This document shows, in pieces, positions 1 through 64,000 of a stretch of DNA of 64,000 bases. The translations under genes were made by a program, and so were the position numbers. Source of the DNA: Pseudoflavitalea sp. G-6-1-2 (GTDB lineage Bacteria > Bacteroidota > Bacteroidia > Chitinophagales > Chitinophagaceae); assembly GCF_012927185.1 (NCBI RefSeq), contig NZ_JABBGB010000004.1, positions 1 through 64,000 of the forward strand, in the 5' to 3' direction. The notes beneath the pieces were generated by a model. It was given only the letters and a program-made list of their open reading frames with translations. It searched no databases and had not been told where the DNA came from. The first letter of the stretch is position 1; each line of letters begins with the position of its first letter.

Positions 1-76
1 ACTCCGTTTTACCAGAGCATTTCTCCTCATCTACCACCGAACAACATTTAAAGAACTTGCTAATTTTGAATGGGTT

Positions 77-109
77 GCAAAGGTAAGAGAAGGAATCATT
101 CACACCAAA
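77..109 (-). promoter_or_regulatory. Tandem promoter 1 of 5 (Bacteroidota-type), minus strand
   Basis: Read on the minus strand, TTTG (106-109) is followed after exactly 20 nt by TACCTTTGC (77-85), matching the Bacteroidota sigma-A consensus TTTG-N19/20-TAnnTTTG. A GTTCTTT boxA-like motif follows at 50-56. Transcription would leave the window to the left. Confidence 0.75.
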
Positions 110-190
110 TTTCTTTTCACTTTTTCTTCCTCTTTTTTCAAAAACCCTTTTCGTTTTCTAACAACCTAACCGGTTGTTTTCTAACGGGTT

Positions 191-223
191 GCAAAGGTAG
201 GAGAGTTAATCATTCACACCAAA
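191..223 (-). promoter_or_regulatory. Tandem promoter 2 of 5, minus strand
   Basis: Minus-strand TTTG (220-223), 20-nt spacer, TACCTTTGC (191-199). The flanking sequence is nearly the same as in copy 1, including the GTGTGAATGATT spacer, so the two arose by duplication. Confidence 0.75.
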
Positions 224-340
224 TCTTTCTTCATTTTTTCTCTCTCTTTTTTACTTCGCTTACTCACCGTATTCATTAAGAACTATACTAACTTTCCGAC
301 CTCTTTTCTTACTCTTCGTTTCTTCATTTTTAATCGGGGT

Positions 341-373
341 GCGAAGGTAGCAGTCTCTGATATTCAAACCAAA
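341..373 (-). promoter_or_regulatory. Tandem promoter 3 of 5, minus strand
   Basis: Minus-strand TTTG (370-373), 20-nt spacer, TACCTTCGC (341-349), a T-to-C variant of the -7 element. A GTTCTTA motif follows at 277-283. Confidence 0.65.
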
Positions 374-456
374 ATTTCTTTTGATTTTTGACTACTTTTT
401 TTTCGCTGTACTGACTAGTAATGGGGAAAGAACTGTATCACTTTTTGAAGCGGGGT

Positions 457-489
457 GCGAAGGTAGAGTGTTTCATTTTTACCACCAAA
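457..489 (-). promoter_or_regulatory. Tandem promoter 4 of 5, minus strand
   Basis: Minus-strand TTTG (486-489), 20-nt spacer, TACCTTCGC (457-465), then CCCCGCTT. A GTTCTTT boxA-like motif follows at 427-433. Confidence 0.65.
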
Positions 490-616
490 TCTTTCTTCAA
501 CTTTTCACTCTTTTCTTTTCTACTTCCTTTATCAACCTTTACAAAGAACCTGTGCTTTTAAACGAATCTTCTGTTCTTCTTTTCTTTACTCTCTATCCGT
601 TTTTCTCAAGCGGGGT

Positions 617-648
617 GCAAAGATAAGGGTGTTCAACTTCCTGCCAAA
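617..648 (-). promoter_or_regulatory. Tandem promoter 5 of 5, minus strand (distal)
   Basis: Minus-strand TTTG (645-648), 19-nt spacer, TATCTTTGC (617-625), then CCCCGCTT. A GTTCTTT motif follows at 543-549. No gene lies between this promoter and the left edge. Confidence 0.7.
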
Positions 649-776
649 TATATTTTGAAACTATTTTCAAAGTGATTGTTAAAATGCAGTACCAGCAAGG
701 GTTTCAGCGCGAATATTTTTTTGAAGATGTACGCAGTTGTTATTCATTCACGCTTATATACTATCATTATACACTA

Positions 777-1532
777 CTATCGTATCGCTTTCTCAAAGTA
801 TCCGGCAGGGTATTCTACCTTTACTAACAGTAATCCATGACCGGGAACTGAAAAATCTGCTCCTGTACAATCCTTCGCTTCTATTACACTACGCAAATCA
901 TCCAGACTCATCTTCCCCCGTGCAACCTTCAACATCGTACCCGTTAATCCTCTCACCATCCCCCGCAGAAAACGGTTTGCCTTCACTCTGTATACCAGTG
1001 TATCTTCTCTCCTCACCCACTCACTATATATAATATTACAATTGAAGGTTCTTACCTGTGTATTCCGTTTGGAGAAACTGGTGAAATCGGTATACTCTTT
1101 TATGATGCCTGCCGCCTGCTTCAGCAACTCCTCCTCTACCGTATAAGGAAAGTAATATCCCCTGTCGGCGATAAACGGATTCTTCTCTTTATATACTGTA
1201 TACTCATACTCCCGCGCGATGGCATCGAAACGCGCATGCGCCTCATCCGGCATCTGCCTGATACTGCGAATAGCTATATCCCCCGGAAGTATTGAATTGA
1301 GATTATAGATTGCCCTGTCGGGAACTGCAAAATCTGCATCGAAATGGAAATAGTTCTGCCAGGCATGCACGCCGGAATCCGTTCTGCTCGATCCCGTAAG
1401 ATTCACCTGCCTCCTGAAATACACCTGCAACGCCTTTTCCACCTCACTCTGTATTGTCAATACATTGTCCTGCACCTGAAAACCTGCATAGCGGGTGCCT
1501 TTATAACTCACTTCAATAAAGTATCGGGCCAT
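777..1532 (-). CDS. truA: tRNA pseudouridine(38-40) synthase TruA
   Basis: TruA isomerises uridines 38-40 in the anticodon arm of tRNAs to pseudouridine. The 251-residue protein has the usual family length. It starts with the family pattern RYFIEVSYKGTRYAGFQ and carries the catalytic aspartate in SSRTDSGVHA near residue 50; C-terminal RFLRGMVR is the conserved substrate-binding segment. The ATG at 1532 is the only start that keeps the complete N-terminal beta strand. It lies 47 nt downstream of a DUF4476 gene on the same strand, so co-transcription is possible. The stop is followed by the tandem-promoter region, with no obvious hairpin terminator. Confidence 0.96.
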   Translation of the reverse strand: MARYFIEVSYKGTRYAGFQVQDNVLTIQSEVEKALQVYFRRQVNLTGSSRTDSGVHAWQNYFHFDADFAVPDRAIYNLNSILPGDIAIRSIRQMPDEAHARFDAIAREYEYTVYKEKNPFIADRGYYFPYTVEEELLKQAAGIIKEYTDFTSFSKRNTQVRTFNCNIIYSEWVRREDTLVYRVKANRFLRGMVRGLTGTMLKVARGKMSLDDLRSVIEAKDCTGADFSVPGHGLLLVKVEYPAGYFEKAIR

Positions 1533-1579
1533 TATTACTCGGAGATTATGTCTGGTAGTCTGCTGAACTGCAATACAGA

Positions 1580-3208
1580 TCAGTCTTTCATCCTGACGAG
1601 GGTTTTAAAACGGGCAATGTACGCATCTTCACTCAATAAGTTCCGCAACTGACGGAACTCGCTGGTATCGGCCGTAAGCGGATAACAGGTCTCGAAGAAT
1701 TTATATCTGCCTTCATCATTGGTAAACAACTCACTCAATGCCCTGATCTGACGGGTATAGATGCATTTCGATTTAAGCAGCTTGCGGGTTGCAGCCAGCT
1801 TCGCATCCGTATCTGACATATCCATCAGTTTCACACGGAGCTTATCGATATCATTGTCTGTAGCGAAGTTCGCACAGTCGGAATTGATCAGTACCAGCTT
1901 TTTCTTTTCTGTTTCTGCGGGCTCTGTTGCCGGAGCAGTTGCCGGATTGTCTTTTGGAACTGTAGCCGTTACCGGAGTCGCAACTGTATTGACCGCTTCT
2001 TTATTATTGGTCTGTTCGGTTTTATTCTTAGCAGTTGCACCCGTAGCAGTTTCATTACCGGTTGTTGAAGTACCTGAAACCGGCTGTGATGCCGGTGTTG
2101 TGGCAACTGCGGCCGGTACCTGAGCTGCCCTGGTTACCGTTTCCTGTTTTTGGGAGGATGTATCAACCGACACTACCTTCTCAGGCGCTGCGGAAGGCTT
2201 TATCTCATCCGCCTCGAAGTCGATGATCACAGAAATGGTATCCCTGACTCCGCCGGTACTGTCTACATACCTCATATTGCGGGACTTTGCATAATCGAAA
2301 TCCTGTATCTTATATATGGATGGCTTCGGAGCAGTATATACTAATATAGGTGTACCGGAAGATTCTGTTGAAGTGGTGCCGACTGCTTTGGGTGACACAG
2401 CTTCAACCTGACTGGCCGCAACCGATGCTGCTGAATCAACCACCTTCGATGCAACGGATGATGTATCTGCTTTTACCGGTTCTGCGATGATTGTATTCTT
2501 CACTACAGCTGTCGTATCCGGAGAAACCGGTTGTGCAACCTGCACAACTGTTGCTGTATCCTTGTTCTGAATGCTGGCGCTCACAGTAGAATCAATTGCT
2601 TTGTCGGCAACATTTATAGTGGTTGCAGCCCCGGAAACGGCCAGCACACTGTCTTTTGTCGCAGCTGCAGTCCCGGTTTGCACAGCCTCAGCAGCAATTG
2701 GTGTATTCGCCTGTGCAAATACTTCCTGCTGTGCAGGAATATTCTTCACCGACGCCACATACAGCACGGCGGAATCATTCACCACGGCTGCCATCAGATT
2801 GGTAAATGCACTTTCCTTCTTCTTTTCGCCATACCAGATGGCATTGCCACCGGAAGACGGAACCTGTTTGGCCGTAAGACTGGCGCCCGATTCCCAGTTG
2901 ATCAGCTTCCAGTCCTGACCATCTGTATTTTTTAATGTATACCCAAGATCTTTCCGGTTGAAGGAAATCAGGTACTGCTGTTCGGGATATTTATTCAGTG
3001 GAAAACCAAGGGATACCTGATAGGTGCTGTCGCCCAGCGAAGGCACCACCACATGACCAATGGACGATGAACTGTAGGTTGTGTTCGCTATCCTCACATA
3101 AAACGGCTGCTGATCTGCACTCTGGATGCTCAGAAAATACCTGTCCTGTGCATATAAACCCGTTGTAGCCAACAGGCAGACTATTATAGCTATTACGTTT
3201 CGCATCAT
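1580..3208 (-). CDS. Secreted DUF4476-domain protein with long low-complexity linker
   Basis: A 542-residue exported protein of unknown function. I place the start at the ATG at 3208 rather than an in-frame codon at 3265, because it directly precedes a signal peptide (MMRNVIAIIVCLLATTGLYAQ region). An N-terminal beta-rich domain of about 110 residues follows, then roughly 280 residues rich in Ala, Thr, Val, Ser and Pro, then a C-terminal helical domain from about residue 440 with conserved Cys and Asp residues that matches DUF4476. This architecture is common in Bacteroidota; no enzymatic motif is visible. The linker suggests a surface or periplasmic spacer. It precedes truA on the same strand. 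Confidence 0.8.
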   Translation of the reverse strand: MMRNVIAIIVCLLATTGLYAQDRYFLSIQSADQQPFYVRIANTTYSSSSIGHVVVPSLGDSTYQVSLGFPLNKYPEQQYLISFNRKDLGYTLKNTDGQDWKLINWESGASLTAKQVPSSGGNAIWYGEKKKESAFTNLMAAVVNDSAVLYVASVKNIPAQQEVFAQANTPIAAEAVQTGTAAATKDSVLAVSGAATTINVADKAIDSTVSASIQNKDTATVVQVAQPVSPDTTAVVKNTIIAEPVKADTSSVASKVVDSAASVAASQVEAVSPKAVGTTSTESSGTPILVYTAPKPSIYKIQDFDYAKSRNMRYVDSTGGVRDTISVIIDFEADEIKPSAAPEKVVSVDTSSQKQETVTRAAQVPAAVATTPASQPVSGTSTTGNETATGATAKNKTEQTNNKEAVNTVATPVTATVPKDNPATAPATEPAETEKKKLVLINSDCANFATDNDIDKLRVKLMDMSDTDAKLAATRKLLKSKCIYTRQIRALSELFTNDEGRYKFFETCYPLTADTSEFRQLRNLLSEDAYIARFKTLVRMKD

Positions 3209-3276
3209 CTGCAGAAGGGATTGCTGTTCGGCAAATCTACTCATTTGCAATAATCGAGCCGCCACTTGTACATATT

Positions 3277-3311
3277 TTTGGAATGTTTAATAAGGCAGAC
3301 GTATATCTTTA
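3277..3311 (+). promoter_or_regulatory. Candidate promoter of the M1 aminopeptidase gene
   Basis: TTTG (3277-3280) and TATCTTTA (3304-3311) lie 20 nt upstream of the ATG at 3332. The 23-nt spacer is longer than usual and the last -7 base differs from consensus, so this is a moderate call. Confidence 0.45.
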
Positions 3312-3331
3312 CGCCATAATAAATTTTCATC

Positions 3332-5842
3332 ATGAAGAAATTCCTCGTTGGAGCATTAGCACTGGCTACCGTACAGAACCTGGTAGCGCAGGACCATCAG
3401 GCAGAAGCACAGGACACTTCCTGGAAGAAGGAGTACCGTGGAAGCTACTCAATAGTTAATGATCTGGTTCATACCAAAGTAGACGTAAACTTCGACTACG
3501 ACAAATCGTACATGAACGGTAAGGTATGGATCACCCTCAAACCCCATTTCTACCCCACCGACTCCCTGGAGCTCGACGCAAAAGGAATGGACATCCGCAA
3601 TGTGGCCCTCGTTAAAGGAACCGCCACCAGCCCGCTCAAGTATGATTATGATGGCCAGAACATCCGCATCCAACTGGATAAAACTTACAAAAACGGCGAG
3701 AACTACACCATCTTCATCGATTATACTGCCAAGCCCAACGAAGTAAAAGTGAAAGGCTCAGCCGCTATCACCGATGCAAAAGGTCTCTACTTCATCAATC
3801 CCAAAGGCGAAGAAAAAGACAAACCCACTCAGATCTGGACGCAAGGCGAAACCGAAGCCACTTCAGTATGGGTGCCTACCATCGACAAACCAAACATGAA
3901 GACCACTCAGGAAACCATCATGACGGTTCCTGCCAAATACGTTTCCCTCTCCAACGGTACCCTGGTATCTTCCAAAAAGAATGCGAACGGAACACGTACC
4001 GACCATTGGAAAATGGATCTCCCGCACGCTCCTTACCTTTTCTTCATGGGCGTGGGTGATTACGCAGTGATCAAAGACACCTGGAAAGGAAAAGAAGTAA
4101 GCTACTACGTAGAACACGAGTACGCTTCAGTTGCCAGAAAGATCTTCGGCAACACTCCCGAAATGATGACCTTCTTCTCAAAACTCACCGGCATCGACTA
4201 CCCATGGGCTAAATATGCTCAGATGACTGCCCGCGACTATGTGAGCGGTGCTATGGAAAACACCACTGCTACCCTCCATCAGGAAAGCGCGCAACAGGAT
4301 GCACGCGAACTGATCGACGGCAACGCATGGGAAAGCACCATCGCTCACGAACTGTTCCACCACTGGTTCGGCGACTACGTTACTGCCGAAAGCTGGAGTA
4401 ACCTCACCGTTAACGAATCTTTCGCCAACTACAGCGAAACACTGTGGGACGAATACAAATACGGAAAAGACGCCGGCGACGCTCAGAACTTCAGCGACAT
4501 GATGGGATACCTCAACAGCGGCAGCGAGAAAAAAGACCTCGTTCGCTTCCATTATCCCGATAAAGAAGCCATGTTCGATGCCGTTAGCTACAATAAAGGT
4601 GGCCGCATTCTGCACATGCTCCGCAACTATGTTGGAGATGATGCATTCAGCAAAGCCCTCAACATCTACCTCACCGAAAACAGATTCCAGGCAGCTGAGG
4701 CGCATAACCTCCGCCTTGCTTTCGAAAAAGTTACCGGTCAGGATCTCAACTGGTTCTTCAACCAGTGGTATTTCGGAGACGGACATCCTCTCCTCGATAT
4801 CGATTACGTGTACAACGACAACGCCAAAACCGTTTCTGTGATCATCAAACAAACACAGAAAACAGGCAAGGTATTCACACTGCCTATCGCAATCGATGTA
4901 TACAATGGCGCTAAAAAAGAACGTTACAAAGTTTGGGTGAAGAACGCAATCGACACCTTCACTTTCAAATACAACAACAGACCAGAACTGGTGAATGTAG
5001 ACGGAGACAAGATCCTCCTCACTGTGAAGAAAGACAACAAAACGCTCGACAACTACATCCATCAGTACAAAAATGCCGGACTGTTCCTCGACCGTCGTGA
5101 AGCAATCGACTTCGCACTGAAGAATCAGGACAATTCAAAAGCACTCGATCTGCTGAAGCAGGCGCTGAAAGATAAATACTTCGGCCTCCGCATGATGACC
5201 GTAAGCAGACTCGATCTGAAGAATGCTACCGTAAAATCAGCAGTAGAACCAATTCTCGCCGACATCGCGAAGAATGATGTTAAATCTGTAGTTCGTGCAG
5301 CTGCTATCGAAGCGCTGGAGAACTACGATAATGTTGCTTACAATGCCATCTACAACAAAGGCATCAACGATTCTTCTTACAGCGTTGCAGGTGCATCACT
5401 CGAAGCGCTGCTGAAAAAGGACAATGCAGCCGCTCTCGCAGCAGCTAAGAAAATTGCAGCAGGTGGCAAACTGAAAGGCGCCATGACTGGTTCAATCACT
5501 AAAGTACTGGCTCAGTCCGGCGACGAGAGTGCATTCAATCTGGTAGCAACTACTTTCGACAATATGCCGCTTTCAGAAGCTAAGTTCAATCTGCTCCCTA
5601 CTTTCTGCGAATACCTCGGAAAGATCAACAACACTGCCGACTTCAAACGCGGAGTGGATGCAGTGATCAGCTTCAGAGAAGTGCTGAAACCTTACGGATA
5701 CGATCAGGTGGTGAACAACTTCCTGTCCAATGCAACCATCAAAGCAAAAGAAGCTAAGATGGCAACTGCAGCAGATAAATCTGCTTACAAAGAGCAGATC
5801 GAATATGTGAAGTCTAAACTCGGTGGTCAGAAAGGATTCTAA
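3332..5842 (+). CDS. M1 family zinc aminopeptidase, exported
   Basis: An 836-residue metallo-aminopeptidase releasing N-terminal residues from peptides, exported by a signal peptide cleaved after NLVAQ. The M1 hallmarks are present: the GAMEN exopeptidase motif, HELFHH at about residues 339-344 giving the HExxH zinc ligands, and the third ligand Glu in NESFANY 18 residues further on. A conserved catalytic Tyr region (SYNKGG) follows. The last 270 residues are helical repeats of HEAT/ARM type rather than a canonical ERAP C-terminal domain, as in other Bacteroidota members. It is probably periplasmic and used in peptide nutrition. It stands alone, with its own promoter and a strong terminator. 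Confidence 0.94.
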   Translation: MKKFLVGALALATVQNLVAQDHQAEAQDTSWKKEYRGSYSIVNDLVHTKVDVNFDYDKSYMNGKVWITLKPHFYPTDSLELDAKGMDIRNVALVKGTATSPLKYDYDGQNIRIQLDKTYKNGENYTIFIDYTAKPNEVKVKGSAAITDAKGLYFINPKGEEKDKPTQIWTQGETEATSVWVPTIDKPNMKTTQETIMTVPAKYVSLSNGTLVSSKKNANGTRTDHWKMDLPHAPYLFFMGVGDYAVIKDTWKGKEVSYYVEHEYASVARKIFGNTPEMMTFFSKLTGIDYPWAKYAQMTARDYVSGAMENTTATLHQESAQQDARELIDGNAWESTIAHELFHHWFGDYVTAESWSNLTVNESFANYSETLWDEYKYGKDAGDAQNFSDMMGYLNSGSEKKDLVRFHYPDKEAMFDAVSYNKGGRILHMLRNYVGDDAFSKALNIYLTENRFQAAEAHNLRLAFEKVTGQDLNWFFNQWYFGDGHPLLDIDYVYNDNAKTVSVIIKQTQKTGKVFTLPIAIDVYNGAKKERYKVWVKNAIDTFTFKYNNRPELVNVDGDKILLTVKKDNKTLDNYIHQYKNAGLFLDRREAIDFALKNQDNSKALDLLKQALKDKYFGLRMMTVSRLDLKNATVKSAVEPILADIAKNDVKSVVRAAAIEALENYDNVAYNAIYNKGINDSSYSVAGASLEALLKKDNAAALAAAKKIAAGGKLKGAMTGSITKVLAQSGDESAFNLVATTFDNMPLSEAKFNLLPTFCEYLGKINNTADFKRGVDAVISFREVLKPYGYDQVVNNFLSNATIKAKEAKMATAADKSAYKEQIEYVKSKLGGQKGF

Positions 5843-5862
5843 TCACTCAGGCATATCTTACA

Positions 5863-5901
5863 AAAGAGAGGCGACCCCACGAAGGTCGCCTCTCTTTATT
5901 T
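5863..5901. terminator. Bidirectional intrinsic terminator
   Basis: Perfect 14-bp stem: 5863-5876 pairs with 5884-5897, loop of 7 nt, with A- and T-rich flanks on both sides. It ends the aminopeptidase transcript and may also stop the converging TPM gene. Confidence 0.9.
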
Positions 5902-5971
5902 TGAAGGGAACACAGCAGTGCCGCCCTGTGATTTCGGTAACTGCTGGATGCGATCTATCACAGCTTCCACT

Positions 5972-6502
5972 TCAGTTGCTCCGTACTTTACTGGCTGCTT
6001 CTTTCTTCGGAGGAAAAGTTTTGATGGCCAGCTTCATCAACGACGTTGTGGCTTTGTTCAGTCCTGTGAAGTACTTCTTTTCTTTGAAGTAAGGAACGAT
6101 ATCTTTTTTGATGATATCAGCTGCTTTAATATTGGGGATGGCTTCAACGAGACCATCACCTATCTCGATCCTGATCTTTCGGTCTTTGATGGCGGCGAAT
6201 ATGAGTATGCCATTGTTCTTTCCTTTCTGTCCGATACCCCAGGTGTTGAGAATGGCATTGGCGGTTTCGTCGAGGTTTCTGCCTTCGAGTGAATCTACCA
6301 GCAATATGGCAATCTGTGTAGTGGTTTTGTTATCGAAGGCAACGAGTTTGGCTTCGAGTTTGGCAGCGGCATCTTTGCTGAGCACTTTTGCATAATCGTT
6401 CACCCTTTTATCGGGCATCGTGGAAATGATCACATCGAGATCCTGCGCGCGTGTGCAGATGGCGCCCATCAGCAAAACGAATAAGGCAAGAATTGATTTC
6501 AT
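5972..6502 (-). CDS. Exported TPM-domain protein (no C-terminal anchor)
   Basis: A 176-residue protein with a signal peptide (cleavage after CTRAQ) and one TPM domain (PF04536), recognised by VNDYAKVLS, the TTTQIAILLVDSL strand and WGIGQKGKNNGILI. TPM domains occur in thylakoid Psb32 and bacterial YgcG-type proteins; phosphatase activity is reported for some members, but the role is unclear. Unlike the next gene it lacks the transmembrane helix and glycine-rich tail, ending in a short basic segment, so it is probably soluble in the periplasm. It is a paralogue of the 6613-7401 gene, separated from it by a terminator. Confidence 0.85.
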   Translation of the reverse strand: MKSILALFVLLMGAICTRAQDLDVIISTMPDKRVNDYAKVLSKDAAAKLEAKLVAFDNKTTTQIAILLVDSLEGRNLDETANAILNTWGIGQKGKNNGILIFAAIKDRKIRIEIGDGLVEAIPNIKAADIIKKDIVPYFKEKKYFTGLNKATTSLMKLAIKTFPPKKEAASKVRSN

Positions 6503-6577
6503 CTGAAAAGGTTAAGATGATTTTGATGCAGCCCAATTGCAGATCCAGGCTGTTGCTCACATAAATATGGGCAAAAA

Positions 6578-6607
6578 AAAGCGGGATCTTTCAATCCCGC
6601 TTTGAAT
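6578..6607 (-). terminator. Intrinsic terminator of the lemA-TPM operon
   Basis: Stem 6581-6587 with 6594-6600, extended by A/T pairs to 6578 and 6603; on the minus strand it is followed by a run of eight T. It sits 6 nt beyond the stop of the gene ending at 6613. Confidence 0.85.
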
Positions 6608-6612
6608 ATTTT

Positions 6613-7401
6613 TTACCAGCTGCCGCTTGCGCCGCCACCGCCGCTGCTTCCTCCGCCGAAGCCTCCGAAGCCGCCTCCTCCACCACCGGACCAGCCGCCG
6701 CCACCGCCGCCGCCAGACCATCCACCTCCGCCACTGGGCCAGAAGATTGTGGGGCCTACACCGCGGTAACCTCTCCGGCTCATGAATCCGCCACCACCGC
6801 TGCCGCCACCAAATCCTCCAATGAGAATTACGATAACAACAAAGATGATAATAGCTGCCGTTCCGATGCCGCCGCTGCGCTCTTTGCGTTTGTTATAATC
6901 TTTGGGCGCTTTGTATTCGCCTGCGGCTGCTTTGATCAACGATGCAGCTGCGGCAGAAAGCCCCTGAGCATAATTTCCGTCCCTGAAGTTGGGGCCAATA
7001 TCCGATCTGATGATCTGGTTGGCTGTGATATCTGGTATCGCACCTTCGAGACCGTAGCCTACTTCGATGCGGATCTGACGGTCATCAATAGCTGCCAGAA
7101 TCAGAACACCGTTATTGGTTTTCTTGTTACCGATCCCCCAGCTGCGGTAGAGCTGCAATGCAGTTTCCTCAATGGGTCGGTCGGAAAGTGTTTTTACCAG
7201 TACTACGGCAATCTGGTTGGAAGTTGAATCGTCATAGGCTACCAGCAGTTTCTCAAGATCCTGTTTATCGCCTGCACTCAGCACACCTGCATAATCATTT
7301 ACGAGGGTGGTGGGTTTGCTCTTGATGATGGAGCCGATATCCTGTGCAAAGCCGGTGAAGAACACCAGCGATAAGGAAAGTATGAAAACAAGTCTCTTCA
7401 T
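6613..7401 (-). CDS. YgcG-like TPM-domain membrane protein with glycine-rich tail
   Basis: A 262-residue protein. The ATG at 7401 is preferred over an upstream in-frame codon at 7452 because it opens a signal peptide (MKRLVFILSLSLVFFTGFAQ) and avoids overlap with the preceding gene. A TPM domain spans about residues 30-160 (VNDYAGVLS, WGIGNKKTNNGVLI, VGYGLEGAIPD), then a transmembrane helix (TAAIIIFVVIVILIGGF), then about 60 residues made of Gly, Ser and Trp. The glycine tail is typical of YgcG/DUF2207-like relatives. It lies 16 nt after the third TPM gene and is the last gene of the lemA operon. Confidence 0.88.
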   Translation of the reverse strand: MKRLVFILSLSLVFFTGFAQDIGSIIKSKPTTLVNDYAGVLSAGDKQDLEKLLVAYDDSTSNQIAVVLVKTLSDRPIEETALQLYRSWGIGNKKTNNGVLILAAIDDRQIRIEVGYGLEGAIPDITANQIIRSDIGPNFRDGNYAQGLSAAAASLIKAAAGEYKAPKDYNKRKERSGGIGTAAIIIFVVIVILIGGFGGGSGGGGFMSRRGYRGVGPTIFWPSGGGGWSGGGGGGGWSGGGGGGFGGFGGGSSGGGGASGSW

Positions 7402-7417
7402 CAGATTGATTTCTGGT

Positions 7418-7879
7418 TTACCTGCCAAAGACGATCTCATCCGGCAATTCATTTTTATCGTTATCCCTGTCGTACGGGAAGTGCGTGTGCAGTGCTTCGC
7501 CGATATCGGTGATCACTTCAACGATGGCATCTGTTACATGATCCTGCAAAAAGTGTTTGCGCATGGCAGCCACTTCTGCATTCCAGAAAACATCGCCAAC
7601 TTTTTTGTGAATGCCGCCATCGGCCAGTACAGCAAACTGATGATCTTTCACGGCAACATATACCAGTACGGCATTGTGCTCGTCGGTCTGATCCATTTTC
7701 AGACCAAGGAAGATCTCAGCAGCCCTGTCGAGCGGATCTACAAACCGGCAGCGGCTCTCGATGAATACACGCACTTCTCCACTGGTTCTTCTTTCGGCTT
7801 CTCTGATTGCATCAGTAATTCGCTGTTGCTCTTCCTGTGAGAAGAACACAGTTTTACGGAGGAAAGAAAATAATGCCAT
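7418..7879 (-). CDS. Small cytoplasmic TPM-domain protein
   Basis: A 153-residue protein with a divergent TPM domain and no signal peptide. It shows the helix FSQEEQQRITDAIREAE, the strand SGEVRVFIESR, DEHNAVLVYVAVKDHQFAVLADGGI and the helix LQDHVTDAIVEVI. The second half binds metal in related structures; the function here is unknown. It sits between lemA (19 nt upstream) and the membrane TPM protein (16 nt downstream). This gene order, lemA-TPM-TPM, is a recurring Bacteroidota cluster and suggests one complex at the inner membrane. Confidence 0.85.
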   Translation of the reverse strand: MALFSFLRKTVFFSQEEQQRITDAIREAERRTSGEVRVFIESRCRFVDPLDRAAEIFLGLKMDQTDEHNAVLVYVAVKDHQFAVLADGGIHKKVGDVFWNAEVAAMRKHFLQDHVTDAIVEVITDIGEALHTHFPYDRDNDKNELPDEIVFGR

Positions 7880-7898
7880 GAGGTAATTACTGTATTGA

Positions 7899-8489
7899 TT
7901 AGAATTTTACATCTGGCGCTTTCTCTGAACCGGGATCAGCTTTGAATGGCTCTTTGGAGCTGAATCCGAACATGCCTGCGAAGATATTGTTCGGGAATCT
8001 GCGTACAGTTGTATTGTAGCCCTGAACTGCAGTGTTGAAATCGTTACGGGAAACCTTGATGCGGTTTTCTGTTCCTTCCAATTGCTTCTGCAGATCCAGG
8101 AAGTTCTGATTTGCTTTGAGGTCAGGATATTTTTCTACTGTTACCAGCAGACGGCTGAGTGCACCACTCACTTCGCCCTGTGCCTGTTGGAATTTGGCCA
8201 GGTTCTCCGGTGTGAGGTTATCTGCATTGATGTTTACTGATGTAGCTTTTGCTCTTGCCTCGATCACTTTGGTGAGGGTTTCCTGCTCAAAGTTTGCATA
8301 CCCTTTTACAGTATTCACCAGGTTGGGAATCAGGTCTGCACGACGTTGGTAGTCACTCTGAACATTCGCCCATTTTGCCTTTACTTCTTCATCCAGCTTT
8401 ACCATACCATTATAACCGTTGCATGCGCAACCGCCGAGAACAAGTATAATGCCTACAATAATGATAAGAACAAGATTACGCGATTTCAT
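7899..8489 (-). CDS. LemA family lipoprotein
   Basis: A 196-residue LemA protein, an alpha-helical family of unclear role with an N-terminal membrane anchor. The start at 8489 opens a lipoprotein signal with lipobox LGGC (LVLGGCACNGYNG), so the mature protein is probably lipid-anchored at Cys. The conserved core VKAKWANVQSDYQRRADLIPNLVNTVKGYA and the FNTAVQGYNTTVRRFP and FGF segments are present. It is the first gene of the lemA-TPM-TPM operon and is followed at 19 nt. The promoter is not clearly visible. Confidence 0.92.
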   Translation of the reverse strand: MKSRNLVLIIIVGIILVLGGCACNGYNGMVKLDEEVKAKWANVQSDYQRRADLIPNLVNTVKGYANFEQETLTKVIEARAKATSVNINADNLTPENLAKFQQAQGEVSGALSRLLVTVEKYPDLKANQNFLDLQKQLEGTENRIKVSRNDFNTAVQGYNTTVRRFPNNIFAGMFGFSSKEPFKADPGSEKAPDVKF

Positions 8490-8650
8490 TTTGTATAATA
8501 TTTGATTACGTATTAAAATTAAGGCTTTTGTTAAACAGGACAAGTAAATTTTGCCTTCCTGTACAACGCCTTACCGCAGTTGAATGTCAAACCAAACGGC
8601 TGCGGCACAGTTTTCGTATTCATTAGTGTACCAATAATCAGGAATATTAC

Positions 8651-9742
8651 ATGAAACCAATCCTTTATTTACTGCTGCTTGCTGCTGTCGCCTGCAAACG
8701 CAGCAGCGAAAAACCACCGGTTACCCCGGCCGATCTTACAGACAAAGTATTGACCAGCAATCTTTCTTTCCCATGGGAAATAGTCTGGGGGCCAGACGAT
8801 CATATCTGGGTAACCGAAAGAGGCGGCAAGATCAGCCGCATCAATCCCACTAACGGAAATGTGATTCCGCTCCTTACCATCAATGATGTTGCAGCACAGG
8901 GCGAAGGCGGATTGCTGGGCATGGCCCTGCATCCGGATTTCAGCTCTACGCCGCAGGTATTTGTTGCTTACAATTACAATAATGCAGGCCTCTACAGAGA
9001 GAAGATCGTTCGGTACAGCTACAGCAACGGCAATCTTTCCAACGCCACCATTCTGCTCGACAATCTGCTTGCAGCGGCTAACCATAATGGTTGCAGGCTG
9101 GCTTTTGGTCCGGATAAAAAACTGTACATCACCACCGGCGATGCGCAACAGGGAGCCAACTCACAGAACATGGGTGTACTCAATGGAAAAGTGCTGCGCA
9201 TCAATACCGACGGAAGCATTCCTGCAGACAATCCTTTTCCCGGCAGCGCCATCTGGAGCATCGGGCACCGCAATGCACAGGGATTGGTTTTCGGAAACAA
9301 CCTGCTCTACAGCTCCGAGCATGGTCCCAATAATGATGATGAAGTGAACATCATTCAAAAAGGCAGAAACTACGGATGGCCCACCGTGCAGGGGTTCTGC
9401 AATACCAGCAGCGAGCAAAGCTTCTGCAATGCCAATCAGGTGGCAGAGCCCATCAAAGCATGGACACCAACCATCGCTGTTTCCGGAATGGATCTCTACA
9501 ACCACGATCTCATACCGCAATGGAAAAATTCACTGCTTCTTTGCACACTCAAAGGAAGCACACTGTTTCAGCTGCAACTCGGCAGCAACAATATTTCTAT
9601 CGATGCCACCAATGAATTCTATGCCAATAAATACGGAAGGCTGCGCGATGTATGCATTTCGCCTGCAGGCAAAGTGTATCTCTGCACCAGCAACGGGAGT
9701 AATGATAAGATAATTGAAATCAGTAAGGCCGCTGGAAAATAG
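8651..9742 (+). CDS. PQQ-dependent glucose/sorbosone dehydrogenase-family lipoprotein
   Basis: A 363-residue six-bladed beta-propeller of the GSDH family (aldose sugar dehydrogenase, YliI-like), which oxidises sugars using PQQ in the periplasm. The N-terminus is a lipoprotein signal with lipobox AVAC. Family signatures visible are LSFPWEIVWGPD, WVTERGGKISRI, GEGGLLGMALHPDF, NHNGCRLAFGPD, LYITTGDAQQ, GKVLRIN, SIGHRNAQGL, SEHGPNNDDEVN and GRNYGWPTVQG, including the His of NHNG used as base. No PQQ biosynthesis gene is in the window. It stands alone between divergent lemA and convergent pgk. Confidence 0.9.
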   Translation: MKPILYLLLLAAVACKRSSEKPPVTPADLTDKVLTSNLSFPWEIVWGPDDHIWVTERGGKISRINPTNGNVIPLLTINDVAAQGEGGLLGMALHPDFSSTPQVFVAYNYNNAGLYREKIVRYSYSNGNLSNATILLDNLLAAANHNGCRLAFGPDKKLYITTGDAQQGANSQNMGVLNGKVLRINTDGSIPADNPFPGSAIWSIGHRNAQGLVFGNNLLYSSEHGPNNDDEVNIIQKGRNYGWPTVQGFCNTSSEQSFCNANQVAEPIKAWTPTIAVSGMDLYNHDLIPQWKNSLLLCTLKGSTLFQLQLGSNNISIDATNEFYANKYGRLRDVCISPAGKVYLCTSNGSNDKIIEISKAAGK

Positions 9743-9816
9743 AAACCACGTTACTGAACAGATGTTTTTAGAGCACTGGTTAGATAACAGATCACATGAG
9801 AAGAGTACCCAAACAA

Positions 9817-9844
9817 AAAGAGCAGGCCCAAAGGTCTGCTCTTT
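9817..9844. terminator. Bidirectional intrinsic terminator
   Basis: Stem 9817-9828 with 9833-9844 (12 bp including one G-T pair), A-run on the left and T-run on the right. It lies between the convergent dehydrogenase and pgk genes and can serve both. Confidence 0.85.
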
Positions 9845-9866
9845 CAATATGGTAGTAATTCAGTTG

Positions 9867-11063
9867 TTATGCGTTCACAGCTGCAATACCAGGCAATTGT
9901 TTGCCTTCGAAGTATTCCAGCATTGCGCCACCACCTGTTGATACGTAGCTCACTTTTTCTGAAAACCCGAACTGGTTCACAGCTGCTACAGAGTCGCCAC
10001 CACCCACGAGGGAGAAAGCGCCCTGCTGTGTTGCTTCAGCAACTGCAGTAGCGATTGTTTTGGTTCCGTGCTGGAATTTTTCCATTTCGAATACGCCCAT
10101 TGGTCCATTCCAGAGAATGGTTTTAGAGCGTTTGATCACATTGGTGAACTGCTCGCAGGCATTGGGGCCGATATCGAGTCCCATCCAGCCATCAGGAATA
10201 TTATTGCTTGGTGCGCCTGATGTTTGTGCATTGGCATCGAACTTATCTGCGATGGTGGAATCTGAAGGAAGATGGATGCAAACACCTTTGGCTTCTGCTT
10301 TTTTCAGCAGCTCCACAGCGGTTTGCAGGCGATCGTCTTCACAGAGTGAGTTGCCGATCTTTCCGCCCTGCGCTTTCTCGAAAGTATAAGCCATGCCACC
10401 TCCGATGATGATATCGGTTGCAACATCCAGCAGGTTTTCGATGATGAGGATCTTGTCTGAAACCTTTGCTCCGCCAATGATAGCGGTGAATGGCTTCTGA
10501 GCCTGATGCAATACTTTTTCTGCGCTGGCCACTTCGCCTTCCATCAGCAGACCAAACATTCTTTTGTCTTTAGGGAAGAACTGAGCAATAACAGCCGTAG
10601 AAGCGTGTGCACGGTGAGCGGTGCCGAAGGCATCGTTCACATACACATCACCGAGGGTAGACAGTTTCTTTGCAAATGCTTCATCACCCTTTTCTTCTTC
10701 TTTGTAGAAACGGAGATTTTCGAGCAGCAGCACTTCGCCCGGCTTCAGCATATTGGCTGTGAGGAAAGCCTGTTCGCCAACGCAGTCGTTTGCGAAGAGA
10801 ACGGTAGTTCCGCCAAGCAGATCAGACAGGTGCTTTACCAGGTGTTTCAGAGAATATTTTTCTGAAGGACCATCTTTCGGTCTGCCGAGATGGCTCATGA
10901 GGATCACGCTGCCACCGTCTTTCAGAATTTTCTGAATGGTGGGAACGGCAGCTTTCATGCGGGTATCGTCGGTGATCTGAAATTCAGCATTGAGGGGAAC
11001 GTTGAAATCTACGCGTACCAATGCTTTGAGTCCTTGAAAGTTGAATTGGCTGAATGTTGACAT
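9867..11063 (-). CDS. pgk: Phosphoglycerate kinase
   Basis: A 398-residue cytoplasmic glycolytic enzyme converting 1,3-bisphosphoglycerate and ADP to 3-phosphoglycerate and ATP. Family motifs are RVDFNVPLN, the substrate-binding [27 protein letters not shown], the hinge [18 protein letters not shown] and the nucleotide loop GGGDSVAAV. Length is normal. It lies 94 nt downstream of gap on the same strand, the order expected for consecutive reactions, but a hairpin terminator separates them, so expression may be partly uncoupled. Confidence 0.98.
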
Positions 11064-11080
11064 ATTTTCTTTTTAAGAAG

Positions 11081-11135
11081 AAAAAAAGCGCCACAACAAC
11101 AGGGCTGGTTATTACCTGCATAGCTGATGTGGCGC
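11081..11135 (-). terminator. Intrinsic terminator between gap and pgk
   Basis: On the minus strand the arm at 11135-11128 pairs with 11095-11088 (8 bp, GCGCCACA) and is followed by seven T. The loop is long (32 nt), so it may be an attenuator rather than a full stop. Confidence 0.6.
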
Positions 11136-11157
11136 CTGAGATATGTTTAGAACGAAG

Positions 11158-12171
11158 TTATTTGCTGATCAGACCAGCAAAATAATGCACAGTACGAACG
11201 AGCTGGCTAACATAGCTCATTTCGTTATCGTACCAGCTCACTACGCGAACCAGTTGAGTGTCGCCTACTGTCTGAACGCGTGTTTGAGTAGCGTCGAACA
11301 GAGATCCGTAGTGGATACCGATGATATCGCTGCTCACGATTTCGTCTTCGGTATAACCGAAGCTTTCGTTGGCGGCAGATTTCATTGCAGCATTTACTTC
11401 TTCAACAGTTGTTTTCTTTCCGAGTACTGCAGTTACTTCTGTGAGTGAACCGGTGAGTACAGGAACGCGTTGAGCGGAACCGTCGAGTTTGCCTTTCAGG
11501 TTTGGAAGAACCAGACCGATTGCTTTTGCAGCACCGGTGCTGTTTGGAACGATGTTCTGAGCAGCAGCGCGTGCGCGGCGGAGATCACCTTTGGGGTGAG
11601 GAGCATCCTGGGTGTTCTGATCGTTCGTGTAGGCATGGATGGTAGTCATCAGGCCATTCACGATTCCGAACTGTTTGTCGAGCACATCAGCAACAGGCGC
11701 GAGACAGTTGGTAGTGCAGCTTGCGCAGCTGATGATGGTTTCAGAACCATCCAGAATATTGTGGTTAACGTTGAATACGATTGTCTTCAGGTCGCCTGTA
11801 GCTGGTGCGGAGATCACCACTTTCCTGGCTCCTGCAGTGATGTGAGCGGCAGCTTTGTCTTTGTCTGTGAAGAAGCCAGTGCACTCGAGAACTACGTCTA
11901 CACCATGTTGACCCCATGGAATATCAGCAGGATTTTTCTGAGCATAGATCTTCACTTCGTCACCATTCACGATAATAGAGCTATCAGTAGACTTCACGTC
12001 AGCATCGAAGCGGCCTTGTGCGCTGTCGTACTTCAGAAGGTGAGCCAATACTTTCGGACTGGTAAGGTCATTGATCGCTACAACGTCAATACCTTCCATT
12101 TTGTAGATTTGGCGATAAACCAAACGGCCGATACGGCCAAAACCATTGATCGCCACTTTAACTGTACTCAT
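11158..12171 (-). CDS. gap: Type I glyceraldehyde-3-phosphate dehydrogenase
   Basis: A 337-residue NAD-dependent enzyme oxidising glyceraldehyde 3-phosphate to 1,3-bisphosphoglycerate. It has the Rossmann motif [13 protein letters not shown] at the N-terminus, the catalytic cysteine in [12 protein letters not shown], the NAD-binding AINDL and the C-terminal WYDNEMSYV. It is full length, and its product is the substrate of the pgk product downstream. Upstream on the minus strand there is TAACTTCG (12216-12209), a possible -7 element, without a clear -33 partner. Confidence 0.98.
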
Positions 12172-12337
12172 TGTGAGGTGAAATTTAATTGGTGAAAAAA
12201 TGCGGAGCGAAGTTAACGGTTTGCTGTTAATTGGAATACAGTAATTTGATGAAGTTCAGCAGGAATAAGCGTTCGGAAGAAACTGAAACCAACTGAAAGA
12301 AAAATGGCGGAGATTTTTGCCCATTTTTGATATTTTT

Positions 12338-12369
12338 TTTGGCGGGAAATACGTGTGCCCCTATCTTTG
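12338..12369 (+). promoter_or_regulatory. Promoter of tRNA-Glu copy 1
   Basis: TTTG (12338-12341), 20-nt spacer, TATCTTTG (12362-12369): an exact consensus, 14 nt upstream of the tRNA. Confidence 0.85.
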
Positions 12370-12383
12370 CACTCCCTTACAAC

Positions 12384-12455
12384 GCCGCGTTCGTCTAAGG
12401 GTTAGGACACCACCCTTTCACGGTGGTGATACGGGTTCGAATCCCGTACGCGGTA
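12384..12455 (+). tRNA. tRNA-Glu (anticodon UUC), copy 1
   Basis: The 72-nt sequence folds as a cloverleaf: acceptor GCCGCGT with ACGCGGT (first pair G-U), anticodon stem CCACC/GGTGG with loop CTTTCAC giving anticodon TTC, and T-arm ACGGG/CCCGT with loop TTCGAAT. CCA is not encoded. It is identical to copy 2 at 15229-15300 and has its own consensus promoter and terminator. Confidence 0.96.
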
Positions 12456-12465
12456 CAAAAGTCTG

Positions 12466-12493
12466 AAAGTCGCTCTGGTAGCGACTTTTGTCG
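12466..12493 (+). terminator. Terminator of tRNA-Glu copy 1
   Basis: Stem 12466-12474 with 12480-12488 (AAAGTCGCT/AGCGACTTT), followed by T-rich sequence. A close relative of this terminator is found at 24908-24937, displaced from copy 2 by the inserted element. Confidence 0.8.
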
Positions 12494-12723
12494 TTTTTAG
12501 ACTCTTCCGGAACCAGTTTAAAACCTGATCATAATCTACAAAATCACTGCCCCGGAAGAACTATTGTGCAACTTTTTCACAGCAAACTTCAGCTCCTTCT
12601 TTCCTGTTTTAGCATCACTTTTATTCTATTCTGAAATTTCTTCTCATTGTTTTCTATAAGCTGAACTCCCCTGAAATAAACTATTATTGAAGAAGAATCA
12701 TTACCAAACCTGAATACAGAACT

Positions 12724-13020
12724 ATGGGCTGGACCATCATTATGGAAGATGAAAAAGGGAATCCCATCAGAACAATGCCTGAGGAACTTAACCTTACCGG
12801 AGAAAGGATTCCCCGCAACGAAAAATTCCTGTTACTGAAAAAGGTAGTCCCTTTTGGAGATGCTACTTTCAACGCTTCTATGATGGATGAGCTGATTACA
12901 GAGCTGAAAGAACTGGCCAGCATGCTTCCCGGAGACAAACAACAGATCGATGAAGTGATCAGCTATGCACTGGAATGCAAAGCCTCCAAACTTACGCGCC
13001 TTACTTTTTATGGAGATTAG
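12724..13020 (+). CDS. Hypothetical protein (98 aa)
   Basis: A 98-residue hydrophilic protein I do not recognise. It has no signal peptide or membrane segment. The N-terminal half is short beta-like stretches (GWTIIMEDEKGNPIRT), the C-terminal half an amphipathic helix (MDELITELKELASML). It lies alone after tRNA-Glu, 166 nt before the acyltransferase. Codon use looks ordinary and the frame is free of rare features, so I think it is a real gene. Confidence 0.6.
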   Translation: MGWTIIMEDEKGNPIRTMPEELNLTGERIPRNEKFLLLKKVVPFGDATFNASMMDELITELKELASMLPGDKQQIDEVISYALECKASKLTRLTFYGD

Positions 13021-13185
13021 AGCAATTCGGGCCCGAATTGCTTACGCGACACGGAAAAACTCAACCCCCAATCATGAAACCCGCATTAAAAATGTGCAGA
13101 ATTGCTCAATTCAGGGTGTTAAATCGGTAATAACACCCTCCGCCTTGTTCCATATGTAAACCGAAGAAACTATATTCGTTCCCAC

Positions 13186-14070
13186 ATGCAAGGCCTGATT
13201 TATTACATTTCGCTACCGTTCATCTATTTGTTGTCCCTACTTCCGTTTCCAATCTTATACATAGTTTGTGATGGGTTTTACTTTGTGCTCTACTATATTG
13301 TCGGCTATCGCAAAAAAGTAGTGATGCAAAACCTGCGCAATTCTTTCCCCGATAAATCGGAAGCAGAATTAAAAAGGCTGTGCAAGGATTTTTACCATTA
13401 TCTCTGCGATCTCTTTCCTGAAACCTTCAAAACACTTACCATCAGCAAATCTTCCATGCTGAAGCATTGCACATTAAGTGCGGAGGCAAAAGAAATTTTC
13501 GACAGATACCACCAGGAAGGGAAAAGCATCATCATAGTAATGGGACATTATGGTAATTGGGAATGGGCCGGCAATACATTCAGCCTTACCTGCAAACAAA
13601 AACTGTTTGTAGTGTACCATCCGCTTTCCAACAAATACCTCAACGGATTGATGTATCATATGCGTACGCGTTTCGGCACCGGACTGATTGCCATGCGCGA
13701 TACATTCAAAGACATGGTGCGGAATAAAACAATGATCAGCGCCACAGCATTCATCGCAGACCAAACCCCACAACCAGACAACGCCTTGTGGACAACCTTT
13801 CTCAACCAGGACACGCCCGTTTTCCAGGGAACAGAAAAGATTGCCAAAAAAATGGATTATCCCATAGTATACATAACAATAAAGCGCCTGAAAAGAGGTT
13901 ATTATACTATACTGGCCGAAGTATTGTCGGAAGACTCTAAAAATACTACTGACGGAAAGATCACAGAATTACACACCAGCAGATTAGAAAAAGATATTAA
14001 GGAACAGCCCGAATTATGGCTCTGGACACATAAACGATGGAAGCATAAACGCCCGGCAGTTAAAAGTTAA
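13186..14070 (+). CDS. Lipid A biosynthesis-type lysophospholipid acyltransferase
   Basis: A 294-residue member of the LpxL/HtrB acyltransferase family, which adds secondary acyl chains to lipid A or related lipids at the inner face of the cytoplasmic membrane. An N-terminal hydrophobic segment (YISLPFIYLLSLLPFPILYIV) anchors it, and GHYGNWEW near residue 121 supplies the His-x4-Glu catalytic motif. Later motifs FIADQTP and the GTEK acceptor region agree. It is followed after 28 nt by a fatty-acid desaturase, so the two may modify membrane lipids together. A TATATTCG element at 13171-13178 is a possible -7 box. Confidence 0.88.
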   Translation: MQGLIYYISLPFIYLLSLLPFPILYIVCDGFYFVLYYIVGYRKKVVMQNLRNSFPDKSEAELKRLCKDFYHYLCDLFPETFKTLTISKSSMLKHCTLSAEAKEIFDRYHQEGKSIIIVMGHYGNWEWAGNTFSLTCKQKLFVVYHPLSNKYLNGLMYHMRTRFGTGLIAMRDTFKDMVRNKTMISATAFIADQTPQPDNALWTTFLNQDTPVFQGTEKIAKKMDYPIVYITIKRLKRGYYTILAEVLSEDSKNTTDGKITELHTSRLEKDIKEQPELWLWTHKRWKHKRPAVKS

Positions 14071-14098
14071 ATGTTAAAAATCCCCTTACTCTCAAGTT

Positions 14099-15073
14099 AT
14101 GCAAATCAAAACGGGCAGGCAATTGATCCTTGCTACAAAACCCTTTGCTAAAGAAATCGTCTGGAAAAGCTGGTTATTCAGCATTTCTACCTTAGCAATT
14201 CTGACAGCCTTCTTTGCAGGCATTTATTTTCTGGAAAACAGTTTATTACGGATTGCCTGCAGTCTCGCCGCAGGACTTACCATGGTTCGTATGTTTGTGA
14301 TCTATCACGATCACCAGCATCACACCATACTGAACCGGTCAATGCCTGCAAAGGTGCTTTTCACTTTGTATGGTATTTTCATTCTCGCTCCCACCAGCAT
14401 CTGGAAGCGCTCACATGATTATCATCACAACCACAATTGCAAATTATTCAGCGCCAGTATCGGATCGTATCCTATCATGACCAAGCAACGGTTTCTGCAA
14501 TCATCCAAAGCAGAACAGAGAAGCTACCTGGCCATCCGACATCCGCTGACTATTTTTTTCGGCTATATCACCATGTTCATTTTCGGCATGTGTGTACGTT
14601 CTTTTATGAGTGCGCCTAAGCGTCACTGGGATTCAATGATCGCATTGATTGTTCATTTCACTGCCAGCGTATTGATCTTTGTTTACCTGGGTTGGTTTAC
14701 CTGGCTACTCGCTGCTGTAGTGCCTTTTATGCTGGCCTTTATGATCGGAGCTTACCTGTTTTATGCACAGCATAATTTTCCGGGAGCCACTTTCCGTGAA
14801 AAAGACGACTGGTGTTACGAAGAAGCAGCGATCTCCTCTTCGAGCTATATGGTGATGAATCCATTCTGGAAATGGGTAACCGCCAATATCGGCTACCATC
14901 ATATCCACCATATGAATTCGAAGATTCCGTTTTATCGCCTTCCTGAGACCATGGCCAGTCTTCCGGAATTGCAGAAAGCAAAAACAACTTCATTGAATCC
15001 ATGGGATATCGTAGCATGTTTCAGATTGAAAGTCTGGGACCCGAATGCAAATGCTTTGGTAGGATTGAAATAG
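14099..15073 (+). CDS. Membrane fatty-acid desaturase
   Basis: A 324-residue integral-membrane di-iron desaturase. The three histidine clusters are visible: YHDHQHH (about residue 70), SHDYHHNHN (about 103) and YHHIHH (about 266), separated by hydrophobic helices. Such enzymes insert double bonds in acyl chains; related families also hydroxylate carotenoids, and the exact substrate cannot be read from sequence. It lies 28 nt after the acyltransferase and ends at a strong terminator, forming a two-gene operon. Confidence 0.88.
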   Translation: MQIKTGRQLILATKPFAKEIVWKSWLFSISTLAILTAFFAGIYFLENSLLRIACSLAAGLTMVRMFVIYHDHQHHTILNRSMPAKVLFTLYGIFILAPTSIWKRSHDYHHNHNCKLFSASIGSYPIMTKQRFLQSSKAEQRSYLAIRHPLTIFFGYITMFIFGMCVRSFMSAPKRHWDSMIALIVHFTASVLIFVYLGWFTWLLAAVVPFMLAFMIGAYLFYAQHNFPGATFREKDDWCYEEAAISSSSYMVMNPFWKWVTANIGYHHIHHMNSKIPFYRLPETMASLPELQKAKTTSLNPWDIVACFRLKVWDPNANALVGLK

Positions 15074-15094
15074 ATTTTTCATTGACAATATTCC

Positions 15095-15119
15095 AAAAGC
15101 CGCTCCGGGAGCGGCTTTT
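15095..15119 (+). terminator. Terminator of the acyltransferase-desaturase operon
   Basis: Perfect 10-bp stem 15095-15104 with 15110-15119 (AAAAGCCGCT/AGCGGCTTTT), 22 nt after the desaturase stop. Confidence 0.88.
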
Positions 15120-15206
15120 GATGTTTTAAAGAAGTGATGAATGTGATAAGATCTCAGTTGCAGAGCATGATCAGAAAAAAATTTTATGGAGTAATTGAAG
15201 TTTCCC

Positions 15207-15214
15207 TATATTTG
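15207..15214 (+). promoter_or_regulatory. -7 element of tRNA-Glu copy 2
   Basis: TATATTTG, 14 nt before the tRNA, at the same distance as in copy 1. No good TTTG partner is visible at -33. Confidence 0.6.
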
Positions 15215-15228
15215 CACCCCCTTACAAC

Positions 15229-15300
15229 GCCGCGTTCGTCTAAGGGTTAGGACACCACCCTTTCACGGTGGTGATACGGGTTCGAATCCCGTACGCGGTA
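15229..15300 (+). tRNA. tRNA-Glu (anticodon UUC), copy 2, target of the integrative element
   Basis: Identical over 72 nt to copy 1. Its last 14 nt (15287-15300) form the left copy of the 17-bp repeat that bounds the island, so the 3' part of this gene may be element-derived. The tRNA remains intact. The end of the recombinase gene overlaps it on the other strand. Confidence 0.96.
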
Positions 15301-16805
15301 CAAGCCTCTAAATTGAGGAGAACTTCATCGGGCTGGTCAACTTTGATCAGCCCTTTTTCTTTTATTTTAAGGTAGTTAGAAATGAAGGCGGGATTGATCA
15401 TTGGTGTTCGAAGGCACTTTCCGTCGTATATGATCCCAACTTCGAACACCTTATTTAATAGCATCTGCTTCCCCTCCAAAGACAGTTCAGTATATAGTTT
15501 GCTTAGATTACACATTGCGGGAATCACTTCTTCCAACCGATCAAAAGTATTCTGCTTATTCTTTTTCAGCTCTGTTATCTCACGTTCCAAACTTCCCTTT
15601 TCACCGCTCAATTTTGCAAACCACTTCTTATATGTGGCATGTTCAATCTGATCGCTTATTAACTTTTCTTCCAAGCTTTCTATCTTTTTAGTCACCTCGG
15701 CAAGCGCTTGCTCCTTCATCTTAATTACACTTAACCGATAGGCAAGAACTTTGGTTAACTCTTCTTTACTATAGTTCCTGATCCTCTGGACCTGGTCGGA
15801 GGTGAAGCTGAGATCTACAAGCATAGACTCTACAAGGTCATGCAGAACTTCACCCCGATAGTTACGCCCACGTTCCTTTACGCACTGGTAATACATATAG
15901 TATTTCTTTTTTCCCTTGCTGTATGCAGCCGTCATATGACTACCGCAATTGCATTTCAGCACGCCCCGCAAAGGAAATTCATCCTTTGGCCGCGACCTGC
16001 GTCCTTTGCTTCCTTTCAATATATCCTGAGCCACCCAGTACACCGACTCCGGAATAATTGCTTCATGTAAGGCCTTTATGATCCGCTCCGGCTTTTCTCG
16101 ATTAGCAGGTATTTTTATTAATCCGGCATATACACAATTACTGACCACCCGAACCAATGCACTATGCCCGCTTCGCTTAAACCCTTTGCTGGAAGCATTT
16201 TTCAGGATCAACTTATGAGATACACCAGCAATAAATTCATCGAAAATCCCCCTGACGATTTCGGCTTTGTCGGGATCAATTTTTAGAATAGGCCTATCTG
16301 CTTCATCACGCGCATTGACATAACCGAATGGCGCATTATTGACAACACGGCCCGCCTCCATCGCACTGCGCAAGCCTTTGGCGGTTCGCTTCCGGATTTT
16401 CAATAGCTCATGATTTGCCAGCATATACTTTAATGCACGACCTAAGAAAACCTCCGGATCATTAGTATCTAATGTAATTGGCTCGTCAACCGCCAAGACC
16501 TTAACTCCGAATTTCTTTTCAAGCTCTGTAATTTTAGCAAGCGCTTCACTCAGGTTACGACTAAACCGGTCGTGGTCCAGAATCAATAAATACCTTACTG
16601 CCCCTTTATGAGTTTTGATAAAGTTTTCCAGCGCCAAGTAATCAGGCCGGTCGAATGATTCGCTACACTCGCCATCGTCCCGGTAAACCGCCTGCAATTG
16701 CAGTTCATTTCTTACGCAGTATTCTTTGATGGAGGCTTCCTGAGCATCCAACGAATAAACAGACTGATCTTTGGCGCTAATCCGCACATATCCGATTGCT
16801 TTCAT
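15240..16805 (-). CDS. Large serine recombinase (integrase of the element)
   Basis: A 521-residue site-specific recombinase. The resolvase domain (about 1-150) starts YVRISAKDQS with catalytic Ser10 and has the DHDRFSRN motif; a recombinase domain follows (about 155-260), then a zinc ribbon with LKCNCG and YYQC (about 275-315), then a long coiled coil (about 345-430), the layout of phiC31-type integrases. It lies at the left end of the island and should catalyse its insertion and excision. The last 15 residues (ending ITTVKGWCPNP) are encoded antisense to the tRNA-Glu gene. In the excised circle the frame would continue into a different tail. Its gene also contains a terminator serving the tRNA. 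Confidence 0.93.
   Translation of the reverse strand: MKAIGYVRISAKDQSVYSLDAQEASIKEYCVRNELQLQAVYRDDGECSESFDRPDYLALENFIKTHKGAVRYLLILDHDRFSRNLSEALAKITELEKKFGVKVLAVDEPITLDTNDPEVFLGRALKYMLANHELLKIRKRTAKGLRSAMEAGRVVNNAPFGYVNARDEADRPILKIDPDKAEIVRGIFDEFIAGVSHKLILKNASSKGFKRSGHSALVRVVSNCVYAGLIKIPANREKPERIIKALHEAIIPESVYWVAQDILKGSKGRRSRPKDEFPLRGVLKCNCGSHMTAAYSKGKKKYYMYYQCVKERGRNYRGEVLHDLVESMLVDLSFTSDQVQRIRNYSKEELTKVLAYRLSVIKMKEQALAEVTKKIESLEEKLISDQIEHATYKKWFAKLSGEKGSLEREITELKKNKQNTFDRLEEVIPAMCNLSKLYTELSLEGKQMLLNKVFEVGIIYDGKCLRTPMINPAFISNYLKIKEKGLIKVDQPDEVLLNLEACTAYGIRTRITTVKGWCPNP
15287..15303 (+). repeat. attL core: 17-bp direct repeat
   Basis: TCCCGTACGCGGTACAA, spanning the T-arm 3' side and acceptor 3' side of tRNA-Glu copy 2. 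An exact match lies at 24885-24901. Sequences diverge immediately on both sides. Confidence 0.9.
15330..15358 (+). terminator. Element-supplied terminator for tRNA-Glu copy 2
   Basis: Stem 15330-15340 with 15343-15353 (GGGCTGGTCAA/TTGATCAGCCC, one G-T pair; the innermost pairs must open to form a loop), followed by five T. It starts 30 nt after the tRNA and lies wholly inside the recombinase coding sequence on the opposite strand. Confidence 0.65.
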
Positions 16806-16917
16806 GATTCCTCATTTAATAGAAGTTGAACAATTAATGAAGCCACTAACCGCAACAACTCATCTTCCTTCTCTCCCATCGCCCATTTTATTAGGTTTCA
16901 ATAAAAAGAACTATCCC

Positions 16918-16944
16918 TATCTTACATATTCGTAATGTAAGATA
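16918..16944. promoter_or_regulatory. Palindromic operator candidate in the divergent region
   Basis: Perfect 10-bp inverted repeat TATCTTACAT / ATGTAAGATA separated by 7 nt (16928-16934). It lies between the divergent recombinase and the 17000 gene, where a regulator could control both. Confidence 0.5.
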
Positions 16945-16999
16945 AGTTTGGAGAGAATAACAGAGTTATCCAAACATTTTACATAACTTTAAATTGCCT

Positions 17000-17701
17000 A
17001 TGGCAAAGGAATTTTATAACGTCACGTATAAGACCTACCTGAATGATCGGGTAAAAGCAGTCCCATTCAGGGACTCTGAAACTTTCCCGTTATACATTCA
17101 GATCACTTACGACCGGAGAACAACTGCCATAAAGAGCTATTATTTCGAGATATTCCAGCAGGTCAAATACGACTACACAAACACTTCCCTCCGGGACATT
17201 GAACAACTGGAAAACAACGCCATTAACTACGTCATAAATTGGTATTCTGAAAAGTTCGATTTAAACCTGTTTCCTGCGTGGTATCGCATGTTCAGCAAAG
17301 ACATTTTGGAGAGCTTGGATATACCTTTTAAAAACTGGCTTGCAGCATTCCTGCAGAAACAAAAGATTAGTGGTTTTGGCGCATTGATTGAAGCAGGCAT
17401 TCACCAAGTTTCTGCACTGCAAATACTGGAAGAAATACACACAATTTTCCCTTCAGATTTGTACACAAAGATGTTGGCAGAAGCGGCGAAGGAAGCCCCG
17501 CCTTTTATTCCTTTATCTGCCTACGTCCGCACACGCAAGAACACCCCATTTTGCCTGCCCCTGCACGAATGGTTAACGCTTCAGAACTCCCAAGAGATAG
17601 ACGACTTCATGAATGAAAGCCCGGAATGTTGGGGCTATGATATTCTAAAAATCATCCGCTACATCAAGCAATTATTGTATCCGAAAGGCTTTGAACAGTA
17701 A
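17000..17701 (+). CDS. Island protein of unknown function
   Basis: A 233-residue soluble protein that I do not recognise. An in-frame TTG lies at 16994, but the ATG at 17000 is the better start. The N-terminal 60 residues (FPLYIQITYDRRTTAIKSYYFEI) resemble in style the arm-type DNA-binding domain found at the start of Bacteroidota tyrosine integrases; no catalytic domain follows. The remainder is helical with many aromatic residues. It is transcribed divergently from the recombinase across a palindrome, so a directionality or target-binding factor is conceivable, but this is speculation. Confidence 0.7.
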   Translation: MAKEFYNVTYKTYLNDRVKAVPFRDSETFPLYIQITYDRRTTAIKSYYFEIFQQVKYDYTNTSLRDIEQLENNAINYVINWYSEKFDLNLFPAWYRMFSKDILESLDIPFKNWLAAFLQKQKISGFGALIEAGIHQVSALQILEEIHTIFPSDLYTKMLAEAAKEAPPFIPLSAYVRTRKNTPFCLPLHEWLTLQNSQEIDDFMNESPECWGYDILKIIRYIKQLLYPKGFEQ

Positions 17702-17704
17702 CGA

Positions 17705-17922
17705 GCAATTTTCGGCAATTGCACCATTTCTGAACAACGAGGCGACGGCTGTGCCTCGCCCTGCCAGATGTACCGTTGTCGGACAACGGACACTGTCACG
17801 CCCTCCGAAGTCGGGCGTGAAACCCAGAATACCACCCATGCACACAGCATGATCAACAGTGCAACAATTAAACGAAACGGCAATGGGCAAGCGGTGTTAT
17901 TGTAATGCAATAACCGCTTGCC
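17705..17922. other. Cluster of five hairpins in a gene-poor stretch (17702-18100)
   Basis: Consecutive inverted repeats: 17705-17710/17717-17722; 17738-17743/17753-17758; 17773-17779/1783-17789 (i.e. right arm 17783-17789); 17796-17803/17813-17820; and 17887-17902/17908-17921 (8+6 bp with a 2-nt bulge). The stretch is GC-richer than its surroundings. It could be a structured RNA, an oriT-like region or a repeat element. Minus-strand frames of 72 and 100 codons cross it, but they look like by-products of the repeats. Confidence 0.5.
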
Positions 17923-18100
17923 TGCTGCTCCCGTTGGTCGCATCAGGGAAAACAAAATCATAAAATATGGATGAAAACAACATCATAAAAAGTGATGCTG
18001 ACCAAAGAAAAAAAGACAGTATTTTTTCCACGGAATAGGGAAAAGGGGTTGCAAAGGCCCGCTAAAGCCAGAGTGCGTTTCCGGTGGTTTTGGAGCCGTC

Positions 18101-18412
18101 CTAGAAAGGCGTTTTCCGGTTGAGCTTCGGCAGCTTCTTGGGGTAGGTTGGGATTGGCTTTGGCGGCACAAAAACTATAGCAAAAAACGTTGCCAACGCG
18201 TATGGATCGTCTATTATCTTCCTCAGCATTTTTACCTGTTCTTCGTGTGAATATTCAGGTTTCAATCGGTTGTCAATTTCCAGTCTGTTAATTAATGCAG
18301 ATAAGGATATATGCTCCAAATAAAAACGGATAATTTGTTCCGGTGTTCTATTCCAAAAACAGCAAAGAACTGCGAAGTCTTCAGTTATGTTTATTTTCTG
18401 TTCCCGGTACAT
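18101..18412 (-). CDS. Hypothetical island protein (103 aa)
   Basis: A 103-residue protein without recognisable family. The central part is helical (IIRFYLEHISLSALINRLEID, EEQVKMLRKIIDD) and the C-terminus is a basic, proline-rich tail ending KLPKLNRKTPF. The start at 18412 overlaps the end of the preceding gene by 22 nt, indicating translational coupling in a three-gene minus-strand cluster. Confidence 0.6.
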   Translation of the reverse strand: MYREQKINITEDFAVLCCFWNRTPEQIIRFYLEHISLSALINRLEIDNRLKPEYSHEEQVKMLRKIIDDPYALATFFAIVFVPPKPIPTYPKKLPKLNRKTPF

Positions 18413-18795
18413 GCAAGTTGTTTTTCATATTGTTTGTACCACTCGCTGATTATCCTTTTTCTTTCCACAGCTAATTCAATGGGGTTATGAATTTGTTCCT
18501 GCACCTTGGTCAATGCCAGCAGAAATGGTAAAGCAATTTTTCTTTTCAATTCAGAAGGTTCATCAGGCAGCCCATCCCGCGCATCGGTCATTGCATTGAA
18601 AAGCAAAGCAGCCGCAGCCTGCGCATTGGTTCTTCCTTGAAACTGCACTCCGCATAAGGATAGCTCAGCAATAAAACCTTCAATGGCAGATGCAGGCGCT
18701 ATGCCAAGACATCTGCACAACTCCCTGAAGCCCGGAGGGTATACTGCAGATACCACAAACGGGCCAGCCTTGATGAATCCTTGTTTCTGTTTCAT
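18391..18795 (-). CDS. Hypothetical island protein (134 aa)
   Basis: A 134-residue, mainly helical protein of unknown function. It has a Cys pair near the N-terminus (ELCRCLGIA), an Ala-rich helix (GRTNAQAAAALLFNAM) and a charged C-terminal helix (ELAVERKRIISEWYKQYEKQ). No membrane segment or signal peptide is visible. It is the middle gene of the cluster, 48 nt after the 84-residue gene and overlapping the next by 22 nt. Confidence 0.65.
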   Translation of the reverse strand: MKQKQGFIKAGPFVVSAVYPPGFRELCRCLGIAPASAIEGFIAELSLCGVQFQGRTNAQAAAALLFNAMTDARDGLPDEPSELKRKIALPFLLALTKVQEQIHNPIELAVERKRIISEWYKQYEKQLACTGNRK

Positions 18796-18843
18796 AGGGT
18801 AGCTTTTGGATAGGTCAACCTTCCGCCGCTGACCAGATCCTAT

Positions 18844-19098
18844 TTATGCGCAAGTGGTATACATTGTATGAGCCGTTTCTATCAGGTTGCCGATCCTTCT
18901 GACAAAATCCATTAGCAACCATTTTTCCCCGCGCTCCAGGTCTCCATAACTTTCTGTAACCAGAGTATTTCGTAAATGGTCGAGTTCTTCTCTGGTATGA
19001 TCAATTGTATCACCATTAAAGAACTGCTGAAGGTTAGTCCGGAAATCACCGGATAACTTGAACTCAGGCAAGGCTGAGGAAGTGTTAGCAGGTGTCAT
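18844..19098 (-). CDS. Hypothetical island protein (84 aa)
   Basis: An 84-residue acidic helical protein with no family I can name (REELDHLRNTLVTESYGDLE, WLLMDFVRRIGNLIETAHTMY). It is first in a three-gene minus-strand cluster. Its mRNA leader would contain the long nested hairpin at 19158-19266, whose edge is 60 nt upstream of the ATG, so folding could control translation or transcription of the cluster. Confidence 0.6.
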   Translation of the reverse strand: MTPANTSSALPEFKLSGDFRTNLQQFFNGDTIDHTREELDHLRNTLVTESYGDLERGEKWLLMDFVRRIGNLIETAHTMYTTCA

Positions 19099-19157
19099 AG
19101 GAATTATATTGAAGTGAGAAGAAGGGTAAATAAAAAAAGACGTGGGTTAGTCCCTAC

Positions 19158-19266
19158 GTCTCCAAGGGCTACGACACCCCGACAACGAATAAGGACGCCC
19201 ACGCCGTAACGTGAGCGATTTACCTTATTTCTCGTTGTCAAACAAAAGGTCGTAGAATTTGGAGAC
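19158..19266. ncRNA. Long nested hairpin: candidate structured leader RNA or small RNA
   Basis: Six co-linear helices nest perfectly: 19158-19165/19259-19266 (8 bp), 19169-19175/19249-19255 (7), 19181-19188/19232-19239 (8), 19188-19194/19223-19229 (about 7, sharing one base), 19196-19198/19215-19217 (3) and 19200-19203/19210-19213 (4, loop CCGTAA). About 36 bp form in 109 nt. It lies in the 394-nt gap 19099-19492, upstream of the minus-strand cluster. It matches no family I know; strand is undetermined. Confidence 0.6.
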
Positions 19267-19492
19267 CGAGAATAAAGCAAACACGCTTAAATATCTTATG
19301 TGTTCGCAAATCTATATTAAGAATCAGGAACTATCGTACAAAATCATTTTAAAGGAAATTAATCTCCTAATAAAGTTAATAAATGATATTTAAAATACCA
19401 AATACATACATTAAATATCTCACATTTCCTCAAATGTTCAGTTGTTCCTTTTTTTCTGTTAGTTGCCTTTGAATCATCATAAAAAGGCAAAA

Positions 19493-19720
19493 ATGCCAGT
19501 AAGAAGAAAGCGATATAACAGAATAAAACTTGTTCTCTATGAGAATGAGAAAAGTAATGGGTGGCTTGCAGAAAAGGTAGGTGTGAAAACGGTTACCGTT
19601 TCCAAATGGTGCTCGAATGTGAATCAACCGTCAATTGCCACTTTGTATGTAATTGCGGACGCTCTGGAGGTGAGTGTATTTGACCTCTTAGTCCCCAATG
19701 GTCATGCAAAGAAAAACTAG
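19493..19720 (+). CDS. XRE-family helix-turn-helix regulator
   Basis: A 75-residue single-domain DNA-binding protein. The ATG at 19493 is preceded by AAAAAGG and gives the typical Bacteroidota start MPVRRKRYNRIKLVL. The helix-turn-helix is NGWLAEKVGVKTVTVSKW followed by QPSIATLYVIADALEV. Proteins of this subfamily often accompany restriction and other defence genes as controllers. It lies 244 nt upstream of the SIR2-Argonaute gene on the same strand and is its most likely regulator. Confidence 0.85.
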   Translation: MPVRRKRYNRIKLVLYENEKSNGWLAEKVGVKTVTVSKWCSNVNQPSIATLYVIADALEVSVFDLLVPNGHAKKN

Positions 19721-19964
19721 GGCCAGAAAACTCCGCTAACATTGAGATTCCTCCTCTATCAAACAAGCGGTATACTATTTTAATTTCCTAAGATAACCAC
19801 CTACTCTACCTCCTTTATTAAGAGCTATATCTATTAAAATTCGTATAATTGTTATCCACCGTTCCATTATTCAGATCATAGTTGCTACCCTTTATTAGCT
19901 CATTAGGATGCCATGCGGATGGCTTACATCCGTAAAGCGCCTTTTAGTTTATATTTTATTAAAC

Positions 19965-22900
19965 ATGACCTCATCTATGGAATACGAATTGCCGTATGAT
20001 GCCTTCTTAAGGACCCTTAAACAGAATACCGATACAAGCCATGTTGTTCTTTTGGGAGCAGGAGCTTCCATTAGTTCAGGAATACAGTCAGCAGCAGACT
20101 GCATTTGGGAGTGGAAAAGGGATATATTCCTGACCCACAACACGCATCTTCCCAGTGAATACAAGGAGTATAAAAGTGATACGGTCCAGCGCAGTATTCA
20201 AAACTGGTTGGACAACCAAGGTGGCTACCCCATAGAAGGAGCAATTAACGAATATTCCTTTTACGCAGAGAAGGCCTACCCGATCGACGACATCCGCCGA
20301 AAATACTTCGAGAACATTTGCCGAAATAAGATTCCGAACACCGGTTACATGATTCTCAGCCTACTGGCGAAGGTCGGTATGGTTAGAACTGTGTTTACCA
20401 CTAACTTCGACGACCTTGTAGAAAAGGCAGCCTACCTTTCAAACATTACTCCTTTTGCTGTTTCTCTGTCTAATCCCCAGGAGATACACCGGCCAGAAAG
20501 CAATGATCATGTGCTAACTGTTGCCCTCCATGGTGATTTTAAATACGGCCCTCTAAAAAACACGGCGCAAGAGCTAGATGCCCAGCATGAGGTCTTTACT
20601 CAGGCCTTGACTGACCATCTGAAAAACAAACATTTAATTATATGCGGATACAGCGGACGCGATAAAGCACTGATGACCGCATTAAAGACCGCTTATGAGG
20701 CTCCGGGATCTGGCATGGTGTTCTGGTGCGGATATGGTAGTTACATGAATAATGATGTAAAAGAATTTCTTGACCATGCCAGAACTCACGGTCGTAGTGC
20801 CTTCTATGTTGCTACAGAAGGATTTGATATAACTATGTACCAAGCAGCAATGACATGCTTTAAAGGTAATGCCCCTTATGAGGTGGAACTGGAAAAAATA
20901 ATAAGGGACAGGCCTGATGAAACTAGAATAAATACTCCCTTTTCTATTACATCGGGACATTACCATAATTTATTGAAAAGTAACTTGTTTCCTATCATTT
21001 TTCCCACAGAAGTTTTCCAATTCAAAACAACCCATACAAATGAGACTGACCTATGGCAGTTTATCAAAGCCAATGCGCTCAATAGTAACATTGTAGCAGT
21101 CCCTCTAAAAGGAGTTGTTTATTGTTTTAGTACACAAACTACCATAAGGCAGATTTTTGGCTCAGTTATACTGGGCAATATTCAAAGAACACCCGTGACT
21201 TATAAGGAGGTAAAGAACGGAACTCAGTTTCGTAAGTTATTCTTATCGGCCATAATTCAATCAATTTGCAGCAAATACTCACTTCAGACTGATGGTTGGT
21301 CAAACATTTATCTGCCGCAAACAAAGAACCAAAAGATTCTTAACGGTGTAACATATGATGTTTACGATGCCTTTGAGTTATCCCTTTTTTTTGATGTTAA
21401 TGCATTTGGAGCTAAGCCATATGCCTACATAAGTGTGAAACCTTCTTTTTATCTTCCAACAGATGTGAAAGTAAGTAAGGAGGTCAGGCTAGCGCTCGGC
21501 AAAGAACACCATCAAAAGATTATGGGAACAAGGCCAAATGTTGGTTACAGCAACCAAATTGAAGTTTTCCGCAATGCCATTTTCCCTAACGACAAATCAA
21601 TTTCGTTGGAGTTTCCCAATGAACAGGCCTCTGATTTTAAATTTCAATTAGGAGCTAACCCAATGCTTGTGGCCATCACTAGCCAACAGGGAGGATATGT
21701 GATCAATTTCCCACAGGACTTTAATAGTAAGGCTATTGTACATCATGGCGTCCAATATAGAGAGCCGCTAATGCAGTTTTTTGACAGAACAACTGCTCGG
21801 ATGGAACCTGATTTTCACCCAATGAGGGGCTTAATCAAACATGGCCCCTACGATTTCCCCCTTAATGGTAACCTTTACGACGCAGAAGTAAACCTAGGTA
21901 TTATTTGTCCCTTAGGCTTTGAAACCCAACTATTCAATTTCTTAAACCGCCTTAACCGCCCACAGCCATCAGGCACTTATAACCCAGACTACCTGATTGA
22001 CTACCCTGGCTTTAATGCTGCATATGCTGTGCCGCTCAACATTGCCGACCCTAAAAGTGATTTGTGGCAAACAATAGTAGATCCTTCTGGAAATGATCAT
22101 TTGACAACCGCCAGAGATTTAGCAGAGAAAATAAAAAAAAGCCTTAATCAGTTTGATGGAATCAGCAAGCGCCACGTGGTAGTAATATTTATCCCAGAAA
22201 AATATGAGCCGTATACCCGTGTAGAAACCGACACAGAAGTGTTTAATCTGCACGACTACATTAAGGCTTATGCGGCTCAAAAAAATTTGGCGACACAGTT
22301 TCTAAGGGAAGACACCTTCATAGACAATTTATTTTGTCAGGTTAATTGGTGGCTATCTCTGTCTTTCTATGTTAAGAGTCAGCGAACTCCATGGGTACTG
22401 CAAGGACTTGACCAGCATACCGCTTTTGTTGGTATAGGGTACAGTGTAAAACGAAAAGAAAAGAATAGTCACGTTGCTCTGGGTTGTAGCCACATCTATA
22501 ACGCTTATGGACAGGGGCTAAAGTATCGACTGACGAAAGTGGAGGATTGTGAATTTGATAGAAAAAACAACCCTTATTTATCGTATTCCGAAGCCTACAA
22601 ATTCGGCAACATGATCAGGGATCTTTTTCTCACAAGTTCAGGGCAAATACCCAAAAGGGTAGTTGTACACAAAAGAACACATTTTAAGGAGGCCGAAATT
22701 AAGGGGATAACCGATAGCTTGAGAAAATCGGGTATTACTCTAATAGATCTTGTTGAAGTCAATTTTGAAGGCGATGCCAGATTTATACTTCAAAATATCT
22801 ATCAGCAGAGCATTACCCCGAATTTCTTCCCATTACATCGAGGTTCTTGCTTTGTCCTCGACCGCACTTCAGCATTACTCTGGACGCATGGAGTAGCCCC

Positions 22901-23165
22901 ATCTGTGAAAGATGAAGTCAAAAGAAGTTATTTTCTCGGCGGGAAAAGTATTCCAGTACCGCTTAAGGTCATCAAACATTACGGTTCCAGCAACATTGAC
23001 ACCATAGCAACTGAAATTCTTGGACTAACCAAAGTAAATTGGAATAGCTTCGATATGTACGCAAAACTTCCAGCCACACTGCAATCGTCGAACGAAATCG
23101 CGAGGATTGCTTGGTTGCTTAATAGGTTTGAAGGGAAGAATTATGATTACCGACATTTTATGTAA
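19965..23165 (+). CDS. Single-chain SIR2-APAZ-short Argonaute (SPARSA-type defence NADase)
   Basis: A 1066-residue fusion. Residues 20-300 are a SIR2-like domain: nucleotide loop LLGAGAS (29-35), catalytic Asn147 in TTNFDD, His189 in ALHGD, then LIICGYSGRD. The middle (about 330-700) would be the APAZ region. From about 735 there is a MID-PIWI module: RHVVVIFIP, the guide 5'-phosphate pocket style HDYIKAYAAQKN, a PIWI start FVGIGYS and PKRVVVHKRTHF. The slicer Asp of the first motif is replaced (GIGYS), so it should not cut nucleic acid. In known SPARSA systems guide-directed target binding activates NAD+ depletion and kills infected cells. Here both parts are in one chain. The start at 19965 is chosen over 19908 for lack of domain upstream; 19977 is also possible. 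Confidence 0.88.
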   Translation: MTSSMEYELPYDAFLRTLKQNTDTSHVVLLGAGASISSGIQSAADCIWEWKRDIFLTHNTHLPSEYKEYKSDTVQRSIQNWLDNQGGYPIEGAINEYSFYAEKAYPIDDIRRKYFENICRNKIPNTGYMILSLLAKVGMVRTVFTTNFDDLVEKAAYLSNITPFAVSLSNPQEIHRPESNDHVLTVALHGDFKYGPLKNTAQELDAQHEVFTQALTDHLKNKHLIICGYSGRDKALMTALKTAYEAPGSGMVFWCGYGSYMNNDVKEFLDHARTHGRSAFYVATEGFDITMYQAAMTCFKGNAPYEVELEKIIRDRPDETRINTPFSITSGHYHNLLKSNLFPIIFPTEVFQFKTTHTNETDLWQFIKANALNSNIVAVPLKGVVYCFSTQTTIRQIFGSVILGNIQRTPVTYKEVKNGTQFRKLFLSAIIQSICSKYSLQTDGWSNIYLPQTKNQKILNGVTYDVYDAFELSLFFDVNAFGAKPYAYISVKPSFYLPTDVKVSKEVRLALGKEHHQKIMGTRPNVGYSNQIEVFRNAIFPNDKSISLEFPNEQASDFKFQLGANPMLVAITSQQGGYVINFPQDFNSKAIVHHGVQYREPLMQFFDRTTARMEPDFHPMRGLIKHGPYDFPLNGNLYDAEVNLGIICPLGFETQLFNFLNRLNRPQPSGTYNPDYLIDYPGFNAAYAVPLNIADPKSDLWQTIVDPSGNDHLTTARDLAEKIKKSLNQFDGISKRHVVVIFIPEKYEPYTRVETDTEVFNLHDYIKAYAAQKNLATQFLREDTFIDNLFCQVNWWLSLSFYVKSQRTPWVLQGLDQHTAFVGIGYSVKRKEKNSHVALGCSHIYNAYGQGLKYRLTKVEDCEFDRKNNPYLSYSEAYKFGNMIRDLFLTSSGQIPKRVVVHKRTHFKEAEIKGITDSLRKSGITLIDLVEVNFEGDARFILQNIYQQSITPNFFPLHRGSCFVLDRTSALLWTHGVAPSVKDEVKRSYFLGGKSIPVPLKVIKHYGSSNIDTIATEILGLTKVNWNSFDMYAKLPATLQSSNEIARIAWLLNRFEGKNYDYRHFM

Positions 23166-23466
23166 CCCCTATATTTCATTGATATCCAAGCACTAATCAC
23201 GCTAAACCATCCTCTATTCTGATTATAATCAATTAGTGGTTCACCCAAAAGTATTTTGTGAAAGAGTGTAATATTTAGGTACATTTAACTACTTACAATA
23301 AGATCCTCCGTTGTTTAGGCTAATAAACATAGTGTGATAGATTTCTATCTATATGAAAGTCGCCTCATTCAACGCCGTCCCTTTAGAATACGACCTATTA
23401 TATCATTCCAATCTAGGGTTACAGGCGTAGCCTTAAATTCCCATATTTGTTAATAACAACACCGAA
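23166..23466 (+). other. 301-nt gap without gene
   Basis: AT-rich. I see no open frame, terminator or tRNA. Near its end, ATATTTG at 23442-23448 lies about 18 nt before the next ATG and could be part of a weak -7 element. Confidence 0.4.
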
Positions 23467-24762
23467 ATGACACAGAAATCATTTAATAGTATTTTAGTGC
23501 TATTATCTTTAGGCATTATTTTATGTTTAAGTTTTGTAGCATTTACTGAATTAACTTCAAAAGAAACTACGTTACTTGGTATTGTTCTAACAGTGCTTTC
23601 ATTTATCGCATCATGGTTAGTGTCAAAATATTTCGCAGATAAATCACATAAGCATGCGATCGAAGAAGTAAAAGAACAACATTTGTCTAACCTAAGAACG
23701 TATGCTTTGAATGCAGCAGAAAAAGTCAATAACTTATCTAATGAGTTAGCGCGACTATCTGTTTATCTTCAGCAAGAACTCGAGGAGGATGATGATGAGC
23801 TGAGCACAGAAGAATTGTATTTATCAAGTTACGAAAGACTTGAAAGTGCTGTTCACATAATCAATACTTTAAAATCCGTGAATGACACTTATTTAAGTGA
23901 CTGGAAAGGCGTTATTGGAGAAGAATTAGACGAAAAACTTGAGGAACAGCAGGAAAGAGAAAACGAACTAAAAGAGTTGGTGGAAAAAGTCGAACAAATC
24001 ATCAAAAACAAGCCACAAGAAAGCCAACTTAATCAGCTTGAAGTGCAAAACATCAGTAAACAAATTAATGACTTAAGAAAAGAGCTTAATTTAACATTAA
24101 ATAGTGTTAGCGGAACATTTGTAAGACCCCTTAGAAACATCCCAAAAACGACAAAAGAAAATGTTCAAAATCATTGCCCTCAATGCAATACAAGCATTTC
24201 ATATAAACAAAGACCCAAAGCATCAAGTATCAAGTTCTTAAACTGCACCCACTGTTCAATAAAACTATCCTCAACTTGGTCTAAAGACTTAGGTTTTGTT
24301 TTGGCAGGAGAGACATTCATTGAAGAAACAGTAAAGTGTGCAACCTGCCATGCCAATATTAGTACCCTTCTAAGCAACTTCCCAACTTCCAAATCTGTGA
24401 CAGAATGTGCAGCCTGTGGAGAAGCAAATCAAATTGTTAGAACAGCAAAGAGTATAACAATAAGCAAAGTTAATAAACCCAAAAACCAACCGATAGTAGT
24501 CAATGCCAGCCAGATTGATAATTCAAACTTTGAGATTATCATTGATGAAAATATTCTACTACAAATACAAAATCTGCTTCCCGCTCAACCTTGGCCGAAA
24601 GGAACTCACAAGGAAATAAGCCAGAAACTGAATCTAAACCCCAAAGTCACTAGCAAACACATTCAGGAACTAATACGTCGAGGAATTTTTAAACCACAAA
24701 TTGATGGTGTTCTTTATGAAGCCATTAGAAATGATTCTGCACCTACTCCCTCGTCAAATTAA
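23467..24762 (+). CDS. Membrane-anchored coiled-coil, zinc-ribbon, winged-helix protein (unknown)
   Basis: A 431-residue protein of no family I know. Two N-terminal transmembrane helices (about 9-29 and 36-55) are followed by coiled coil (about 66-115 and 150-215, rich in Glu/Lys), then two Cys-rich units: CPQC/CTHC (237-240, about 260-263) and CATC/CAAC (about 291-294, 315-318), each like a zinc ribbon, and a C-terminal winged helix (WPKGTHKEISQKLNLNPKVT..HIQELIRRGIFKPQ). It lies 301 nt after the Argonaute gene on the same strand and 122 nt from the right attachment site. Its cytoplasmic part could sense nucleic acid and pass a signal to the membrane; this is inference. Confidence 0.75.
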   Translation: MTQKSFNSILVLLSLGIILCLSFVAFTELTSKETTLLGIVLTVLSFIASWLVSKYFADKSHKHAIEEVKEQHLSNLRTYALNAAEKVNNLSNELARLSVYLQQELEEDDDELSTEELYLSSYERLESAVHIINTLKSVNDTYLSDWKGVIGEELDEKLEEQQERENELKELVEKVEQIIKNKPQESQLNQLEVQNISKQINDLRKELNLTLNSVSGTFVRPLRNIPKTTKENVQNHCPQCNTSISYKQRPKASSIKFLNCTHCSIKLSSTWSKDLGFVLAGETFIEETVKCATCHANISTLLSNFPTSKSVTECAACGEANQIVRTAKSITISKVNKPKNQPIVVNASQIDNSNFEIIIDENILLQIQNLLPAQPWPKGTHKEISQKLNLNPKVTSKHIQELIRRGIFKPQIDGVLYEAIRNDSAPTPSSN

Positions 24763-24803
24763 GCAGCCTCACCAATTCAAATCGCGCAGCCCTAATTGTT
24801 CAT

Positions 24804-24820
24804 TTTAGGGTAACCCTAAA
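24804..24820. promoter_or_regulatory. 17-bp perfect palindrome near the right attachment site
   Basis: TTTAGGGT-A-ACCCTAAA, 8-bp arms around one central base, 64 nt inside the right 17-bp repeat. It could be a recombinase accessory site or a weak transcription stop. Confidence 0.4.
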
Positions 24821-24884
24821 TCACATATTTCTTTTTTAATATATAAAATACTGTTCATAAACTTCACTAGGTGTTCGTACCAGC

Positions 24885-24901
24885 TCCCGTACGCGGTACA
24901 A
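24885..24901 (+). repeat. attR core: 17-bp direct repeat
   Basis: Exact copy of 15287-15303. The following host sequence contains the displaced tRNA-Glu terminator. To the left, GTACC (24877-24881) and GGTAC (24895-24899) form a dyad centred at 24888, as expected of a serine-recombinase half-site pair. Confidence 0.9.
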
Positions 24902-24907
24902 AAATCT

Positions 24908-24937
24908 GAAAGTCGCTGTAGTAGCGACTTTCGTCGT
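24908..24937 (+). terminator. Displaced original terminator of tRNA-Glu copy 2
   Basis: Stem 24908-24917 with 24923-24932 (GAAAGTCGCT/AGCGACTTTC) then TCGTCGTTTT. Nearly the same as the terminator of copy 1 at 12466-12493, showing this was the sequence after the tRNA before insertion. Confidence 0.85.
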
Positions 24938-24956
24938 TTTAGAGCATTTCTGTTTC

Positions 24957-25190
24957 TTACCTGAGCCAACTCCGTCTTCCCCACGCAACCAGTACAGCCA
25001 ACAATCCAAAGAAAACATTTACACCAATCGAAGCAACTTCCCCGCGTGCCACAAGAAATACACTGACTGCCACCATCAGTACAATTATCCCCCAGGCTGC
25101 ATAAACAGTAATTCTTCTCCATTTCTGCAATAAGGCCGGCAACACTAATCCAACACCAGCAAGTAAATCTATCACCCCTGTGAAGAGTCT
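24957..25190 (-). pseudogene. Truncated DoxX-like membrane protein
   Basis: About 78 codons with three hydrophobic helices (TGVIDLLAGVGLVLPALL, VYAAWGIIVLMVAVSVFLV, VNVFFGLLAVLVAW) resembling the C-terminal part of DoxX-like proteins (usually about 120-130 residues). The N-terminal helix and an ATG are missing; only TTG is available upstream at 25205. The sequence runs back-to-back into an HxlR fragment on the other strand, so both lost their 5' ends in a deletion. Confidence 0.65.
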
Positions 25191-25418
25191 AAGCGATTCA
25201 CACAAATATCGAAAGAAGTAGGTGGTGTCACAGACAAAGTACTGTCCAAAGAATTGAAGAACCTGGAAGCGAACCGCCTGATCAAAAGGACTGTTTACGA
25301 CACTTTTCCTCTTACTGTGGAATATTCAATAACAGCCCATGGCCTTTCTCTTGAGAATGTATTGGATGAACTTCATTTCTGGGGATTAGCTCACCGCAAG
25401 AAGATTTTGGGCAAGTAG
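25191..25418 (+). pseudogene. Truncated HxlR-family regulator
   Basis: Translation gives RFTQISKEVGGVTDKVLS, KELKNLEANRLIKRTVYD, TVEYSITAHG and LDELHFWGLAHRKK up to a TAG at 25416-25418. This is the C-terminal two thirds of an HxlR winged-helix regulator (normally about 110 residues). The first helix and start codon are absent, so it is non-functional. HxlR genes are commonly divergent from a DoxX or oxidoreductase gene, as the remnants here are. Confidence 0.8.
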
Positions 25419-25427
25419 TTCAATGGC

Positions 25428-26279
25428 CTATTTTTCAGTCAAACTGGCTCTATAAGCTATTGGAGTTAACCTGCCAATTCTTCTGAGTTGCTCAATTGGG
25501 TCACATTGTATCTTATGAACGTGGCCTTCCTTTTTTGCTAAGTCTGTGATTTGAACAAAATACAGAAATGCTTCCCTACCAAGCTCTTCCAACGTAATTA
25601 CTTCATTCTCCGTAATGAAAAAGTCAACACTGGCAATTAACGACGACTTTACCTCAATGTATCTTGTTTCAATTTTTGTTGAACTGTAAATATCATAACC
25701 AGCCGCAGTATTCTTCACTGAAACCTGATCAACATATGCTTCCGGCTTTTTTATTCCGAGTTCTTTCAAACGTTGTATTTCAAATTTCATAGCAATTGCT
25801 TCCCCAACCTGCCCAATCTCTGTTTGAAGTTTTAAGCTATTCAACAAGTCTTGAGGAGTAATCAGATTTCTCTTTCTGCCTCTTGCCTTTCCAGTTACTT
25901 TCAACGAAATAAAAGAGGCATTATCAGTATTATAGTTGGGAAAGAATGGCGAAATCCAATTTTCAAAAGATTTCCTAACATCTTTCTTAATCACTTCGAT
26001 TGGCGACCATTCAACTCCAGTAAGCCAGGCAATATGTTTCTGTGTTGTTCCTCCATCCGTTTTGTAACGAAACGATCGCAAATAATCTTCAACTATAATA
26101 TTTTTGAAAGCACAGAATTTGGATAGGCCAAATACATCTATTCCATTGACCTTAACATGAACAAAATACCTGGGGCCATTACCGATTGCAGCCTTCCAAA
26201 ATTCCGGCTTACCATAGAACTCTAAGGTTGAGCTTATGAGCTCATCGATATTATCAACAAATTCGTAGTTTGTAGTCAT
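25428..26279 (-). CDS. DUF3883-domain protein, putative PD-(D/E)XK nuclease
   Basis: A 283-residue protein. The C-terminal half matches DUF3883: IGQVGEAIAMKFEIQRLKELG, VSVKNTAAGYDIYSS, then RYIEVKSS and FFITENEV. The Asp of GYDI and Glu-x-Lys of IEVKSS fit a PD-(D/E)XK nuclease active site. The N-terminal 140 residues are not recognised. DUF3883 often appears as a module of restriction-type or helicase defence proteins; here it stands alone, just outside the element and next to the DoxX/HxlR scar. Nuclease activity is inferred from motifs only. Confidence 0.72.
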   Translation of the reverse strand: MTTNYEFVDNIDELISSTLEFYGKPEFWKAAIGNGPRYFVHVKVNGIDVFGLSKFCAFKNIIVEDYLRSFRYKTDGGTTQKHIAWLTGVEWSPIEVIKKDVRKSFENWISPFFPNYNTDNASFISLKVTGKARGRKRNLITPQDLLNSLKLQTEIGQVGEAIAMKFEIQRLKELGIKKPEAYVDQVSVKNTAAGYDIYSSTKIETRYIEVKSSLIASVDFFITENEVITLEELGREAFLYFVQITDLAKKEGHVHKIQCDPIEQLRRIGRLTPIAYRASLTEK

Positions 26280-26380
26280 TGGAAAAACTCATGATTTTCT
26301 AAATATACATAACTCCTTAGCTTCCCGGAATATTAAGTAAAGAAGAGAATCAGGAAAGTTGAAATTTGGGAAAACCGTTT

Positions 26381-27217
26381 TTATATTACCCTCTTCATCT
26401 CAAACTGATTAATAAAATTCACCAGTCCCTGCTTCTTCAAAAACCATGACAGCTCTTCCCCCACCTCATCAACATTATTCATTTGTGCTTTCGCCTGCGG
26501 CATTTGTTGCCGCATCTCTGCAAAAAGCTGCGTTGCAATTCCTTTTCTCCGATGATCTTTCGATACCGCCAACTGATAAACCCGATTGTTACCCGGATTG
26601 AAAATCACATACCCCACCAGCACATCATCTATATACGCTCCCAATGCTTTAGGCTGTATGATCTCTATGCTTTGATGGGCATTCTGCCAGCTTGGTTCAA
26701 TATCCCAAAACGATTGAAGCAGAGTCCACGAATAATCCTTCAATGGTCTGATGTCTGCAACTTTTGAATGATCATCAGTTTTGATCTCTCCGGCAAAACA
26801 CAAAAACTTCCGACAAATCATGAATTCATTCTTCTCATATGCACGAATGGCAGATTGATTGCGCTCAATCACTTCGAGTTTCATCTCATCTACCTGCTGC
26901 TGTTTCATTAACGGCAGTAAATATTCATACATCTTCCCAACCAATCCTTGTCCACGAAACTCAGGCAGTACGCCCGTTCCAGCATTATAGACTATTTTGC
27001 TTCCATTTATTGCCCGCAATCCATGCATCATGGTCGCAACCATTCTATTCTGCTCAAAAACTCCGGCAGACAATTCCAACTGAATATGCTCCGAAGCCAT
27101 TTTCAGCTGCAATTGATCCGTATTTAGTTGATATGGCACCACATAATCCGCAAACGCACCATTGATGGCAAGTAACAGATTGCCCGTATCCTGAACTGTA
27201 AGATTTCGTATTAGCAT
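26381..27217 (-). CDS. GNAT N-acetyltransferase (tandem domains)
   Basis: A 278-residue acetyltransferase with two GNAT folds. The first carries the acetyl-CoA loop LPEFRGQGLVGKMYEYLLPLM; the second has YQLAVSKDHRRKGIATQLFAEM with the canonical R/Q-x-x-G-x-A/G loop. The acceptor is unknown. The ATG at 27217 is chosen; the codon two triplets upstream is TTG. It stands alone between the DUF3883 gene and the divergent SGNH hydrolase. Confidence 0.88.
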   Translation of the reverse strand: MLIRNLTVQDTGNLLLAINGAFADYVVPYQLNTDQLQLKMASEHIQLELSAGVFEQNRMVATMMHGLRAINGSKIVYNAGTGVLPEFRGQGLVGKMYEYLLPLMKQQQVDEMKLEVIERNQSAIRAYEKNEFMICRKFLCFAGEIKTDDHSKVADIRPLKDYSWTLLQSFWDIEPSWQNAHQSIEIIQPKALGAYIDDVLVGYVIFNPGNNRVYQLAVSKDHRRKGIATQLFAEMRQQMPQAKAQMNNVDEVGEELSWFLKKQGLVNFINQFEMKRVI

Positions 27218-27435
27218 AATCAATTCTTGTAACGATGAACACTGTTACGATAATGCTGTAATGTACCTAATTGTTTGCTTGATGAATGTGTTTGTACATG
27301 AGCGGGGAATTCAGAAGATGGAGAGACTCGCCTTATTTTTGATGCATAACCAGCACAATAAATTGAATACGGGAGAATATCCATCGGTTTGTACCTTCAG
27401 GCATCATTGCATCACAATCCAATAATGCACGCCAC

Positions 27436-28800
27436 ATGCACAAACGATCATTTCTTTTATCCGGCATCCTTGCAACCCTGTCCCTGACTGGCTTAGCGCA
27501 GCAATCACCTGTATTGTTCCCCGACAAATCAACTGTCTGCTTTGTAGGAAACAGCATCACTCAGAACGGAGAATACATCCACTATATCCGAAGCTACTAC
27601 GCAACAAGATTTCCTGCGAGACAAGTAAAGATGTTCAACTGCGGCATCTCCGGCGATGTTACCGGAGGCATTCTCGCACGCATGCAGCCAGACATCATGT
27701 CGCGCAAACCAGACTATGCCGTAATCATGATCGGCATGAACGACGTTAACCGCCCGCTCTACGACGCCAAATTCAATGGCAACGATAGTGCACAAAAAAA
27801 GAAAGCCGAAGCGCTCGCAACTTACAAAGCCAATCTCACCAAAATAGTCTCTTACCTCGTAGAGCATAAGGTAAAAGTGATTCTGCAAAAACCTTCCATC
27901 TACGATCAAACCGGCAAACTCGGCACCAACAATCTGTTCGGTGTGAACGATGCACTTAAAACCTGCGCTGGCTACATGCAGGAGCTCGCCACCAAATACA
28001 AATTGCCTGTTGTCGACTACTGGACCATCATGACCAACGTAAACAAGGCCATGCAAGCCAAAGACAGCACAGCCACCATCGTAGGAAAGGATCGCGTACA
28101 CCCAGCATCACCCGGACATTTCACCATGGGTTATCAGTTCCTGCATACCACATTGGGTAAAGTTCCCGCTGTGAGCATCAAACTGGCTCCGGGCGTTAAG
28201 AAGCCTGAAGTAACAGGTGCAACTTTTACAGAGTTCAGCTATGGCAGCAATCATATCGGATTTACGTATAAGCCTGCTTTCCTTCCCTACTTTGTGAACC
28301 CTGCAGCAGCGTCTGCGTTGGAGTATATTCCTTTTACCAAAGAACTCAATACAGAATTGCTGCAGATCACTCATATGCCCGCAGGAAATTATGCGTTGAT
28401 GATGAACAATGTAATGGCAGGAGAATTCACTGCGGAGGATTTCAAAAAAGGTATCGATCTCGCATCACTCAATACTCCTGAAACAGAGCAGGCAAAAAAA
28501 GTAGTGGAATATTGCGAAGCCATCCGCAAGCATGAATCAGACATGCGCCAGGTACGACATATGGAATACAGAGTGCTATCGAAACTGCCTAACGGAAACA
28601 TCCCCGACAGCGGCATTGCCATTCTTAAGAGAAAACTTGCAGACACAGCAGTGAAAGGAAACGACCGCATAAACTACGAGCGTTACCTTAAAAACAAAGC
28701 TCACGAAACCGGGCTGTACAAAGAGTTTGACGCCATGTATAAAAAACTGTACAGCATCAACAAACCTGAAGCTATCAGGGTAAGAATTCAAAAAATGTAG
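27436..28800 (+). CDS. Exported SGNH/GDSL-type hydrolase
   Basis: A 454-residue secreted esterase-like enzyme with a signal peptide ending LTGLAQ. The SGNH blocks are present: catalytic Ser in FVGNSITQNG (about residue 37), Gly in the ISGDVTGG block, Asn in GMNDV, and Asp/His in DRVHPASPGH. Members in Bacteroidota act as carbohydrate esterases on plant or bacterial polysaccharides. The C-terminal 200 residues form an extra domain without clear motif. It is a single gene followed by a strong terminator. Confidence 0.88.
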   Translation: MHKRSFLLSGILATLSLTGLAQQSPVLFPDKSTVCFVGNSITQNGEYIHYIRSYYATRFPARQVKMFNCGISGDVTGGILARMQPDIMSRKPDYAVIMIGMNDVNRPLYDAKFNGNDSAQKKKAEALATYKANLTKIVSYLVEHKVKVILQKPSIYDQTGKLGTNNLFGVNDALKTCAGYMQELATKYKLPVVDYWTIMTNVNKAMQAKDSTATIVGKDRVHPASPGHFTMGYQFLHTTLGKVPAVSIKLAPGVKKPEVTGATFTEFSYGSNHIGFTYKPAFLPYFVNPAAASALEYIPFTKELNTELLQITHMPAGNYALMMNNVMAGEFTAEDFKKGIDLASLNTPETEQAKKVVEYCEAIRKHESDMRQVRHMEYRVLSKLPNGNIPDSGIAILKRKLADTAVKGNDRINYERYLKNKAHETGLYKEFDAMYKKLYSINKPEAIRVRIQKM

Positions 28801-28831
28801 TGTTGAAAAGATATTGTTATTACTAAGAACA

Positions 28832-28866
28832 CAAATCGGCTGACTTATAAAGAGTCAGCCGATTTG
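28832..28866. terminator. Bidirectional intrinsic terminator
   Basis: Perfect 14-bp stem 28832-28845 with 28853-28866 between the convergent SGNH hydrolase and histidine kinase genes. Confidence 0.85.
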
Positions 28867-28884
28867 CGTTTAATCCAGTATCAA

Positions 28885-31020
28885 TTATGCGCGGAGAGGC
28901 GCTACCAGATACGTGATCTTCGAATGCAGTTCTCCTGGCCTGAAAGGTTTATGAATGAAATCAGTAAATCCTTTCTGCAAAAGATCGGACTGCATATTAT
29001 CGTACACGGCTGCTGTAAATGCCAGCACCGGAATGGTTTCGTTCATTTTCCGGATCTCTTTGAGGGCTGTTGCTCCATCCATTTCGGGCATCTCCAGATC
29101 GATGAGCAACAGATCGTATGATTCGCGCTTGAATTGCTCCACCGCTTCTTTTCCGTTGGTGGCTTCGCTTACATCGATGCCCCATTTGGTGAGAAATCGT
29201 TTGGCAATGGAAAGGTTCACCGGATTATCTTCAGCAATCAGCACACGCACTCCCTGCAATGGCTCCAGCTGTCCTGCATTTTCTTCGTGGATATAACGGG
29301 GCTTGTTCTCATTCACTTTCAGCTCTACGGTGAAGTGGAAGGCGCTGCCTTTCCCTTCTTCGCTTTCAAGCAGCAGATCACTGTTGAAACGGTTGAGAAT
29401 TTTTTTGGTGATGGCGAGACCGAGGCCTGTGCCTCCGTATTTGCGGGTGGTGTTTACATCCGCCTGCGTAAAGCTTTCGAAGATCTCTCGGTGTTTGTTT
29501 CTCGGAATGCCGATACCGGTATCCATCACAATAAACTGAATGGTTACCTGCGAACTGGTGGAGAACAGCTGCCTTACTGCCAGCGTGATCTTTCCGCTAT
29601 GCGTAAACTTGATGGCATTGGAAAGCAGGTTGCTCAATACCTGATTAAGACGGGTTTCGTCGGTGATCAGTTCGGTATCGAGTCTTTCGTCTATATCACA
29701 TTTGAAATCAAGATCACGTGCAATGGCCTGACTGCTGAACTGGGTGCTAAGCTTCTCTATGAATTCTTTCATGTTCACGGGAACGCTTGCCAGCTCCAGC
29801 TTTCCTGCTTCCAGCTTGTGATAATCGAGAATATCATTCACCAGCTGCATCATATGCCGCGAGGAGAATTTCAGAATATCGAGATGCGGCTTCTGTGCCG
29901 GCAGGTATTCTTCCTGCAGCAGCAGATTGGATGCACCGATGATGCCGTTCAGCGGCGTCCGCAACTCATGACTCATATTGGAGAGGAAACGCGATTTTGT
30001 TTTTGCAGCCACTTCCGCAGTCTCCTTGGCTTTCATCAGTTCAAACTCCGTCATCTTCACCTGCGAAACATCGAGGATACTGATCTTGGTATATCGGGTA
30101 TCCTTGTAAGAGAAAGGCACCACACTCACGTATCCGTGGAATGTACGGCCGGTTTTGCTGGAGAAAGCCAGTTCGCCCTGCCAGTTTTTTGCACCCGATG
30201 CCACGGCTTCTTCGATGGATACGAACTGCCTGATATGATCTTCTTCAAACCATTTCTCGATAGTGGTTCCTTCGATCTCTCTTTTTTCGTCCACCTCGAA
30301 CATTTCAAGCGCCCGCTGATTGCAGCTTGCGATGATATTGGTTTGTGCATAGATGATGAAAACCCCGTCGAGCGAAGTATTGAAGATGGTATCACCGAAT
30401 TTCTTTTCTTCCATGATAGCACCTTCATTGTCGCGGTTCACACGGAGGATGGCATAAGAAAATACGATGGTAGCACATAAGCTCATCAGCAGATTGCTGC
30501 TGTACAGCCGCGAGTATAAAGCTTCGTTGATGTTCTGAATATTGTTCATGTAGGGCGCCACTTTTAGGCAGACCAACGAACTGAGAATGGTAATTGCATA
30601 TACCAGCAACAATTCCCGCGCATGCCTTCGCATGTTCACCACAAATGTGAGGGCAAGAAAATAAGGGAAATACAACAGGTATTCGCCCGCGCGCAATCCT
30701 TCGAGGTAACTGATGAGGATCAGGTACAGATTCACATTCACAATGGCGATGATGCGGCCGGTTTCGATTTTTCTTTTAGATCCGAAATAAAAGGCCAGCA
30801 AAAAGAAATAGGCGGATGTGATATTAACGAGCGCGCTGATATATAGCTTATGGTAGAAGTAGGAGATTACGGAGTAAGAGTTCACCATCAGTGCAAGCAT
30901 GATGAACTGATTGAAGCGGATGGTTTTCTTTCGCTGGTCTTTCGACACCCCATCCTGCACTCCCGAATAGACAATATCACGGTAAATTGACCATCCGAGA
31001 TATAATAATTTCTGCTTCAT
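28885..31020 (-). CDS. Hybrid sensor histidine kinase with receiver domain
   Basis: A 711-residue membrane kinase. About six N-terminal transmembrane helices (residues 35-210) precede a PAS domain (FNTSLDGVFIIYAQTNIIASCNQRALEMFEVD), then HisKA with the phospho-accepting His in NMSHELRTPLNG, HATPase (ILDYHKLEAGKLEL, VLSNLLSNAIKFT, DTGIGIP, GGTGLGLAI), then a C-terminal receiver with Asp in LLIDLEMPEMDG. It is divergent from adjacent Hpt and LytTR genes, which complete a His-Asp-His-Asp relay. The signal is unknown. Confidence 0.94.
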   Translation of the reverse strand: MKQKLLYLGWSIYRDIVYSGVQDGVSKDQRKKTIRFNQFIMLALMVNSYSVISYFYHKLYISALVNITSAYFFLLAFYFGSKRKIETGRIIAIVNVNLYLILISYLEGLRAGEYLLYFPYFLALTFVVNMRRHARELLLVYAITILSSLVCLKVAPYMNNIQNINEALYSRLYSSNLLMSLCATIVFSYAILRVNRDNEGAIMEEKKFGDTIFNTSLDGVFIIYAQTNIIASCNQRALEMFEVDEKREIEGTTIEKWFEEDHIRQFVSIEEAVASGAKNWQGELAFSSKTGRTFHGYVSVVPFSYKDTRYTKISILDVSQVKMTEFELMKAKETAEVAAKTKSRFLSNMSHELRTPLNGIIGASNLLLQEEYLPAQKPHLDILKFSSRHMMQLVNDILDYHKLEAGKLELASVPVNMKEFIEKLSTQFSSQAIARDLDFKCDIDERLDTELITDETRLNQVLSNLLSNAIKFTHSGKITLAVRQLFSTSSQVTIQFIVMDTGIGIPRNKHREIFESFTQADVNTTRKYGGTGLGLAITKKILNRFNSDLLLESEEGKGSAFHFTVELKVNENKPRYIHEENAGQLEPLQGVRVLIAEDNPVNLSIAKRFLTKWGIDVSEATNGKEAVEQFKRESYDLLLIDLEMPEMDGATALKEIRKMNETIPVLAFTAAVYDNMQSDLLQKGFTDFIHKPFRPGELHSKITYLVAPLRA

Positions 31021-31099
31021 ACAGTTATTTAAATAGGCTATCGGATTACTTTTACTGCGAATCCTGAGTATAACGCAAAAATTTACAAACTATTTTCTT

Positions 31100-31510
31100 A
31101 TGATTCAGCCGGGCCCAGGCAAAAATTTTGAATTCAGTGAAAAAATCGATGCCGATTATCTCTTCAGTTTATATGCAGATGATTATCCATACATAGAAGA
31201 GGTGTTTTCCATCACCTTAACTCATTTCGATGCCGATCTGGATACCCTTCGTTATGCATGGGCCTCCGGCAATATATCTGAATTAAAAAAAGCAGCCCAT
31301 AAAATGAAGCCTGCCATGGGTTTTGCAGGGCTCACCCATTCCCAGCAACGCTGCCAGGATTTTGAAGAAGCCTGCCATCGCACCACTTCAGTTGCAGCAC
31401 TTGAGGAGAATTATCAGCAACTTATTACTACTTTAGCCGAAAGCAAATTACTCATCGCCGCTGAGTATGAACGATTGAAAGCCCATAACAAACTCCCTTT
31501 ATGCCCTTAA
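31100..31510 (+). CDS. Histidine phosphotransfer (Hpt) protein
   Basis: A 136-residue helical-bundle protein. The phosphorylated His lies in KKAAHKMKPAMGFAGL near residue 66, the classic Hpt pattern. It would carry phosphate between the receiver of the hybrid kinase (divergent neighbour, 79 nt away) and the LytTR response regulator, whose start overlaps this gene by 10 nt, indicating translational coupling. Confidence 0.9.
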   Translation: MIQPGPGKNFEFSEKIDADYLFSLYADDYPYIEEVFSITLTHFDADLDTLRYAWASGNISELKKAAHKMKPAMGFAGLTHSQQRCQDFEEACHRTTSVAALEENYQQLITTLAESKLLIAAEYERLKAHNKLPLCP

Positions 31511-32190
31511 CCTGTGTTATTGTCGAAGATCTCCAGGTAGCCGCTGATTATCTCACCAGATGTTGCGAAAAAAGCGGACTGGTAACCGTGCAGGCACATT
31601 ATACCAACGTGGCCGAAGCGCTCGAATACCTGAATAAACAGGCCATCGACCTATTGTTTCTCGACGTTGAAATGCCCGGCGCTACCGGGTTTGAGCTGCT
31701 CGACCAGCTGGCCTATCATCCCAAAGTGATTCTCACCACTTCCAAATCGGAATATGCCTATAATGCTTTCGAGTACAATGTAACTGACTTTCTCAAAAAG
31801 CCATTCACTTACCAGCGCTTTCTCGATGCAGTGCATAAACTTAACACTGCCACGGAAACCATTGCCACTCCCAATCACAACGATCATATCTTCATCAAGA
31901 GCGATGGCAAACTGGTGAGACTGAAAAACGATGATATTCTGTTCATGGAAAGCATGGGCGATTATGTGAAGTTTGTTACCAACGACAAGAAATACGTGAC
32001 CCACAATACCATCAAACACCTCGAAGAGAAGATCAACAAACAGTATTTCATTAAAGTACATCGCTCGTATATCATTAATATCACCAAAATCGATGATATC
32101 CGCGAGAACGATCTTTTCATCAAAGGATTTGAGATTCCTATCAGCAAAGCCCATCGTGCGGAGGTGATCAAACGGCTCAACATTATCTGA
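31501..32190 (+). CDS. LytTR-family response regulator
   Basis: A 229-residue regulator. The receiver domain (1-120) has the acidic pair VEDLQ, phospho-acceptor Asp in LLFLDVEMPG (about 54) and Lys in LKKPF. The C-terminal LytTR DNA-binding domain (about 130-229) shows FIKSDGKLVRLKNDDILFME, GDYVKFVT and FIKVHRSYIINI. It is the output of the phosphorelay with the Hpt protein it overlaps. No LytTR target repeat could be assigned by eye. Confidence 0.94.
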   Translation: MPLTCVIVEDLQVAADYLTRCCEKSGLVTVQAHYTNVAEALEYLNKQAIDLLFLDVEMPGATGFELLDQLAYHPKVILTTSKSEYAYNAFEYNVTDFLKKPFTYQRFLDAVHKLNTATETIATPNHNDHIFIKSDGKLVRLKNDDILFMESMGDYVKFVTNDKKYVTHNTIKHLEEKINKQYFIKVHRSYIINITKIDDIRENDLFIKGFEIPISKAHRAEVIKRLNII

Positions 32191-32389
32191 TGATGATAGT
32201 TTTTGGGCAGTTCATCGGTTAAATAAGTCGTTTAGACGAAGAAAAGCGCTCAAACAACTAATATATTTTCTGTTTGAACACCCTTTTTTAATCTTTGTAA
32301 TGTCAAGAACGAATAACAAGCTAACTAATTCATTATAAAGATATTATTTGTGACGGTTATCTCTAATACACCCTCCCGGACAGAGGACA

Positions 32390-32496
32390 AATGAAATCCG
32401 TACAGTATGAAAACTCATGAGTAACAGATCGATTACCCTACTCATAAAAGCTTAGGATTTCATTCAAGGGGGCTGACCAATGGTCTGCCCCTTTTT
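32390..32496 (+). ncRNA. Candidate structured small RNA
   Basis: In the gene-free stretch 32191-32773 a 10-bp perfect outer stem (32390-32399 with 32455-32464) encloses a 7-bp inner stem (32417-32423 with 32439-32445), followed 4 nt later by a terminator hairpin. The order stem-domain then terminator suggests an independent RNA or the 3' end of a longer one. No promoter of consensus quality is visible. Family unknown. Confidence 0.5.
32469..32496 (+). terminator. Intrinsic terminator of the candidate RNA
   Basis: Stem 32469-32478 with 32482-32491 (GGGGCTGACC/GGTCTGCCCC, one T-T mismatch), then TTTTT at 32492-32496. Confidence 0.75.
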
Positions 32497-32773
32497 CATT
32501 TGTAATTATTTGTTTCTTTTTATATAAGAAAGATTCTGCATCTTTGAATGATCAGACCCAATTTGTACTTACCGGTTTCACGGAGCCACTCTACAATCAT
32601 TTTCTCCGAAATCCAATTCACTGAAGAACTTTCGATAGCACATCTCCTCGGAGAAAAACCAACGCAATATCCATCGAAGAATCTACGGTATATCCCGTAT
32701 CTGAAAGGCCCGTTATATCCACATCCCTATTGATTTTCTCTGTTATTCGTTTGATTACCCATGGTAAAGAATT

Positions 32774-32802
32774 AAAAAGCTGCCCCGTGAGGCAGCTTTT
32801 TT
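32774..32802. terminator. Bidirectional intrinsic terminator
   Basis: Stem 32774-32784 with 32791-32801 (AAAAAGCTGCC/GGCAGCTTTTT). It ends the minus-strand MBL nuclease transcript. The preceding 32497-32773 holds no supported gene. Confidence 0.85.
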
Positions 32803-32838
32803 ATGAAGTTTCATCGATGTTGAAGGAATGATGATCGG

Positions 32839-34242
32839 TTATCCAAGTCCGATTTCAAAATGCCGTTCAGGGATTTCGATATCGAGGAATCCTTTTTTCA
32901 GCAATCGCTGACGGAACTGCACCTGCACATCGTACTCCCCATGCACAAGGAATAATTTCTGCACTTTGCGGGGGTCCTGACCGGCCAGGAACTGGCTCAG
33001 ATCTTCATAATCCCCGTGTGCACTCATGCTTCGGATAGCTCCGATCTCTGCATGCACTTCGTGCTCTACTCCGTAGATGCGCACTTCTTTCACACCTGCC
33101 ATCAGTCTGCCTCCGAGTGAATGCGGCTCGCAATAACCCGTCATCAGAATGGTATTGCGGCTGTTCTCGATATTGTTGCTGATATGGTGCTTCACTCTTC
33201 CTGCATCGGCCATTCCGCTGGCGGAGATGATTACGCAGGGTTCGTTGCGGTAGTTGAGCAGCTTCGATTCGTCCACCGTTTTGATATACTTGAGCCCTTT
33301 GAATGAAAAAGGATCATTGTCTGTCTGCAACAGTTTCTGAATGGATTTATTGAAGTACTGCGGATACTTTTTCAGCAGCTCCGTTGCTTCGATGCTCAAT
33401 GGACTGTCTACAAAATAATCCAGCGGCGGAAGCCTGCCTTCCAGTTCGAGCTGATTCAATGCAAACAGCAGCTCCTGCGTGCGGCCCACACTGAATGCAG
33501 GCATAATGAGCTTGCCTTTCTTTTGAAGACAGGTGCGCTCTATCCATTGCAGCAGCATATCAGGAGTGGTTACATGCATATCGTGCAGGCTGTTGCCGTA
33601 GGTAGATTCCAGCAGAATAAAGTCTGCCTGATCGAATGGCGCGGGCGACCGGAGTATTACATCGCGGTACCGGCCCACGTCTCCGCTGAAAGTGAGGCGG
33701 GTGGTTTTTCCGTCTTCGGTAATACGGAGATGAACGGCTGCCGATCCGATGATATGCCCGGCATCGGTATAGAGCAGTTCAACATTATCGTCTATGCGAA
33801 ACCAGTTATCGTATTCAACGGATTTGAAATTGGTCAACGCAGCCAGTGCATCTTCTTTGGTGTACAATGGCTTTAGGTAGGGCAATCCTTCCGCAGCGCG
33901 ACGTTTGTTGAGGAACTTGGTTTCATCTTCCTGAATCTCGCCGGAGTCTTCGAGCAGAATAGCTGTGAGCTCTTTAGTGGCGGGAGTGCAGTAGATCTTT
34001 CCTTCAAACCCGTCTTTCACCAGTTTGGGTATTAATCCGCTGTGATCGATATGGGCGTGGGAGAGTATGAGTACATCCACTTCGCGGGGCTCAAATCCCC
34101 ATTCTCTGTTCATCGAATCCGTATCGCGGCCCATTCCCTGGAACATGCCGCAATCGAGTAAATACTTCCTTCCGTTTTTTAGTGTAAGCAGGTGTTTGGA
34201 ACCTGTTACTGTTCTTGCCGCTCCGTGAAATGCGATCTTCAT
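32839..34242 (-). CDS. MBL-fold beta-CASP ribonuclease (YsiI/CPSF-like)
   Basis: A 467-residue metallo-beta-lactamase-fold RNA-processing exonuclease. The ATG at 34242 begins the fold directly (MKIAFHGAARTVTGSKHLL); longer frames overlap the upstream gene. Zinc motif SHAHIDHSG, the beta-CASP insert, motif ESTYGNSLH, ISASGMADAGRV and a late SAHGDYEDL and HGEYD are all present. Such enzymes mature or degrade RNA. The gene lies 22 nt after the thioredoxin-like gene and closes that transcription unit. Confidence 0.92.
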   Translation of the reverse strand: MKIAFHGAARTVTGSKHLLTLKNGRKYLLDCGMFQGMGRDTDSMNREWGFEPREVDVLILSHAHIDHSGLIPKLVKDGFEGKIYCTPATKELTAILLEDSGEIQEDETKFLNKRRAAEGLPYLKPLYTKEDALAALTNFKSVEYDNWFRIDDNVELLYTDAGHIIGSAAVHLRITEDGKTTRLTFSGDVGRYRDVILRSPAPFDQADFILLESTYGNSLHDMHVTTPDMLLQWIERTCLQKKGKLIMPAFSVGRTQELLFALNQLELEGRLPPLDYFVDSPLSIEATELLKKYPQYFNKSIQKLLQTDNDPFSFKGLKYIKTVDESKLLNYRNEPCVIISASGMADAGRVKHHISNNIENSRNTILMTGYCEPHSLGGRLMAGVKEVRIYGVEHEVHAEIGAIRSMSAHGDYEDLSQFLAGQDPRKVQKLFLVHGEYDVQVQFRQRLLKKGFLDIEIPERHFEIGLG

Positions 34243-34264
34243 TGAGTTCCGGTTTAATGTACAG

Positions 34265-34765
34265 TTACCATTTTTTGTATTGCTCTGCTTCCAGCGCTTT
34301 GGGACTCCAGTTTTCAAAGAATGTCATTACACTCTTTTTGCTGTAGCCTTTCCCTTGTTCGAGCAGTCCTGAATCCTGTGTATGCAGGCGGTTGCCATTG
34401 GCATCCAAAACGAGGAATACAGGGAAGCCGAAACGTTGAGGGAATCCGTATTGAGCGAGGATCTTTTCGTTCTTGTTCTCTTTGCTGTAATTGAGGTGAT
34501 ACACCACATAATTGGCTTTCACCAGTGAATCGATCTGATGATCCTGTGTAGAGAATTCATTGAAACGGGCACACCAGATGCACCAGTTTCCGCCGATCTG
34601 AACAAATACATGCTTGCCTGCAGCCTTTGCATCTTTGATGGCTTTGGCCAGGCCTGCTTCAGCATTCTCGGTAGGGTTGTACAATTTGAAATTCGCCATA
34701 TCCTGTGCACTGGCAGCGAAAGCCAGGCAGGAAATAAACAGGGTTAACAAAATGCTCTTCTTCAT
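34265..34765 (-). CDS. Exported thioredoxin-fold protein
   Basis: A 166-residue periplasmic protein with signal peptide (ending AASAQ) and a thioredoxin_7/DUF255-like fold. The redox motif is WCIWC in GGNWCIWCARF. It resembles DsbD-gamma or YyaL-type modules that reduce or oxidise periplasmic cysteines; partner unknown. The downstream gene is the MBL nuclease. Confidence 0.88.
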   Translation of the reverse strand: MKKSILLTLFISCLAFAASAQDMANFKLYNPTENAEAGLAKAIKDAKAAGKHVFVQIGGNWCIWCARFNEFSTQDHQIDSLVKANYVVYHLNYSKENKNEKILAQYGFPQRFGFPVFLVLDANGNRLHTQDSGLLEQGKGYSKKSVMTFFENWSPKALEAEQYKKW

Positions 34766-34807
34766 AATGATGCGCGTATTTAGTTCTTTAAAGGTAAGTA
34801 ATTGAGA

Positions 34808-36424
34808 TTATCTCTTGGTAATCTCAACAATCGCAGCCACCACCTGGTTCTGTGACGGAGCCGTTGTGAACTGCATTGTGCCTTTTCCGGTGCTTTGGAA
34901 ACGCACATTGCTTACCTGTTTGCCGGCGAATGCAGCATTTACACGGCTGGCATAATCCGATGCAGGGTTGCTGCTGATCTTGCGATTGGTTTCGTACCAG
35001 TCGATCGGTTCGCGGCTAACTACTACGGCCATTACATCGCGTGTGCCGATGCTGTCGGGCGTCATGCTTTTATCGTGCGGGAATACGCGTGTTCCGGTGA
35101 TTCCGCAGAAAGGAGAATATTTTGTTTTGGTAGCGTCGTTTGCATTCGGATAGGGGAAGAGCGTGTAACTGGTACCGTCGGTTTCTTTTCCGAAAACGTA
35201 GATGTAACATTCTGTGGAATTCTTCACTTCCATTTTGAAACGGCTGCCGATTGCAAGTGGACTAACGGTTTCAAACACGTTATTTGATATGCTTCGGAGC
35301 GGTGCATAACTTCCTGCCACCATCTTATTTCCCTGCTGGGTAACCTGCACCAGTCCTACTTCGCAGGTAAATGCGGCAGTGGCAGCAGCGCCGGTCTTAG
35401 GCATGGGTTCGAGGCCATATGCTTCGCGAACGAAATATTTGAAATGATTGTAGCGAACCCATCCGAAACCATTGCGGCCCCATTCGGGTCCCCAGCTGTT
35501 CATGATGAGGAAAGCTCCACCGAATTTGCTGTCGTCGTAACCAACTACGCACATGGCGTGGCCGCCGAATCCGCTCATCTGATCGTCACCGGCCTGGGGT
35601 TGCCATACTTCCTGTCCCATCATGCCCTGCATAAAGCTTGGGCCTACCATCATCCCGATCACTACCGGTGCGCCCTGCGCGAGATTCTCTTTGATGGCAC
35701 GCAGATCGATGGCATCGTTACGGTCGCCAAGCGAGAGGCGGTTGAATCCGCGCATTTTGAATGCACCTGCATCACGGATCAGGCTTTGGTCTGGCTGACG
35801 CGAGCAATCGCGATCGGTGTAAGGAAATTTATCGTAAGGCACGGAGCCCTGTTTGGTCATGTATTCCATGGCGCGAAGGATGTAAGAGCCCTGGCATCCG
35901 TCGAGGCCGATCTGATTGTAGAGGAAAGCCGGACTGAATTTGGTGGCTTCACCCTGTTGCCCGCTGCGCGACGCTTCGAGAATGGTCCGTGCCGCATAAG
36001 CGCTGCTCCATGCAACACAGCTTCCCTGTTCGCCCTGATTGCCCACCGCAGGTGCGTAGGCCATGAGATTAGCTTTTTCGGGAATCGGGTTTTTAGTGTT
36101 GTCGTCTGCCAGCGGCTCGTAGATATTGGCCCGCTCAAATTGTTTGGGATCGAGGAAACCGCCACGGGCGAGACCTCCGAGATCGGATAGGTTGCCCATA
36201 TTGCAACCGCCCCCACCCCTGCCGAACAGGAAGTAAGCGCCTGCGCCGATAATCAGCAGAAAAATGATCCCCTTGCCCCGGAATAATCCCAATAATAAAG
36301 GAAGGAGGTTAAAGAGACCACCGCCTCCACCACCACCGGGGAAATTACTATTGCCTCCGCCCCCACCACCGTCATTATTGCTTTCCTGAGGGTCCTGCGG
36401 GTCGTCAACCATGCGAATAGGCAT
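34808..36424 (-). CDS. Membrane-anchored papain-like (C1A) protease
   Basis: A 538-residue protein. A Gly/Asn-rich N-terminus (about 1-35) is followed by a hydrophobic anchor (LLPLLLGLFRGKGIIFLLIIGAGAYFLFG region, about 40-68), then a C1A peptidase: NQGEQGSCVAWSSAYA with the catalytic Cys, GGHAMCVVGYDD with the His and MNSWGPEWG with the Asn. The final 180 residues are a beta-rich domain resembling DUF4384-like modules. Without a signal peptidase site it is probably a type II membrane protein with the protease outside. It lies upstream of the thioredoxin gene by 42 nt. Confidence 0.86.
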   Translation of the reverse strand: MPIRMVDDPQDPQESNNDGGGGGGNSNFPGGGGGGGLFNLLPLLLGLFRGKGIIFLLIIGAGAYFLFGRGGGGCNMGNLSDLGGLARGGFLDPKQFERANIYEPLADDNTKNPIPEKANLMAYAPAVGNQGEQGSCVAWSSAYAARTILEASRSGQQGEATKFSPAFLYNQIGLDGCQGSYILRAMEYMTKQGSVPYDKFPYTDRDCSRQPDQSLIRDAGAFKMRGFNRLSLGDRNDAIDLRAIKENLAQGAPVVIGMMVGPSFMQGMMGQEVWQPQAGDDQMSGFGGHAMCVVGYDDSKFGGAFLIMNSWGPEWGRNGFGWVRYNHFKYFVREAYGLEPMPKTGAAATAAFTCEVGLVQVTQQGNKMVAGSYAPLRSISNNVFETVSPLAIGSRFKMEVKNSTECYIYVFGKETDGTSYTLFPYPNANDATKTKYSPFCGITGTRVFPHDKSMTPDSIGTRDVMAVVVSREPIDWYETNRKISSNPASDYASRVNAAFAGKQVSNVRFQSTGKGTMQFTTAPSQNQVVAAIVEITKR

Positions 36425-36546
36425 AACAAATGTTTTGGTTATGAATTAAAAGTAACAAGAATTCGAGTATTTGAAAATGAAAAAATAGGGAGGATGGATG
36501 CCTGAACGGGAAGGAGAGCTAATGCTGAACATTTTGCAACAGGCAC

Positions 36547-36580
36547 AAAAAAAGAGCTGCACCAAACCCAAGTGCAGCTC
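36547..36580 (-). terminator. Minus-strand intrinsic terminator without an assigned gene
   Basis: Stem 36554-36562 with 36572-36580 (GAGCTGCAC/GTGCAGCTC); on the minus strand it is followed by seven T. It lies in the 527-nt gap 36425-36951, where no convincing gene is found, so a small transcript starting to its right is likely. Confidence 0.65.
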
Positions 36581-36951
36581 CAGTTGAAAACCCAGCAGTA
36601 AAGATCGTTGTAAAACCTATAGCAATCGGATATACGGTAATTGTAAACGCCCGGATTTAAAAAAAGCAATCTGTAAAAAGAAAAGATTTTGGTCGGAAGG
36701 AAGTAAGTTTTTTCCCTGAAAAAATGCACGTGAATTTACTGCCCGAATCCGCTCAGAATCAGCGGCGACAACAGCAATGGCACAACTGAAGCACATTCAT
36801 TAATTGTACTTCGATACGTTATTCAAGGAATTCACCTATGCATTTCCGGGAGAAAATGTATGCTTACGGAATAGTGTAGGCGCTTTGAAGATTTGGGGGA
36901 TGATGTATCACCTCATTCAGCTTCTGATCAGATATGCTATGCGCTTAATGT

Positions 36952-38166
36952 TTACAGCACTTCGATCTGATTGCGCAGCAGGTCCTCGAACTGATCGCGT
37001 TTTCTGATCAGGTGTGCCTTTCCATCGAGTACCAGCACTTCAGCAGGCTTGTATCTTGAGTTGAAATTGGAAGACATTTCGAAGCCATATGCACCGGCAT
37101 TGTAGAATGCGAGGAAATCCCCTTCGCGCACTTCATTCAGTGGCCGGTCCCAGGCGAATGTATCCGTTTCGCAGATATTGCCGACAACTGCATACTTCTT
37201 TTCAGCACCTTCCGGGTTACTGATATTCACTATATGATGGTAGGAATCGTAGAACATCGGGCGGATGAGGTGATTGAATCCGCTGTTCACACTTACGAAA
37301 GTAGTGCTGGCAGTTTCTTTCATCACATTCACCTGCGTTATGAGATATCCGCATTCGCTTACGAGGAACTTGCCAGGCTCGAACCATACCTGAAGCGGCT
37401 TTCCGCCCGGAATGGCGTGCTCAGCAAACGACTCGTTCACTTTTTCTGCCAGCAGATCGATATCGGTGGAAACATCCCCGTCTTTATACGGCACTTTGAA
37501 TCCGCCGCCAAGATCGATGAATTCGAGATGTTTGAAATGAGGGATGAGTCCAAACAGCACTTCAATGCCTTTCACAAATACTTCCACATCTTTGATCTCA
37601 CTGCCCGTATGGATATGCAGATCGCTGATACGGATATTGTATTTGCTTACTAATTCGAGTATCCGGTCGATCTGATCAACGGGAATACCGAACTTGCTTT
37701 TATCGTGACCTGTTGAGATCTTGAGATTACCTCCTGCCATGATATTCGGGCGGAGACGAAGCCCTACCGGATAGCTATGGCCATACTTTACTCCGAATTT
37801 TTCGAGATTGCTGAGACTGTCTACATTGATGATCACCCCCAGTTCAACCGCTTCTTCGATCTCCGAAAATGCAATGCCATTGGAGGTATACAAAATTCTG
37901 GACGATGGGAAACCTGCATGCAATGCCAGTTTCACTTCGTTGATGGAACTACAGTCTACATTCGCTCCTATGGAACATATATACTTCAGGATATTGATAT
38001 TGGTGAGCGCCTTGCAGGCATAGAAAAAAACCGTGTTGCTGTTGCGGAAAGCTGTGGTCAGTTTCGCGTATTGCTCTTTGATCTTCTCTGCATGGTAAAC
38101 GTAGAGAGGAGTGCCAAATTCAGTAGCCAGTTGAGCCAGGTAACCATTGGATAGATGCTGTGACAT
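36952..38166 (-). CDS. lysA: Diaminopimelate decarboxylase
   Basis: A 404-residue PLP enzyme making L-lysine from meso-diaminopimelate, the last step of lysine synthesis. It has FFYACKALTN with the PLP Lys, DLHIHTGSEI, GGGFKVPY, the Cys-containing GNICETDTFA and AYGFEMSSNFNSRYKPAEVLV. Full length. A promoter overlaps the start region, and the mRNA would be almost leaderless. Confidence 0.95.
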   Translation of the reverse strand: MSQHLSNGYLAQLATEFGTPLYVYHAEKIKEQYAKLTTAFRNSNTVFFYACKALTNINILKYICSIGANVDCSSINEVKLALHAGFPSSRILYTSNGIAFSEIEEAVELGVIINVDSLSNLEKFGVKYGHSYPVGLRLRPNIMAGGNLKISTGHDKSKFGIPVDQIDRILELVSKYNIRISDLHIHTGSEIKDVEVFVKGIEVLFGLIPHFKHLEFIDLGGGFKVPYKDGDVSTDIDLLAEKVNESFAEHAIPGGKPLQVWFEPGKFLVSECGYLITQVNVMKETASTTFVSVNSGFNHLIRPMFYDSYHHIVNISNPEGAEKKYAVVGNICETDTFAWDRPLNEVREGDFLAFYNAGAYGFEMSSNFNSRYKPAEVLVLDGKAHLIRKRDQFEDLLRNQIEVL

Positions 38167-38172
38167 AGTCTG

Positions 38173-38200
38173 CGAATATACGAAAGATGCGATTTAACAA
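38173..38200 (-). promoter_or_regulatory. Candidate lysA promoter
   Basis: Minus-strand TTG (38200-38198), 17 nt, TATATTCG (38180-38173), ending 7 nt before the ATG at 38166. A transcript start 4-7 nt after the -7 element would leave almost no 5' leader. Confidence 0.5.
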
Positions 38201-38422
38201 CTGTTAGCAAAGGGACAGGATCGGATATTTCATTTACGGGTCGGTTTGGGTATCCGCCAATGTCAGCAACATTTCAATAACCGACCAAAATTGCACACCT
38301 ATCTTCAGATATTACACAGTTACCACTTTTGTAAAAGCATTAACGATGAACTTATCGGAATGCCGTGCCTGATATTATATTTTTGAGCCGGGTCAAATGA
38401 AATCCCTTGACCGTTACCTTGT

Positions 38423-39166
38423 ATGAAAAATTTTTACTTCCCGATGCTGACGGCTGCCATGATACTCGTACTGGGCAGTTGTTCCAAAAAAGACAAGACA
38501 GAACCACCTCCTACACATACTAAACTGGCTGTTCGGATCTCGCATGATGTGAATCAGGAAAACACTCCTGCCATACAAATGAAAATTGATGTGAGTTACC
38601 TGGAAAATGGCACCAGTAAAGTAGAAACTGCTTATACCAATCTGCAGGGATTTGCCTACCTAAATCTGCCTGTGAAGACAATTGCGGATATTAAGGTATC
38701 CACCCCTCTTGGGTTACTGATCTATGATTGGAAAATCGGTCCTTTTGAAGTAAAGGATACAACAAAAAATCTCCTTTTACCTGTAAATCAATTTTCGATA
38801 GAAGAGCGAAAGCCTGATCAATTCCTGTCTCTAAGGATAGGTGGTGTAAATTACATCATTACGGATATAACGGATGAAATGGGCTCGGGTGCCAGTTCTC
38901 CGGCTCCTAATAAATATTACTATGCTTCCAGAATGGGAGAATATTTCAAATTTCAAATGTGGGGGCCAAAAGAAGGCCGCTGGCAAACAGAATTATATGC
39001 TACCCGTTTTAACTGGTTTAAAGCATCGCTGCCGGCACAGGATATTGTGGATGATGGTCAATATTTAACAGGAAACTTTACAATGGCTATGGACCATTTC
39101 GAGTGGCCATGGAATGATAAACTGCCAGATAACAAAATACAGGTCAAATTCAGATTCAAAAAATAA
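38423..39166 (+). CDS. Hypothetical lipoprotein (247 aa)
   Basis: A 247-residue lipoprotein (signal MKNFYFPMLTAAMILVLGSC, lipobox LGSC). The mature part looks beta-rich with two Ig-like stretches and ends KIQVKFRFKK. I do not recognise a family. It is transcribed alone. TATTTTTG at 38378-38385 is a plausible -7 element, 37 nt before the ATG. Confidence 0.75.
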   Translation: MKNFYFPMLTAAMILVLGSCSKKDKTEPPPTHTKLAVRISHDVNQENTPAIQMKIDVSYLENGTSKVETAYTNLQGFAYLNLPVKTIADIKVSTPLGLLIYDWKIGPFEVKDTTKNLLLPVNQFSIEERKPDQFLSLRIGGVNYIITDITDEMGSGASSPAPNKYYYASRMGEYFKFQMWGPKEGRWQTELYATRFNWFKASLPAQDIVDDGQYLTGNFTMAMDHFEWPWNDKLPDNKIQVKFRFKK

Positions 39167-39240
39167 GACCTTTTCCAAAAGGCCACAGATCAGTGTTTCT
39201 GTTTATCTGTTTAATTGGATCAACATATTCAGATATATAA

Positions 39241-39283
39241 AAAGAACAGGGTATCGCCGGAAGGTGATACCCTGTTCTTTTTA
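39241..39283. terminator. Bidirectional intrinsic terminator
   Basis: An 18-bp stem 39241-39258 with 39263-39280 containing one G-T pair, flanked by A and T runs, between the convergent lipoprotein and scpB genes. Confidence 0.9.
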
Positions 39284-39332
39284 TGTAAAGCGCAATGGCG
39301 CTTTGTTCTTTTAGCCTGGAAGAAGTAGCAAT

Positions 39333-40430
39333 TTATTTGGGCCTGCTGTTTTCGTCTTCTTCTTCATTGTCGTCGTTCTGGTCGTTGTCGTTGCTGTCGT
39401 CCCAGTCTTCGTCTTCTTTCTCTTCGCCGTCTTCGCTATCATCTACTTCGCCTTCCTCAGCATCTTCGTCGTCTCCGTCTTCATCTTCTTCTTCACCGTC
39501 TTCATCAGCGCTATCACCATCATCTTCTTCATCATCTCCATCCTCTTCTTCTTCCTCAGTTTCTTCGTCCTCTTCTCCGTCTTCGTCTACTTCTTCTTCT
39601 CCCTCTTCTTCATCATTTCCTTCTTCTTCACCATCCTCAGAGTCTTCTGCTTCTTCAGATTCAGTATCGTTGCTTTCGATCTCTTCGTGTATGGCTCCTT
39701 CTTCAGTTGCTTCTTCTTCACCTGCCTGCTCTATCAGCACGCCATCTTCATCAACAATCAGGTTCTTGTCTTCTTCCACTGCATCTACATCTGTTCCCAG
39801 TGCAGGCAGCACTTCTCCATTGGCTATTCCTTCGGCAGCGCTTTGTTCCAGTGCGCTTACTACAGAGGCGTCTACCATGGCTTCGTCGAACACTTCTTTG
39901 AGCTTCGGCAGATCTTCCGGAGAATTGATTCCGAAATAATCCATGAAGTTCTTGGAAGTCGCATATACGAGCGGGTGACCGGGCAATTGTTCGTTGCGGC
40001 CGGTGATCACTACCAGTTCTTTTTCGAGGAGTTTCTGAATGGCATAGTCGCTGCTCACCCCGCGAATGGCTTCGATCTCGGCCTTGGTAACGGGTTGTTT
40101 GTAGGCAACGATGGCCAGGGTTTCCAGTGCGGCTGAGCTCAGACGCTTCAGGAATTTATCGCCATTGAGCTGGGCAACGGTTTTGTGATAATCTCTTTTG
40201 GTGAGAAACTGCCAACCACCTCCGCTCTCGCGCACTTCAAAAGGATAGAACTCCGATCTGTATTTTTCAATAATGCCTTCCAGCGCAGATTCTACCTGGT
40301 CAAGCACGATCTTATCTTCCATAAAACCGAACGCATTGTTGATCAGTTCGGTGATCTCCAATGCGGTCAAAGGCTTTTCACTGGCAAAGATCAGTGACTC
40401 AATATGTGGTATGAGGTTTCCGATTTCCAT
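39333..40430 (-). CDS. scpB: Segregation and condensation protein ScpB with long acidic tail
   Basis: A 365-residue protein; typical ScpB has about 180-200 residues. The first 180 are the two winged helices of ScpB (IESLIFASEKPLTALEITELIN, YHKTVAQL, LSSAALETLAIVAYKQPVTKAEIEAIRGV, ELVVITGRNEQLPGHPLVYATSKNFMDYFG). The last 140 are almost only Asp, Glu, Gly and Ser. ScpB dimers bind ScpA/SMC in chromosome condensation. The tail's role is unknown; it may be a DNA-mimicking or spacing segment. scpA is not adjacent. Confidence 0.93.
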   Translation of the reverse strand: MEIGNLIPHIESLIFASEKPLTALEITELINNAFGFMEDKIVLDQVESALEGIIEKYRSEFYPFEVRESGGGWQFLTKRDYHKTVAQLNGDKFLKRLSSAALETLAIVAYKQPVTKAEIEAIRGVSSDYAIQKLLEKELVVITGRNEQLPGHPLVYATSKNFMDYFGINSPEDLPKLKEVFDEAMVDASVVSALEQSAAEGIANGEVLPALGTDVDAVEEDKNLIVDEDGVLIEQAGEEEATEEGAIHEEIESNDTESEEAEDSEDGEEEGNDEEEGEEEVDEDGEEDEETEEEEEDGDDEEDDGDSADEDGEEEDEDGDDEDAEEGEVDDSEDGEEKEDEDWDDSNDNDQNDDNEEEDENSRPK

Positions 40431-40469
40431 GCAATAGTTTGGCAGATTTAATTAGGTGAAGCCCAACTA

Positions 40470-41351
40470 CTATCCCTGCAGGGCTGCTGCACCACTCACG
40501 ATCTCTGTAAGCTCGGTAGTGATAGCTGCCTGACGTGCACGGTTGTAGCTGATCTTGAGGCTGCGCAACATCTCGTTGGCATTCTCGGTAGCTTTATCCA
40601 TCGCAGTCATACGGGCTCCATGCTCTGAAGCATTTGCATCCAGTACGGCTTTGAACAGTTGTGTGTTCAGGATCTTCGGCATCAGTTCAGCAATCAGCTG
40701 TTCTTTTGCTGGTTCGAAGATGAAGTCGCTCTTTTTAGCGCCTTCCTTATTTTCCACTTTAGGAATAGGGAGAAAACGTTCTGTAGAGAAACGCTGTGTA
40801 GCAGCATTCTTGAATTCGCTGTAAACAATTTCAACCACATCGAATTCTTTTGCTTCGAAGGCTTTTACTGCAGCCTGTGCACACTGCTGTACACTTTCGA
40901 AATTGAGGTGGAGGAAAATATCTTTATAGGTATCGCTTGTATTGAATTTGTTCTTCGAAAAATGCTCATATCCTTTTTTACCGATGCTCCAGATCTGCAC
41001 ATTTCCTTTGGCATCCTGAGCAGCGTATTGTTCGCGGATAGTCTGCTTAGCTCTTTTAATTACGTTGGCATTGTACGCGCCACAGAGGCCACGGTCGCTG
41101 GTGATCACAATCAGCAACACTTTCTCAACAGGTCTTTCAACTGCCAGGCTTCCACCGAGATCGCCTTCAGAGCTGCTCACGATATTGCTCAGCACTTCCT
41201 GCAACTTGCGGCTGTAAGGGCGCATCTGAACAATCGCATCCTGTGCCTTTCTCAGTTTGGCCGCACTCACCATCTTCATTGCCTTGGTGATCTGCTGTGT
41301 GTTTTGAACCGATTTGATCCTGTTACGAACTTCTTTTAATTGACCTGCCAT
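40470..41351 (-). CDS. atpG: ATP synthase F1 gamma subunit
   Basis: A 293-residue rotor shaft of F1Fo ATP synthase. The N-terminal coiled coil (LKEVRNRIKSVQNTQQITKAMKMVSAAKLRKAQ) and the C-terminal coil (GARMTAMDKATENANEMLRSL, YNRARQAAITTELTEIVSGAAAL) are intact, as is ITSDRGLCGAYN. No other atp gene is adjacent downstream or upstream, so gamma is separated from the rest of the operon within this window. Confidence 0.97.
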   Translation of the reverse strand: MAGQLKEVRNRIKSVQNTQQITKAMKMVSAAKLRKAQDAIVQMRPYSRKLQEVLSNIVSSSEGDLGGSLAVERPVEKVLLIVITSDRGLCGAYNANVIKRAKQTIREQYAAQDAKGNVQIWSIGKKGYEHFSKNKFNTSDTYKDIFLHLNFESVQQCAQAAVKAFEAKEFDVVEIVYSEFKNAATQRFSTERFLPIPKVENKEGAKKSDFIFEPAKEQLIAELMPKILNTQLFKAVLDANASEHGARMTAMDKATENANEMLRSLKISYNRARQAAITTELTEIVSGAAALQG

Positions 41352-41444
41352 GTTTTGCGTTTAAATATCTAAGGCTCAGAGCGTAAGATAGTATCTTCAT
41401 TTGACCGCACAAAGCCTGGGATGTGAAACCTTAAAAATCGGCTG

Positions 41445-41452
41445 CAAAGGTA
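41445..41452 (-). promoter_or_regulatory. -7 element, candidate atpG promoter
   Basis: Minus-strand TACCTTTG (then C), 94 nt before the atpG ATG. The -33 partner is poor. Confidence 0.45.
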
Positions 41453-41531
41453 TGCGAAAGGCTTGAAAATTCCATCCGGCCAACGAAAAATCCGCCATTG
41501 TGGATAGTTTTCGGATACCGCTCAATTGCTT

Positions 41532-41539
41532 TATTTTTG
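41532..41539 (+). promoter_or_regulatory. -7 element, candidate surE promoter
   Basis: TATTTTTG ends 6 nt before the ATG at 41546, which would make the mRNA leaderless or nearly so. Confidence 0.5.
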
Positions 41540-41545
41540 TTGGGC

Positions 41546-42334
41546 ATGAGTAAAAAAGCAGAACAGGATCAACCTGTGATCCTGATAACCAATGATGATG
41601 GCATTACAGCGCCCGGTATCCGCAACCTGGTGGAAGCGGTGAAAGATCTCGGAAAAATTGTGGTGGTGGCTCCGGACAAGCCGCAAAGCGGTATGGGTCA
41701 TGCCATTACCATCGGCCATCCCCTGCGCCTCCAGCACATGAATATTTTCGAGGGAGTGGAAGCCTGGCAGTGCTCCGGCACTCCGGTGGACTGTGTGAAA
41801 CTCGCTGTGGATAAGATTCTCCATCGAAAACCCGATCTCTGCCTCAGCGGCATCAACCACGGAGCCAATCACTCCATCAATGTGATCTATTCCGGAACCA
41901 TGTCAGCCGCCGTGGAAGCCGCCATCGAAAGCATCCCCTCCGTGGGATTCTCCCTGCTCGATTACAGCATCGAGGCCGACTTCACCGCAGCCCGCCAGTA
42001 CGTGCATACCATCGTTTCGAGCCTGCTGGAGAATACCCTCGACCGGCACATGATCCTCAACGTGAACATTCCGGCCCTCCCGCCCGAACTCATCAAAGGT
42101 TTGAAAGTCTGTCGCCAGGCCTATGCCAAATACGAAGAAGACTTCCTCGAAAGAAACGACCCGCACGGCAAAAAATACTACTGGCTCACCGGCCAGTTCC
42201 AGAACATGGACGAAGGAACGGATACCGACGTATGGGCACTTGAAAATAATTATGTAAGTGTAGTACCCGTACAATTTGACCTTACGAATTACGTTCTAAA
42301 GGACAAATTGGAAAAAATGTGGAAACAATCCTGA
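41546..42334 (+). CDS. surE: 5'/3'-nucleotidase SurE
   Basis: A 262-residue metal-dependent phosphatase acting on nucleoside monophosphates and short polyphosphate. The ATG at 41546 puts the metal motif ITNDDGITAPG near residue 14, as in the family; the longer frame from 41498 adds nothing conserved. Other motifs are VVAPDKPQSGMGHA, CSGTPVDCVK, SGINHGANHSINVIYSGTMSAA and GFSL. The stop overlaps the start of the next gene (TGATG). Confidence 0.95.
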   Translation: MSKKAEQDQPVILITNDDGITAPGIRNLVEAVKDLGKIVVVAPDKPQSGMGHAITIGHPLRLQHMNIFEGVEAWQCSGTPVDCVKLAVDKILHRKPDLCLSGINHGANHSINVIYSGTMSAAVEAAIESIPSVGFSLLDYSIEADFTAARQYVHTIVSSLLENTLDRHMILNVNIPALPPELIKGLKVCRQAYAKYEEDFLERNDPHGKKYYWLTGQFQNMDEGTDTDVWALENNYVSVVPVQFDLTNYVLKDKLEKMWKQS

Positions 42335-42627
42335 TGTTTAAAAAAGACAATCTCCGACTCGGACTGGTACTCGGCCTCATTGCGCCCCTGCTCAGTCTTA
42401 CTGTTTACTATTTCGTGAAATTTTCGGATTTCGGCATAGGTGAATTCTTCAGCTATATCGGCTACAATAAAATGCAGATCACTGCCATTGTAGTGCCCTG
42501 CCTTATTCTGAACATCGTTTTGTTTACGGTATACATCAATACGCATCGCGACAAAACCGCCAAGGGAATTTTCGCCATCACACTGGTATATGCCATCATT
42601 GCACTGCTGCTGAAGTTTTTGTTGTAA
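42334..42627 (+). CDS. Small three-helix membrane protein
   Basis: A 97-residue protein with three hydrophobic helices (LGLVLGLIAPLLSLTVYYFV, ITAIVVPCLILNIVLFTVYI, GIFAITLVYAIIALLLKFLL). The start at 42334 gives a TGATG overlap with surE, and lpxB follows 37 nt later, so the three genes probably form one operon. No family assigned. Confidence 0.82.
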   Translation: MFKKDNLRLGLVLGLIAPLLSLTVYYFVKFSDFGIGEFFSYIGYNKMQITAIVVPCLILNIVLFTVYINTHRDKTAKGIFAITLVYAIIALLLKFLL

Positions 42628-42664
42628 AGAATCCCGCATCTTTGCAACTTAAATTGTTTCCCGC

Positions 42665-43789
42665 ATGCGATATTATTTCATTGCCGGAGAAGCCTCCGGC
42701 GACCTGCATGGCTCCAATCTCATCAAAGAACTTAAAAAGCTCGACCATTCAGCAACCATCCGTTGCTGGGGAGGCGATCTTATGCAGCAGGCCGGCGCAG
42801 AACTGGTGAAACACTATCGCGATCTCGCTTTCATGGGATTTATCGAAGTGGTGCGCAATCTCGGCACCATCATGGCCAACCTTAAATTCTGCAAAGAAGA
42901 TATTCTGCAGTTCAGGCCAGATGCCATTGTGCTGATCGACTATCCCGGATTCAATCTCCGCATAGCCGAATGGGCCAAAAAACAAGGCATCAAAGTGATC
43001 TACTATATCTCTCCGCAGGTATGGGCATGGAAAGAAAACCGCGTGAAGAAGATGAAAGTGAATATCGACGAAATGCTGGTTATCCTTCCTTTCGAAAAAG
43101 ATTACTACCACAATAAATGGAACTGGGATGTAGATTATGTAGGCCATCCGCTGGTTGAAGTAGTGGATAGCTACCAGCAGGGAAATACACCTCCGGCCAT
43201 TGCTGATACCACCAAACCCATCATCGCCGTGCTGCCTGGCAGCAGAAAGCAGGAGATTCTGAAGAAGCTGCCCATCATGCTCGAAGTGGCCCGCGAATTC
43301 CCCGATCATCTTTTTGTAGTGGCCAAGGCGCCGGGGCAGGAAGATGCTTTCTATGAACCGCTCCTCGCGCCCTATCCCAATGTGAGTGCGGTACGCGGAC
43401 AAACCTATGCCCTGCTGCTGCAATCCAGCGCAGCCATGGTTACCTCCGGAACTGCCACCCTCGAAACTGCTCTCTTCGGCGTACCCGAAGTGGTTTGCTA
43501 TAAAGGGAACAGCATCTCTTATCAGATCGCGAAGCGATTGATAAAAGTGAAGTACATCTCTCTCGTAAACCTCATCATGGATAAACTGGTAGTGAAGGAA
43601 CTGATTCAGCACGATCTCACTCCCGCCAATCTGGTGCAGGAACTCAAACAATTATTGTACGACGATACCCGCCGTCAGCAACTCAAAACAGATTACACTG
43701 CATTAAGGAACCTGCTGAGTAAGGGTGGCCATGCCTCTGCGCAGGCCGCGAAGAAAACATATGATTTTGTAAAAGGATCAGGGAAATAG
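42665..43789 (+). CDS. lpxB: Lipid-A-disaccharide synthase
   Basis: A 374-residue GT19 glycosyltransferase joining UDP-diacylglucosamine and lipid X, an inner-face membrane step of lipid A synthesis. YFIAGEASGDLHGSNLI at the N-terminus, VLIDYPGFNLRIA, YYISPQVWAW, YVGHPLVE, LLPGSRKQEI (here VLPGSRKQEI) and SGTATLETAL are diagnostic. It probably follows surE and the small membrane gene in one operon. Confidence 0.96.
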   Translation: MRYYFIAGEASGDLHGSNLIKELKKLDHSATIRCWGGDLMQQAGAELVKHYRDLAFMGFIEVVRNLGTIMANLKFCKEDILQFRPDAIVLIDYPGFNLRIAEWAKKQGIKVIYYISPQVWAWKENRVKKMKVNIDEMLVILPFEKDYYHNKWNWDVDYVGHPLVEVVDSYQQGNTPPAIADTTKPIIAVLPGSRKQEILKKLPIMLEVAREFPDHLFVVAKAPGQEDAFYEPLLAPYPNVSAVRGQTYALLLQSSAAMVTSGTATLETALFGVPEVVCYKGNSISYQIAKRLIKVKYISLVNLIMDKLVVKELIQHDLTPANLVQELKQLLYDDTRRQQLKTDYTALRNLLSKGGHASAQAAKKTYDFVKGSGK

Positions 43790-43799
43790 CAGCAGCGTC

Positions 43800-43973
43800 T
43801 TACTTGCCGGCTTTTGAAATCAGCTTGATGATCATGATAATAATCGCAATTACAAACATGATCAAAGACAAGCGGTTGATGCCGTGCATCATTTTCAGAG
43901 AAAATGTTTTTGGAGCATTCGGATCACGCTTCTTAATGTAGAGGTACTCGGCAAATTGTTTCCAGATTCCCAT
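43800..43973 (-). CDS. Small membrane protein, DUF6728-like
   Basis: A 57-residue protein with start at 43973 (MGIWKQFAEYLYIKKRDP) and one C-terminal transmembrane helix (LSLIMFVIAIIIMIIKLI). The MMHGINRLS segment matches a conserved small Bacteroidota family that I recall as DUF6728. Function unknown. It lies 80 nt after the truncated haemoglobin gene. Confidence 0.75.
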   Translation of the reverse strand: MGIWKQFAEYLYIKKRDPNAPKTFSLKMMHGINRLSLIMFVIAIIIMIIKLISKAGK

Positions 43974-44053
43974 GATATGGTGGTTTCGAGGCAAAGTTAA
44001 CCCAATCACAGGATTCGGAAGAACAGAACTTGTGCAACTGATCGCAGGAGGGT

Positions 44054-44437
44054 TCATTTGCCGTAACCCGCGAGCTTCAGCTGCATCACAGTGGCAATCG
44101 ATACCGCCCGTTGTTCGGCCAGTTCGGCTTTATCACCCTCGAACAACTCACGCACTGTTTCTACAAACAATGTCTTCCATCGCTCGAAATGTTCCGGCTT
44201 CAGCGGAATACGCTCATTCAGCTGGCGGTGCACAAACATGGGATTGCCTTCATAGGCCTGCGTGTTGAAAAGAATGTCTTCCCAGAATCGGTACATCGTA
44301 GGAAGATGCTGGTCCCATTGATCGCCGATCACTTCATTGAATATCGGCCCTATCAGTTCATCTTTTCTGGCTTTATCGTAAAAAGAATCTACCAGTAACA
44401 CTACGGTATCGTGGCCGGAAATGGGTTGTTTTATCAT
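44054..44437 (-). CDS. Group III truncated haemoglobin
   Basis: A 127-residue haem protein with the 2-on-2 fold. The start at 44437 gives the family length. Distal-side residues FYDKARKDELIGPIFNEVI, WDQHLPTMYRFWEDILF and the proximal His region FVHRQLNERIPLKPEHFERW are characteristic. Roles in NO or peroxide handling are proposed for the group. It starts 4 nt after the stop of the ClC gene, so the two are co-transcribed. Confidence 0.9.
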   Translation of the reverse strand: MIKQPISGHDTVVLLVDSFYDKARKDELIGPIFNEVIGDQWDQHLPTMYRFWEDILFNTQAYEGNPMFVHRQLNERIPLKPEHFERWKTLFVETVRELFEGDKAELAEQRAVSIATVMQLKLAGYGK

Positions 44438-44441
44438 ATCA

Positions 44442-45839
44442 CTATCGTTCAGGAGTATCCGAATTATTTGCTTGAATATTTTTTGCCGGAGGCAGTTCAT
44501 GATCCAACTCATGAATGAACCTCACTTTGAGCCGGTCGTAAAAAGAACGTTTGTCTATCAGCAAAGATACCAGACTGGCCACCATGGCGGCGAGCATCAG
44601 ATGGAAGATCACATTGTGGCGATCCGTCATCTCCAGCACCAGAATGGCCGATGTGAAGGGCGTTCGCGTTACACCTGTAAGAAAAGCCGTCATGCCTGCC
44701 AGTATCAGCAGATTGGCATTCGAAGGGGTGCAGTGCAGCCACCCGCTCACTACAGATCCGATGGTAGCGCCGGCACTCAGCGCGGGAGCGAAAACGCCTC
44801 CTGCTCCTCCGGTAGTGAAAGTGAGCACCGATCCCAGCATTCTCACAAGCGGCACATACCAGGCAACATGCTTTTCGTTGGTGAACAGCACTTCGGTCAT
44901 CACTTCCTTTCCTGATCCGATCATTGGGCTGCCCCAGCAATATGCAATGGTTGCAATCAGCATCGCGCATGCAACTACATACAATATTCTTTTCCCATTG
45001 CTTTTCCAGCGGGAGCTGATGCCCATGATCATCAGTATCAGTCTGCACATGCCACTTCCTGCAAGGCCGGCGATCAATGCTGTGAGCAAAACTGCGGCAA
45101 AAATCCAACCCGACAAATGACTTACGTCAGGATATCCCAAATACAAATATGGTCCAAGAAATGCCTGAGCTGTAAGGCCCGCCAGAATTACCCCTGTGAA
45201 CAGCGCTGTTCTGAAATAACTGATATGTGTGCGGGTAAGTTCTTCAACCGTGAAAACAAGTCCGCCGAGTGGCGTATTGAAAGCCGCTGCCAGCCCGGCT
45301 GCGGCGCCCGTCATGATCATATTTCTGCGCGAGATCTTCGGCCACCATGCAGGCAGCCACTGATTGATGGTGCGGAAGATCGATCCTGCGATCTGAATGG
45401 TTGGTCCTTCCCTGCCGATAACTCCTCCGCCCAATGCCATCACAAGACTCGAAGTAATCTTCACCCAGATCACTTTCAGATTAAGCAGTTTATTGATTTT
45501 GAACTCTTCTTTGGGAGTAGCCAGTTCGATGGATGCGATCACCTGTGGAATACCGCTTCCACGCGCGAAAGGCGCAAATCTTTTTACAAGCCACCAACTG
45601 AGTAAAAAACATACCGGAGTACCAATGAACAGTGCCCATCGGGCATGATGTAGCATCAGCATAGCTCCTTTTTCAGCGAAAGAAAACAATGTGGCGTAGA
45701 GTACGGCAACCAGACCAGTAAGCAGACTGGCGATCCAGAAAGGAATTGCCTGAAGTATGTTCTGCTTCAGACGTTCGTTACTTATCCTGTCAAATTTCCG
45801 TTTCACCCGTATGCGCACTGTGCTCAGAAAATGCATCAT
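44442..45839 (-). CDS. ClC-family chloride channel/transporter
   Basis: A 465-residue membrane protein with about ten helices. The selectivity motifs are RGSGIPQV, GREGPTIQ with the gating Glu, and GGVFAPAL. The gating Glu is kept, which favours anion transport coupled to H+ or gated flux. Fluoride-type variants differ in these motifs. It is the first gene of a unit with the haemoglobin gene. Confidence 0.93.
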   Translation of the reverse strand: MMHFLSTVRIRVKRKFDRISNERLKQNILQAIPFWIASLLTGLVAVLYATLFSFAEKGAMLMLHHARWALFIGTPVCFLLSWWLVKRFAPFARGSGIPQVIASIELATPKEEFKINKLLNLKVIWVKITSSLVMALGGGVIGREGPTIQIAGSIFRTINQWLPAWWPKISRRNMIMTGAAAGLAAAFNTPLGGLVFTVEELTRTHISYFRTALFTGVILAGLTAQAFLGPYLYLGYPDVSHLSGWIFAAVLLTALIAGLAGSGMCRLILMIMGISSRWKSNGKRILYVVACAMLIATIAYCWGSPMIGSGKEVMTEVLFTNEKHVAWYVPLVRMLGSVLTFTTGGAGGVFAPALSAGATIGSVVSGWLHCTPSNANLLILAGMTAFLTGVTRTPFTSAILVLEMTDRHNVIFHLMLAAMVASLVSLLIDKRSFYDRLKVRFIHELDHELPPAKNIQANNSDTPER

Positions 45840-45915
45840 CGTTCAGCTTTTTTGATCGGAGAAGAGTTGAAAGGTACTAATATCTTCATAATGGAATAAG
45901 GGGTAACTTTAAGGT

Positions 45916-46605
45916 ATGCATACATCATCCGAAATAAAGGAGCTCGTTGGCACACAGGCCGCAGAGCTGGTGCAATCCGGAATGACCATCGGAATCGGTA
46001 CCGGCAGTACGGTGGAATGGCTGATCAAAGCATTGGGGAAGAAAGTCAGCAGTGGGCTTGAAATCCGTGCTGTATCTACATCTCGGGCTACCAGCGCATT
46101 GGCAGCTGCGCACAATATTCCGCTGATCGATCTCAACGATGCAGCAAAGATCCAACTCACCATCGATGGTGCTGATGAGATAGATCCACAACTCAATCTC
46201 ATCAAAGGCGGAGGCGGTGCACTGTTGCAGGAAAAGATCGTAGCCATTGCCGCAGATGAGCTGGTGATCATTGCCGACAACAGCAAACTGGTAAAACAAC
46301 TCGGCGCTTTTCCATTGCCGGTAGAAGTGATGATCTACAACTGGAAACAGGTGGAGAAAATAATGATGCGTCATTTTGAAACGCCGGTAGAACTGAGGAT
46401 GAAGAAGGATGGCACTCCTTTCATAACAGATCATGGCAATTACATCATCGATATACCTTTTCAGGAAATCATCAACCCGCAGCAGGTGCATCAGGAACTG
46501 AAAAATATCACGGGTGTGGCGGAAACCGGATTGTTCCTCGGAATGGCGCACCGTGCGCTGATCGGTTATCCGGACGGACAAACAGAATGGCTGCGCCGTG
46601 ACTAA
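45916..46605 (+). CDS. rpiA: Ribose-5-phosphate isomerase A
   Basis: A 229-residue enzyme of the non-oxidative pentose phosphate pathway interconverting ribose 5-phosphate and ribulose 5-phosphate. Motifs are GIGTGSTVEWLI, TSRATSALA, IDGADEIDPQLNLIKGGGGALLQEKI and NYIIDI. Full length, single gene; the MocR-type gene follows after 54 nt. Confidence 0.96.
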   Translation: MHTSSEIKELVGTQAAELVQSGMTIGIGTGSTVEWLIKALGKKVSSGLEIRAVSTSRATSALAAAHNIPLIDLNDAAKIQLTIDGADEIDPQLNLIKGGGGALLQEKIVAIAADELVIIADNSKLVKQLGAFPLPVEVMIYNWKQVEKIMMRHFETPVELRMKKDGTPFITDHGNYIIDIPFQEIINPQQVHQELKNITGVAETGLFLGMAHRALIGYPDGQTEWLRRD

Positions 46606-46659
46606 ATTCCACCTCCGAATAGTTGCCATTTTTGTAAATTTGACTATATCAGATTTGCA

Positions 46660-48099
46660 ATGAAACTGAAATTCCCCGGCGAAGACCACCTTTATCTGCA
46701 GGTTGCAGAAGGTGTAGAGAAAATGATTGGAGACGATATTCTCCGCATCGGCGACAAACTCCCATCGGTCCGCATGCTGAGCAAAGAGCATGGAATCAGC
46801 ATGGGCACTGCGTTTCAGGCCTATTACCATCTCGAAGGAAAAGGATTGATAGAATCGCGACCTAAATCGGGTTACTATGTGCGCTTCAATCCGAGGCGTT
46901 TTGCCGATCTTCCCCAACAGATCGATCCGGGGCCAACTCCCATAGAAAAAGTTACCAATCAGGATATGGTGATGGAAATGATCTCCCGCATGACGTCGCA
47001 CGAAATCATGAATTTTGCGCTCGCCTCTCCTTCCATTGAATTGCTTCCTGCCGCCAAGCTCAGCAAATCGGTGATGCATGCATTGCGTGCCGACCAGCAT
47101 CACTGCCTTCAATACGAACATGCCCAAGGCAATCCCGAACTGCGCAAGCAGATTGCGAAACTCAGTTTCAACTGGGGAGGAAAAATAAAACCGGAGGATG
47201 TACTCATCACTTCCGGATGCATGGAAGCCGTGGTAATGGCGTTGCGCGCTGTAACCACAGCCGGCGATACCGTTGCAGTGGAATGTCCTTCTTACTTTGG
47301 CATCTATCAGGTGATCGAAAGCCTGGGATTGAAGCTCATCGAAATTCCAACAGATCCTGTAACGGGCATCGACCTCGACGGGCTGGAACAGGCCATCAGC
47401 AAGCATTCCGTAGCAGCCTGCCTGCTGGTACCGAACTTCAGCAATCCTTCGGGCAGTTGCATGCCGGACGATCGCAAAAGAAAACTGGTTCAGCTGCTCA
47501 CACAAAAGAATGTGCCGCTGATAGAGGACGATATCTATGGCGAAATGTATTTCGGCAGGCAGCGTCCCCGCACCTGCAAATATTTCGATACCGAAGGCAT
47601 AGTGATGTATTGCAGTTCGCTTTCCAAATCACTGGCTCCCGGATATCGCGTAGGATGGATCATTCCGGGCAAACACATGGCCAGGGTGAGTACCATAAAA
47701 ATGATACACAGCATCAGTTGTGCAACTGTTACGCAACAGGCGCTGGCTCATTTTCTGAGTATCGGGCGATACGAATATCATCTGAAGAATCTCCGCAAGG
47801 CATTGCATACCCAGTGCCTGCGCTATACGCAGGCCATCATGCAGTATTTTCCGGAAGATACGCGCATCTCCAGGCCGCAGGGAGGATTTGTGCTTTGGAT
47901 TGAACTGAATAAACATATCAATACCTATGAGCTTTGTGTAGAAGCCATGAAGCACCAGATATCCATCGCACCGGGAAGCATCTTCTCCAATAATGCCAAC
48001 TATTCGCATTACATGCGGATCGGTTATGGCAAGCCATGGAGCGACAAGGTAGACAAGGGACTGAAAACCCTGGGCAACCTCGTAAAGAAGATGAGTTAA
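46660..48099 (+). CDS. MocR-type GntR/aminotransferase transcriptional regulator
   Basis: A 479-residue PLP-dependent regulator. Residues 1-75 are a GntR winged helix (YLQVAEGVEKMIGDDILRIGDKLPSVRMLSKEHGIS); from about 110 a fold-type I aminotransferase follows with HCLQYEHAQGNPELRKQIAK, CPSYFGIYQV, NFSNPSGSC, EDDIYGEMYF and the PLP Lys in CSSLSKSLAPGYRVGWI. MocR proteins sense vitamin B6 or amine metabolites. The target is unknown and no divergent target gene is adjacent. Confidence 0.92.
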   Translation: MKLKFPGEDHLYLQVAEGVEKMIGDDILRIGDKLPSVRMLSKEHGISMGTAFQAYYHLEGKGLIESRPKSGYYVRFNPRRFADLPQQIDPGPTPIEKVTNQDMVMEMISRMTSHEIMNFALASPSIELLPAAKLSKSVMHALRADQHHCLQYEHAQGNPELRKQIAKLSFNWGGKIKPEDVLITSGCMEAVVMALRAVTTAGDTVAVECPSYFGIYQVIESLGLKLIEIPTDPVTGIDLDGLEQAISKHSVAACLLVPNFSNPSGSCMPDDRKRKLVQLLTQKNVPLIEDDIYGEMYFGRQRPRTCKYFDTEGIVMYCSSLSKSLAPGYRVGWIIPGKHMARVSTIKMIHSISCATVTQQALAHFLSIGRYEYHLKNLRKALHTQCLRYTQAIMQYFPEDTRISRPQGGFVLWIELNKHINTYELCVEAMKHQISIAPGSIFSNNANYSHYMRIGYGKPWSDKVDKGLKTLGNLVKKMS

Positions 48100-48154
48100 G
48101 CCGGCGGAAGCGGAACCAATAAATTATTACGGAAGGGGGGAAAGGGATTGAGTG

Positions 48155-48403
48155 CTACTCGAACTCGTACTTGAGCAGGTCTGCAGGATGGAGATTGAGG
48201 CCTTTGGCCAGTTCGTAGATCGTTGAGATCTGAACATTGAAACGGCCATGTTCCATCTTTGAAATATTACTGTCGTCCAGGTCACAGTTCTGCGCCACTT
48301 CGCGCAAACTAAGCCCCTTGTCGATCCGGATCTTCTGAAGATGTGCACCAAACTGCTGCTTCAGTTTAGTGTAATCTTTCTTGTTTTTGATTTTCTTTCT
48401 CAT
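48155..48403 (-). CDS. XRE-family transcriptional regulator
   Basis: An 82-residue helix-turn-helix protein with start at 48403 (MRKKIKNKKDYTKL). The HTH is LSLREVAQNCDLDDSNISKMEHG, followed by the QISTIYELAKGLNLHPADLL helix. It is convergent with the MocR-type gene and divergent from the 48655 gene. Chromosomal single-domain regulators of this kind are common in Chitinophagaceae; the target is unknown. Confidence 0.88.
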   Translation of the reverse strand: MRKKIKNKKDYTKLKQQFGAHLQKIRIDKGLSLREVAQNCDLDDSNISKMEHGRFNVQISTIYELAKGLNLHPADLLKYEFE

Positions 48404-48654
48404 AGGCTTAATTGAACGGCTTTGATCGTTTAGCGAATTCAAGGTGAGTAAATTTTTAAAAAAATTTGCGGTAATATATAACCATGATGTGATTTTTTAT
48501 TTATATATTTGTTCTGCATTCACGGTTCTACCCATCCCCGGAACCTTCTGGTATTCAGAACACATCCTCTTCCGAAATGTGTTTATGACTCAATTGCCGC
48601 TTCATGTATAGCGCATGTGGTCAACCGAAAAATTAACCTTAAAAAGTTCCCACA

Positions 48655-49071
48655 ATGAGTCATGTTCATCGCTGGACGGGTTACCCGTTTCTGCCGGACC
48701 CTGCTTTGTTGCTGAAACGGCTCAGGGCGGGAGATCAATCAGTACTCGGTACACTTTTCTTCCACTTCTATCCTGCCCTCTGCTTTTTTGCAGAAAGGCT
48801 GATATCTGATGCCCCAATAGCTCAACAGATAGCGGAAGAAAGCCTCGGATCTCTCTGGCAGCATCGGCAAAGTTTCCATCAGCCACAGGAAATAAAACAA
48901 TTCCTGTACATAAATACGTATCAGGCCTGCAATCAGTTTACCCGATCCGTGTCAAATACTGAAAAAACTATCACCGCCATCGCCTGCGCTGAACTTTTCA
49001 TTTACCTGAGTGAAATAGCCGATGCATCTCAATGGTTACAACAACGATTGTTGCAGCTGCCGCCTGCTTAG
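48655..49071 (+). CDS. Sigma-70 region 2-like protein lacking region 4
   Basis: A 138-residue protein. LLKRLRAGDQSVLGTLFFHFYPALCFFAERLI and AQQIAEESLGSLWQHRQSF, then IKQFLYINTYQACNQF, follow the ECF sigma-factor region 2 pattern. The expected region 4 helix-turn-helix is absent; only about 50 residues follow (ending LQQRLLQLPPA). It may be a truncated sigma factor, or an RNA-polymerase-binding decoy. TATATTTG at 48504-48511 is a possible -7 element, 144 nt upstream. Confidence 0.65.
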   Translation: MSHVHRWTGYPFLPDPALLLKRLRAGDQSVLGTLFFHFYPALCFFAERLISDAPIAQQIAEESLGSLWQHRQSFHQPQEIKQFLYINTYQACNQFTRSVSNTEKTITAIACAELFIYLSEIADASQWLQQRLLQLPPA

Positions 49072-49123
49072 GAAAGATACTATAACGGAAATCAATATAC
49101 GCATTAAATATTAAACTAATTAT

Positions 49124-49429
49124 ATGCAGCCATCGCAGTACCCCGGAAAAAACGATCATAAAACCGACCCCTGGAAGGCGATTGCCGATTTCTGCCGGAG
49201 CTATCACCACCACGAAGTGCAAAGCATGCTCTGGGACTGGCTGGTTACAGCCGTATCCCGCACCAACAGTATTTACGACGATGGGAAAGAAAGAAGCAGT
49301 CTCTTTTTACTCTACGAAAATATTACGTTACTGGTAGCAGCCGCCTACACTTTTCATCAGCAACCCGGCGATGCTGCACCTAAAAAAAATAGCGGCAAAA
49401 ATGCCAAACCAGGCGCTGAGAAGCCCTGA
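49124..49429 (+). CDS. Hypothetical protein (101 aa)
   Basis: A 101-residue soluble protein, unknown family. The middle is helical (DPWKAIADFCRSY, VQSMLWDWLVTAVSRTNSIYDD, LLYENITLLVAAAYTFHQQ) and the C-terminus is a Lys/Gly/Ala tail. It follows the sigma-like gene by 52 nt and ends before a terminator, so the two are probably one operon. Confidence 0.7.
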   Translation: MQPSQYPGKNDHKTDPWKAIADFCRSYHHHEVQSMLWDWLVTAVSRTNSIYDDGKERSSLFLLYENITLLVAAAYTFHQQPGDAAPKKNSGKNAKPGAEKP

Positions 49430-49485
49430 TCCATACCGCTTTCATTAGGATAAGGTTTAATGTCAGTTAAGAAACTGATTAGTAC

Positions 49486-49517
49486 GTTCCCTGCATTCTT
49501 GCAGGGAACTTTTTTTA
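49486..49517 (+). terminator. Intrinsic terminator
   Basis: Stem 49486-49494 with 49501-49509 (GTTCCCTGC/GCAGGGAAC) followed by seven T. It ends the 48655-49429 unit and lies at the 3' end of the convergent outer-membrane gene. Confidence 0.85.
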
Positions 49518-52346
49518 TGAATGTATGTTCATCCGCGCGGGAGCGCCGAAAGAACCTGTTGCCGATTTTGTACGCTTGCCACCAAACCGGTTCAGTCCAT
49601 ATGCAAATGTTACCATGTAATACCTACGCAAGATCTGCGAATAGGTATCCACGATACTCAGCTCAGTGATGCTTCTGTTTACATTGCTGTTCTTATTGAG
49701 AATATCCACTATCCCGAATCGCAGTTCGGCATTCTTCTTTTTGCCTATCGTCCACACCGCCGAAGCATCCCATAATGGAATCGCCTGATTGAACCCATCA
49801 CTTCTTCCCGAATAAACCGAATAGTCGAAACTGCTTTCGATACGCAGGTCACTGATGATATTGTAACTCACATCGGTACTGTAATTCTGATTGAAGTAGC
49901 GGTTATTGGTCTGCGCCTGCAGGTTCAGACTAGCATCGTTGTACGTGAATGCTCCTGTTACGCCCACACTGAACTTCTCCACCCAGTAATTGAGCGTAAC
50001 GCCCTGCATTATGCTTTTGGTAGTGTTGAAATTCTTCTGACTATTGTACAAACTCACATCTCTGTTATAATTCAGTTGTGTGTTGGTCTGCAGGTTCAGC
50101 GGGCTTGGTTTGCCGGATGTTGTGCGTTTCAGCGGCATCGCCAGATTACCCGAAAGGGCTATATTGAAAGAACCATTCAGGTTTTCTGGGCGCGTCAGCT
50201 GCTTGCCACCGTCGAGCAAAATGATATTGCTCACGATCTTATTACTGGTAAATCCTCCGCTCAGATCTGCACTGTAATAGAGAAAATTATCAGGATTGGT
50301 TTTGTTGTAGCTGATGCTCATCATATGCATGAACTCCTGTTTCAGATTGGGATTACCCTCGCGCATGAACAGCGGGTTCGATACATCCCGCACATCCTGC
50401 AACTCCAGTATCTGAGGCGATCTGGTATTGCCATTGTATCCGATACGCATATTGGATGTTCTGGTGAACCGGTAATTGAAACTGGCATTCGGCGCGAGGT
50501 TCACAAACTTCTGCACCATGGTGGTATCTTTTCCCTTCAGCGCGCGGAAACTCATATTCTTCAAAGTGGAGAACTGTGCCATACCTCCGATCTGAACATC
50601 TCCTTTCTTCAACTGATAACGAAGGTTACCACCGAATCGATTATGCTGGTTCTTGTTCTCGAAGTAGTTGGTCTGCGCTTTATCGACGCTGTCGTATTTG
50701 CCTGATATAGCGCTGTATGCCATCACATCCACATCATTGGTATTGCGATCGTTCATCCAGGAGTAATTCAATTCCAGCAACATATTCTCCATCAGTGGTT
50801 CTGTGTAAGAAACGCCGATAGTATTGTTGAAGCCTTTCGACACACTGGTGTTTTTCTGACGCTGATTGGTGAGCGTAGTATCACCATCTTTGCTGAAAAA
50901 ATAATAGGGCGATTCTGTGCTGCCGCTGCCATCTGAATTATTGATGGAACTATTCCAGTTTACGCTCAGGGTTCTTCCTTTTTTATGGAACTGCCGGCGG
51001 ATCGCCAGGTTGCTGTTGAGATTCAGTCCCTGCTGATCGTTGCTGCGCTGACTGTTCCTCGAAATGGAAGCCCACTCCTTTCCATCCATGCGCGTACGTG
51101 TGAAAGAGCTGTCTGTGCCCGAACTGCTTCCATCACTGAAACTCACCATTGGCGTGAACTGTATGCTTGTAAGGCTATCGATCTTGTAATCGAACCGCAT
51201 ATTGAAATTGTGATTGGCATTTCTGTTATTCGACACAGACGATGCATTCTCAAACGTGGTAGAATCTTTTGCGAAAAAGCTCTGGCGATAACTGCCGGTG
51301 CGCGTTACTGATTTTGAACTGTTCACATTGTAGCTGGCATTGAAGCTGAGCTTCTTTCCCCAATCGTTGGAGAAGTTGATGCCACCGCCCCAGGTGTCTG
51401 TATTGCCCACTCCACCACCACCGCGGCCACCGCCGCCGCCCATTCCCATGCCGCTCATTACCATTCCTCTCGTTTTGCTGCCTCCGCCGCCCATTCCTCC
51501 TCCAAAGCCCGAACGGTTGGTATTGCTGATATTGCCGACTACCGAAATACGTTGTGCATCGTTGAAACTATTCACAAAAAGAGTTCCTTCATAGAGATCG
51601 TTGTTGCCAAAGCCGGCCGACGCACGGCCGAATACTCCTTTACGTCTGTCTTTTTTCAATTTGATATTGATGGTTTTCTTGCGGCTGCCATCATCTATCT
51701 TATTGAATTTTGCCTGATCGCTCATATCCTCATAAAGCTGCACACTTTCCACCATATCGGCAGTGAGATTGCGGGTGGCCATCTTAGGATCATTGCCGAA
51801 GAATTCTTTTCCGTCTACATATATTTTGGGTACATCCTTTCCCTGCGATTTGATATTGCCATCACGATCCACTTCCAGTCCCGGTATGCGTTTCAGCAGA
51901 TCTTCCACTGTTGCATTCACCTTTGTTTTGAAGGCCCCGGCCCTGAACTCCGTGGTATCTCCTTTTACAGTGATCGGCGGCACACGCACCACTACGCTGG
52001 CCAGCATGGCCGTATCGTTTTCCATGAAAATATCACCGAGATCAACCACAGGTTTTTCTGCTGCAATGGTGAGCTCACGATAAATTTCTTTGTATCCGGT
52101 AAAACTGAGAGAGAGCAGATAACCGCCTGCTGCCACATTCTTCACTTCGAAGGCGCCGTTCTTATCGGAGACCGTGAAGCCGATTACTGAAGAATCTTTG
52201 TTGTTAAGCAGCGTGGCTGTTGCGAGGGGAAGCACCAGTTTGTTTTGTTTGTCGAGCACTTTTCCTTTCACAGTTCCCACAGGCTTCTGTGCGTAAAGGG
52301 TGGCTCCAACTAAACAGGAGATCAAAAACAGTAAGGTACGATACAT
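49515..52346 (-). CDS. Outer-membrane beta-barrel protein with carboxypeptidase-like domain (TonB-receptor-like)
   Basis: A 943-residue outer-membrane protein. The start at 52346 opens a signal peptide ending ATLYAQ. A carboxypeptidase regulatory-like domain (KGKVLDKQNKLVLPLATATLL) is followed by a plug-like region (VEDLLKRIPGLEVDRDGNI, PKIYVDGKEFFGND), a Gly/Met-rich loop (GGGMGGGGSKTRG) and a long beta barrel of the OMP_b-brl_3 type. No TonB box or SusD partner is visible next to it. Its cargo is unknown. Confidence 0.88.
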   Translation of the reverse strand: MYRTLLFLISCLVGATLYAQKPVGTVKGKVLDKQNKLVLPLATATLLNNKDSSVIGFTVSDKNGAFEVKNVAAGGYLLSLSFTGYKEIYRELTIAAEKPVVDLGDIFMENDTAMLASVVVRVPPITVKGDTTEFRAGAFKTKVNATVEDLLKRIPGLEVDRDGNIKSQGKDVPKIYVDGKEFFGNDPKMATRNLTADMVESVQLYEDMSDQAKFNKIDDGSRKKTINIKLKKDRRKGVFGRASAGFGNNDLYEGTLFVNSFNDAQRISVVGNISNTNRSGFGGGMGGGGSKTRGMVMSGMGMGGGGGRGGGGVGNTDTWGGGINFSNDWGKKLSFNASYNVNSSKSVTRTGSYRQSFFAKDSTTFENASSVSNNRNANHNFNMRFDYKIDSLTSIQFTPMVSFSDGSSSGTDSSFTRTRMDGKEWASISRNSQRSNDQQGLNLNSNLAIRRQFHKKGRTLSVNWNSSINNSDGSGSTESPYYFFSKDGDTTLTNQRQKNTSVSKGFNNTIGVSYTEPLMENMLLELNYSWMNDRNTNDVDVMAYSAISGKYDSVDKAQTNYFENKNQHNRFGGNLRYQLKKGDVQIGGMAQFSTLKNMSFRALKGKDTTMVQKFVNLAPNASFNYRFTRTSNMRIGYNGNTRSPQILELQDVRDVSNPLFMREGNPNLKQEFMHMMSISYNKTNPDNFLYYSADLSGGFTSNKIVSNIILLDGGKQLTRPENLNGSFNIALSGNLAMPLKRTTSGKPSPLNLQTNTQLNYNRDVSLYNSQKNFNTTKSIMQGVTLNYWVEKFSVGVTGAFTYNDASLNLQAQTNNRYFNQNYSTDVSYNIISDLRIESSFDYSVYSGRSDGFNQAIPLWDASAVWTIGKKKNAELRFGIVDILNKNSNVNRSITELSIVDTYSQILRRYYMVTFAYGLNRFGGKRTKSATGSFGAPARMNIHS

Positions 52347-52505
52347 GCAGCTATACTTTGGTTGGTCAGCCACGAATATCAGTTTTTGAATTCAGCTATC
52401 CACAACATCATCAGCCGTTTGTCAAGAATTTAGAAATCTATAACAATTGATATCTGTCGGTTTTGCTGAATAAAATGCTGGTTGCGCTGAATAGTTTTTA
52501 TGCAA

Positions 52506-52536
52506 AATGCCCGTTTCGGATTACGAAACGGGCATT
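52506..52536 (-). terminator. Terminator of the metal-resistance operon
   Basis: Perfect 13-bp stem 52506-52518 with 52524-52536 (AATGCCCGTTTCG/CGAAACGGGCATT), 50 nt after the last gene. The T-run is short. Confidence 0.7.
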
Positions 52537-52586
52537 AGTTTATCCTAAAATGAATTTATCGCAATACTTGCGTATGTGTGGCTCCG

Positions 52587-53033
52587 TTAGCTTTTGGCCG
52601 GAGGCGGTTTTACTGCCTGCCTTGCCAGGAGCACCCAATGATGTCGTTGTTTTTGCCAAACAGTCATGATCGACAATGCTACAGTTCCGGGTTTGCCATT
52701 GTCGTTGGTTGTGGCATTGAGTTTATGACGAACGATGGCTGTTTCCCCCGATACCGAAATGGTCTGATCTGTTAACTCGATGGTCACAAAGTCGGATTTG
52801 CCGCTGGTTAGCGCGGAAATGAACGTTTTCTTGTCTTCCACATTTCCTCCGGAATGGCCATAACTGAGTTGTTCTGCCGTAATGGATTCGAGCGTTTTCT
52901 GATCGGCATCGATCATTGCTTTCCGCAATGTTTCTACTGCAGTGGCTACTGCTTTTTCGTCTTTGGATTGAGCCATGATTGCATTCACAAAGATGGTGAC
53001 AATGAATAAAAGGATAATCGATTTCCTGTACAT
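52587..53033 (-). CDS. Exported DUF4440/NTF2-like protein
   Basis: A 148-residue protein with a signal peptide (start at 53033, MYRKSIILLFIVTIFVNAIMAQ region) and an NTF2-like cone fold of the DUF4440 group (VETLRKAMIDADQKTLESITAEQLSYGHSGG, VWQKQRHHWVLLARQAV). Function unknown. It is the last gene after the P-type ATPase (38 nt), so likely co-transcribed with it. Confidence 0.85.
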   Translation of the reverse strand: MYRKSIILLFIVTIFVNAIMAQSKDEKAVATAVETLRKAMIDADQKTLESITAEQLSYGHSGGNVEDKKTFISALTSGKSDFVTIELTDQTISVSGETAIVRHKLNATTNDNGKPGTVALSIMTVWQKQRHHWVLLARQAVKPPPAKS

Positions 53034-53071
53034 GATAGTAAGATGCTGGTGAACAATTATCCTAAAATACA

Positions 53072-55252
53072 TCATTGTCTGTAGCCAAGCAACCTTAGCG
53101 CATTCATCACTACCAGTAAAGTGCTGCCTTCGTGAACGGCAACTGCCGGACCAATATTGGCAATTCCGGTGATGGCCAGCGGCACCAGCACAGCCACCAT
53201 TCCCAGACTGAACCAGAGGTTCTGCCGGATGATCCTTTTCGACGCGCGGCTCAGCCCGATTGCAAAAGGAAGGTTCGCCAGATTATCGGCCATCAGCGCA
53301 ATATCGGCCGCTTCGAGCGCAACATCACTTCCTGCCGCTCCCATCGCAATGCCTACAGTGCTGCGCGCCATCGCAGGCGCGTCATTCACGCCATCGCCTA
53401 CCATGGCCAGTTTGTTTTCTTCTTTGCGGATCTGTTCTATCGCTGCTACTTTCTCTTCGGGAAGCAGATCGCCCATCGCTGTATCGATGCCCACTTTTGC
53501 AGCTACAGCATTTGCCACACGCTGGTTATCGCCAGTAAGCATCACCATTTTGCGTATGCCTGTTTCTCTGAGTTGTTTTATCACTTCGATGGCTTCTTCG
53601 CGCGGAACATCCATCACACCAAGAATACCTGCAAACTGATCGCCTTTACGTACGATCATGGTGGTATTGCCTGCTTCCTGCAACGCTACTACCTGCTGCT
53701 GAATATTTTCCGGTAAGGATGAATTGATGCTTCTGAACAGCTCATCGTTGCCGATCAGGATCTGCTCTCCCTGCCAGCTTGCTTCGATGCCTTTTCCGGC
53801 AACGGCTTTGAGTCCGGATGCTTCGGGCACATCGATGTTTCCCAGTTTCTCCAGTCCTCCGTTTACGATGGCGGATGCAATGGGGTGATCGCTCAATCGC
53901 TCTACCGCCACTGTCATTTGCAGCAATTCTTTTTCATCGGTTCCGTTGAGTGCCACAACAGCATTGAGTTTCGGCCTGCCTTCTGTAAGCGTTCCGGTTT
54001 TATCGAATGCGAGGGCAGTGAGCATTCCGAGCTCTTCGAGTGGGCGACCACCTTTTACCAGCACGCCTTGCCTTGCTGCACGGGCTACGCCACTCAGCAC
54101 TGCACTGGGCGTGGAGATGGCCAGCGCACAGGGGCTCGCCGCCACCAGCACCGACATTGCACGATAGAAACTCTGGCTGAATGTTTCATCGATCACCAGA
54201 AAAGCAAACATCAGCGCCACTACCAGTATCAGCACGGCGGGCACATAATATCTTTCTATTTTTTTAGTGAATTGTTGTGTGGGCGATTGCTGTTGCTCCG
54301 CTTCGCGCACCATCTGCATCACGCGCGCGAGTGTGGAATCTTTGGCTTCTTTGGTTACGCGGATCTCCAGAGATCCTGTTCCGTTGATGGTGCCGGCAAA
54401 AACTTTGTATTGTGCATCGATCTTTTTCTCGTCTGTTACTTTCATTTCAACCGGCAGTGGAGATTTATCAACAGGGATGCTTTCTCCGGTGATCGGTGCC
54501 TGATTCACAGCGCTTGTTCCCGACATCACCAATCCGTCTGCGGGTATTTTGCTGTTCGGGCGAATGATCACAATATCACCTGCCCTTAACGACGCAACAG
54601 GAACTTCTTTCACCACTCCGTCTTTGCGGATGGTGGCAGTAGTGGGTGCAAGCCCTGCAAGTGCTTCGATGGATTTACGGGCTTTGTCCATACTCAGTGC
54701 TTCGAGCGCATGGCCCAGGCTGAAGAGGAAAAGCAGCAATGCGCCTTCCGGCCACTTGCCCAGTGAAGCCGCTCCCACAGCGGCTACCAGCATCAGAAAG
54801 TCTACTTCGAATTGTCCTTTTCTAATGCTTCCGATGGCTTCCATCAATGTGTAATATCCGCCGAAGAAATAAGTGCCGATGAAACAGGCAGTGGGCAACC
54901 ATGCTGGCCCTGCTCCGGATTTTTCGAGCAGGTAGCCGATGCCTAAGAGTGCACCGGCAGTGAGGGAGAAGATGAGATCGCTTCGCTTGCCGAAGATGCC
55001 TCCGTGTTCGTGACCGCCATCACCCTGCGAATGTCCATGTCCGCCGGTTTTGGCTGAATCGTTGCTTACATCATGGCCTCCATGATCGTGGCTGGTTTTA
55101 CCCGAATGATCATGTGCGTTTCCTTTTGAGTGATCATGACCGCTATGGTCATGATCACTGTGAGAAGTATTATTCGATTGATCGTTACCGTTATCTCCTG
55201 CATTGGATGTCTTTGCAGGCTGACTGCCCAATTGTTTATTTTGTTCACTCAT
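53072..55252 (-). CDS. P1B-4-type metal-transporting ATPase
   Basis: A 726-residue membrane ATPase. The start at 55252 begins a His/Asp-rich N-terminus (about residues 25-90) likely to bind metal. TGES, the membrane motif SPC (in AASPCALAIS), DKTGTLTEG with the phosphorylated Asp, MLTGDN and GDGVNDAPAM are present, and a late HEGST lies in the last helix. SPC together with HEGST marks the P1B-4 subgroup, which exports Co2+, Zn2+, Cd2+ or Fe2+ rather than Cu+. It is in an operon with RND efflux genes. Confidence 0.92.
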   Translation of the reverse strand: MSEQNKQLGSQPAKTSNAGDNGNDQSNNTSHSDHDHSGHDHSKGNAHDHSGKTSHDHGGHDVSNDSAKTGGHGHSQGDGGHEHGGIFGKRSDLIFSLTAGALLGIGYLLEKSGAGPAWLPTACFIGTYFFGGYYTLMEAIGSIRKGQFEVDFLMLVAAVGAASLGKWPEGALLLFLFSLGHALEALSMDKARKSIEALAGLAPTTATIRKDGVVKEVPVASLRAGDIVIIRPNSKIPADGLVMSGTSAVNQAPITGESIPVDKSPLPVEMKVTDEKKIDAQYKVFAGTINGTGSLEIRVTKEAKDSTLARVMQMVREAEQQQSPTQQFTKKIERYYVPAVLILVVALMFAFLVIDETFSQSFYRAMSVLVAASPCALAISTPSAVLSGVARAARQGVLVKGGRPLEELGMLTALAFDKTGTLTEGRPKLNAVVALNGTDEKELLQMTVAVERLSDHPIASAIVNGGLEKLGNIDVPEASGLKAVAGKGIEASWQGEQILIGNDELFRSINSSLPENIQQQVVALQEAGNTTMIVRKGDQFAGILGVMDVPREEAIEVIKQLRETGIRKMVMLTGDNQRVANAVAAKVGIDTAMGDLLPEEKVAAIEQIRKEENKLAMVGDGVNDAPAMARSTVGIAMGAAGSDVALEAADIALMADNLANLPFAIGLSRASKRIIRQNLWFSLGMVAVLVPLAITGIANIGPAVAVHEGSTLLVVMNALRLLGYRQ

Positions 55253-55272
55253 GGGAATTGTTTTTAGGTACG

Positions 55273-56520
55273 TTAATGATCGTGGCCTTCTTCCCCGCTG
55301 TTCTTCCATTTGCTCAGCAGGTCATAAGCTCCCTTGAACACTATCGGCGTAGCCTTCACATCGAAACCCTGTGGCAATTGAATAGCCACATATCCAAGTT
55401 CGGAAACGCCTGTTTGTACTTCTACGGCTTTGTAGTGGAGATGGGGTGCGCCGGCTTCTTTTTTGGGATCATCATGCCCGGCCTCTTCTTCTTTGATAAA
55501 GATATAGTTCTTTCCTTCATAGTTCACCACTGCTGTTTCAGGAACAGAAGGCAGTTGCTCATTTTTAGTTTCTACGAAAGCTGTGAGGTACATGCCGGGC
55601 AGCAACTCACGGTCTTCTTTATCGAGATGGCAATGAATGCGAACGGTACGGTCTGCACTGATCTCGCGTCCGATGAGATATACAGTTGCCATTCGTTCTT
55701 TCAGTTCGTTGGCGAGTATGAAACGCACTTTCTGCCCGATTTTCAGCTTGGGTACATCCTTCTCAAAAACGGTGAGCTCCGCATGCAGGTGCTCGGTATC
55801 CACTATCTCGAACATCACGTCTGTAGGATTTACGTATTTGCCGAGGTTTACGTTTACTTCGGTTACATATCCCGAAATGGGAGCATGGATATTGATGGTA
55901 GGCTGGATCTCTCCTTTCGACAATCTGCTCATATCTATTTTGGCCAGTTGCAGTTTGGCTTTCAGTCCGGCCAGCTTCGCCTGCATGGAACGATAATTCG
56001 CTTTCGCCTGTTCGAATGTTTTTTTTGCGTTGATGTTTTCTTTCAGCAACTCCTCCTGTCTTTCGAATTCGGCTTTGAGGAAATCGAGCTGACTGGCGCT
56101 TTCGAGATAGTCCTGTTGCAATTGAAGATATGCAGGGTCTTCGAGTGTGGCAATCAGTTCTCCCTTCCTCACATATTTTCCCTGCAGCATTTCTGAAGAG
56201 CGGAGAAAACCACCCATGGGTGCGCTAACGCTGAGCATCTGTTGCGGCGGCACATCGAGTGTACCATTTACTTTGATGGTTCCGCTGAGTGTGCGCACGC
56301 TCACGTTCCCGGTTTCAACGCCGATGCTCCGCGCCTGATCGGGCGTGAGTTCTACTTCTCCTTTTCCTTCTTCGTGATGGCCTTCCTGCCCTGCTTCTTT
56401 GGCTCCTGCCTCTTTTTCTACAGCCTTGCTGTTGCTGTCGCCACAGGCTTCCATAGAGAAGAGCGCTGCTGCAAATGCACCTGCTTTGAATAGATTGATG
56501 ATATTATTATTGATGGTCAT
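55273..56520 (-). CDS. Periplasmic adaptor of RND metal efflux (CzcB-like)
   Basis: A 415-residue membrane-fusion protein. The N-terminus carries a lipoprotein-like signal with MEACGD; a Glu/His-rich stretch (KEAGQEGHHEEGKGE) may bind metal; barrel-sandwich and coiled-coil parts (GKYVRKGELIATLEDPAYLQLQ, AKANYRSMQAKLAGLKAKLQ) and PISGYVTEVNVNLG follow. It links the inner-membrane pump to the outer-membrane channel. It lies 8 nt after the pump gene and 20 nt before the ATPase. Confidence 0.93.
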   Translation of the reverse strand: MTINNNIINLFKAGAFAAALFSMEACGDSNSKAVEKEAGAKEAGQEGHHEEGKGEVELTPDQARSIGVETGNVSVRTLSGTIKVNGTLDVPPQQMLSVSAPMGGFLRSSEMLQGKYVRKGELIATLEDPAYLQLQQDYLESASQLDFLKAEFERQEELLKENINAKKTFEQAKANYRSMQAKLAGLKAKLQLAKIDMSRLSKGEIQPTINIHAPISGYVTEVNVNLGKYVNPTDVMFEIVDTEHLHAELTVFEKDVPKLKIGQKVRFILANELKERMATVYLIGREISADRTVRIHCHLDKEDRELLPGMYLTAFVETKNEQLPSVPETAVVNYEGKNYIFIKEEEAGHDDPKKEAGAPHLHYKAVEVQTGVSELGYVAIQLPQGFDVKATPIVFKGAYDLLSKWKNSGEEGHDH

Positions 56521-56528
56521 TACTCAGA

Positions 56529-59500
56529 TTATTTAGTGGGTTGGAAGTATTCGAGGGTTACAACAGAAAGATTCATATCACGGATAGCCTGCAGATAATT
56601 CATTCTGATCTCACTGCCGGTCTGCAAGGCCTGCAGGTATTCGACATAGCTGATCTCCCCGGCCTGAAAAGCACGCTGTGCCTGCTTCAGCATCAGTTCA
56701 ACATTTGGCAGAGCGCTGCTCTCGTAGTATAACAGGTTCTTCTTTTCTTTTTCGTACTGCTGCACCGCTTCGCGATACTGACCATTGAGATTGTTGCGGG
56801 CCAGTTCGAGATTGCTCTCTGCTATCTGCTGATCTACTTTCGCTGCCTTGATTCTGCTGGAGAATGGTTTGTTGAAAAGCGGAAATGCTACCGAAGCTGT
56901 TACTCCCTGAAAGCGTTTATTGCGATCATAGAATTTTTCTCCGTCGCCCACATTCTGAAATCCGTAGATCGATTGATTGAAATATCCGATGGAAAAATCA
57001 GGACCCGCCTTTGCTTTCTCCACCCGAACCAGTTGCTCATTTACTTTGATCTCCTGCTGAAGAAAAGCAGTGAGCGGATGATCGGCCGGCAACGATGCCG
57101 CAGGTGCTGCAACTCCATCGATTTTCTGAATGCCTTCGGCTGCAACTGTTACTGCTTCCGATGTATTGAGCAGTCTTTGCAGGTTGGTCTGTGCAATCTG
57201 AATATCTGCTTCATTGCGCTGTATCTGGTTGCTGTTTTCGTTCAGGCGTGTCTGCGCGGTGGATTGCTCCAGCATGCGCGTTTCGCCGGTTTTGTACCGC
57301 AGCTCCGCTGCTTTGAGGAAATTGCGGAACAGTGTATCCTGACGTTGCAGCAGGTACTTCACCGATTGCAGCCAGGCGAGCTGATACCAGGCAGCTTTCA
57401 CCTGCATCACCAGTTCCTGTTTGGTTACTGCGAGATTGAGTTCGCTGCTTTTGATCTTTGCATCGGCCAGCTGTTTTTGTTTGCTGTAGAGACCGGGATT
57501 GGGAATCTCCTGCGTCAACGAAAAATGATTGTCCCATTTCACGGTGTTGGCTTGCCCGTATTGCCCGCTGATATTGGTTTTTCCGAGTTCGGTGGATGTG
57601 CCGCGAAGCACACGTTCCCGCTCTATCATCAGTTTGGAAGACTGCATCCCGGGATGCTGCTTCACAGCCATATCCACTGCCTGCTGCAAAGTGATGGGAT
57701 TGGCAGACTGCGCATGCGCGCTCATGGCCGGACCAAACACCAGCAATGCAATCACTGTTGTTGCAGTGGCCAGTTTTTTACCTCCGCCTCCGATCTTTTC
57801 AAATATCATGTAGAGGCATGGAAGCACAAGCAGTGTAAGCAGCGTAGCTGTTACAAGCCCGCCGATCACTACGGTTGCCAGTGGCCGCTGTACTTCTGCT
57901 CCGCTGCCTCCGGACAATGCCATGGGAATGAAGCCCAGCGAGGCTACGGTAGCCGTCATTATTACCGGGCGCAAGCGTATGCGCGTACCCGTTATCACTA
58001 TCTTCGTAAGGTTATCCATACCTTCTTTTTTTAACCGGTTAAATTCTGCGATCAGTACAATGCCATTCAACACTGCCACACCGAATAGGGCAATGAACCC
58101 AACACCGGCAGAGATGCTGAAGGGCATATCGCGCAACCATAATGCTACAATGCCTCCGATCGCTGAGAGCGGAATGGCGGTGAAGATCAGCAGTCCGTAT
58201 TTCAATGATCCGAATGCGAAATACAGTAAGAATAAGATCAGCAGCAATGCTACAGGTACGGCAATCGCCAGCCGCTGACGCGCTTCCTGCAGATTCTCGA
58301 ACGTACCGCCATATGCTGCATAGTAACCCGGACTGAATTTGATCTCTTTTTCAATTCTCTTTTTGATATCGGCAACCACGGTGGCTACATCTTTCCCACG
58401 AACGTTGAAGCCTACCATAATGCGTCTGCGCGCATCTTCGCGCTGTATCTGATTGGAACCAGACCTGATCTCCACATCTGCCAGCTGCTCCAGCGGAATC
58501 TGATTTCCGTTTGGTGCTGTAACATAGAGTGTGCGCAGGTCTTCGACAGTCTGACGGTTCGATTTATCGAGGCGGACCACCAGATCAAAACGGCGTTCGT
58601 TCTCGAAAACCTGTCCGGCTGCATCACCTGCAAATCCGGCGCGGATCACCTGATTCACCGTTTCGATATCGAGACCGAACTGCGCAATTTTATCGCGCTT
58701 GAATTTTACGATCACCTGCGGAAGACCAGTAGCCTGCTCCACATACACATCCACTGCGCCATCGATGGTGCCCGCGATCTTTCCGATACGGCGTGCATAG
58801 TCTCCGAGCTGATCGAGATCTTCTCCGAAGATCTTCACCACCACATCCTGTCTTGCACCAGACATCAGTTCGTTGAAACGCATCTGGATGGGTTGCTGAA
58901 ATCCATAGGTAACACCGGGTATGTTTTTTTCGAGCTCTGCCTGCATTTTCGCTGCGAGTTCTTCGCGCGTATTGGCGGAGACCCATTCCTTTCTGTCTTT
59001 CAGTACAACAATGAGGTCGCACAACTCAACAGGCATAGGGTCTGTAGGGATCTCGCTCGATCCGATCTTTCCTACCACCTGTTTTACTTCGGGGAAATTC
59101 TTCAGCAGCACGTCGGCAGATTTGCCGGCAGCATCTACAGTTTTGGAGAGACTGCTTCCGGTGAGTACTCTGGTCTCCACCGCGAAATCGCCTTCTCCGA
59201 GTGTAGGAATGAATTCAGATCCCATTCTGCTGAAGAGCCACACACTGGCCACCAGCAGCACTACTGCTGCACTGATGGTAATGGCTTTTGCACGAAGTGC
59301 GCCACGAAGCATCGGTTCGTACACACGTTGCACAAGCGACATGATTCTATCGGAGATGGTTTTCTTATGACTGATCTTTTTGCTCAGGAATAAGGCACTC
59401 ATCATCGGAACATACGTGAGTGAAAGAATCAGTGCGCCAATGATGGCAAACGAAACTGTCTGCGCCATCGGACGGAACATCTTCCCTTCGATACCCGTGA

Positions 59501-60893
59501 GTGTGAGAATGGGGAAATAAACTATGAGGATGATGATCTGTCCGAATGCGGCGGCATTCATCATTTTGCGGGAGGCGTTGCTTACCTGCTCATCCATTTG
59601 CAGCTGATCGAGCCGCTTCGCGCGGCTTAGCCCCAGCTGATGGATGGTTGCTTCCACAATGATCACCGCTCCGTCTACGATCAATCCGAAGTCCAGCGCT
59701 CCGAGGCTCATCAGGTTGCCGCTCACTCCGAAGAGATTCATCAGGCTTACGGCAAAGAGCATGGCCAATGGAATTACGGAGGCTACGATCAGTCCGCCAC
59801 GAAGATTGCCGAGCAATATCACCAGTACAAAAATCACGATCAGCGCGCCTTCGATGAGGTTGGTGCTAACGGTTTTGATGGCGCTGTCTACCAGTTTGGT
59901 TCTGTCGAGAAAAGGTTCAACGATGATGCCTTCGGGTAAAGTTTTTTCGATCTGCGCCATGCGTTCTTTCACGCGGCGGATAACTGCGGAGGAGTTTTCT
60001 CCTTTGAGCATCATCACCACCGCTCCGGTAACTTCACCTTCGTTGTTGCGGGTCATGGCGCCATAGCGGATGGCAGAGCCTATCTGTACGGTTCCTACGT
60101 TGCGGATGAGTACGGGTACGTTGCCGGATGTGTTCTTCACCACAATATTTCCGATGTCTTCCATACTGCCGATGAGGCCCACACTTCTTACAAACCAGGC
60201 ATTGGGATTTTTATCGATATAGGCGCCGCCGGTATTCTGGTTGTTCTTTGCGAGTGCATCGAATACTTCGGCGATGCTGATGTTCATGCTGCGCAGCTTT
60301 TCGGGGTTCAGCGCTACTTCGTATTGTTTGAGGTAACCACCGAAACTGGCAACATCGGCTACGCCTTCCACACCGAGCATCTGACGGCGGACGATCCAGT
60401 CCTGAATGGTGCGGAGATCCATGGCGGAATACTTTTGCTCGTATCCTTTTTTGGTATGGATCACATATTGAAAAATCTCTCCGAGGCCGGTAGTGAGCGG
60501 GGCCAGTTCGGGAGCGCCCATGCCGGATGGGATCTTATCGTTTACGCTGGTGAGCCGCTCGTTCACCTGCTGGCGGGCCCAGTAAATATCGATGTCTTCT
60601 TTGAAAACGATGGTCACTACGCTCAATCCAAAACGGGAGAATGAGCGTATCTCTTCAATACCGGGTACGGTGGCCATTGTCTGCTCAACGGGGAAGGTCA
60701 CAAAACGTTCGATGTCCTCCGCTCCATTGGAGGGTGATACAGTGATCACCTGCACCTGGTTATTGGTAATATCGGGCACTGCGTCGATAGGCAGGCGGGT
60801 AAAAGAGTATACCCCCCAGCCTATCAGCATCAATGTAAATAATGCAACGATCAGTTTATTGCTGATGGAAAATTGAATGATCCTGTTTAGCAT
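56529..60893 (-). CDS. CusA/CzcA-type RND metal pump fused to a TolC-family channel
   Basis: A 1454-residue fusion. Residues 1-1035 are a CusA/CzcA pump with twelve membrane helices; the transmembrane motif ALDFGLIVDGAVIIVE matches the DFG-VDGA-VE type of divalent-cation (Zn/Co/Cd/Ni) pumps. At about 1040-1070 a hydrophobic segment resembling a signal peptide (ATTVIALLVFGPAMSAHAQ) leads into a TolC-family outer-membrane factor (ITLQQAVDMAVKQHPGMQ, LEQSTAQTRLNEN, RAFQAGEISYVEYLQALQ). Such fusions are known in Bacteroidota. Whether the chain is cleaved at AHAQ is unknown. It is the main gene of the operon. Confidence 0.94.
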   Translation of the reverse strand: MLNRIIQFSISNKLIVALFTLMLIGWGVYSFTRLPIDAVPDITNNQVQVITVSPSNGAEDIERFVTFPVEQTMATVPGIEEIRSFSRFGLSVVTIVFKEDIDIYWARQQVNERLTSVNDKIPSGMGAPELAPLTTGLGEIFQYVIHTKKGYEQKYSAMDLRTIQDWIVRRQMLGVEGVADVASFGGYLKQYEVALNPEKLRSMNISIAEVFDALAKNNQNTGGAYIDKNPNAWFVRSVGLIGSMEDIGNIVVKNTSGNVPVLIRNVGTVQIGSAIRYGAMTRNNEGEVTGAVVMMLKGENSSAVIRRVKERMAQIEKTLPEGIIVEPFLDRTKLVDSAIKTVSTNLIEGALIVIFVLVILLGNLRGGLIVASVIPLAMLFAVSLMNLFGVSGNLMSLGALDFGLIVDGAVIIVEATIHQLGLSRAKRLDQLQMDEQVSNASRKMMNAAAFGQIIILIVYFPILTLTGIEGKMFRPMAQTVSFAIIGALILSLTYVPMMSALFLSKKISHKKTISDRIMSLVQRVYEPMLRGALRAKAITISAAVVLLVASVWLFSRMGSEFIPTLGEGDFAVETRVLTGSSLSKTVDAAGKSADVLLKNFPEVKQVVGKIGSSEIPTDPMPVELCDLIVVLKDRKEWVSANTREELAAKMQAELEKNIPGVTYGFQQPIQMRFNELMSGARQDVVVKIFGEDLDQLGDYARRIGKIAGTIDGAVDVYVEQATGLPQVIVKFKRDKIAQFGLDIETVNQVIRAGFAGDAAGQVFENERRFDLVVRLDKSNRQTVEDLRTLYVTAPNGNQIPLEQLADVEIRSGSNQIQREDARRRIMVGFNVRGKDVATVVADIKKRIEKEIKFSPGYYAAYGGTFENLQEARQRLAIAVPVALLLILFLLYFAFGSLKYGLLIFTAIPLSAIGGIVALWLRDMPFSISAGVGFIALFGVAVLNGIVLIAEFNRLKKEGMDNLTKIVITGTRIRLRPVIMTATVASLGFIPMALSGGSGAEVQRPLATVVIGGLVTATLLTLLVLPCLYMIFEKIGGGGKKLATATTVIALLVFGPAMSAHAQSANPITLQQAVDMAVKQHPGMQSSKLMIERERVLRGTSTELGKTNISGQYGQANTVKWDNHFSLTQEIPNPGLYSKQKQLADAKIKSSELNLAVTKQELVMQVKAAWYQLAWLQSVKYLLQRQDTLFRNFLKAAELRYKTGETRMLEQSTAQTRLNENSNQIQRNEADIQIAQTNLQRLLNTSEAVTVAAEGIQKIDGVAAPAASLPADHPLTAFLQQEIKVNEQLVRVEKAKAGPDFSIGYFNQSIYGFQNVGDGEKFYDRNKRFQGVTASVAFPLFNKPFSSRIKAAKVDQQIAESNLELARNNLNGQYREAVQQYEKEKKNLLYYESSALPNVELMLKQAQRAFQAGEISYVEYLQALQTGSEIRMNYLQAIRDMNLSVVTLEYFQPTK

Positions 60894-60999
60894 AATTCCT
60901 CAGGTAAAAACGGGTAGAATAAAATATACCATAATGATCAGCACAGGGGTACGTGCATGATCAGGCAATGGTGTTACAATAAAAGAAAGGGATGTTGGA

Positions 61000-61299
61000 T
61001 CAGCCTAATTGCGGGGGTTGCCATACGGGAATGGAAACTTCCAGCACTTCATCCGTATATGGTGTAGCGTTATGCGCTGTATGAGTAGTGGGGGGAATGA
61101 TCAGCTCCGGCACTTCGTGCGAAATGGAGGTGATGGCGCAGCAGCTGCAGTGGCAGAAGGGCGAACAGTACTCTTCGTGAGCATGCTCATCGGGCTGCTG
61201 AACGATTGTTAGCGACCTCGACGGACGATGCGTGTCTGAGCAGGGAACAAATCCCAGCACAATCACCAGCATAGCTATGAGGTATCCGATCAGGCGCAT
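61000..61299 (-). CDS. Small Cys/His-rich secreted protein, DUF6660-like
   Basis: A 99-residue exported protein with signal peptide (MRLIGYLIAMLVIVLGFVPCSD). The mature part has DEHAHEEYCSPFCHCSCC, a dense Cys/His cluster likely to bind metal. It resembles small Bacteroidota proteins that I recall as DUF6660, often found before CusA-type genes. First gene of the operon, 106 nt before the RND fusion. Confidence 0.8.
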   Translation of the reverse strand: MRLIGYLIAMLVIVLGFVPCSDTHRPSRSLTIVQQPDEHAHEEYCSPFCHCSCCAITSISHEVPELIIPPTTHTAHNATPYTDEVLEVSIPVWQPPQLG

Positions 61300-61303
61300 G
61301 TTG

Positions 61304-61340
61304 CAAAAGTAATAGGTTTGGCCGGCATTGGGTTATAACC
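61304..61340 (-). promoter_or_regulatory. Promoter and palindrome of the metal operon
   Basis: Minus-strand TACTTTTG (61311-61304) ends 4 nt before the ATG at 61299. About 20 nt upstream lies the perfect 10-bp palindrome GGTTATAACC (61331-61340), at the -33 position, where a metal-sensing regulator could bind. Confidence 0.5.
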
Positions 61341-61627
61341 GGTCCGCTAAAATATCCCGCCTGTTGCAAAAACCCAAAACTGTTTGACCAATGCCTCCGG
61401 ATTCCATGTTTAGGAGGCTGTTTACGTTGATGATCAGGTTAAGAGGGGATTAAATCTAATGCGACCCTGCCGCTGATCCAGAAAAAAATTACAAAATCTA
61501 GTGACGTTCAATACCTTTGCCGTACCCCTTTCTCATTCTGAAGCTACTTTGCGAATCATCCACTCATCGGCTGCCCCCTCCGCATGACTGGAACAGGAAT
61601 GTCTTTCTTTGTTCACGTAATAGATAA
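61341..61627 (+). other. Intergenic region between two efflux operons
   Basis: With 61300-61340 this makes a 328-nt divergent region. TACCTTTG at 61512-61519 is a good -7 element for the plus-strand TolC operon, about 110 nt before its start; the -33 is poor. No gene seen. Confidence 0.5.
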
Positions 61628-62980
61628 ATGCGCTTTATGACAAAGTTGAATGCCATGGCTCAACACAAATGGAAAGTTATCATTCTGTCCTTTCTGATCT
61701 TACCACAATGGCTGCAGGCGCAGAGGCCTGCCGGTGATAGTCTTCTCGCAGAAGCTACACTCGATAATGTGATCCGTTATGCCATCAAAAACCAACCGGC
61801 CATTCAGAAAGCCCTCCTCAACGAGAGCATCACTGAAACAACCATAAAAAGCAAACTGGCCGACTGGTATCCTCAATTGAATTTCGCTTACAACCTGCAG
61901 CACAACTTCAAAGTGCAAACTGCAGTGATCGGCGGCAATCCTGTGAAACTGGGTGTGGACAATACTTCCAACCTTCAGTTCACTGCTACGCAGAACCTCT
62001 TCAACAGAGATGCGTTGCTGGCCAGCCAGACTGCAGGTGATGTAAGAAAGTTTGCGAAACAGAATACCGGCGCCAGCAAAATAGAGGTGGCTGCCAATGT
62101 TTCAAAAGCGTTCTACGATGTACTCGCCACCAAACAACAAATTAAGGTAACGGGCGAAGACATCACGCGACTGGAGCGCAGCCTCAAAGATGCCTTCCAT
62201 GGCTATCAGGCAGGCGTAACCGATAAAACAGATTACAAGCGCGCCACTATCGCACTCAACAATACCAAAGCGCTTTTCCAGACAAATAACGAATTGCTGA
62301 AGGCCAAGATCGAATACCTGAAAGCGTTGATGGGATATCCTGTGAACGAAACGCTGAACATCAAGTACGATACCCTTCAGATGGAAAGTGAAGTTGTGCT
62401 CGATACCCTGCAGGCTGCCAACTACGGAGGCCGTATCGAATACCAGTTGCTCGAAACGCAGTACAAACTGCAACAGGCAAACCTGAAATACAACAAATGG
62501 AGTTTCATCCCTAACGTAGCTGCCAATGGCGCTTACAATTTCAATTTCCAGAACGATGAATTCAGCAAGCTCTACAACAAGAACTATCCCAATGCATTTG
62601 CAGCGCTCTCTGTAACCGTTCCGATTTTTCAGGGAGGAAAGAGAATTCAGAATATCCGTGCCGCTGAATTTCAGATGCAGCAGATCGAATGGGATATGCT
62701 GAGCCTGAAGAACAATATCAATGCAGAGTACTCGCAATCGCTTGCAGCATATAAAAGCAATCTCGCCAGCTATCTGGCGCTGAAAGAGAACCTGGGCCTG
62801 GCGCAGGAAGTATATGATGTGATCAATCTCCAGTATCGCTCCGGTGTGAAAACCTATCTGGAAGTGATCACTGCAGAAACAGATCTCCGGTCGGCACGCA
62901 TCAATTATTACAATGCATTATACCAGTTGCTGTCGGCCAAGATAGATGTACAAAAAGCATTGGGACAGCTCAATTACTAA
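61628..62980 (+). CDS. TolC-family outer-membrane efflux protein
   Basis: A 450-residue trimeric outer-membrane channel subunit. A signal peptide ends PQWLQAQ; starts at 61628, 61637 and 61655 are all possible, the last giving the tightest signal. Two OEP repeats are visible (LDNVIRYAIKNQPAIQKALLNESI, and the second half ending YLEVITAETDLRSARINYYNALYQLLSAKIDVQKALG). It is first in an operon with the adaptor 43 nt downstream. The inner-membrane pump is presumably beyond the window. Confidence 0.93.
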   Translation: MRFMTKLNAMAQHKWKVIILSFLILPQWLQAQRPAGDSLLAEATLDNVIRYAIKNQPAIQKALLNESITETTIKSKLADWYPQLNFAYNLQHNFKVQTAVIGGNPVKLGVDNTSNLQFTATQNLFNRDALLASQTAGDVRKFAKQNTGASKIEVAANVSKAFYDVLATKQQIKVTGEDITRLERSLKDAFHGYQAGVTDKTDYKRATIALNNTKALFQTNNELLKAKIEYLKALMGYPVNETLNIKYDTLQMESEVVLDTLQAANYGGRIEYQLLETQYKLQQANLKYNKWSFIPNVAANGAYNFNFQNDEFSKLYNKNYPNAFAALSVTVPIFQGGKRIQNIRAAEFQMQQIEWDMLSLKNNINAEYSQSLAAYKSNLASYLALKENLGLAQEVYDVINLQYRSGVKTYLEVITAETDLRSARINYYNALYQLLSAKIDVQKALGQLNY

Positions 62981-63023
62981 GACGAGACGAAAATTCATTC
63001 AAACACAAACACACACTTTCTAT

Positions 63024-64000
63024 ATGTTGATCCGACAAATTCAGCAATACGTAGGAATCAGTTGTCTGGTAATCATTGCTGCCTGTGGCGGCAATAAACA
63101 GCAGCAACCCGGAGGAATGCCACAAGGGCCCCAGGCTGTGAACGTAACTACATTCCAGGTAGAAGCTACCAGCGCCAGCTACAACGATCTTTATCCTGCC
63201 ACTATCAATGCACTGGAGCAGACGGAGATCCGTCCGCAGGTGAATGGATACATAACAGGCATATTCTTCAAAGATGGCCAGCGCGTTTCAAAAGGACAAA
63301 AACTCTACAGCATCGACCAGCAGGCATATGAGGCAACTTATCAGCAGGCGCAGGCCAATGTTGCCGTACAGGAAGCCAATCTTGTGAAAGCACAGAAAGA
63401 TGCCAACCGCTTTCATGAGCTGGACAAATACGACGCCATTGCCAAGCAACAGGTAGACAATGCAGATGCAGCGCTCGAAGCCGCCAAAAGGCAGGTGGAA
63501 GCAGCCCGCGCCAATGTACGCGCAGTGCAAACCAATGTGCGTTACACCACACTGCTGGCGCCATTCAACGGCACCATCGGCATCTCACTGGTGAAAGTAG
63601 GAACGCCGGTATATGCAGGACAAACCATCCTCAATACCATTTCTTCCAACGATCCCATTGCTGTTGACTTTCCGGTTGATCAAAGCAGCATCTATCAGTT
63701 CACCAAAATGCAGCAGGAAGGCAGCAAAGCGGGCGACACAACATTCAGACTCGCATTCGGGCAGGACATCTATCCTTTCAACGGAAAGATCAGCCTCATC
63801 GATCGCGCTGTTGATCCGCAGACAGGTTCCATCAAAGTGAGACTGGTATTCCCCAATCCGAAAGACATGCTGAAACCCGGAATGACAGGCACGCTCCGCG
63901 TAAACCGCACCAACAGCGATGCCGTAGTGATTCCGCATAAAGCTATCACAGAACAGCTCGGTGAATTCTTCGTATACGTAGTGAATGGAGATAAGGTAAG
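63024..64000 (+). CDS. RND efflux periplasmic adaptor, AcrA-like (cut by window end)
   Basis: At least 325 residues, no stop before the window edge. Lipoprotein signal with lipobox AAC (CLVIIAACGG). The AcrA pattern is clear: IRPQVNGYITGIFFKDGQRVSKGQKLYSID, coiled coil with ANVAVQEANLVKAQKD and QVDNADAALEAAKRQVEAA, then TLLAPFNGTIGISLVKVG and LIDRAVDPQTGSIKVRLVF, PGMTGTLRVNR. Unlike the CzcB-like protein it has no metal-rich segment, so drugs or solvents are more likely substrates. Partner of the preceding TolC gene. Confidence 0.93.
   Translation, partial: MLIRQIQQYVGISCLVIIAACGGNKQQQPGGMPQGPQAVNVTTFQVEATSASYNDLYPATINALEQTEIRPQVNGYITGIFFKDGQRVSKGQKLYSIDQQAYEATYQQAQANVAVQEANLVKAQKDANRFHELDKYDAIAKQQVDNADAALEAAKRQVEAARANVRAVQTNVRYTTLLAPFNGTIGISLVKVGTPVYAGQTILNTISSNDPIAVDFPVDQSSIYQFTKMQQEGSKAGDTTFRLAFGQDIYPFNGKISLIDRAVDPQTGSIKVRLVFPNPKDMLKPGMTGTLRVNRTNSDAVVIPHKAITEQLGEFFVYVVNGDKV

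Follow-up and report, generated by a model that had tools for sequence, protein, structure and literature searches.

The 64,000-nucleotide stretch of Pseudoflavitalea sp. G-6-1-2 DNA analyzed here (hereafter, the window) contains a long open frame that appears to join a SIR2 domain, an APAZ region, and the MID and PIWI domains of a short prokaryotic Argonaute (pAgo) in a single polypeptide. This locus raises two linked questions: whether the gene encodes a defense protein of a recognized type, and what brought it to its present location. The original prediction answered both, proposing a single-chain SIR2-APAZ-Argonaute that serves as the defense cargo of a small mobile element.

The frame (19965..23165, + strand; P0001) runs uninterrupted for 1066 codons, and the PADLOC model for full-length single-chain pAgos (PDLC02384) matches residues 6-1066 with 1315 bits, which bears out the expectation that all domains share one frame; the PADLOC Aga_SIR2-PNTD1-PNTD2 model scores 595 bits. 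The earliest in-frame ATG lies at 19908. In two relatives (L001 and L002), the N-terminus is the MEYELPY methionine, equivalent to position 19977 here; the proposed start at 19965 may therefore be four codons too early, so that the interval first given holds as an intact frame, with 19977 as the probable start. Against four relatives (L001, L002, L003, and L004), pN is 0.127, 0.146, 0.278, and 0.285, respectively; synonymous sites are saturated (pS 0.82-0.87), and dN/dS is thus not computable. The low pN and the full-length PADLOC match indicate that the gene is not a chance frame. In the comparison with L001, the APAZ-like region (pN 0.201) evolves roughly twice as fast as SIR2 (0.102) or MID-PIWI (0.097). 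A search of the organism's own genome returned this single match and no second Argonaute copy.

The domain order is read directly from the protein. An NADase-type SIR2 domain occupies residues 21-290 (20025..20834, +), as delimited by Pfam SIR2_2 (4.2e-13) and by alignment with GsSir2, the closest solved SIR2 by sequence (8in8_B; 2.6e-28 over the same residues). A linker and APAZ-like region follows at approximately residues 301-598 (20865..21758, +), with boundaries deduced from the PADLOC models and Foldseek, and a C-terminal MID-PIWI module, without PAZ according to PADLOC and the sequence and fold searches, spans residues 599-1066 (21759..23162, +). Because GsAgo, the closest solved MID-PIWI by sequence (8in8_C; 9.8e-53), aligns over residues 599-1066, the module begins near residue 599 rather than at 700, as first supposed; its C-terminal position is as predicted. 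An APAZ domain between SIR2 and MID is indicated by the full-length PADLOC models and by a Foldseek match of the low-confidence model to the GsSir2 chain 8jkz_A over 627 columns; the Pfam result for the Argonaute protein included no APAZ family.

The SIR2 active-site Asn and His expected near the N-terminus are both present. Counted by hand along the alignment, GsSir2 N142 and H186 correspond to N147 (in TTNFDD) and H189 (in LHGD), and both residues are invariant in all eight aligned fused proteins, as are the motifs GAGAS (residues 31-35) and SGRD (230-233). H163 of GsSir2, to which published simulations assign a role, corresponds to N170 here, and the position is N, S, D, or T across the eight proteins. 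The C-terminus reads YDYRHFM, and its GsAgo counterpart YDYRFFM. The sequence GIGYS at residues 823-827 (GLGYS in one of the eight) is what we take to be the first motif of the slicer tetrad, and the call of slicer loss refers to this motif alone. It aligns with GLSYA of GsAgo, whose slicer is described as dead (PMC10781750), in agreement with the predicted replacement of the slicer Asp.

Structure prediction points the same way with less force. AlphaFold models of the whole chain (alignment of 8 rows) and of MID-PIWI alone (10 rows) reached mean pLDDT values of 59.8 and 64.6, a low confidence that probably reflects the shallow alignments. The top Foldseek matches were nonetheless SPARSA chains: 8jkz_A for the whole chain (2.6e-26; TM-score 0.23, normalized to query length) and 8jkz_B for MID-PIWI (2.3e-27; TM-score 0.48, likewise normalized), with all TM-scores below 0.5 among the 50 rows listed per answer. 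Identity to the GsSir2 and GsAgo chains is 19-26% in the best-ranked Foldseek alignments. The models are too weak to serve as sole proof of the folds, yet they are consistent with the sequence result.

A scan of the genome collection recovered seven fused relatives, 46-78% identical over the best segment, the two closest at 78% and 74%. Of 395 genomes sampled across the phylum, 28 contain some match (E <= 0.001), and three of these, including the genome studied here, match the whole chain in one place; within the family, 12 of 244 genomes have a match at E <= 1e-10, and two, again counting this one, match the whole chain in one place. The whole protein was not recovered from plasmids or phages, as none of the 126 plasmid records and none of the four phage records with a match reach 80% coverage. 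In a tree of 34 MID-PIWI rows, a branch with support 99/98 separates the 13 labeled fused from the 21 labeled two-gene, the labels following open-frame length, such that L040 counts as fused although its frame starts near residue 431 and the earlier part is missing, and L103 (genome G435) counts as two-gene because a single stop codon interrupts its otherwise in-frame SIR2-APAZ and MID-PIWI (587 + 469 codons). In the search table, L103 is given as a single open frame of 1057. The eight two-gene rows nearest to the fused rows include GsAgo. The proposal that single-chain forms make up a distinct clade is thus upheld. One such protein, PgSir2-Ago, has reportedly been tested by Zaremba and co-workers.

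Published classifications assign SIR2-APAZ fusions to S1A and place S1B with the separate-APAZ types (PMC12205087, PMC11156904). Judged by sequence, the protein is an additional S1A member, of a type already known and modeled in PADLOC. It shares with other S1A fusions the full-length profile, domain order, dead slicer motif, SIR2 residues, and place in the tree, with no categorical difference; its own sequence and its tRNA-Glu island alone are distinct. Geobacter sulfurreducens GsSir2/Ago (SPARSA; 8in8, 8jkz) has the same SIR2 Asn/His dyad, APAZ, MID-PIWI, YDYR..M end, and dead slicer, but consists of two polypeptides, falls on the other side of the 99/98 branch, and has an H163 that is not conserved here. 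SPARDA and SPARTA short pAgos are matched in MID-PIWI by both sequence and fold searches; their effector is a nuclease or a TIR domain instead of SIR2, and those with solved structures are heterodimers.

These features make it very probable, by sequence and by analogy, that the gene encodes an S1A short pAgo in which guide-triggered NAD+ hydrolysis stops the cell, carried on a 9.6-kb serine-recombinase island at tRNA-Glu. The MID-PIWI module would hold a small guide, presumably RNA by analogy with GsSir2/Ago. Pairing of this guide with invader DNA would change the shape of the APAZ/PIWI channel and release the SIR2 domain, which would then hydrolyze NAD+ and stop the cell before the invader spreads. 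In GsSir2/Ago, guide-paired target DNA is described as freeing SIR2, with a PIWI loop sensing the pairing (PMC10474274). Since residues and domain order agree, a like sequence of events is our best guess for this protein; given only 19-26% identity, guide and trigger could differ. Domain order, active-site residues, the dead slicer motif, membership of the clade, and the element ends are read from the data themselves; it is from studied relatives that we infer the guide type, the trigger, the NADase activity, and the abortive outcome.

The small mobile element that had been proposed has defined ends. An island at the 3' end of tRNA-Glu(ttc) (15229..15301, +), the integration target, is bounded by a 17-bp repeat, TCCCGTACGCGGTACAA, whose copies lie 9598 bp apart: the attL core (15287..15303, +) is the tRNA 3' end and runs two bases past the tRNA, and the attR core lies at 24885..24901 (+). 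The longest repeat in 20 shuffles was 11 bases. A second tRNA-Glu lies at 12384-12456, and its 3' end together with the adjoining downstream flank (12442-12497) shares 93% identity with the 56 nucleotides at 24885-24940; the right side thus looks like a native tRNA-Glu flank. Six genomes of the genus, this one included, yielded no exact empty site; parts of the joined-flank query matched in all six, and in the genomes other than our own the matches stop by base 147, before the unique right flank. The gene beside the right attachment site is without its N-terminal part. Between positions 11000 and 28000, an Rfam search for structured RNA placed only the two tRNAs above gathering scores.

A large serine recombinase (15240..16805, -; 521 aa; Pfam Resolvase, Recombinase, and Zn_ribbon_recom) most likely inserted the island; neither its kind nor its seat in tRNA-Glu featured in the original prediction. 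Its 3' end lies antisense within tRNA-Glu, with last residues ...CTAYGIRTRITTVKGWCPNP; because the frame crosses the attachment site, the last residues would differ between the integrated and excised states, and in the excised circle the end would read ...CTAYGAGTNT. It is the only recombinase that Pfam recognizes among the eight element proteins scanned, in which no tyrosine-recombinase, transfer, or phage-structural family rose above cutoff. The island thus has the intact tRNA, the displaced 3' fragment, and the integrase of tDNA islands, but not the tyrosine integrase that has been stated as a feature of them (PMC4383910). The closest described case is that of the Dehalococcoides ssrA islands with DsiB, where a serine recombinase island likewise occupies the 3' end of an RNA gene, and the recombinase frame likewise overlaps attL, with its stop outside the island (PMC3146451). 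Those islands differ in target (tmRNA vs. tRNA-Glu here), in their module of six integration genes (here one recombinase is recognized), and in their reductive dehalogenase cargo (PMC3146451).

The Argonaute, which we infer to be the island's defense cargo, is flanked by two genes on the same strand. Directly upstream is an 85-aa XRE-type helix-turn-helix (HTH) protein and possible regulator (19463..19720, +; Pfam HTH_3, 2.2e-8), and downstream a second cargo gene (23467..24762, +) encodes 431 aa with no Pfam family above cutoff; inspection by eye and sub-threshold Pfam matches suggest a hydrophobic N-terminal stretch, a coiled-coil-like middle, Cys pairs, and an HTH-like end. The element also contains a 235-aa ORF with no family match (16994..17701, +) and three small ORFs with no family above cutoff (18101-18412, 18391-18795, and 18844-19098, all -).

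A rival reading makes the HTH protein and the 431-aa protein obligatory partners in a multi-gene system. They are adjacent and on the same strand, and in L001 and L005 the Argonaute likewise has an HTH stretch immediately upstream (a similar stretch occurs in L069). But the 431-aa gene is present in 3 of 244 family genomes, this one included, and the frames listed for the 20 kb around its closest relative found (L099, 64%) include nothing Argonaute-like; five relatives of the Argonaute (L003, L004, L007, L011, and L101) have other neighbors. Obligatory partnership is accordingly improbable, and a system requiring the 431-aa gene was rejected on account of L099. Equally improbable is that the gene rides along inactive, intact and with a product able to fold, yet unexpressed or non-functional in this host. 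Decay does occur among its relatives: genome G621 holds two adjacent pieces (L102 and L111), one with stops, and G604 holds an open frame of 142 aa (L104) that corresponds to residues 929-1065; the truncated gene next to attR can be set beside them. Here, however, the frame is full-length and free of stops, the catalytic residues are intact, and the comparison with four relatives shows a purifying pattern, all of which make an inert gene unlikely.

More serious, if still clearly the less probable reading, is that the same mechanism has another beneficiary: the protein might guard the island itself against plasmids, phages, or other islands, and not mainly the host. Relatives do occur on varied mobile DNA, as L003 adjoins transfer and conjugative genes, and L040 and L041 lie in IMG/VR viral contigs. 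Three others (L006, L011, and L101) adjoin restriction-modification genes, and such company, like the transfer genes of L003 and the viral contigs, equally favors the preferred reading of host defense. The 74%-identical Argonaute of L002 is preceded at 1.6 kb by tRNA-Leu, with a recombinase remnant (128 aligned residues, 55%) between them, so that it and the window both place the gene beside a tRNA with a recombinase or its remnant. An assignment of L041 to a prophage was considered and set aside as weak, with one sub-threshold terminase match and no PHROG of known function.

With guide-triggered defense as the preferred reading of the cargo, the vehicle is somewhat unusual; a serine recombinase with a frame running antisense into a tRNA is the less expected part of the locus. 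Relatives of the recombinase (E <= 1e-30) occur in 82 of 244 family genomes, this one included, and 65 loci were read: our own, the 24 that rank next among those given as loci, and a further 40 picked by rank. An antisense tRNA or tmRNA overlaps the frame end, or lies within 300 bp of the stop, in 45 of the 65 loci and in 41 of 52 genomes (own included); for one of the 45 (L050) the end is uncertain because of an in-frame stop. The share is uneven: three of the eight closest relatives (L043-L050) show this arrangement, as do 14 of the following 16, 14 of the 20 after those, and 13 of 20 weak ones. For the closest relative (L043, 57%), neither its locus nor the longer L069 contains a tRNA. In a control that used a comparable, though not the same, distance rule, 5 of 128 frames of at least 300 aa in 13 stretches had such a tRNA: the window's own recombinase and four in stretches fetched for holding tRNA-Glu.

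A tRNA end repeat of at least 14 bp was found in 2 of 22 islands, those of the window and of G556, and not in the other 20, four of which were read over less than 20 kb; these may extend past the region read, possess shorter cores, or represent another kind of island. The G556 island, from the same genus, spans 15 kb at tRNA-Arg and carries an REase-APAZ protein with a short pAgo, as well as the PDC-M65A/B candidate defense genes. In L069, which has no tRNA, a Type II methyltransferase-like gene lies close to the recombinase; the defense-family scan covered three proteins of L069 and seven of L077. Taken together, these loci make it reasonably likely that a large serine integrase family that includes the window's recombinase, many of whose members use tRNA or tmRNA 3' ends with a frame crossing the attachment site and hence with last residues that change between integration and excision, is spread across this bacterial family, and that its islands repeatedly carry short-Argonaute defense (the window, G556, and probably L002). 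We hold this less firmly than we otherwise might because just three of the eight closest relatives lie at such a gene. A 2014 database paper states that tRNA genes are not among the known targets of serine integrases, and a mycobacterial serine-integrase island is described as sitting away from tRNA genes (PMC10654092). A literature search, with most subscription papers outside it, turned up no obvious further report of tRNA-directed serine integrases.

The Argonaute system is ordinary and well classified. As an intact single-chain member with close relatives, on a small island with defined ends, it is well suited to testing whether a single polypeptide acts as the two-chain SPARSA does. The serine integrase family is a lead worth following, and this side finding, if confirmed, matters more than the Argonaute: a family of tRNA-directed serine integrases would supply attB sites that can be predicted, and a rule laid down in work on islands would need correcting.

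The large serine recombinases in this family often end at a tRNA or tmRNA gene lying in antisense orientation. Such a gene, overlapping the end of the frame or within 300 bp of its stop codon, accompanies 45 of 65 loci from the same bacterial family (the window's own recombinase with its tRNA, 15229-16805, and its relatives at L043-L066 and L115-L154). This runs counter to the rule, as worded in a 2014 database paper, that tRNA genes are not known as targets of serine integrases. Among the eight closest relatives of the window's recombinase, only three have the arrangement, and repeats confirm the ends of two of 22 islands. The final residues of the window's recombinase are themselves encoded by the tRNA antisense strand (15240-15303), and excision of the island would change them from TAYGIRTRITTVKGWCPNP to TAYGAGTNT.

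A genome of the same genus (G556) carries a 15-kb island at tRNA-Arg (L077:1522-16605), whose serine recombinase is related to that of the window (29%) and whose cargo comprises a REase-APAZ and short pAgo pair as well as PDC-M65A/B candidate defence genes. In the window, the 431-aa cargo protein (23467-24762) has a 64% relative at another locus, L099; there it adjoins two other small genes, and the frames listed for that 20-kb locus include no Argonaute.

To the right of the window's island, a DoxX-like gene without its N-terminal part (24957-25420) is followed by an apparent HxlR-type regulator tail, read by eye; together, these may represent a scar. A NOV_C-domain gene (25428-26279, minus strand) directly outside attR matches PADLOC PD-T4-1 (3.6e-15), and possibly constitutes a further defence gene.

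A 7.3-kb fecal "Bacteriophage sp." record (L042, MT837260.1) matches residues 9-629 of the Argonaute protein; the match runs almost to the record end, and is preceded by a 1200-aa exonuclease V/helicase-like gene. Remnants of single-chain Argonautes (59-71% identity) occur in two genomes of the bacterial family, at L102 and L111 (G621) and at L104 (G604). The gene neighboring the L102 remnant starts nearly identically to the Argonaute's neighbor at L004, a locus with another relative. In a third family genome (G435; L103/L110), SIR2-APAZ and MID-PIWI share one frame, split by a single stop codon into 587 and 469 codons; it is possible that this arrangement reflects a step between the two-gene and single-chain forms.
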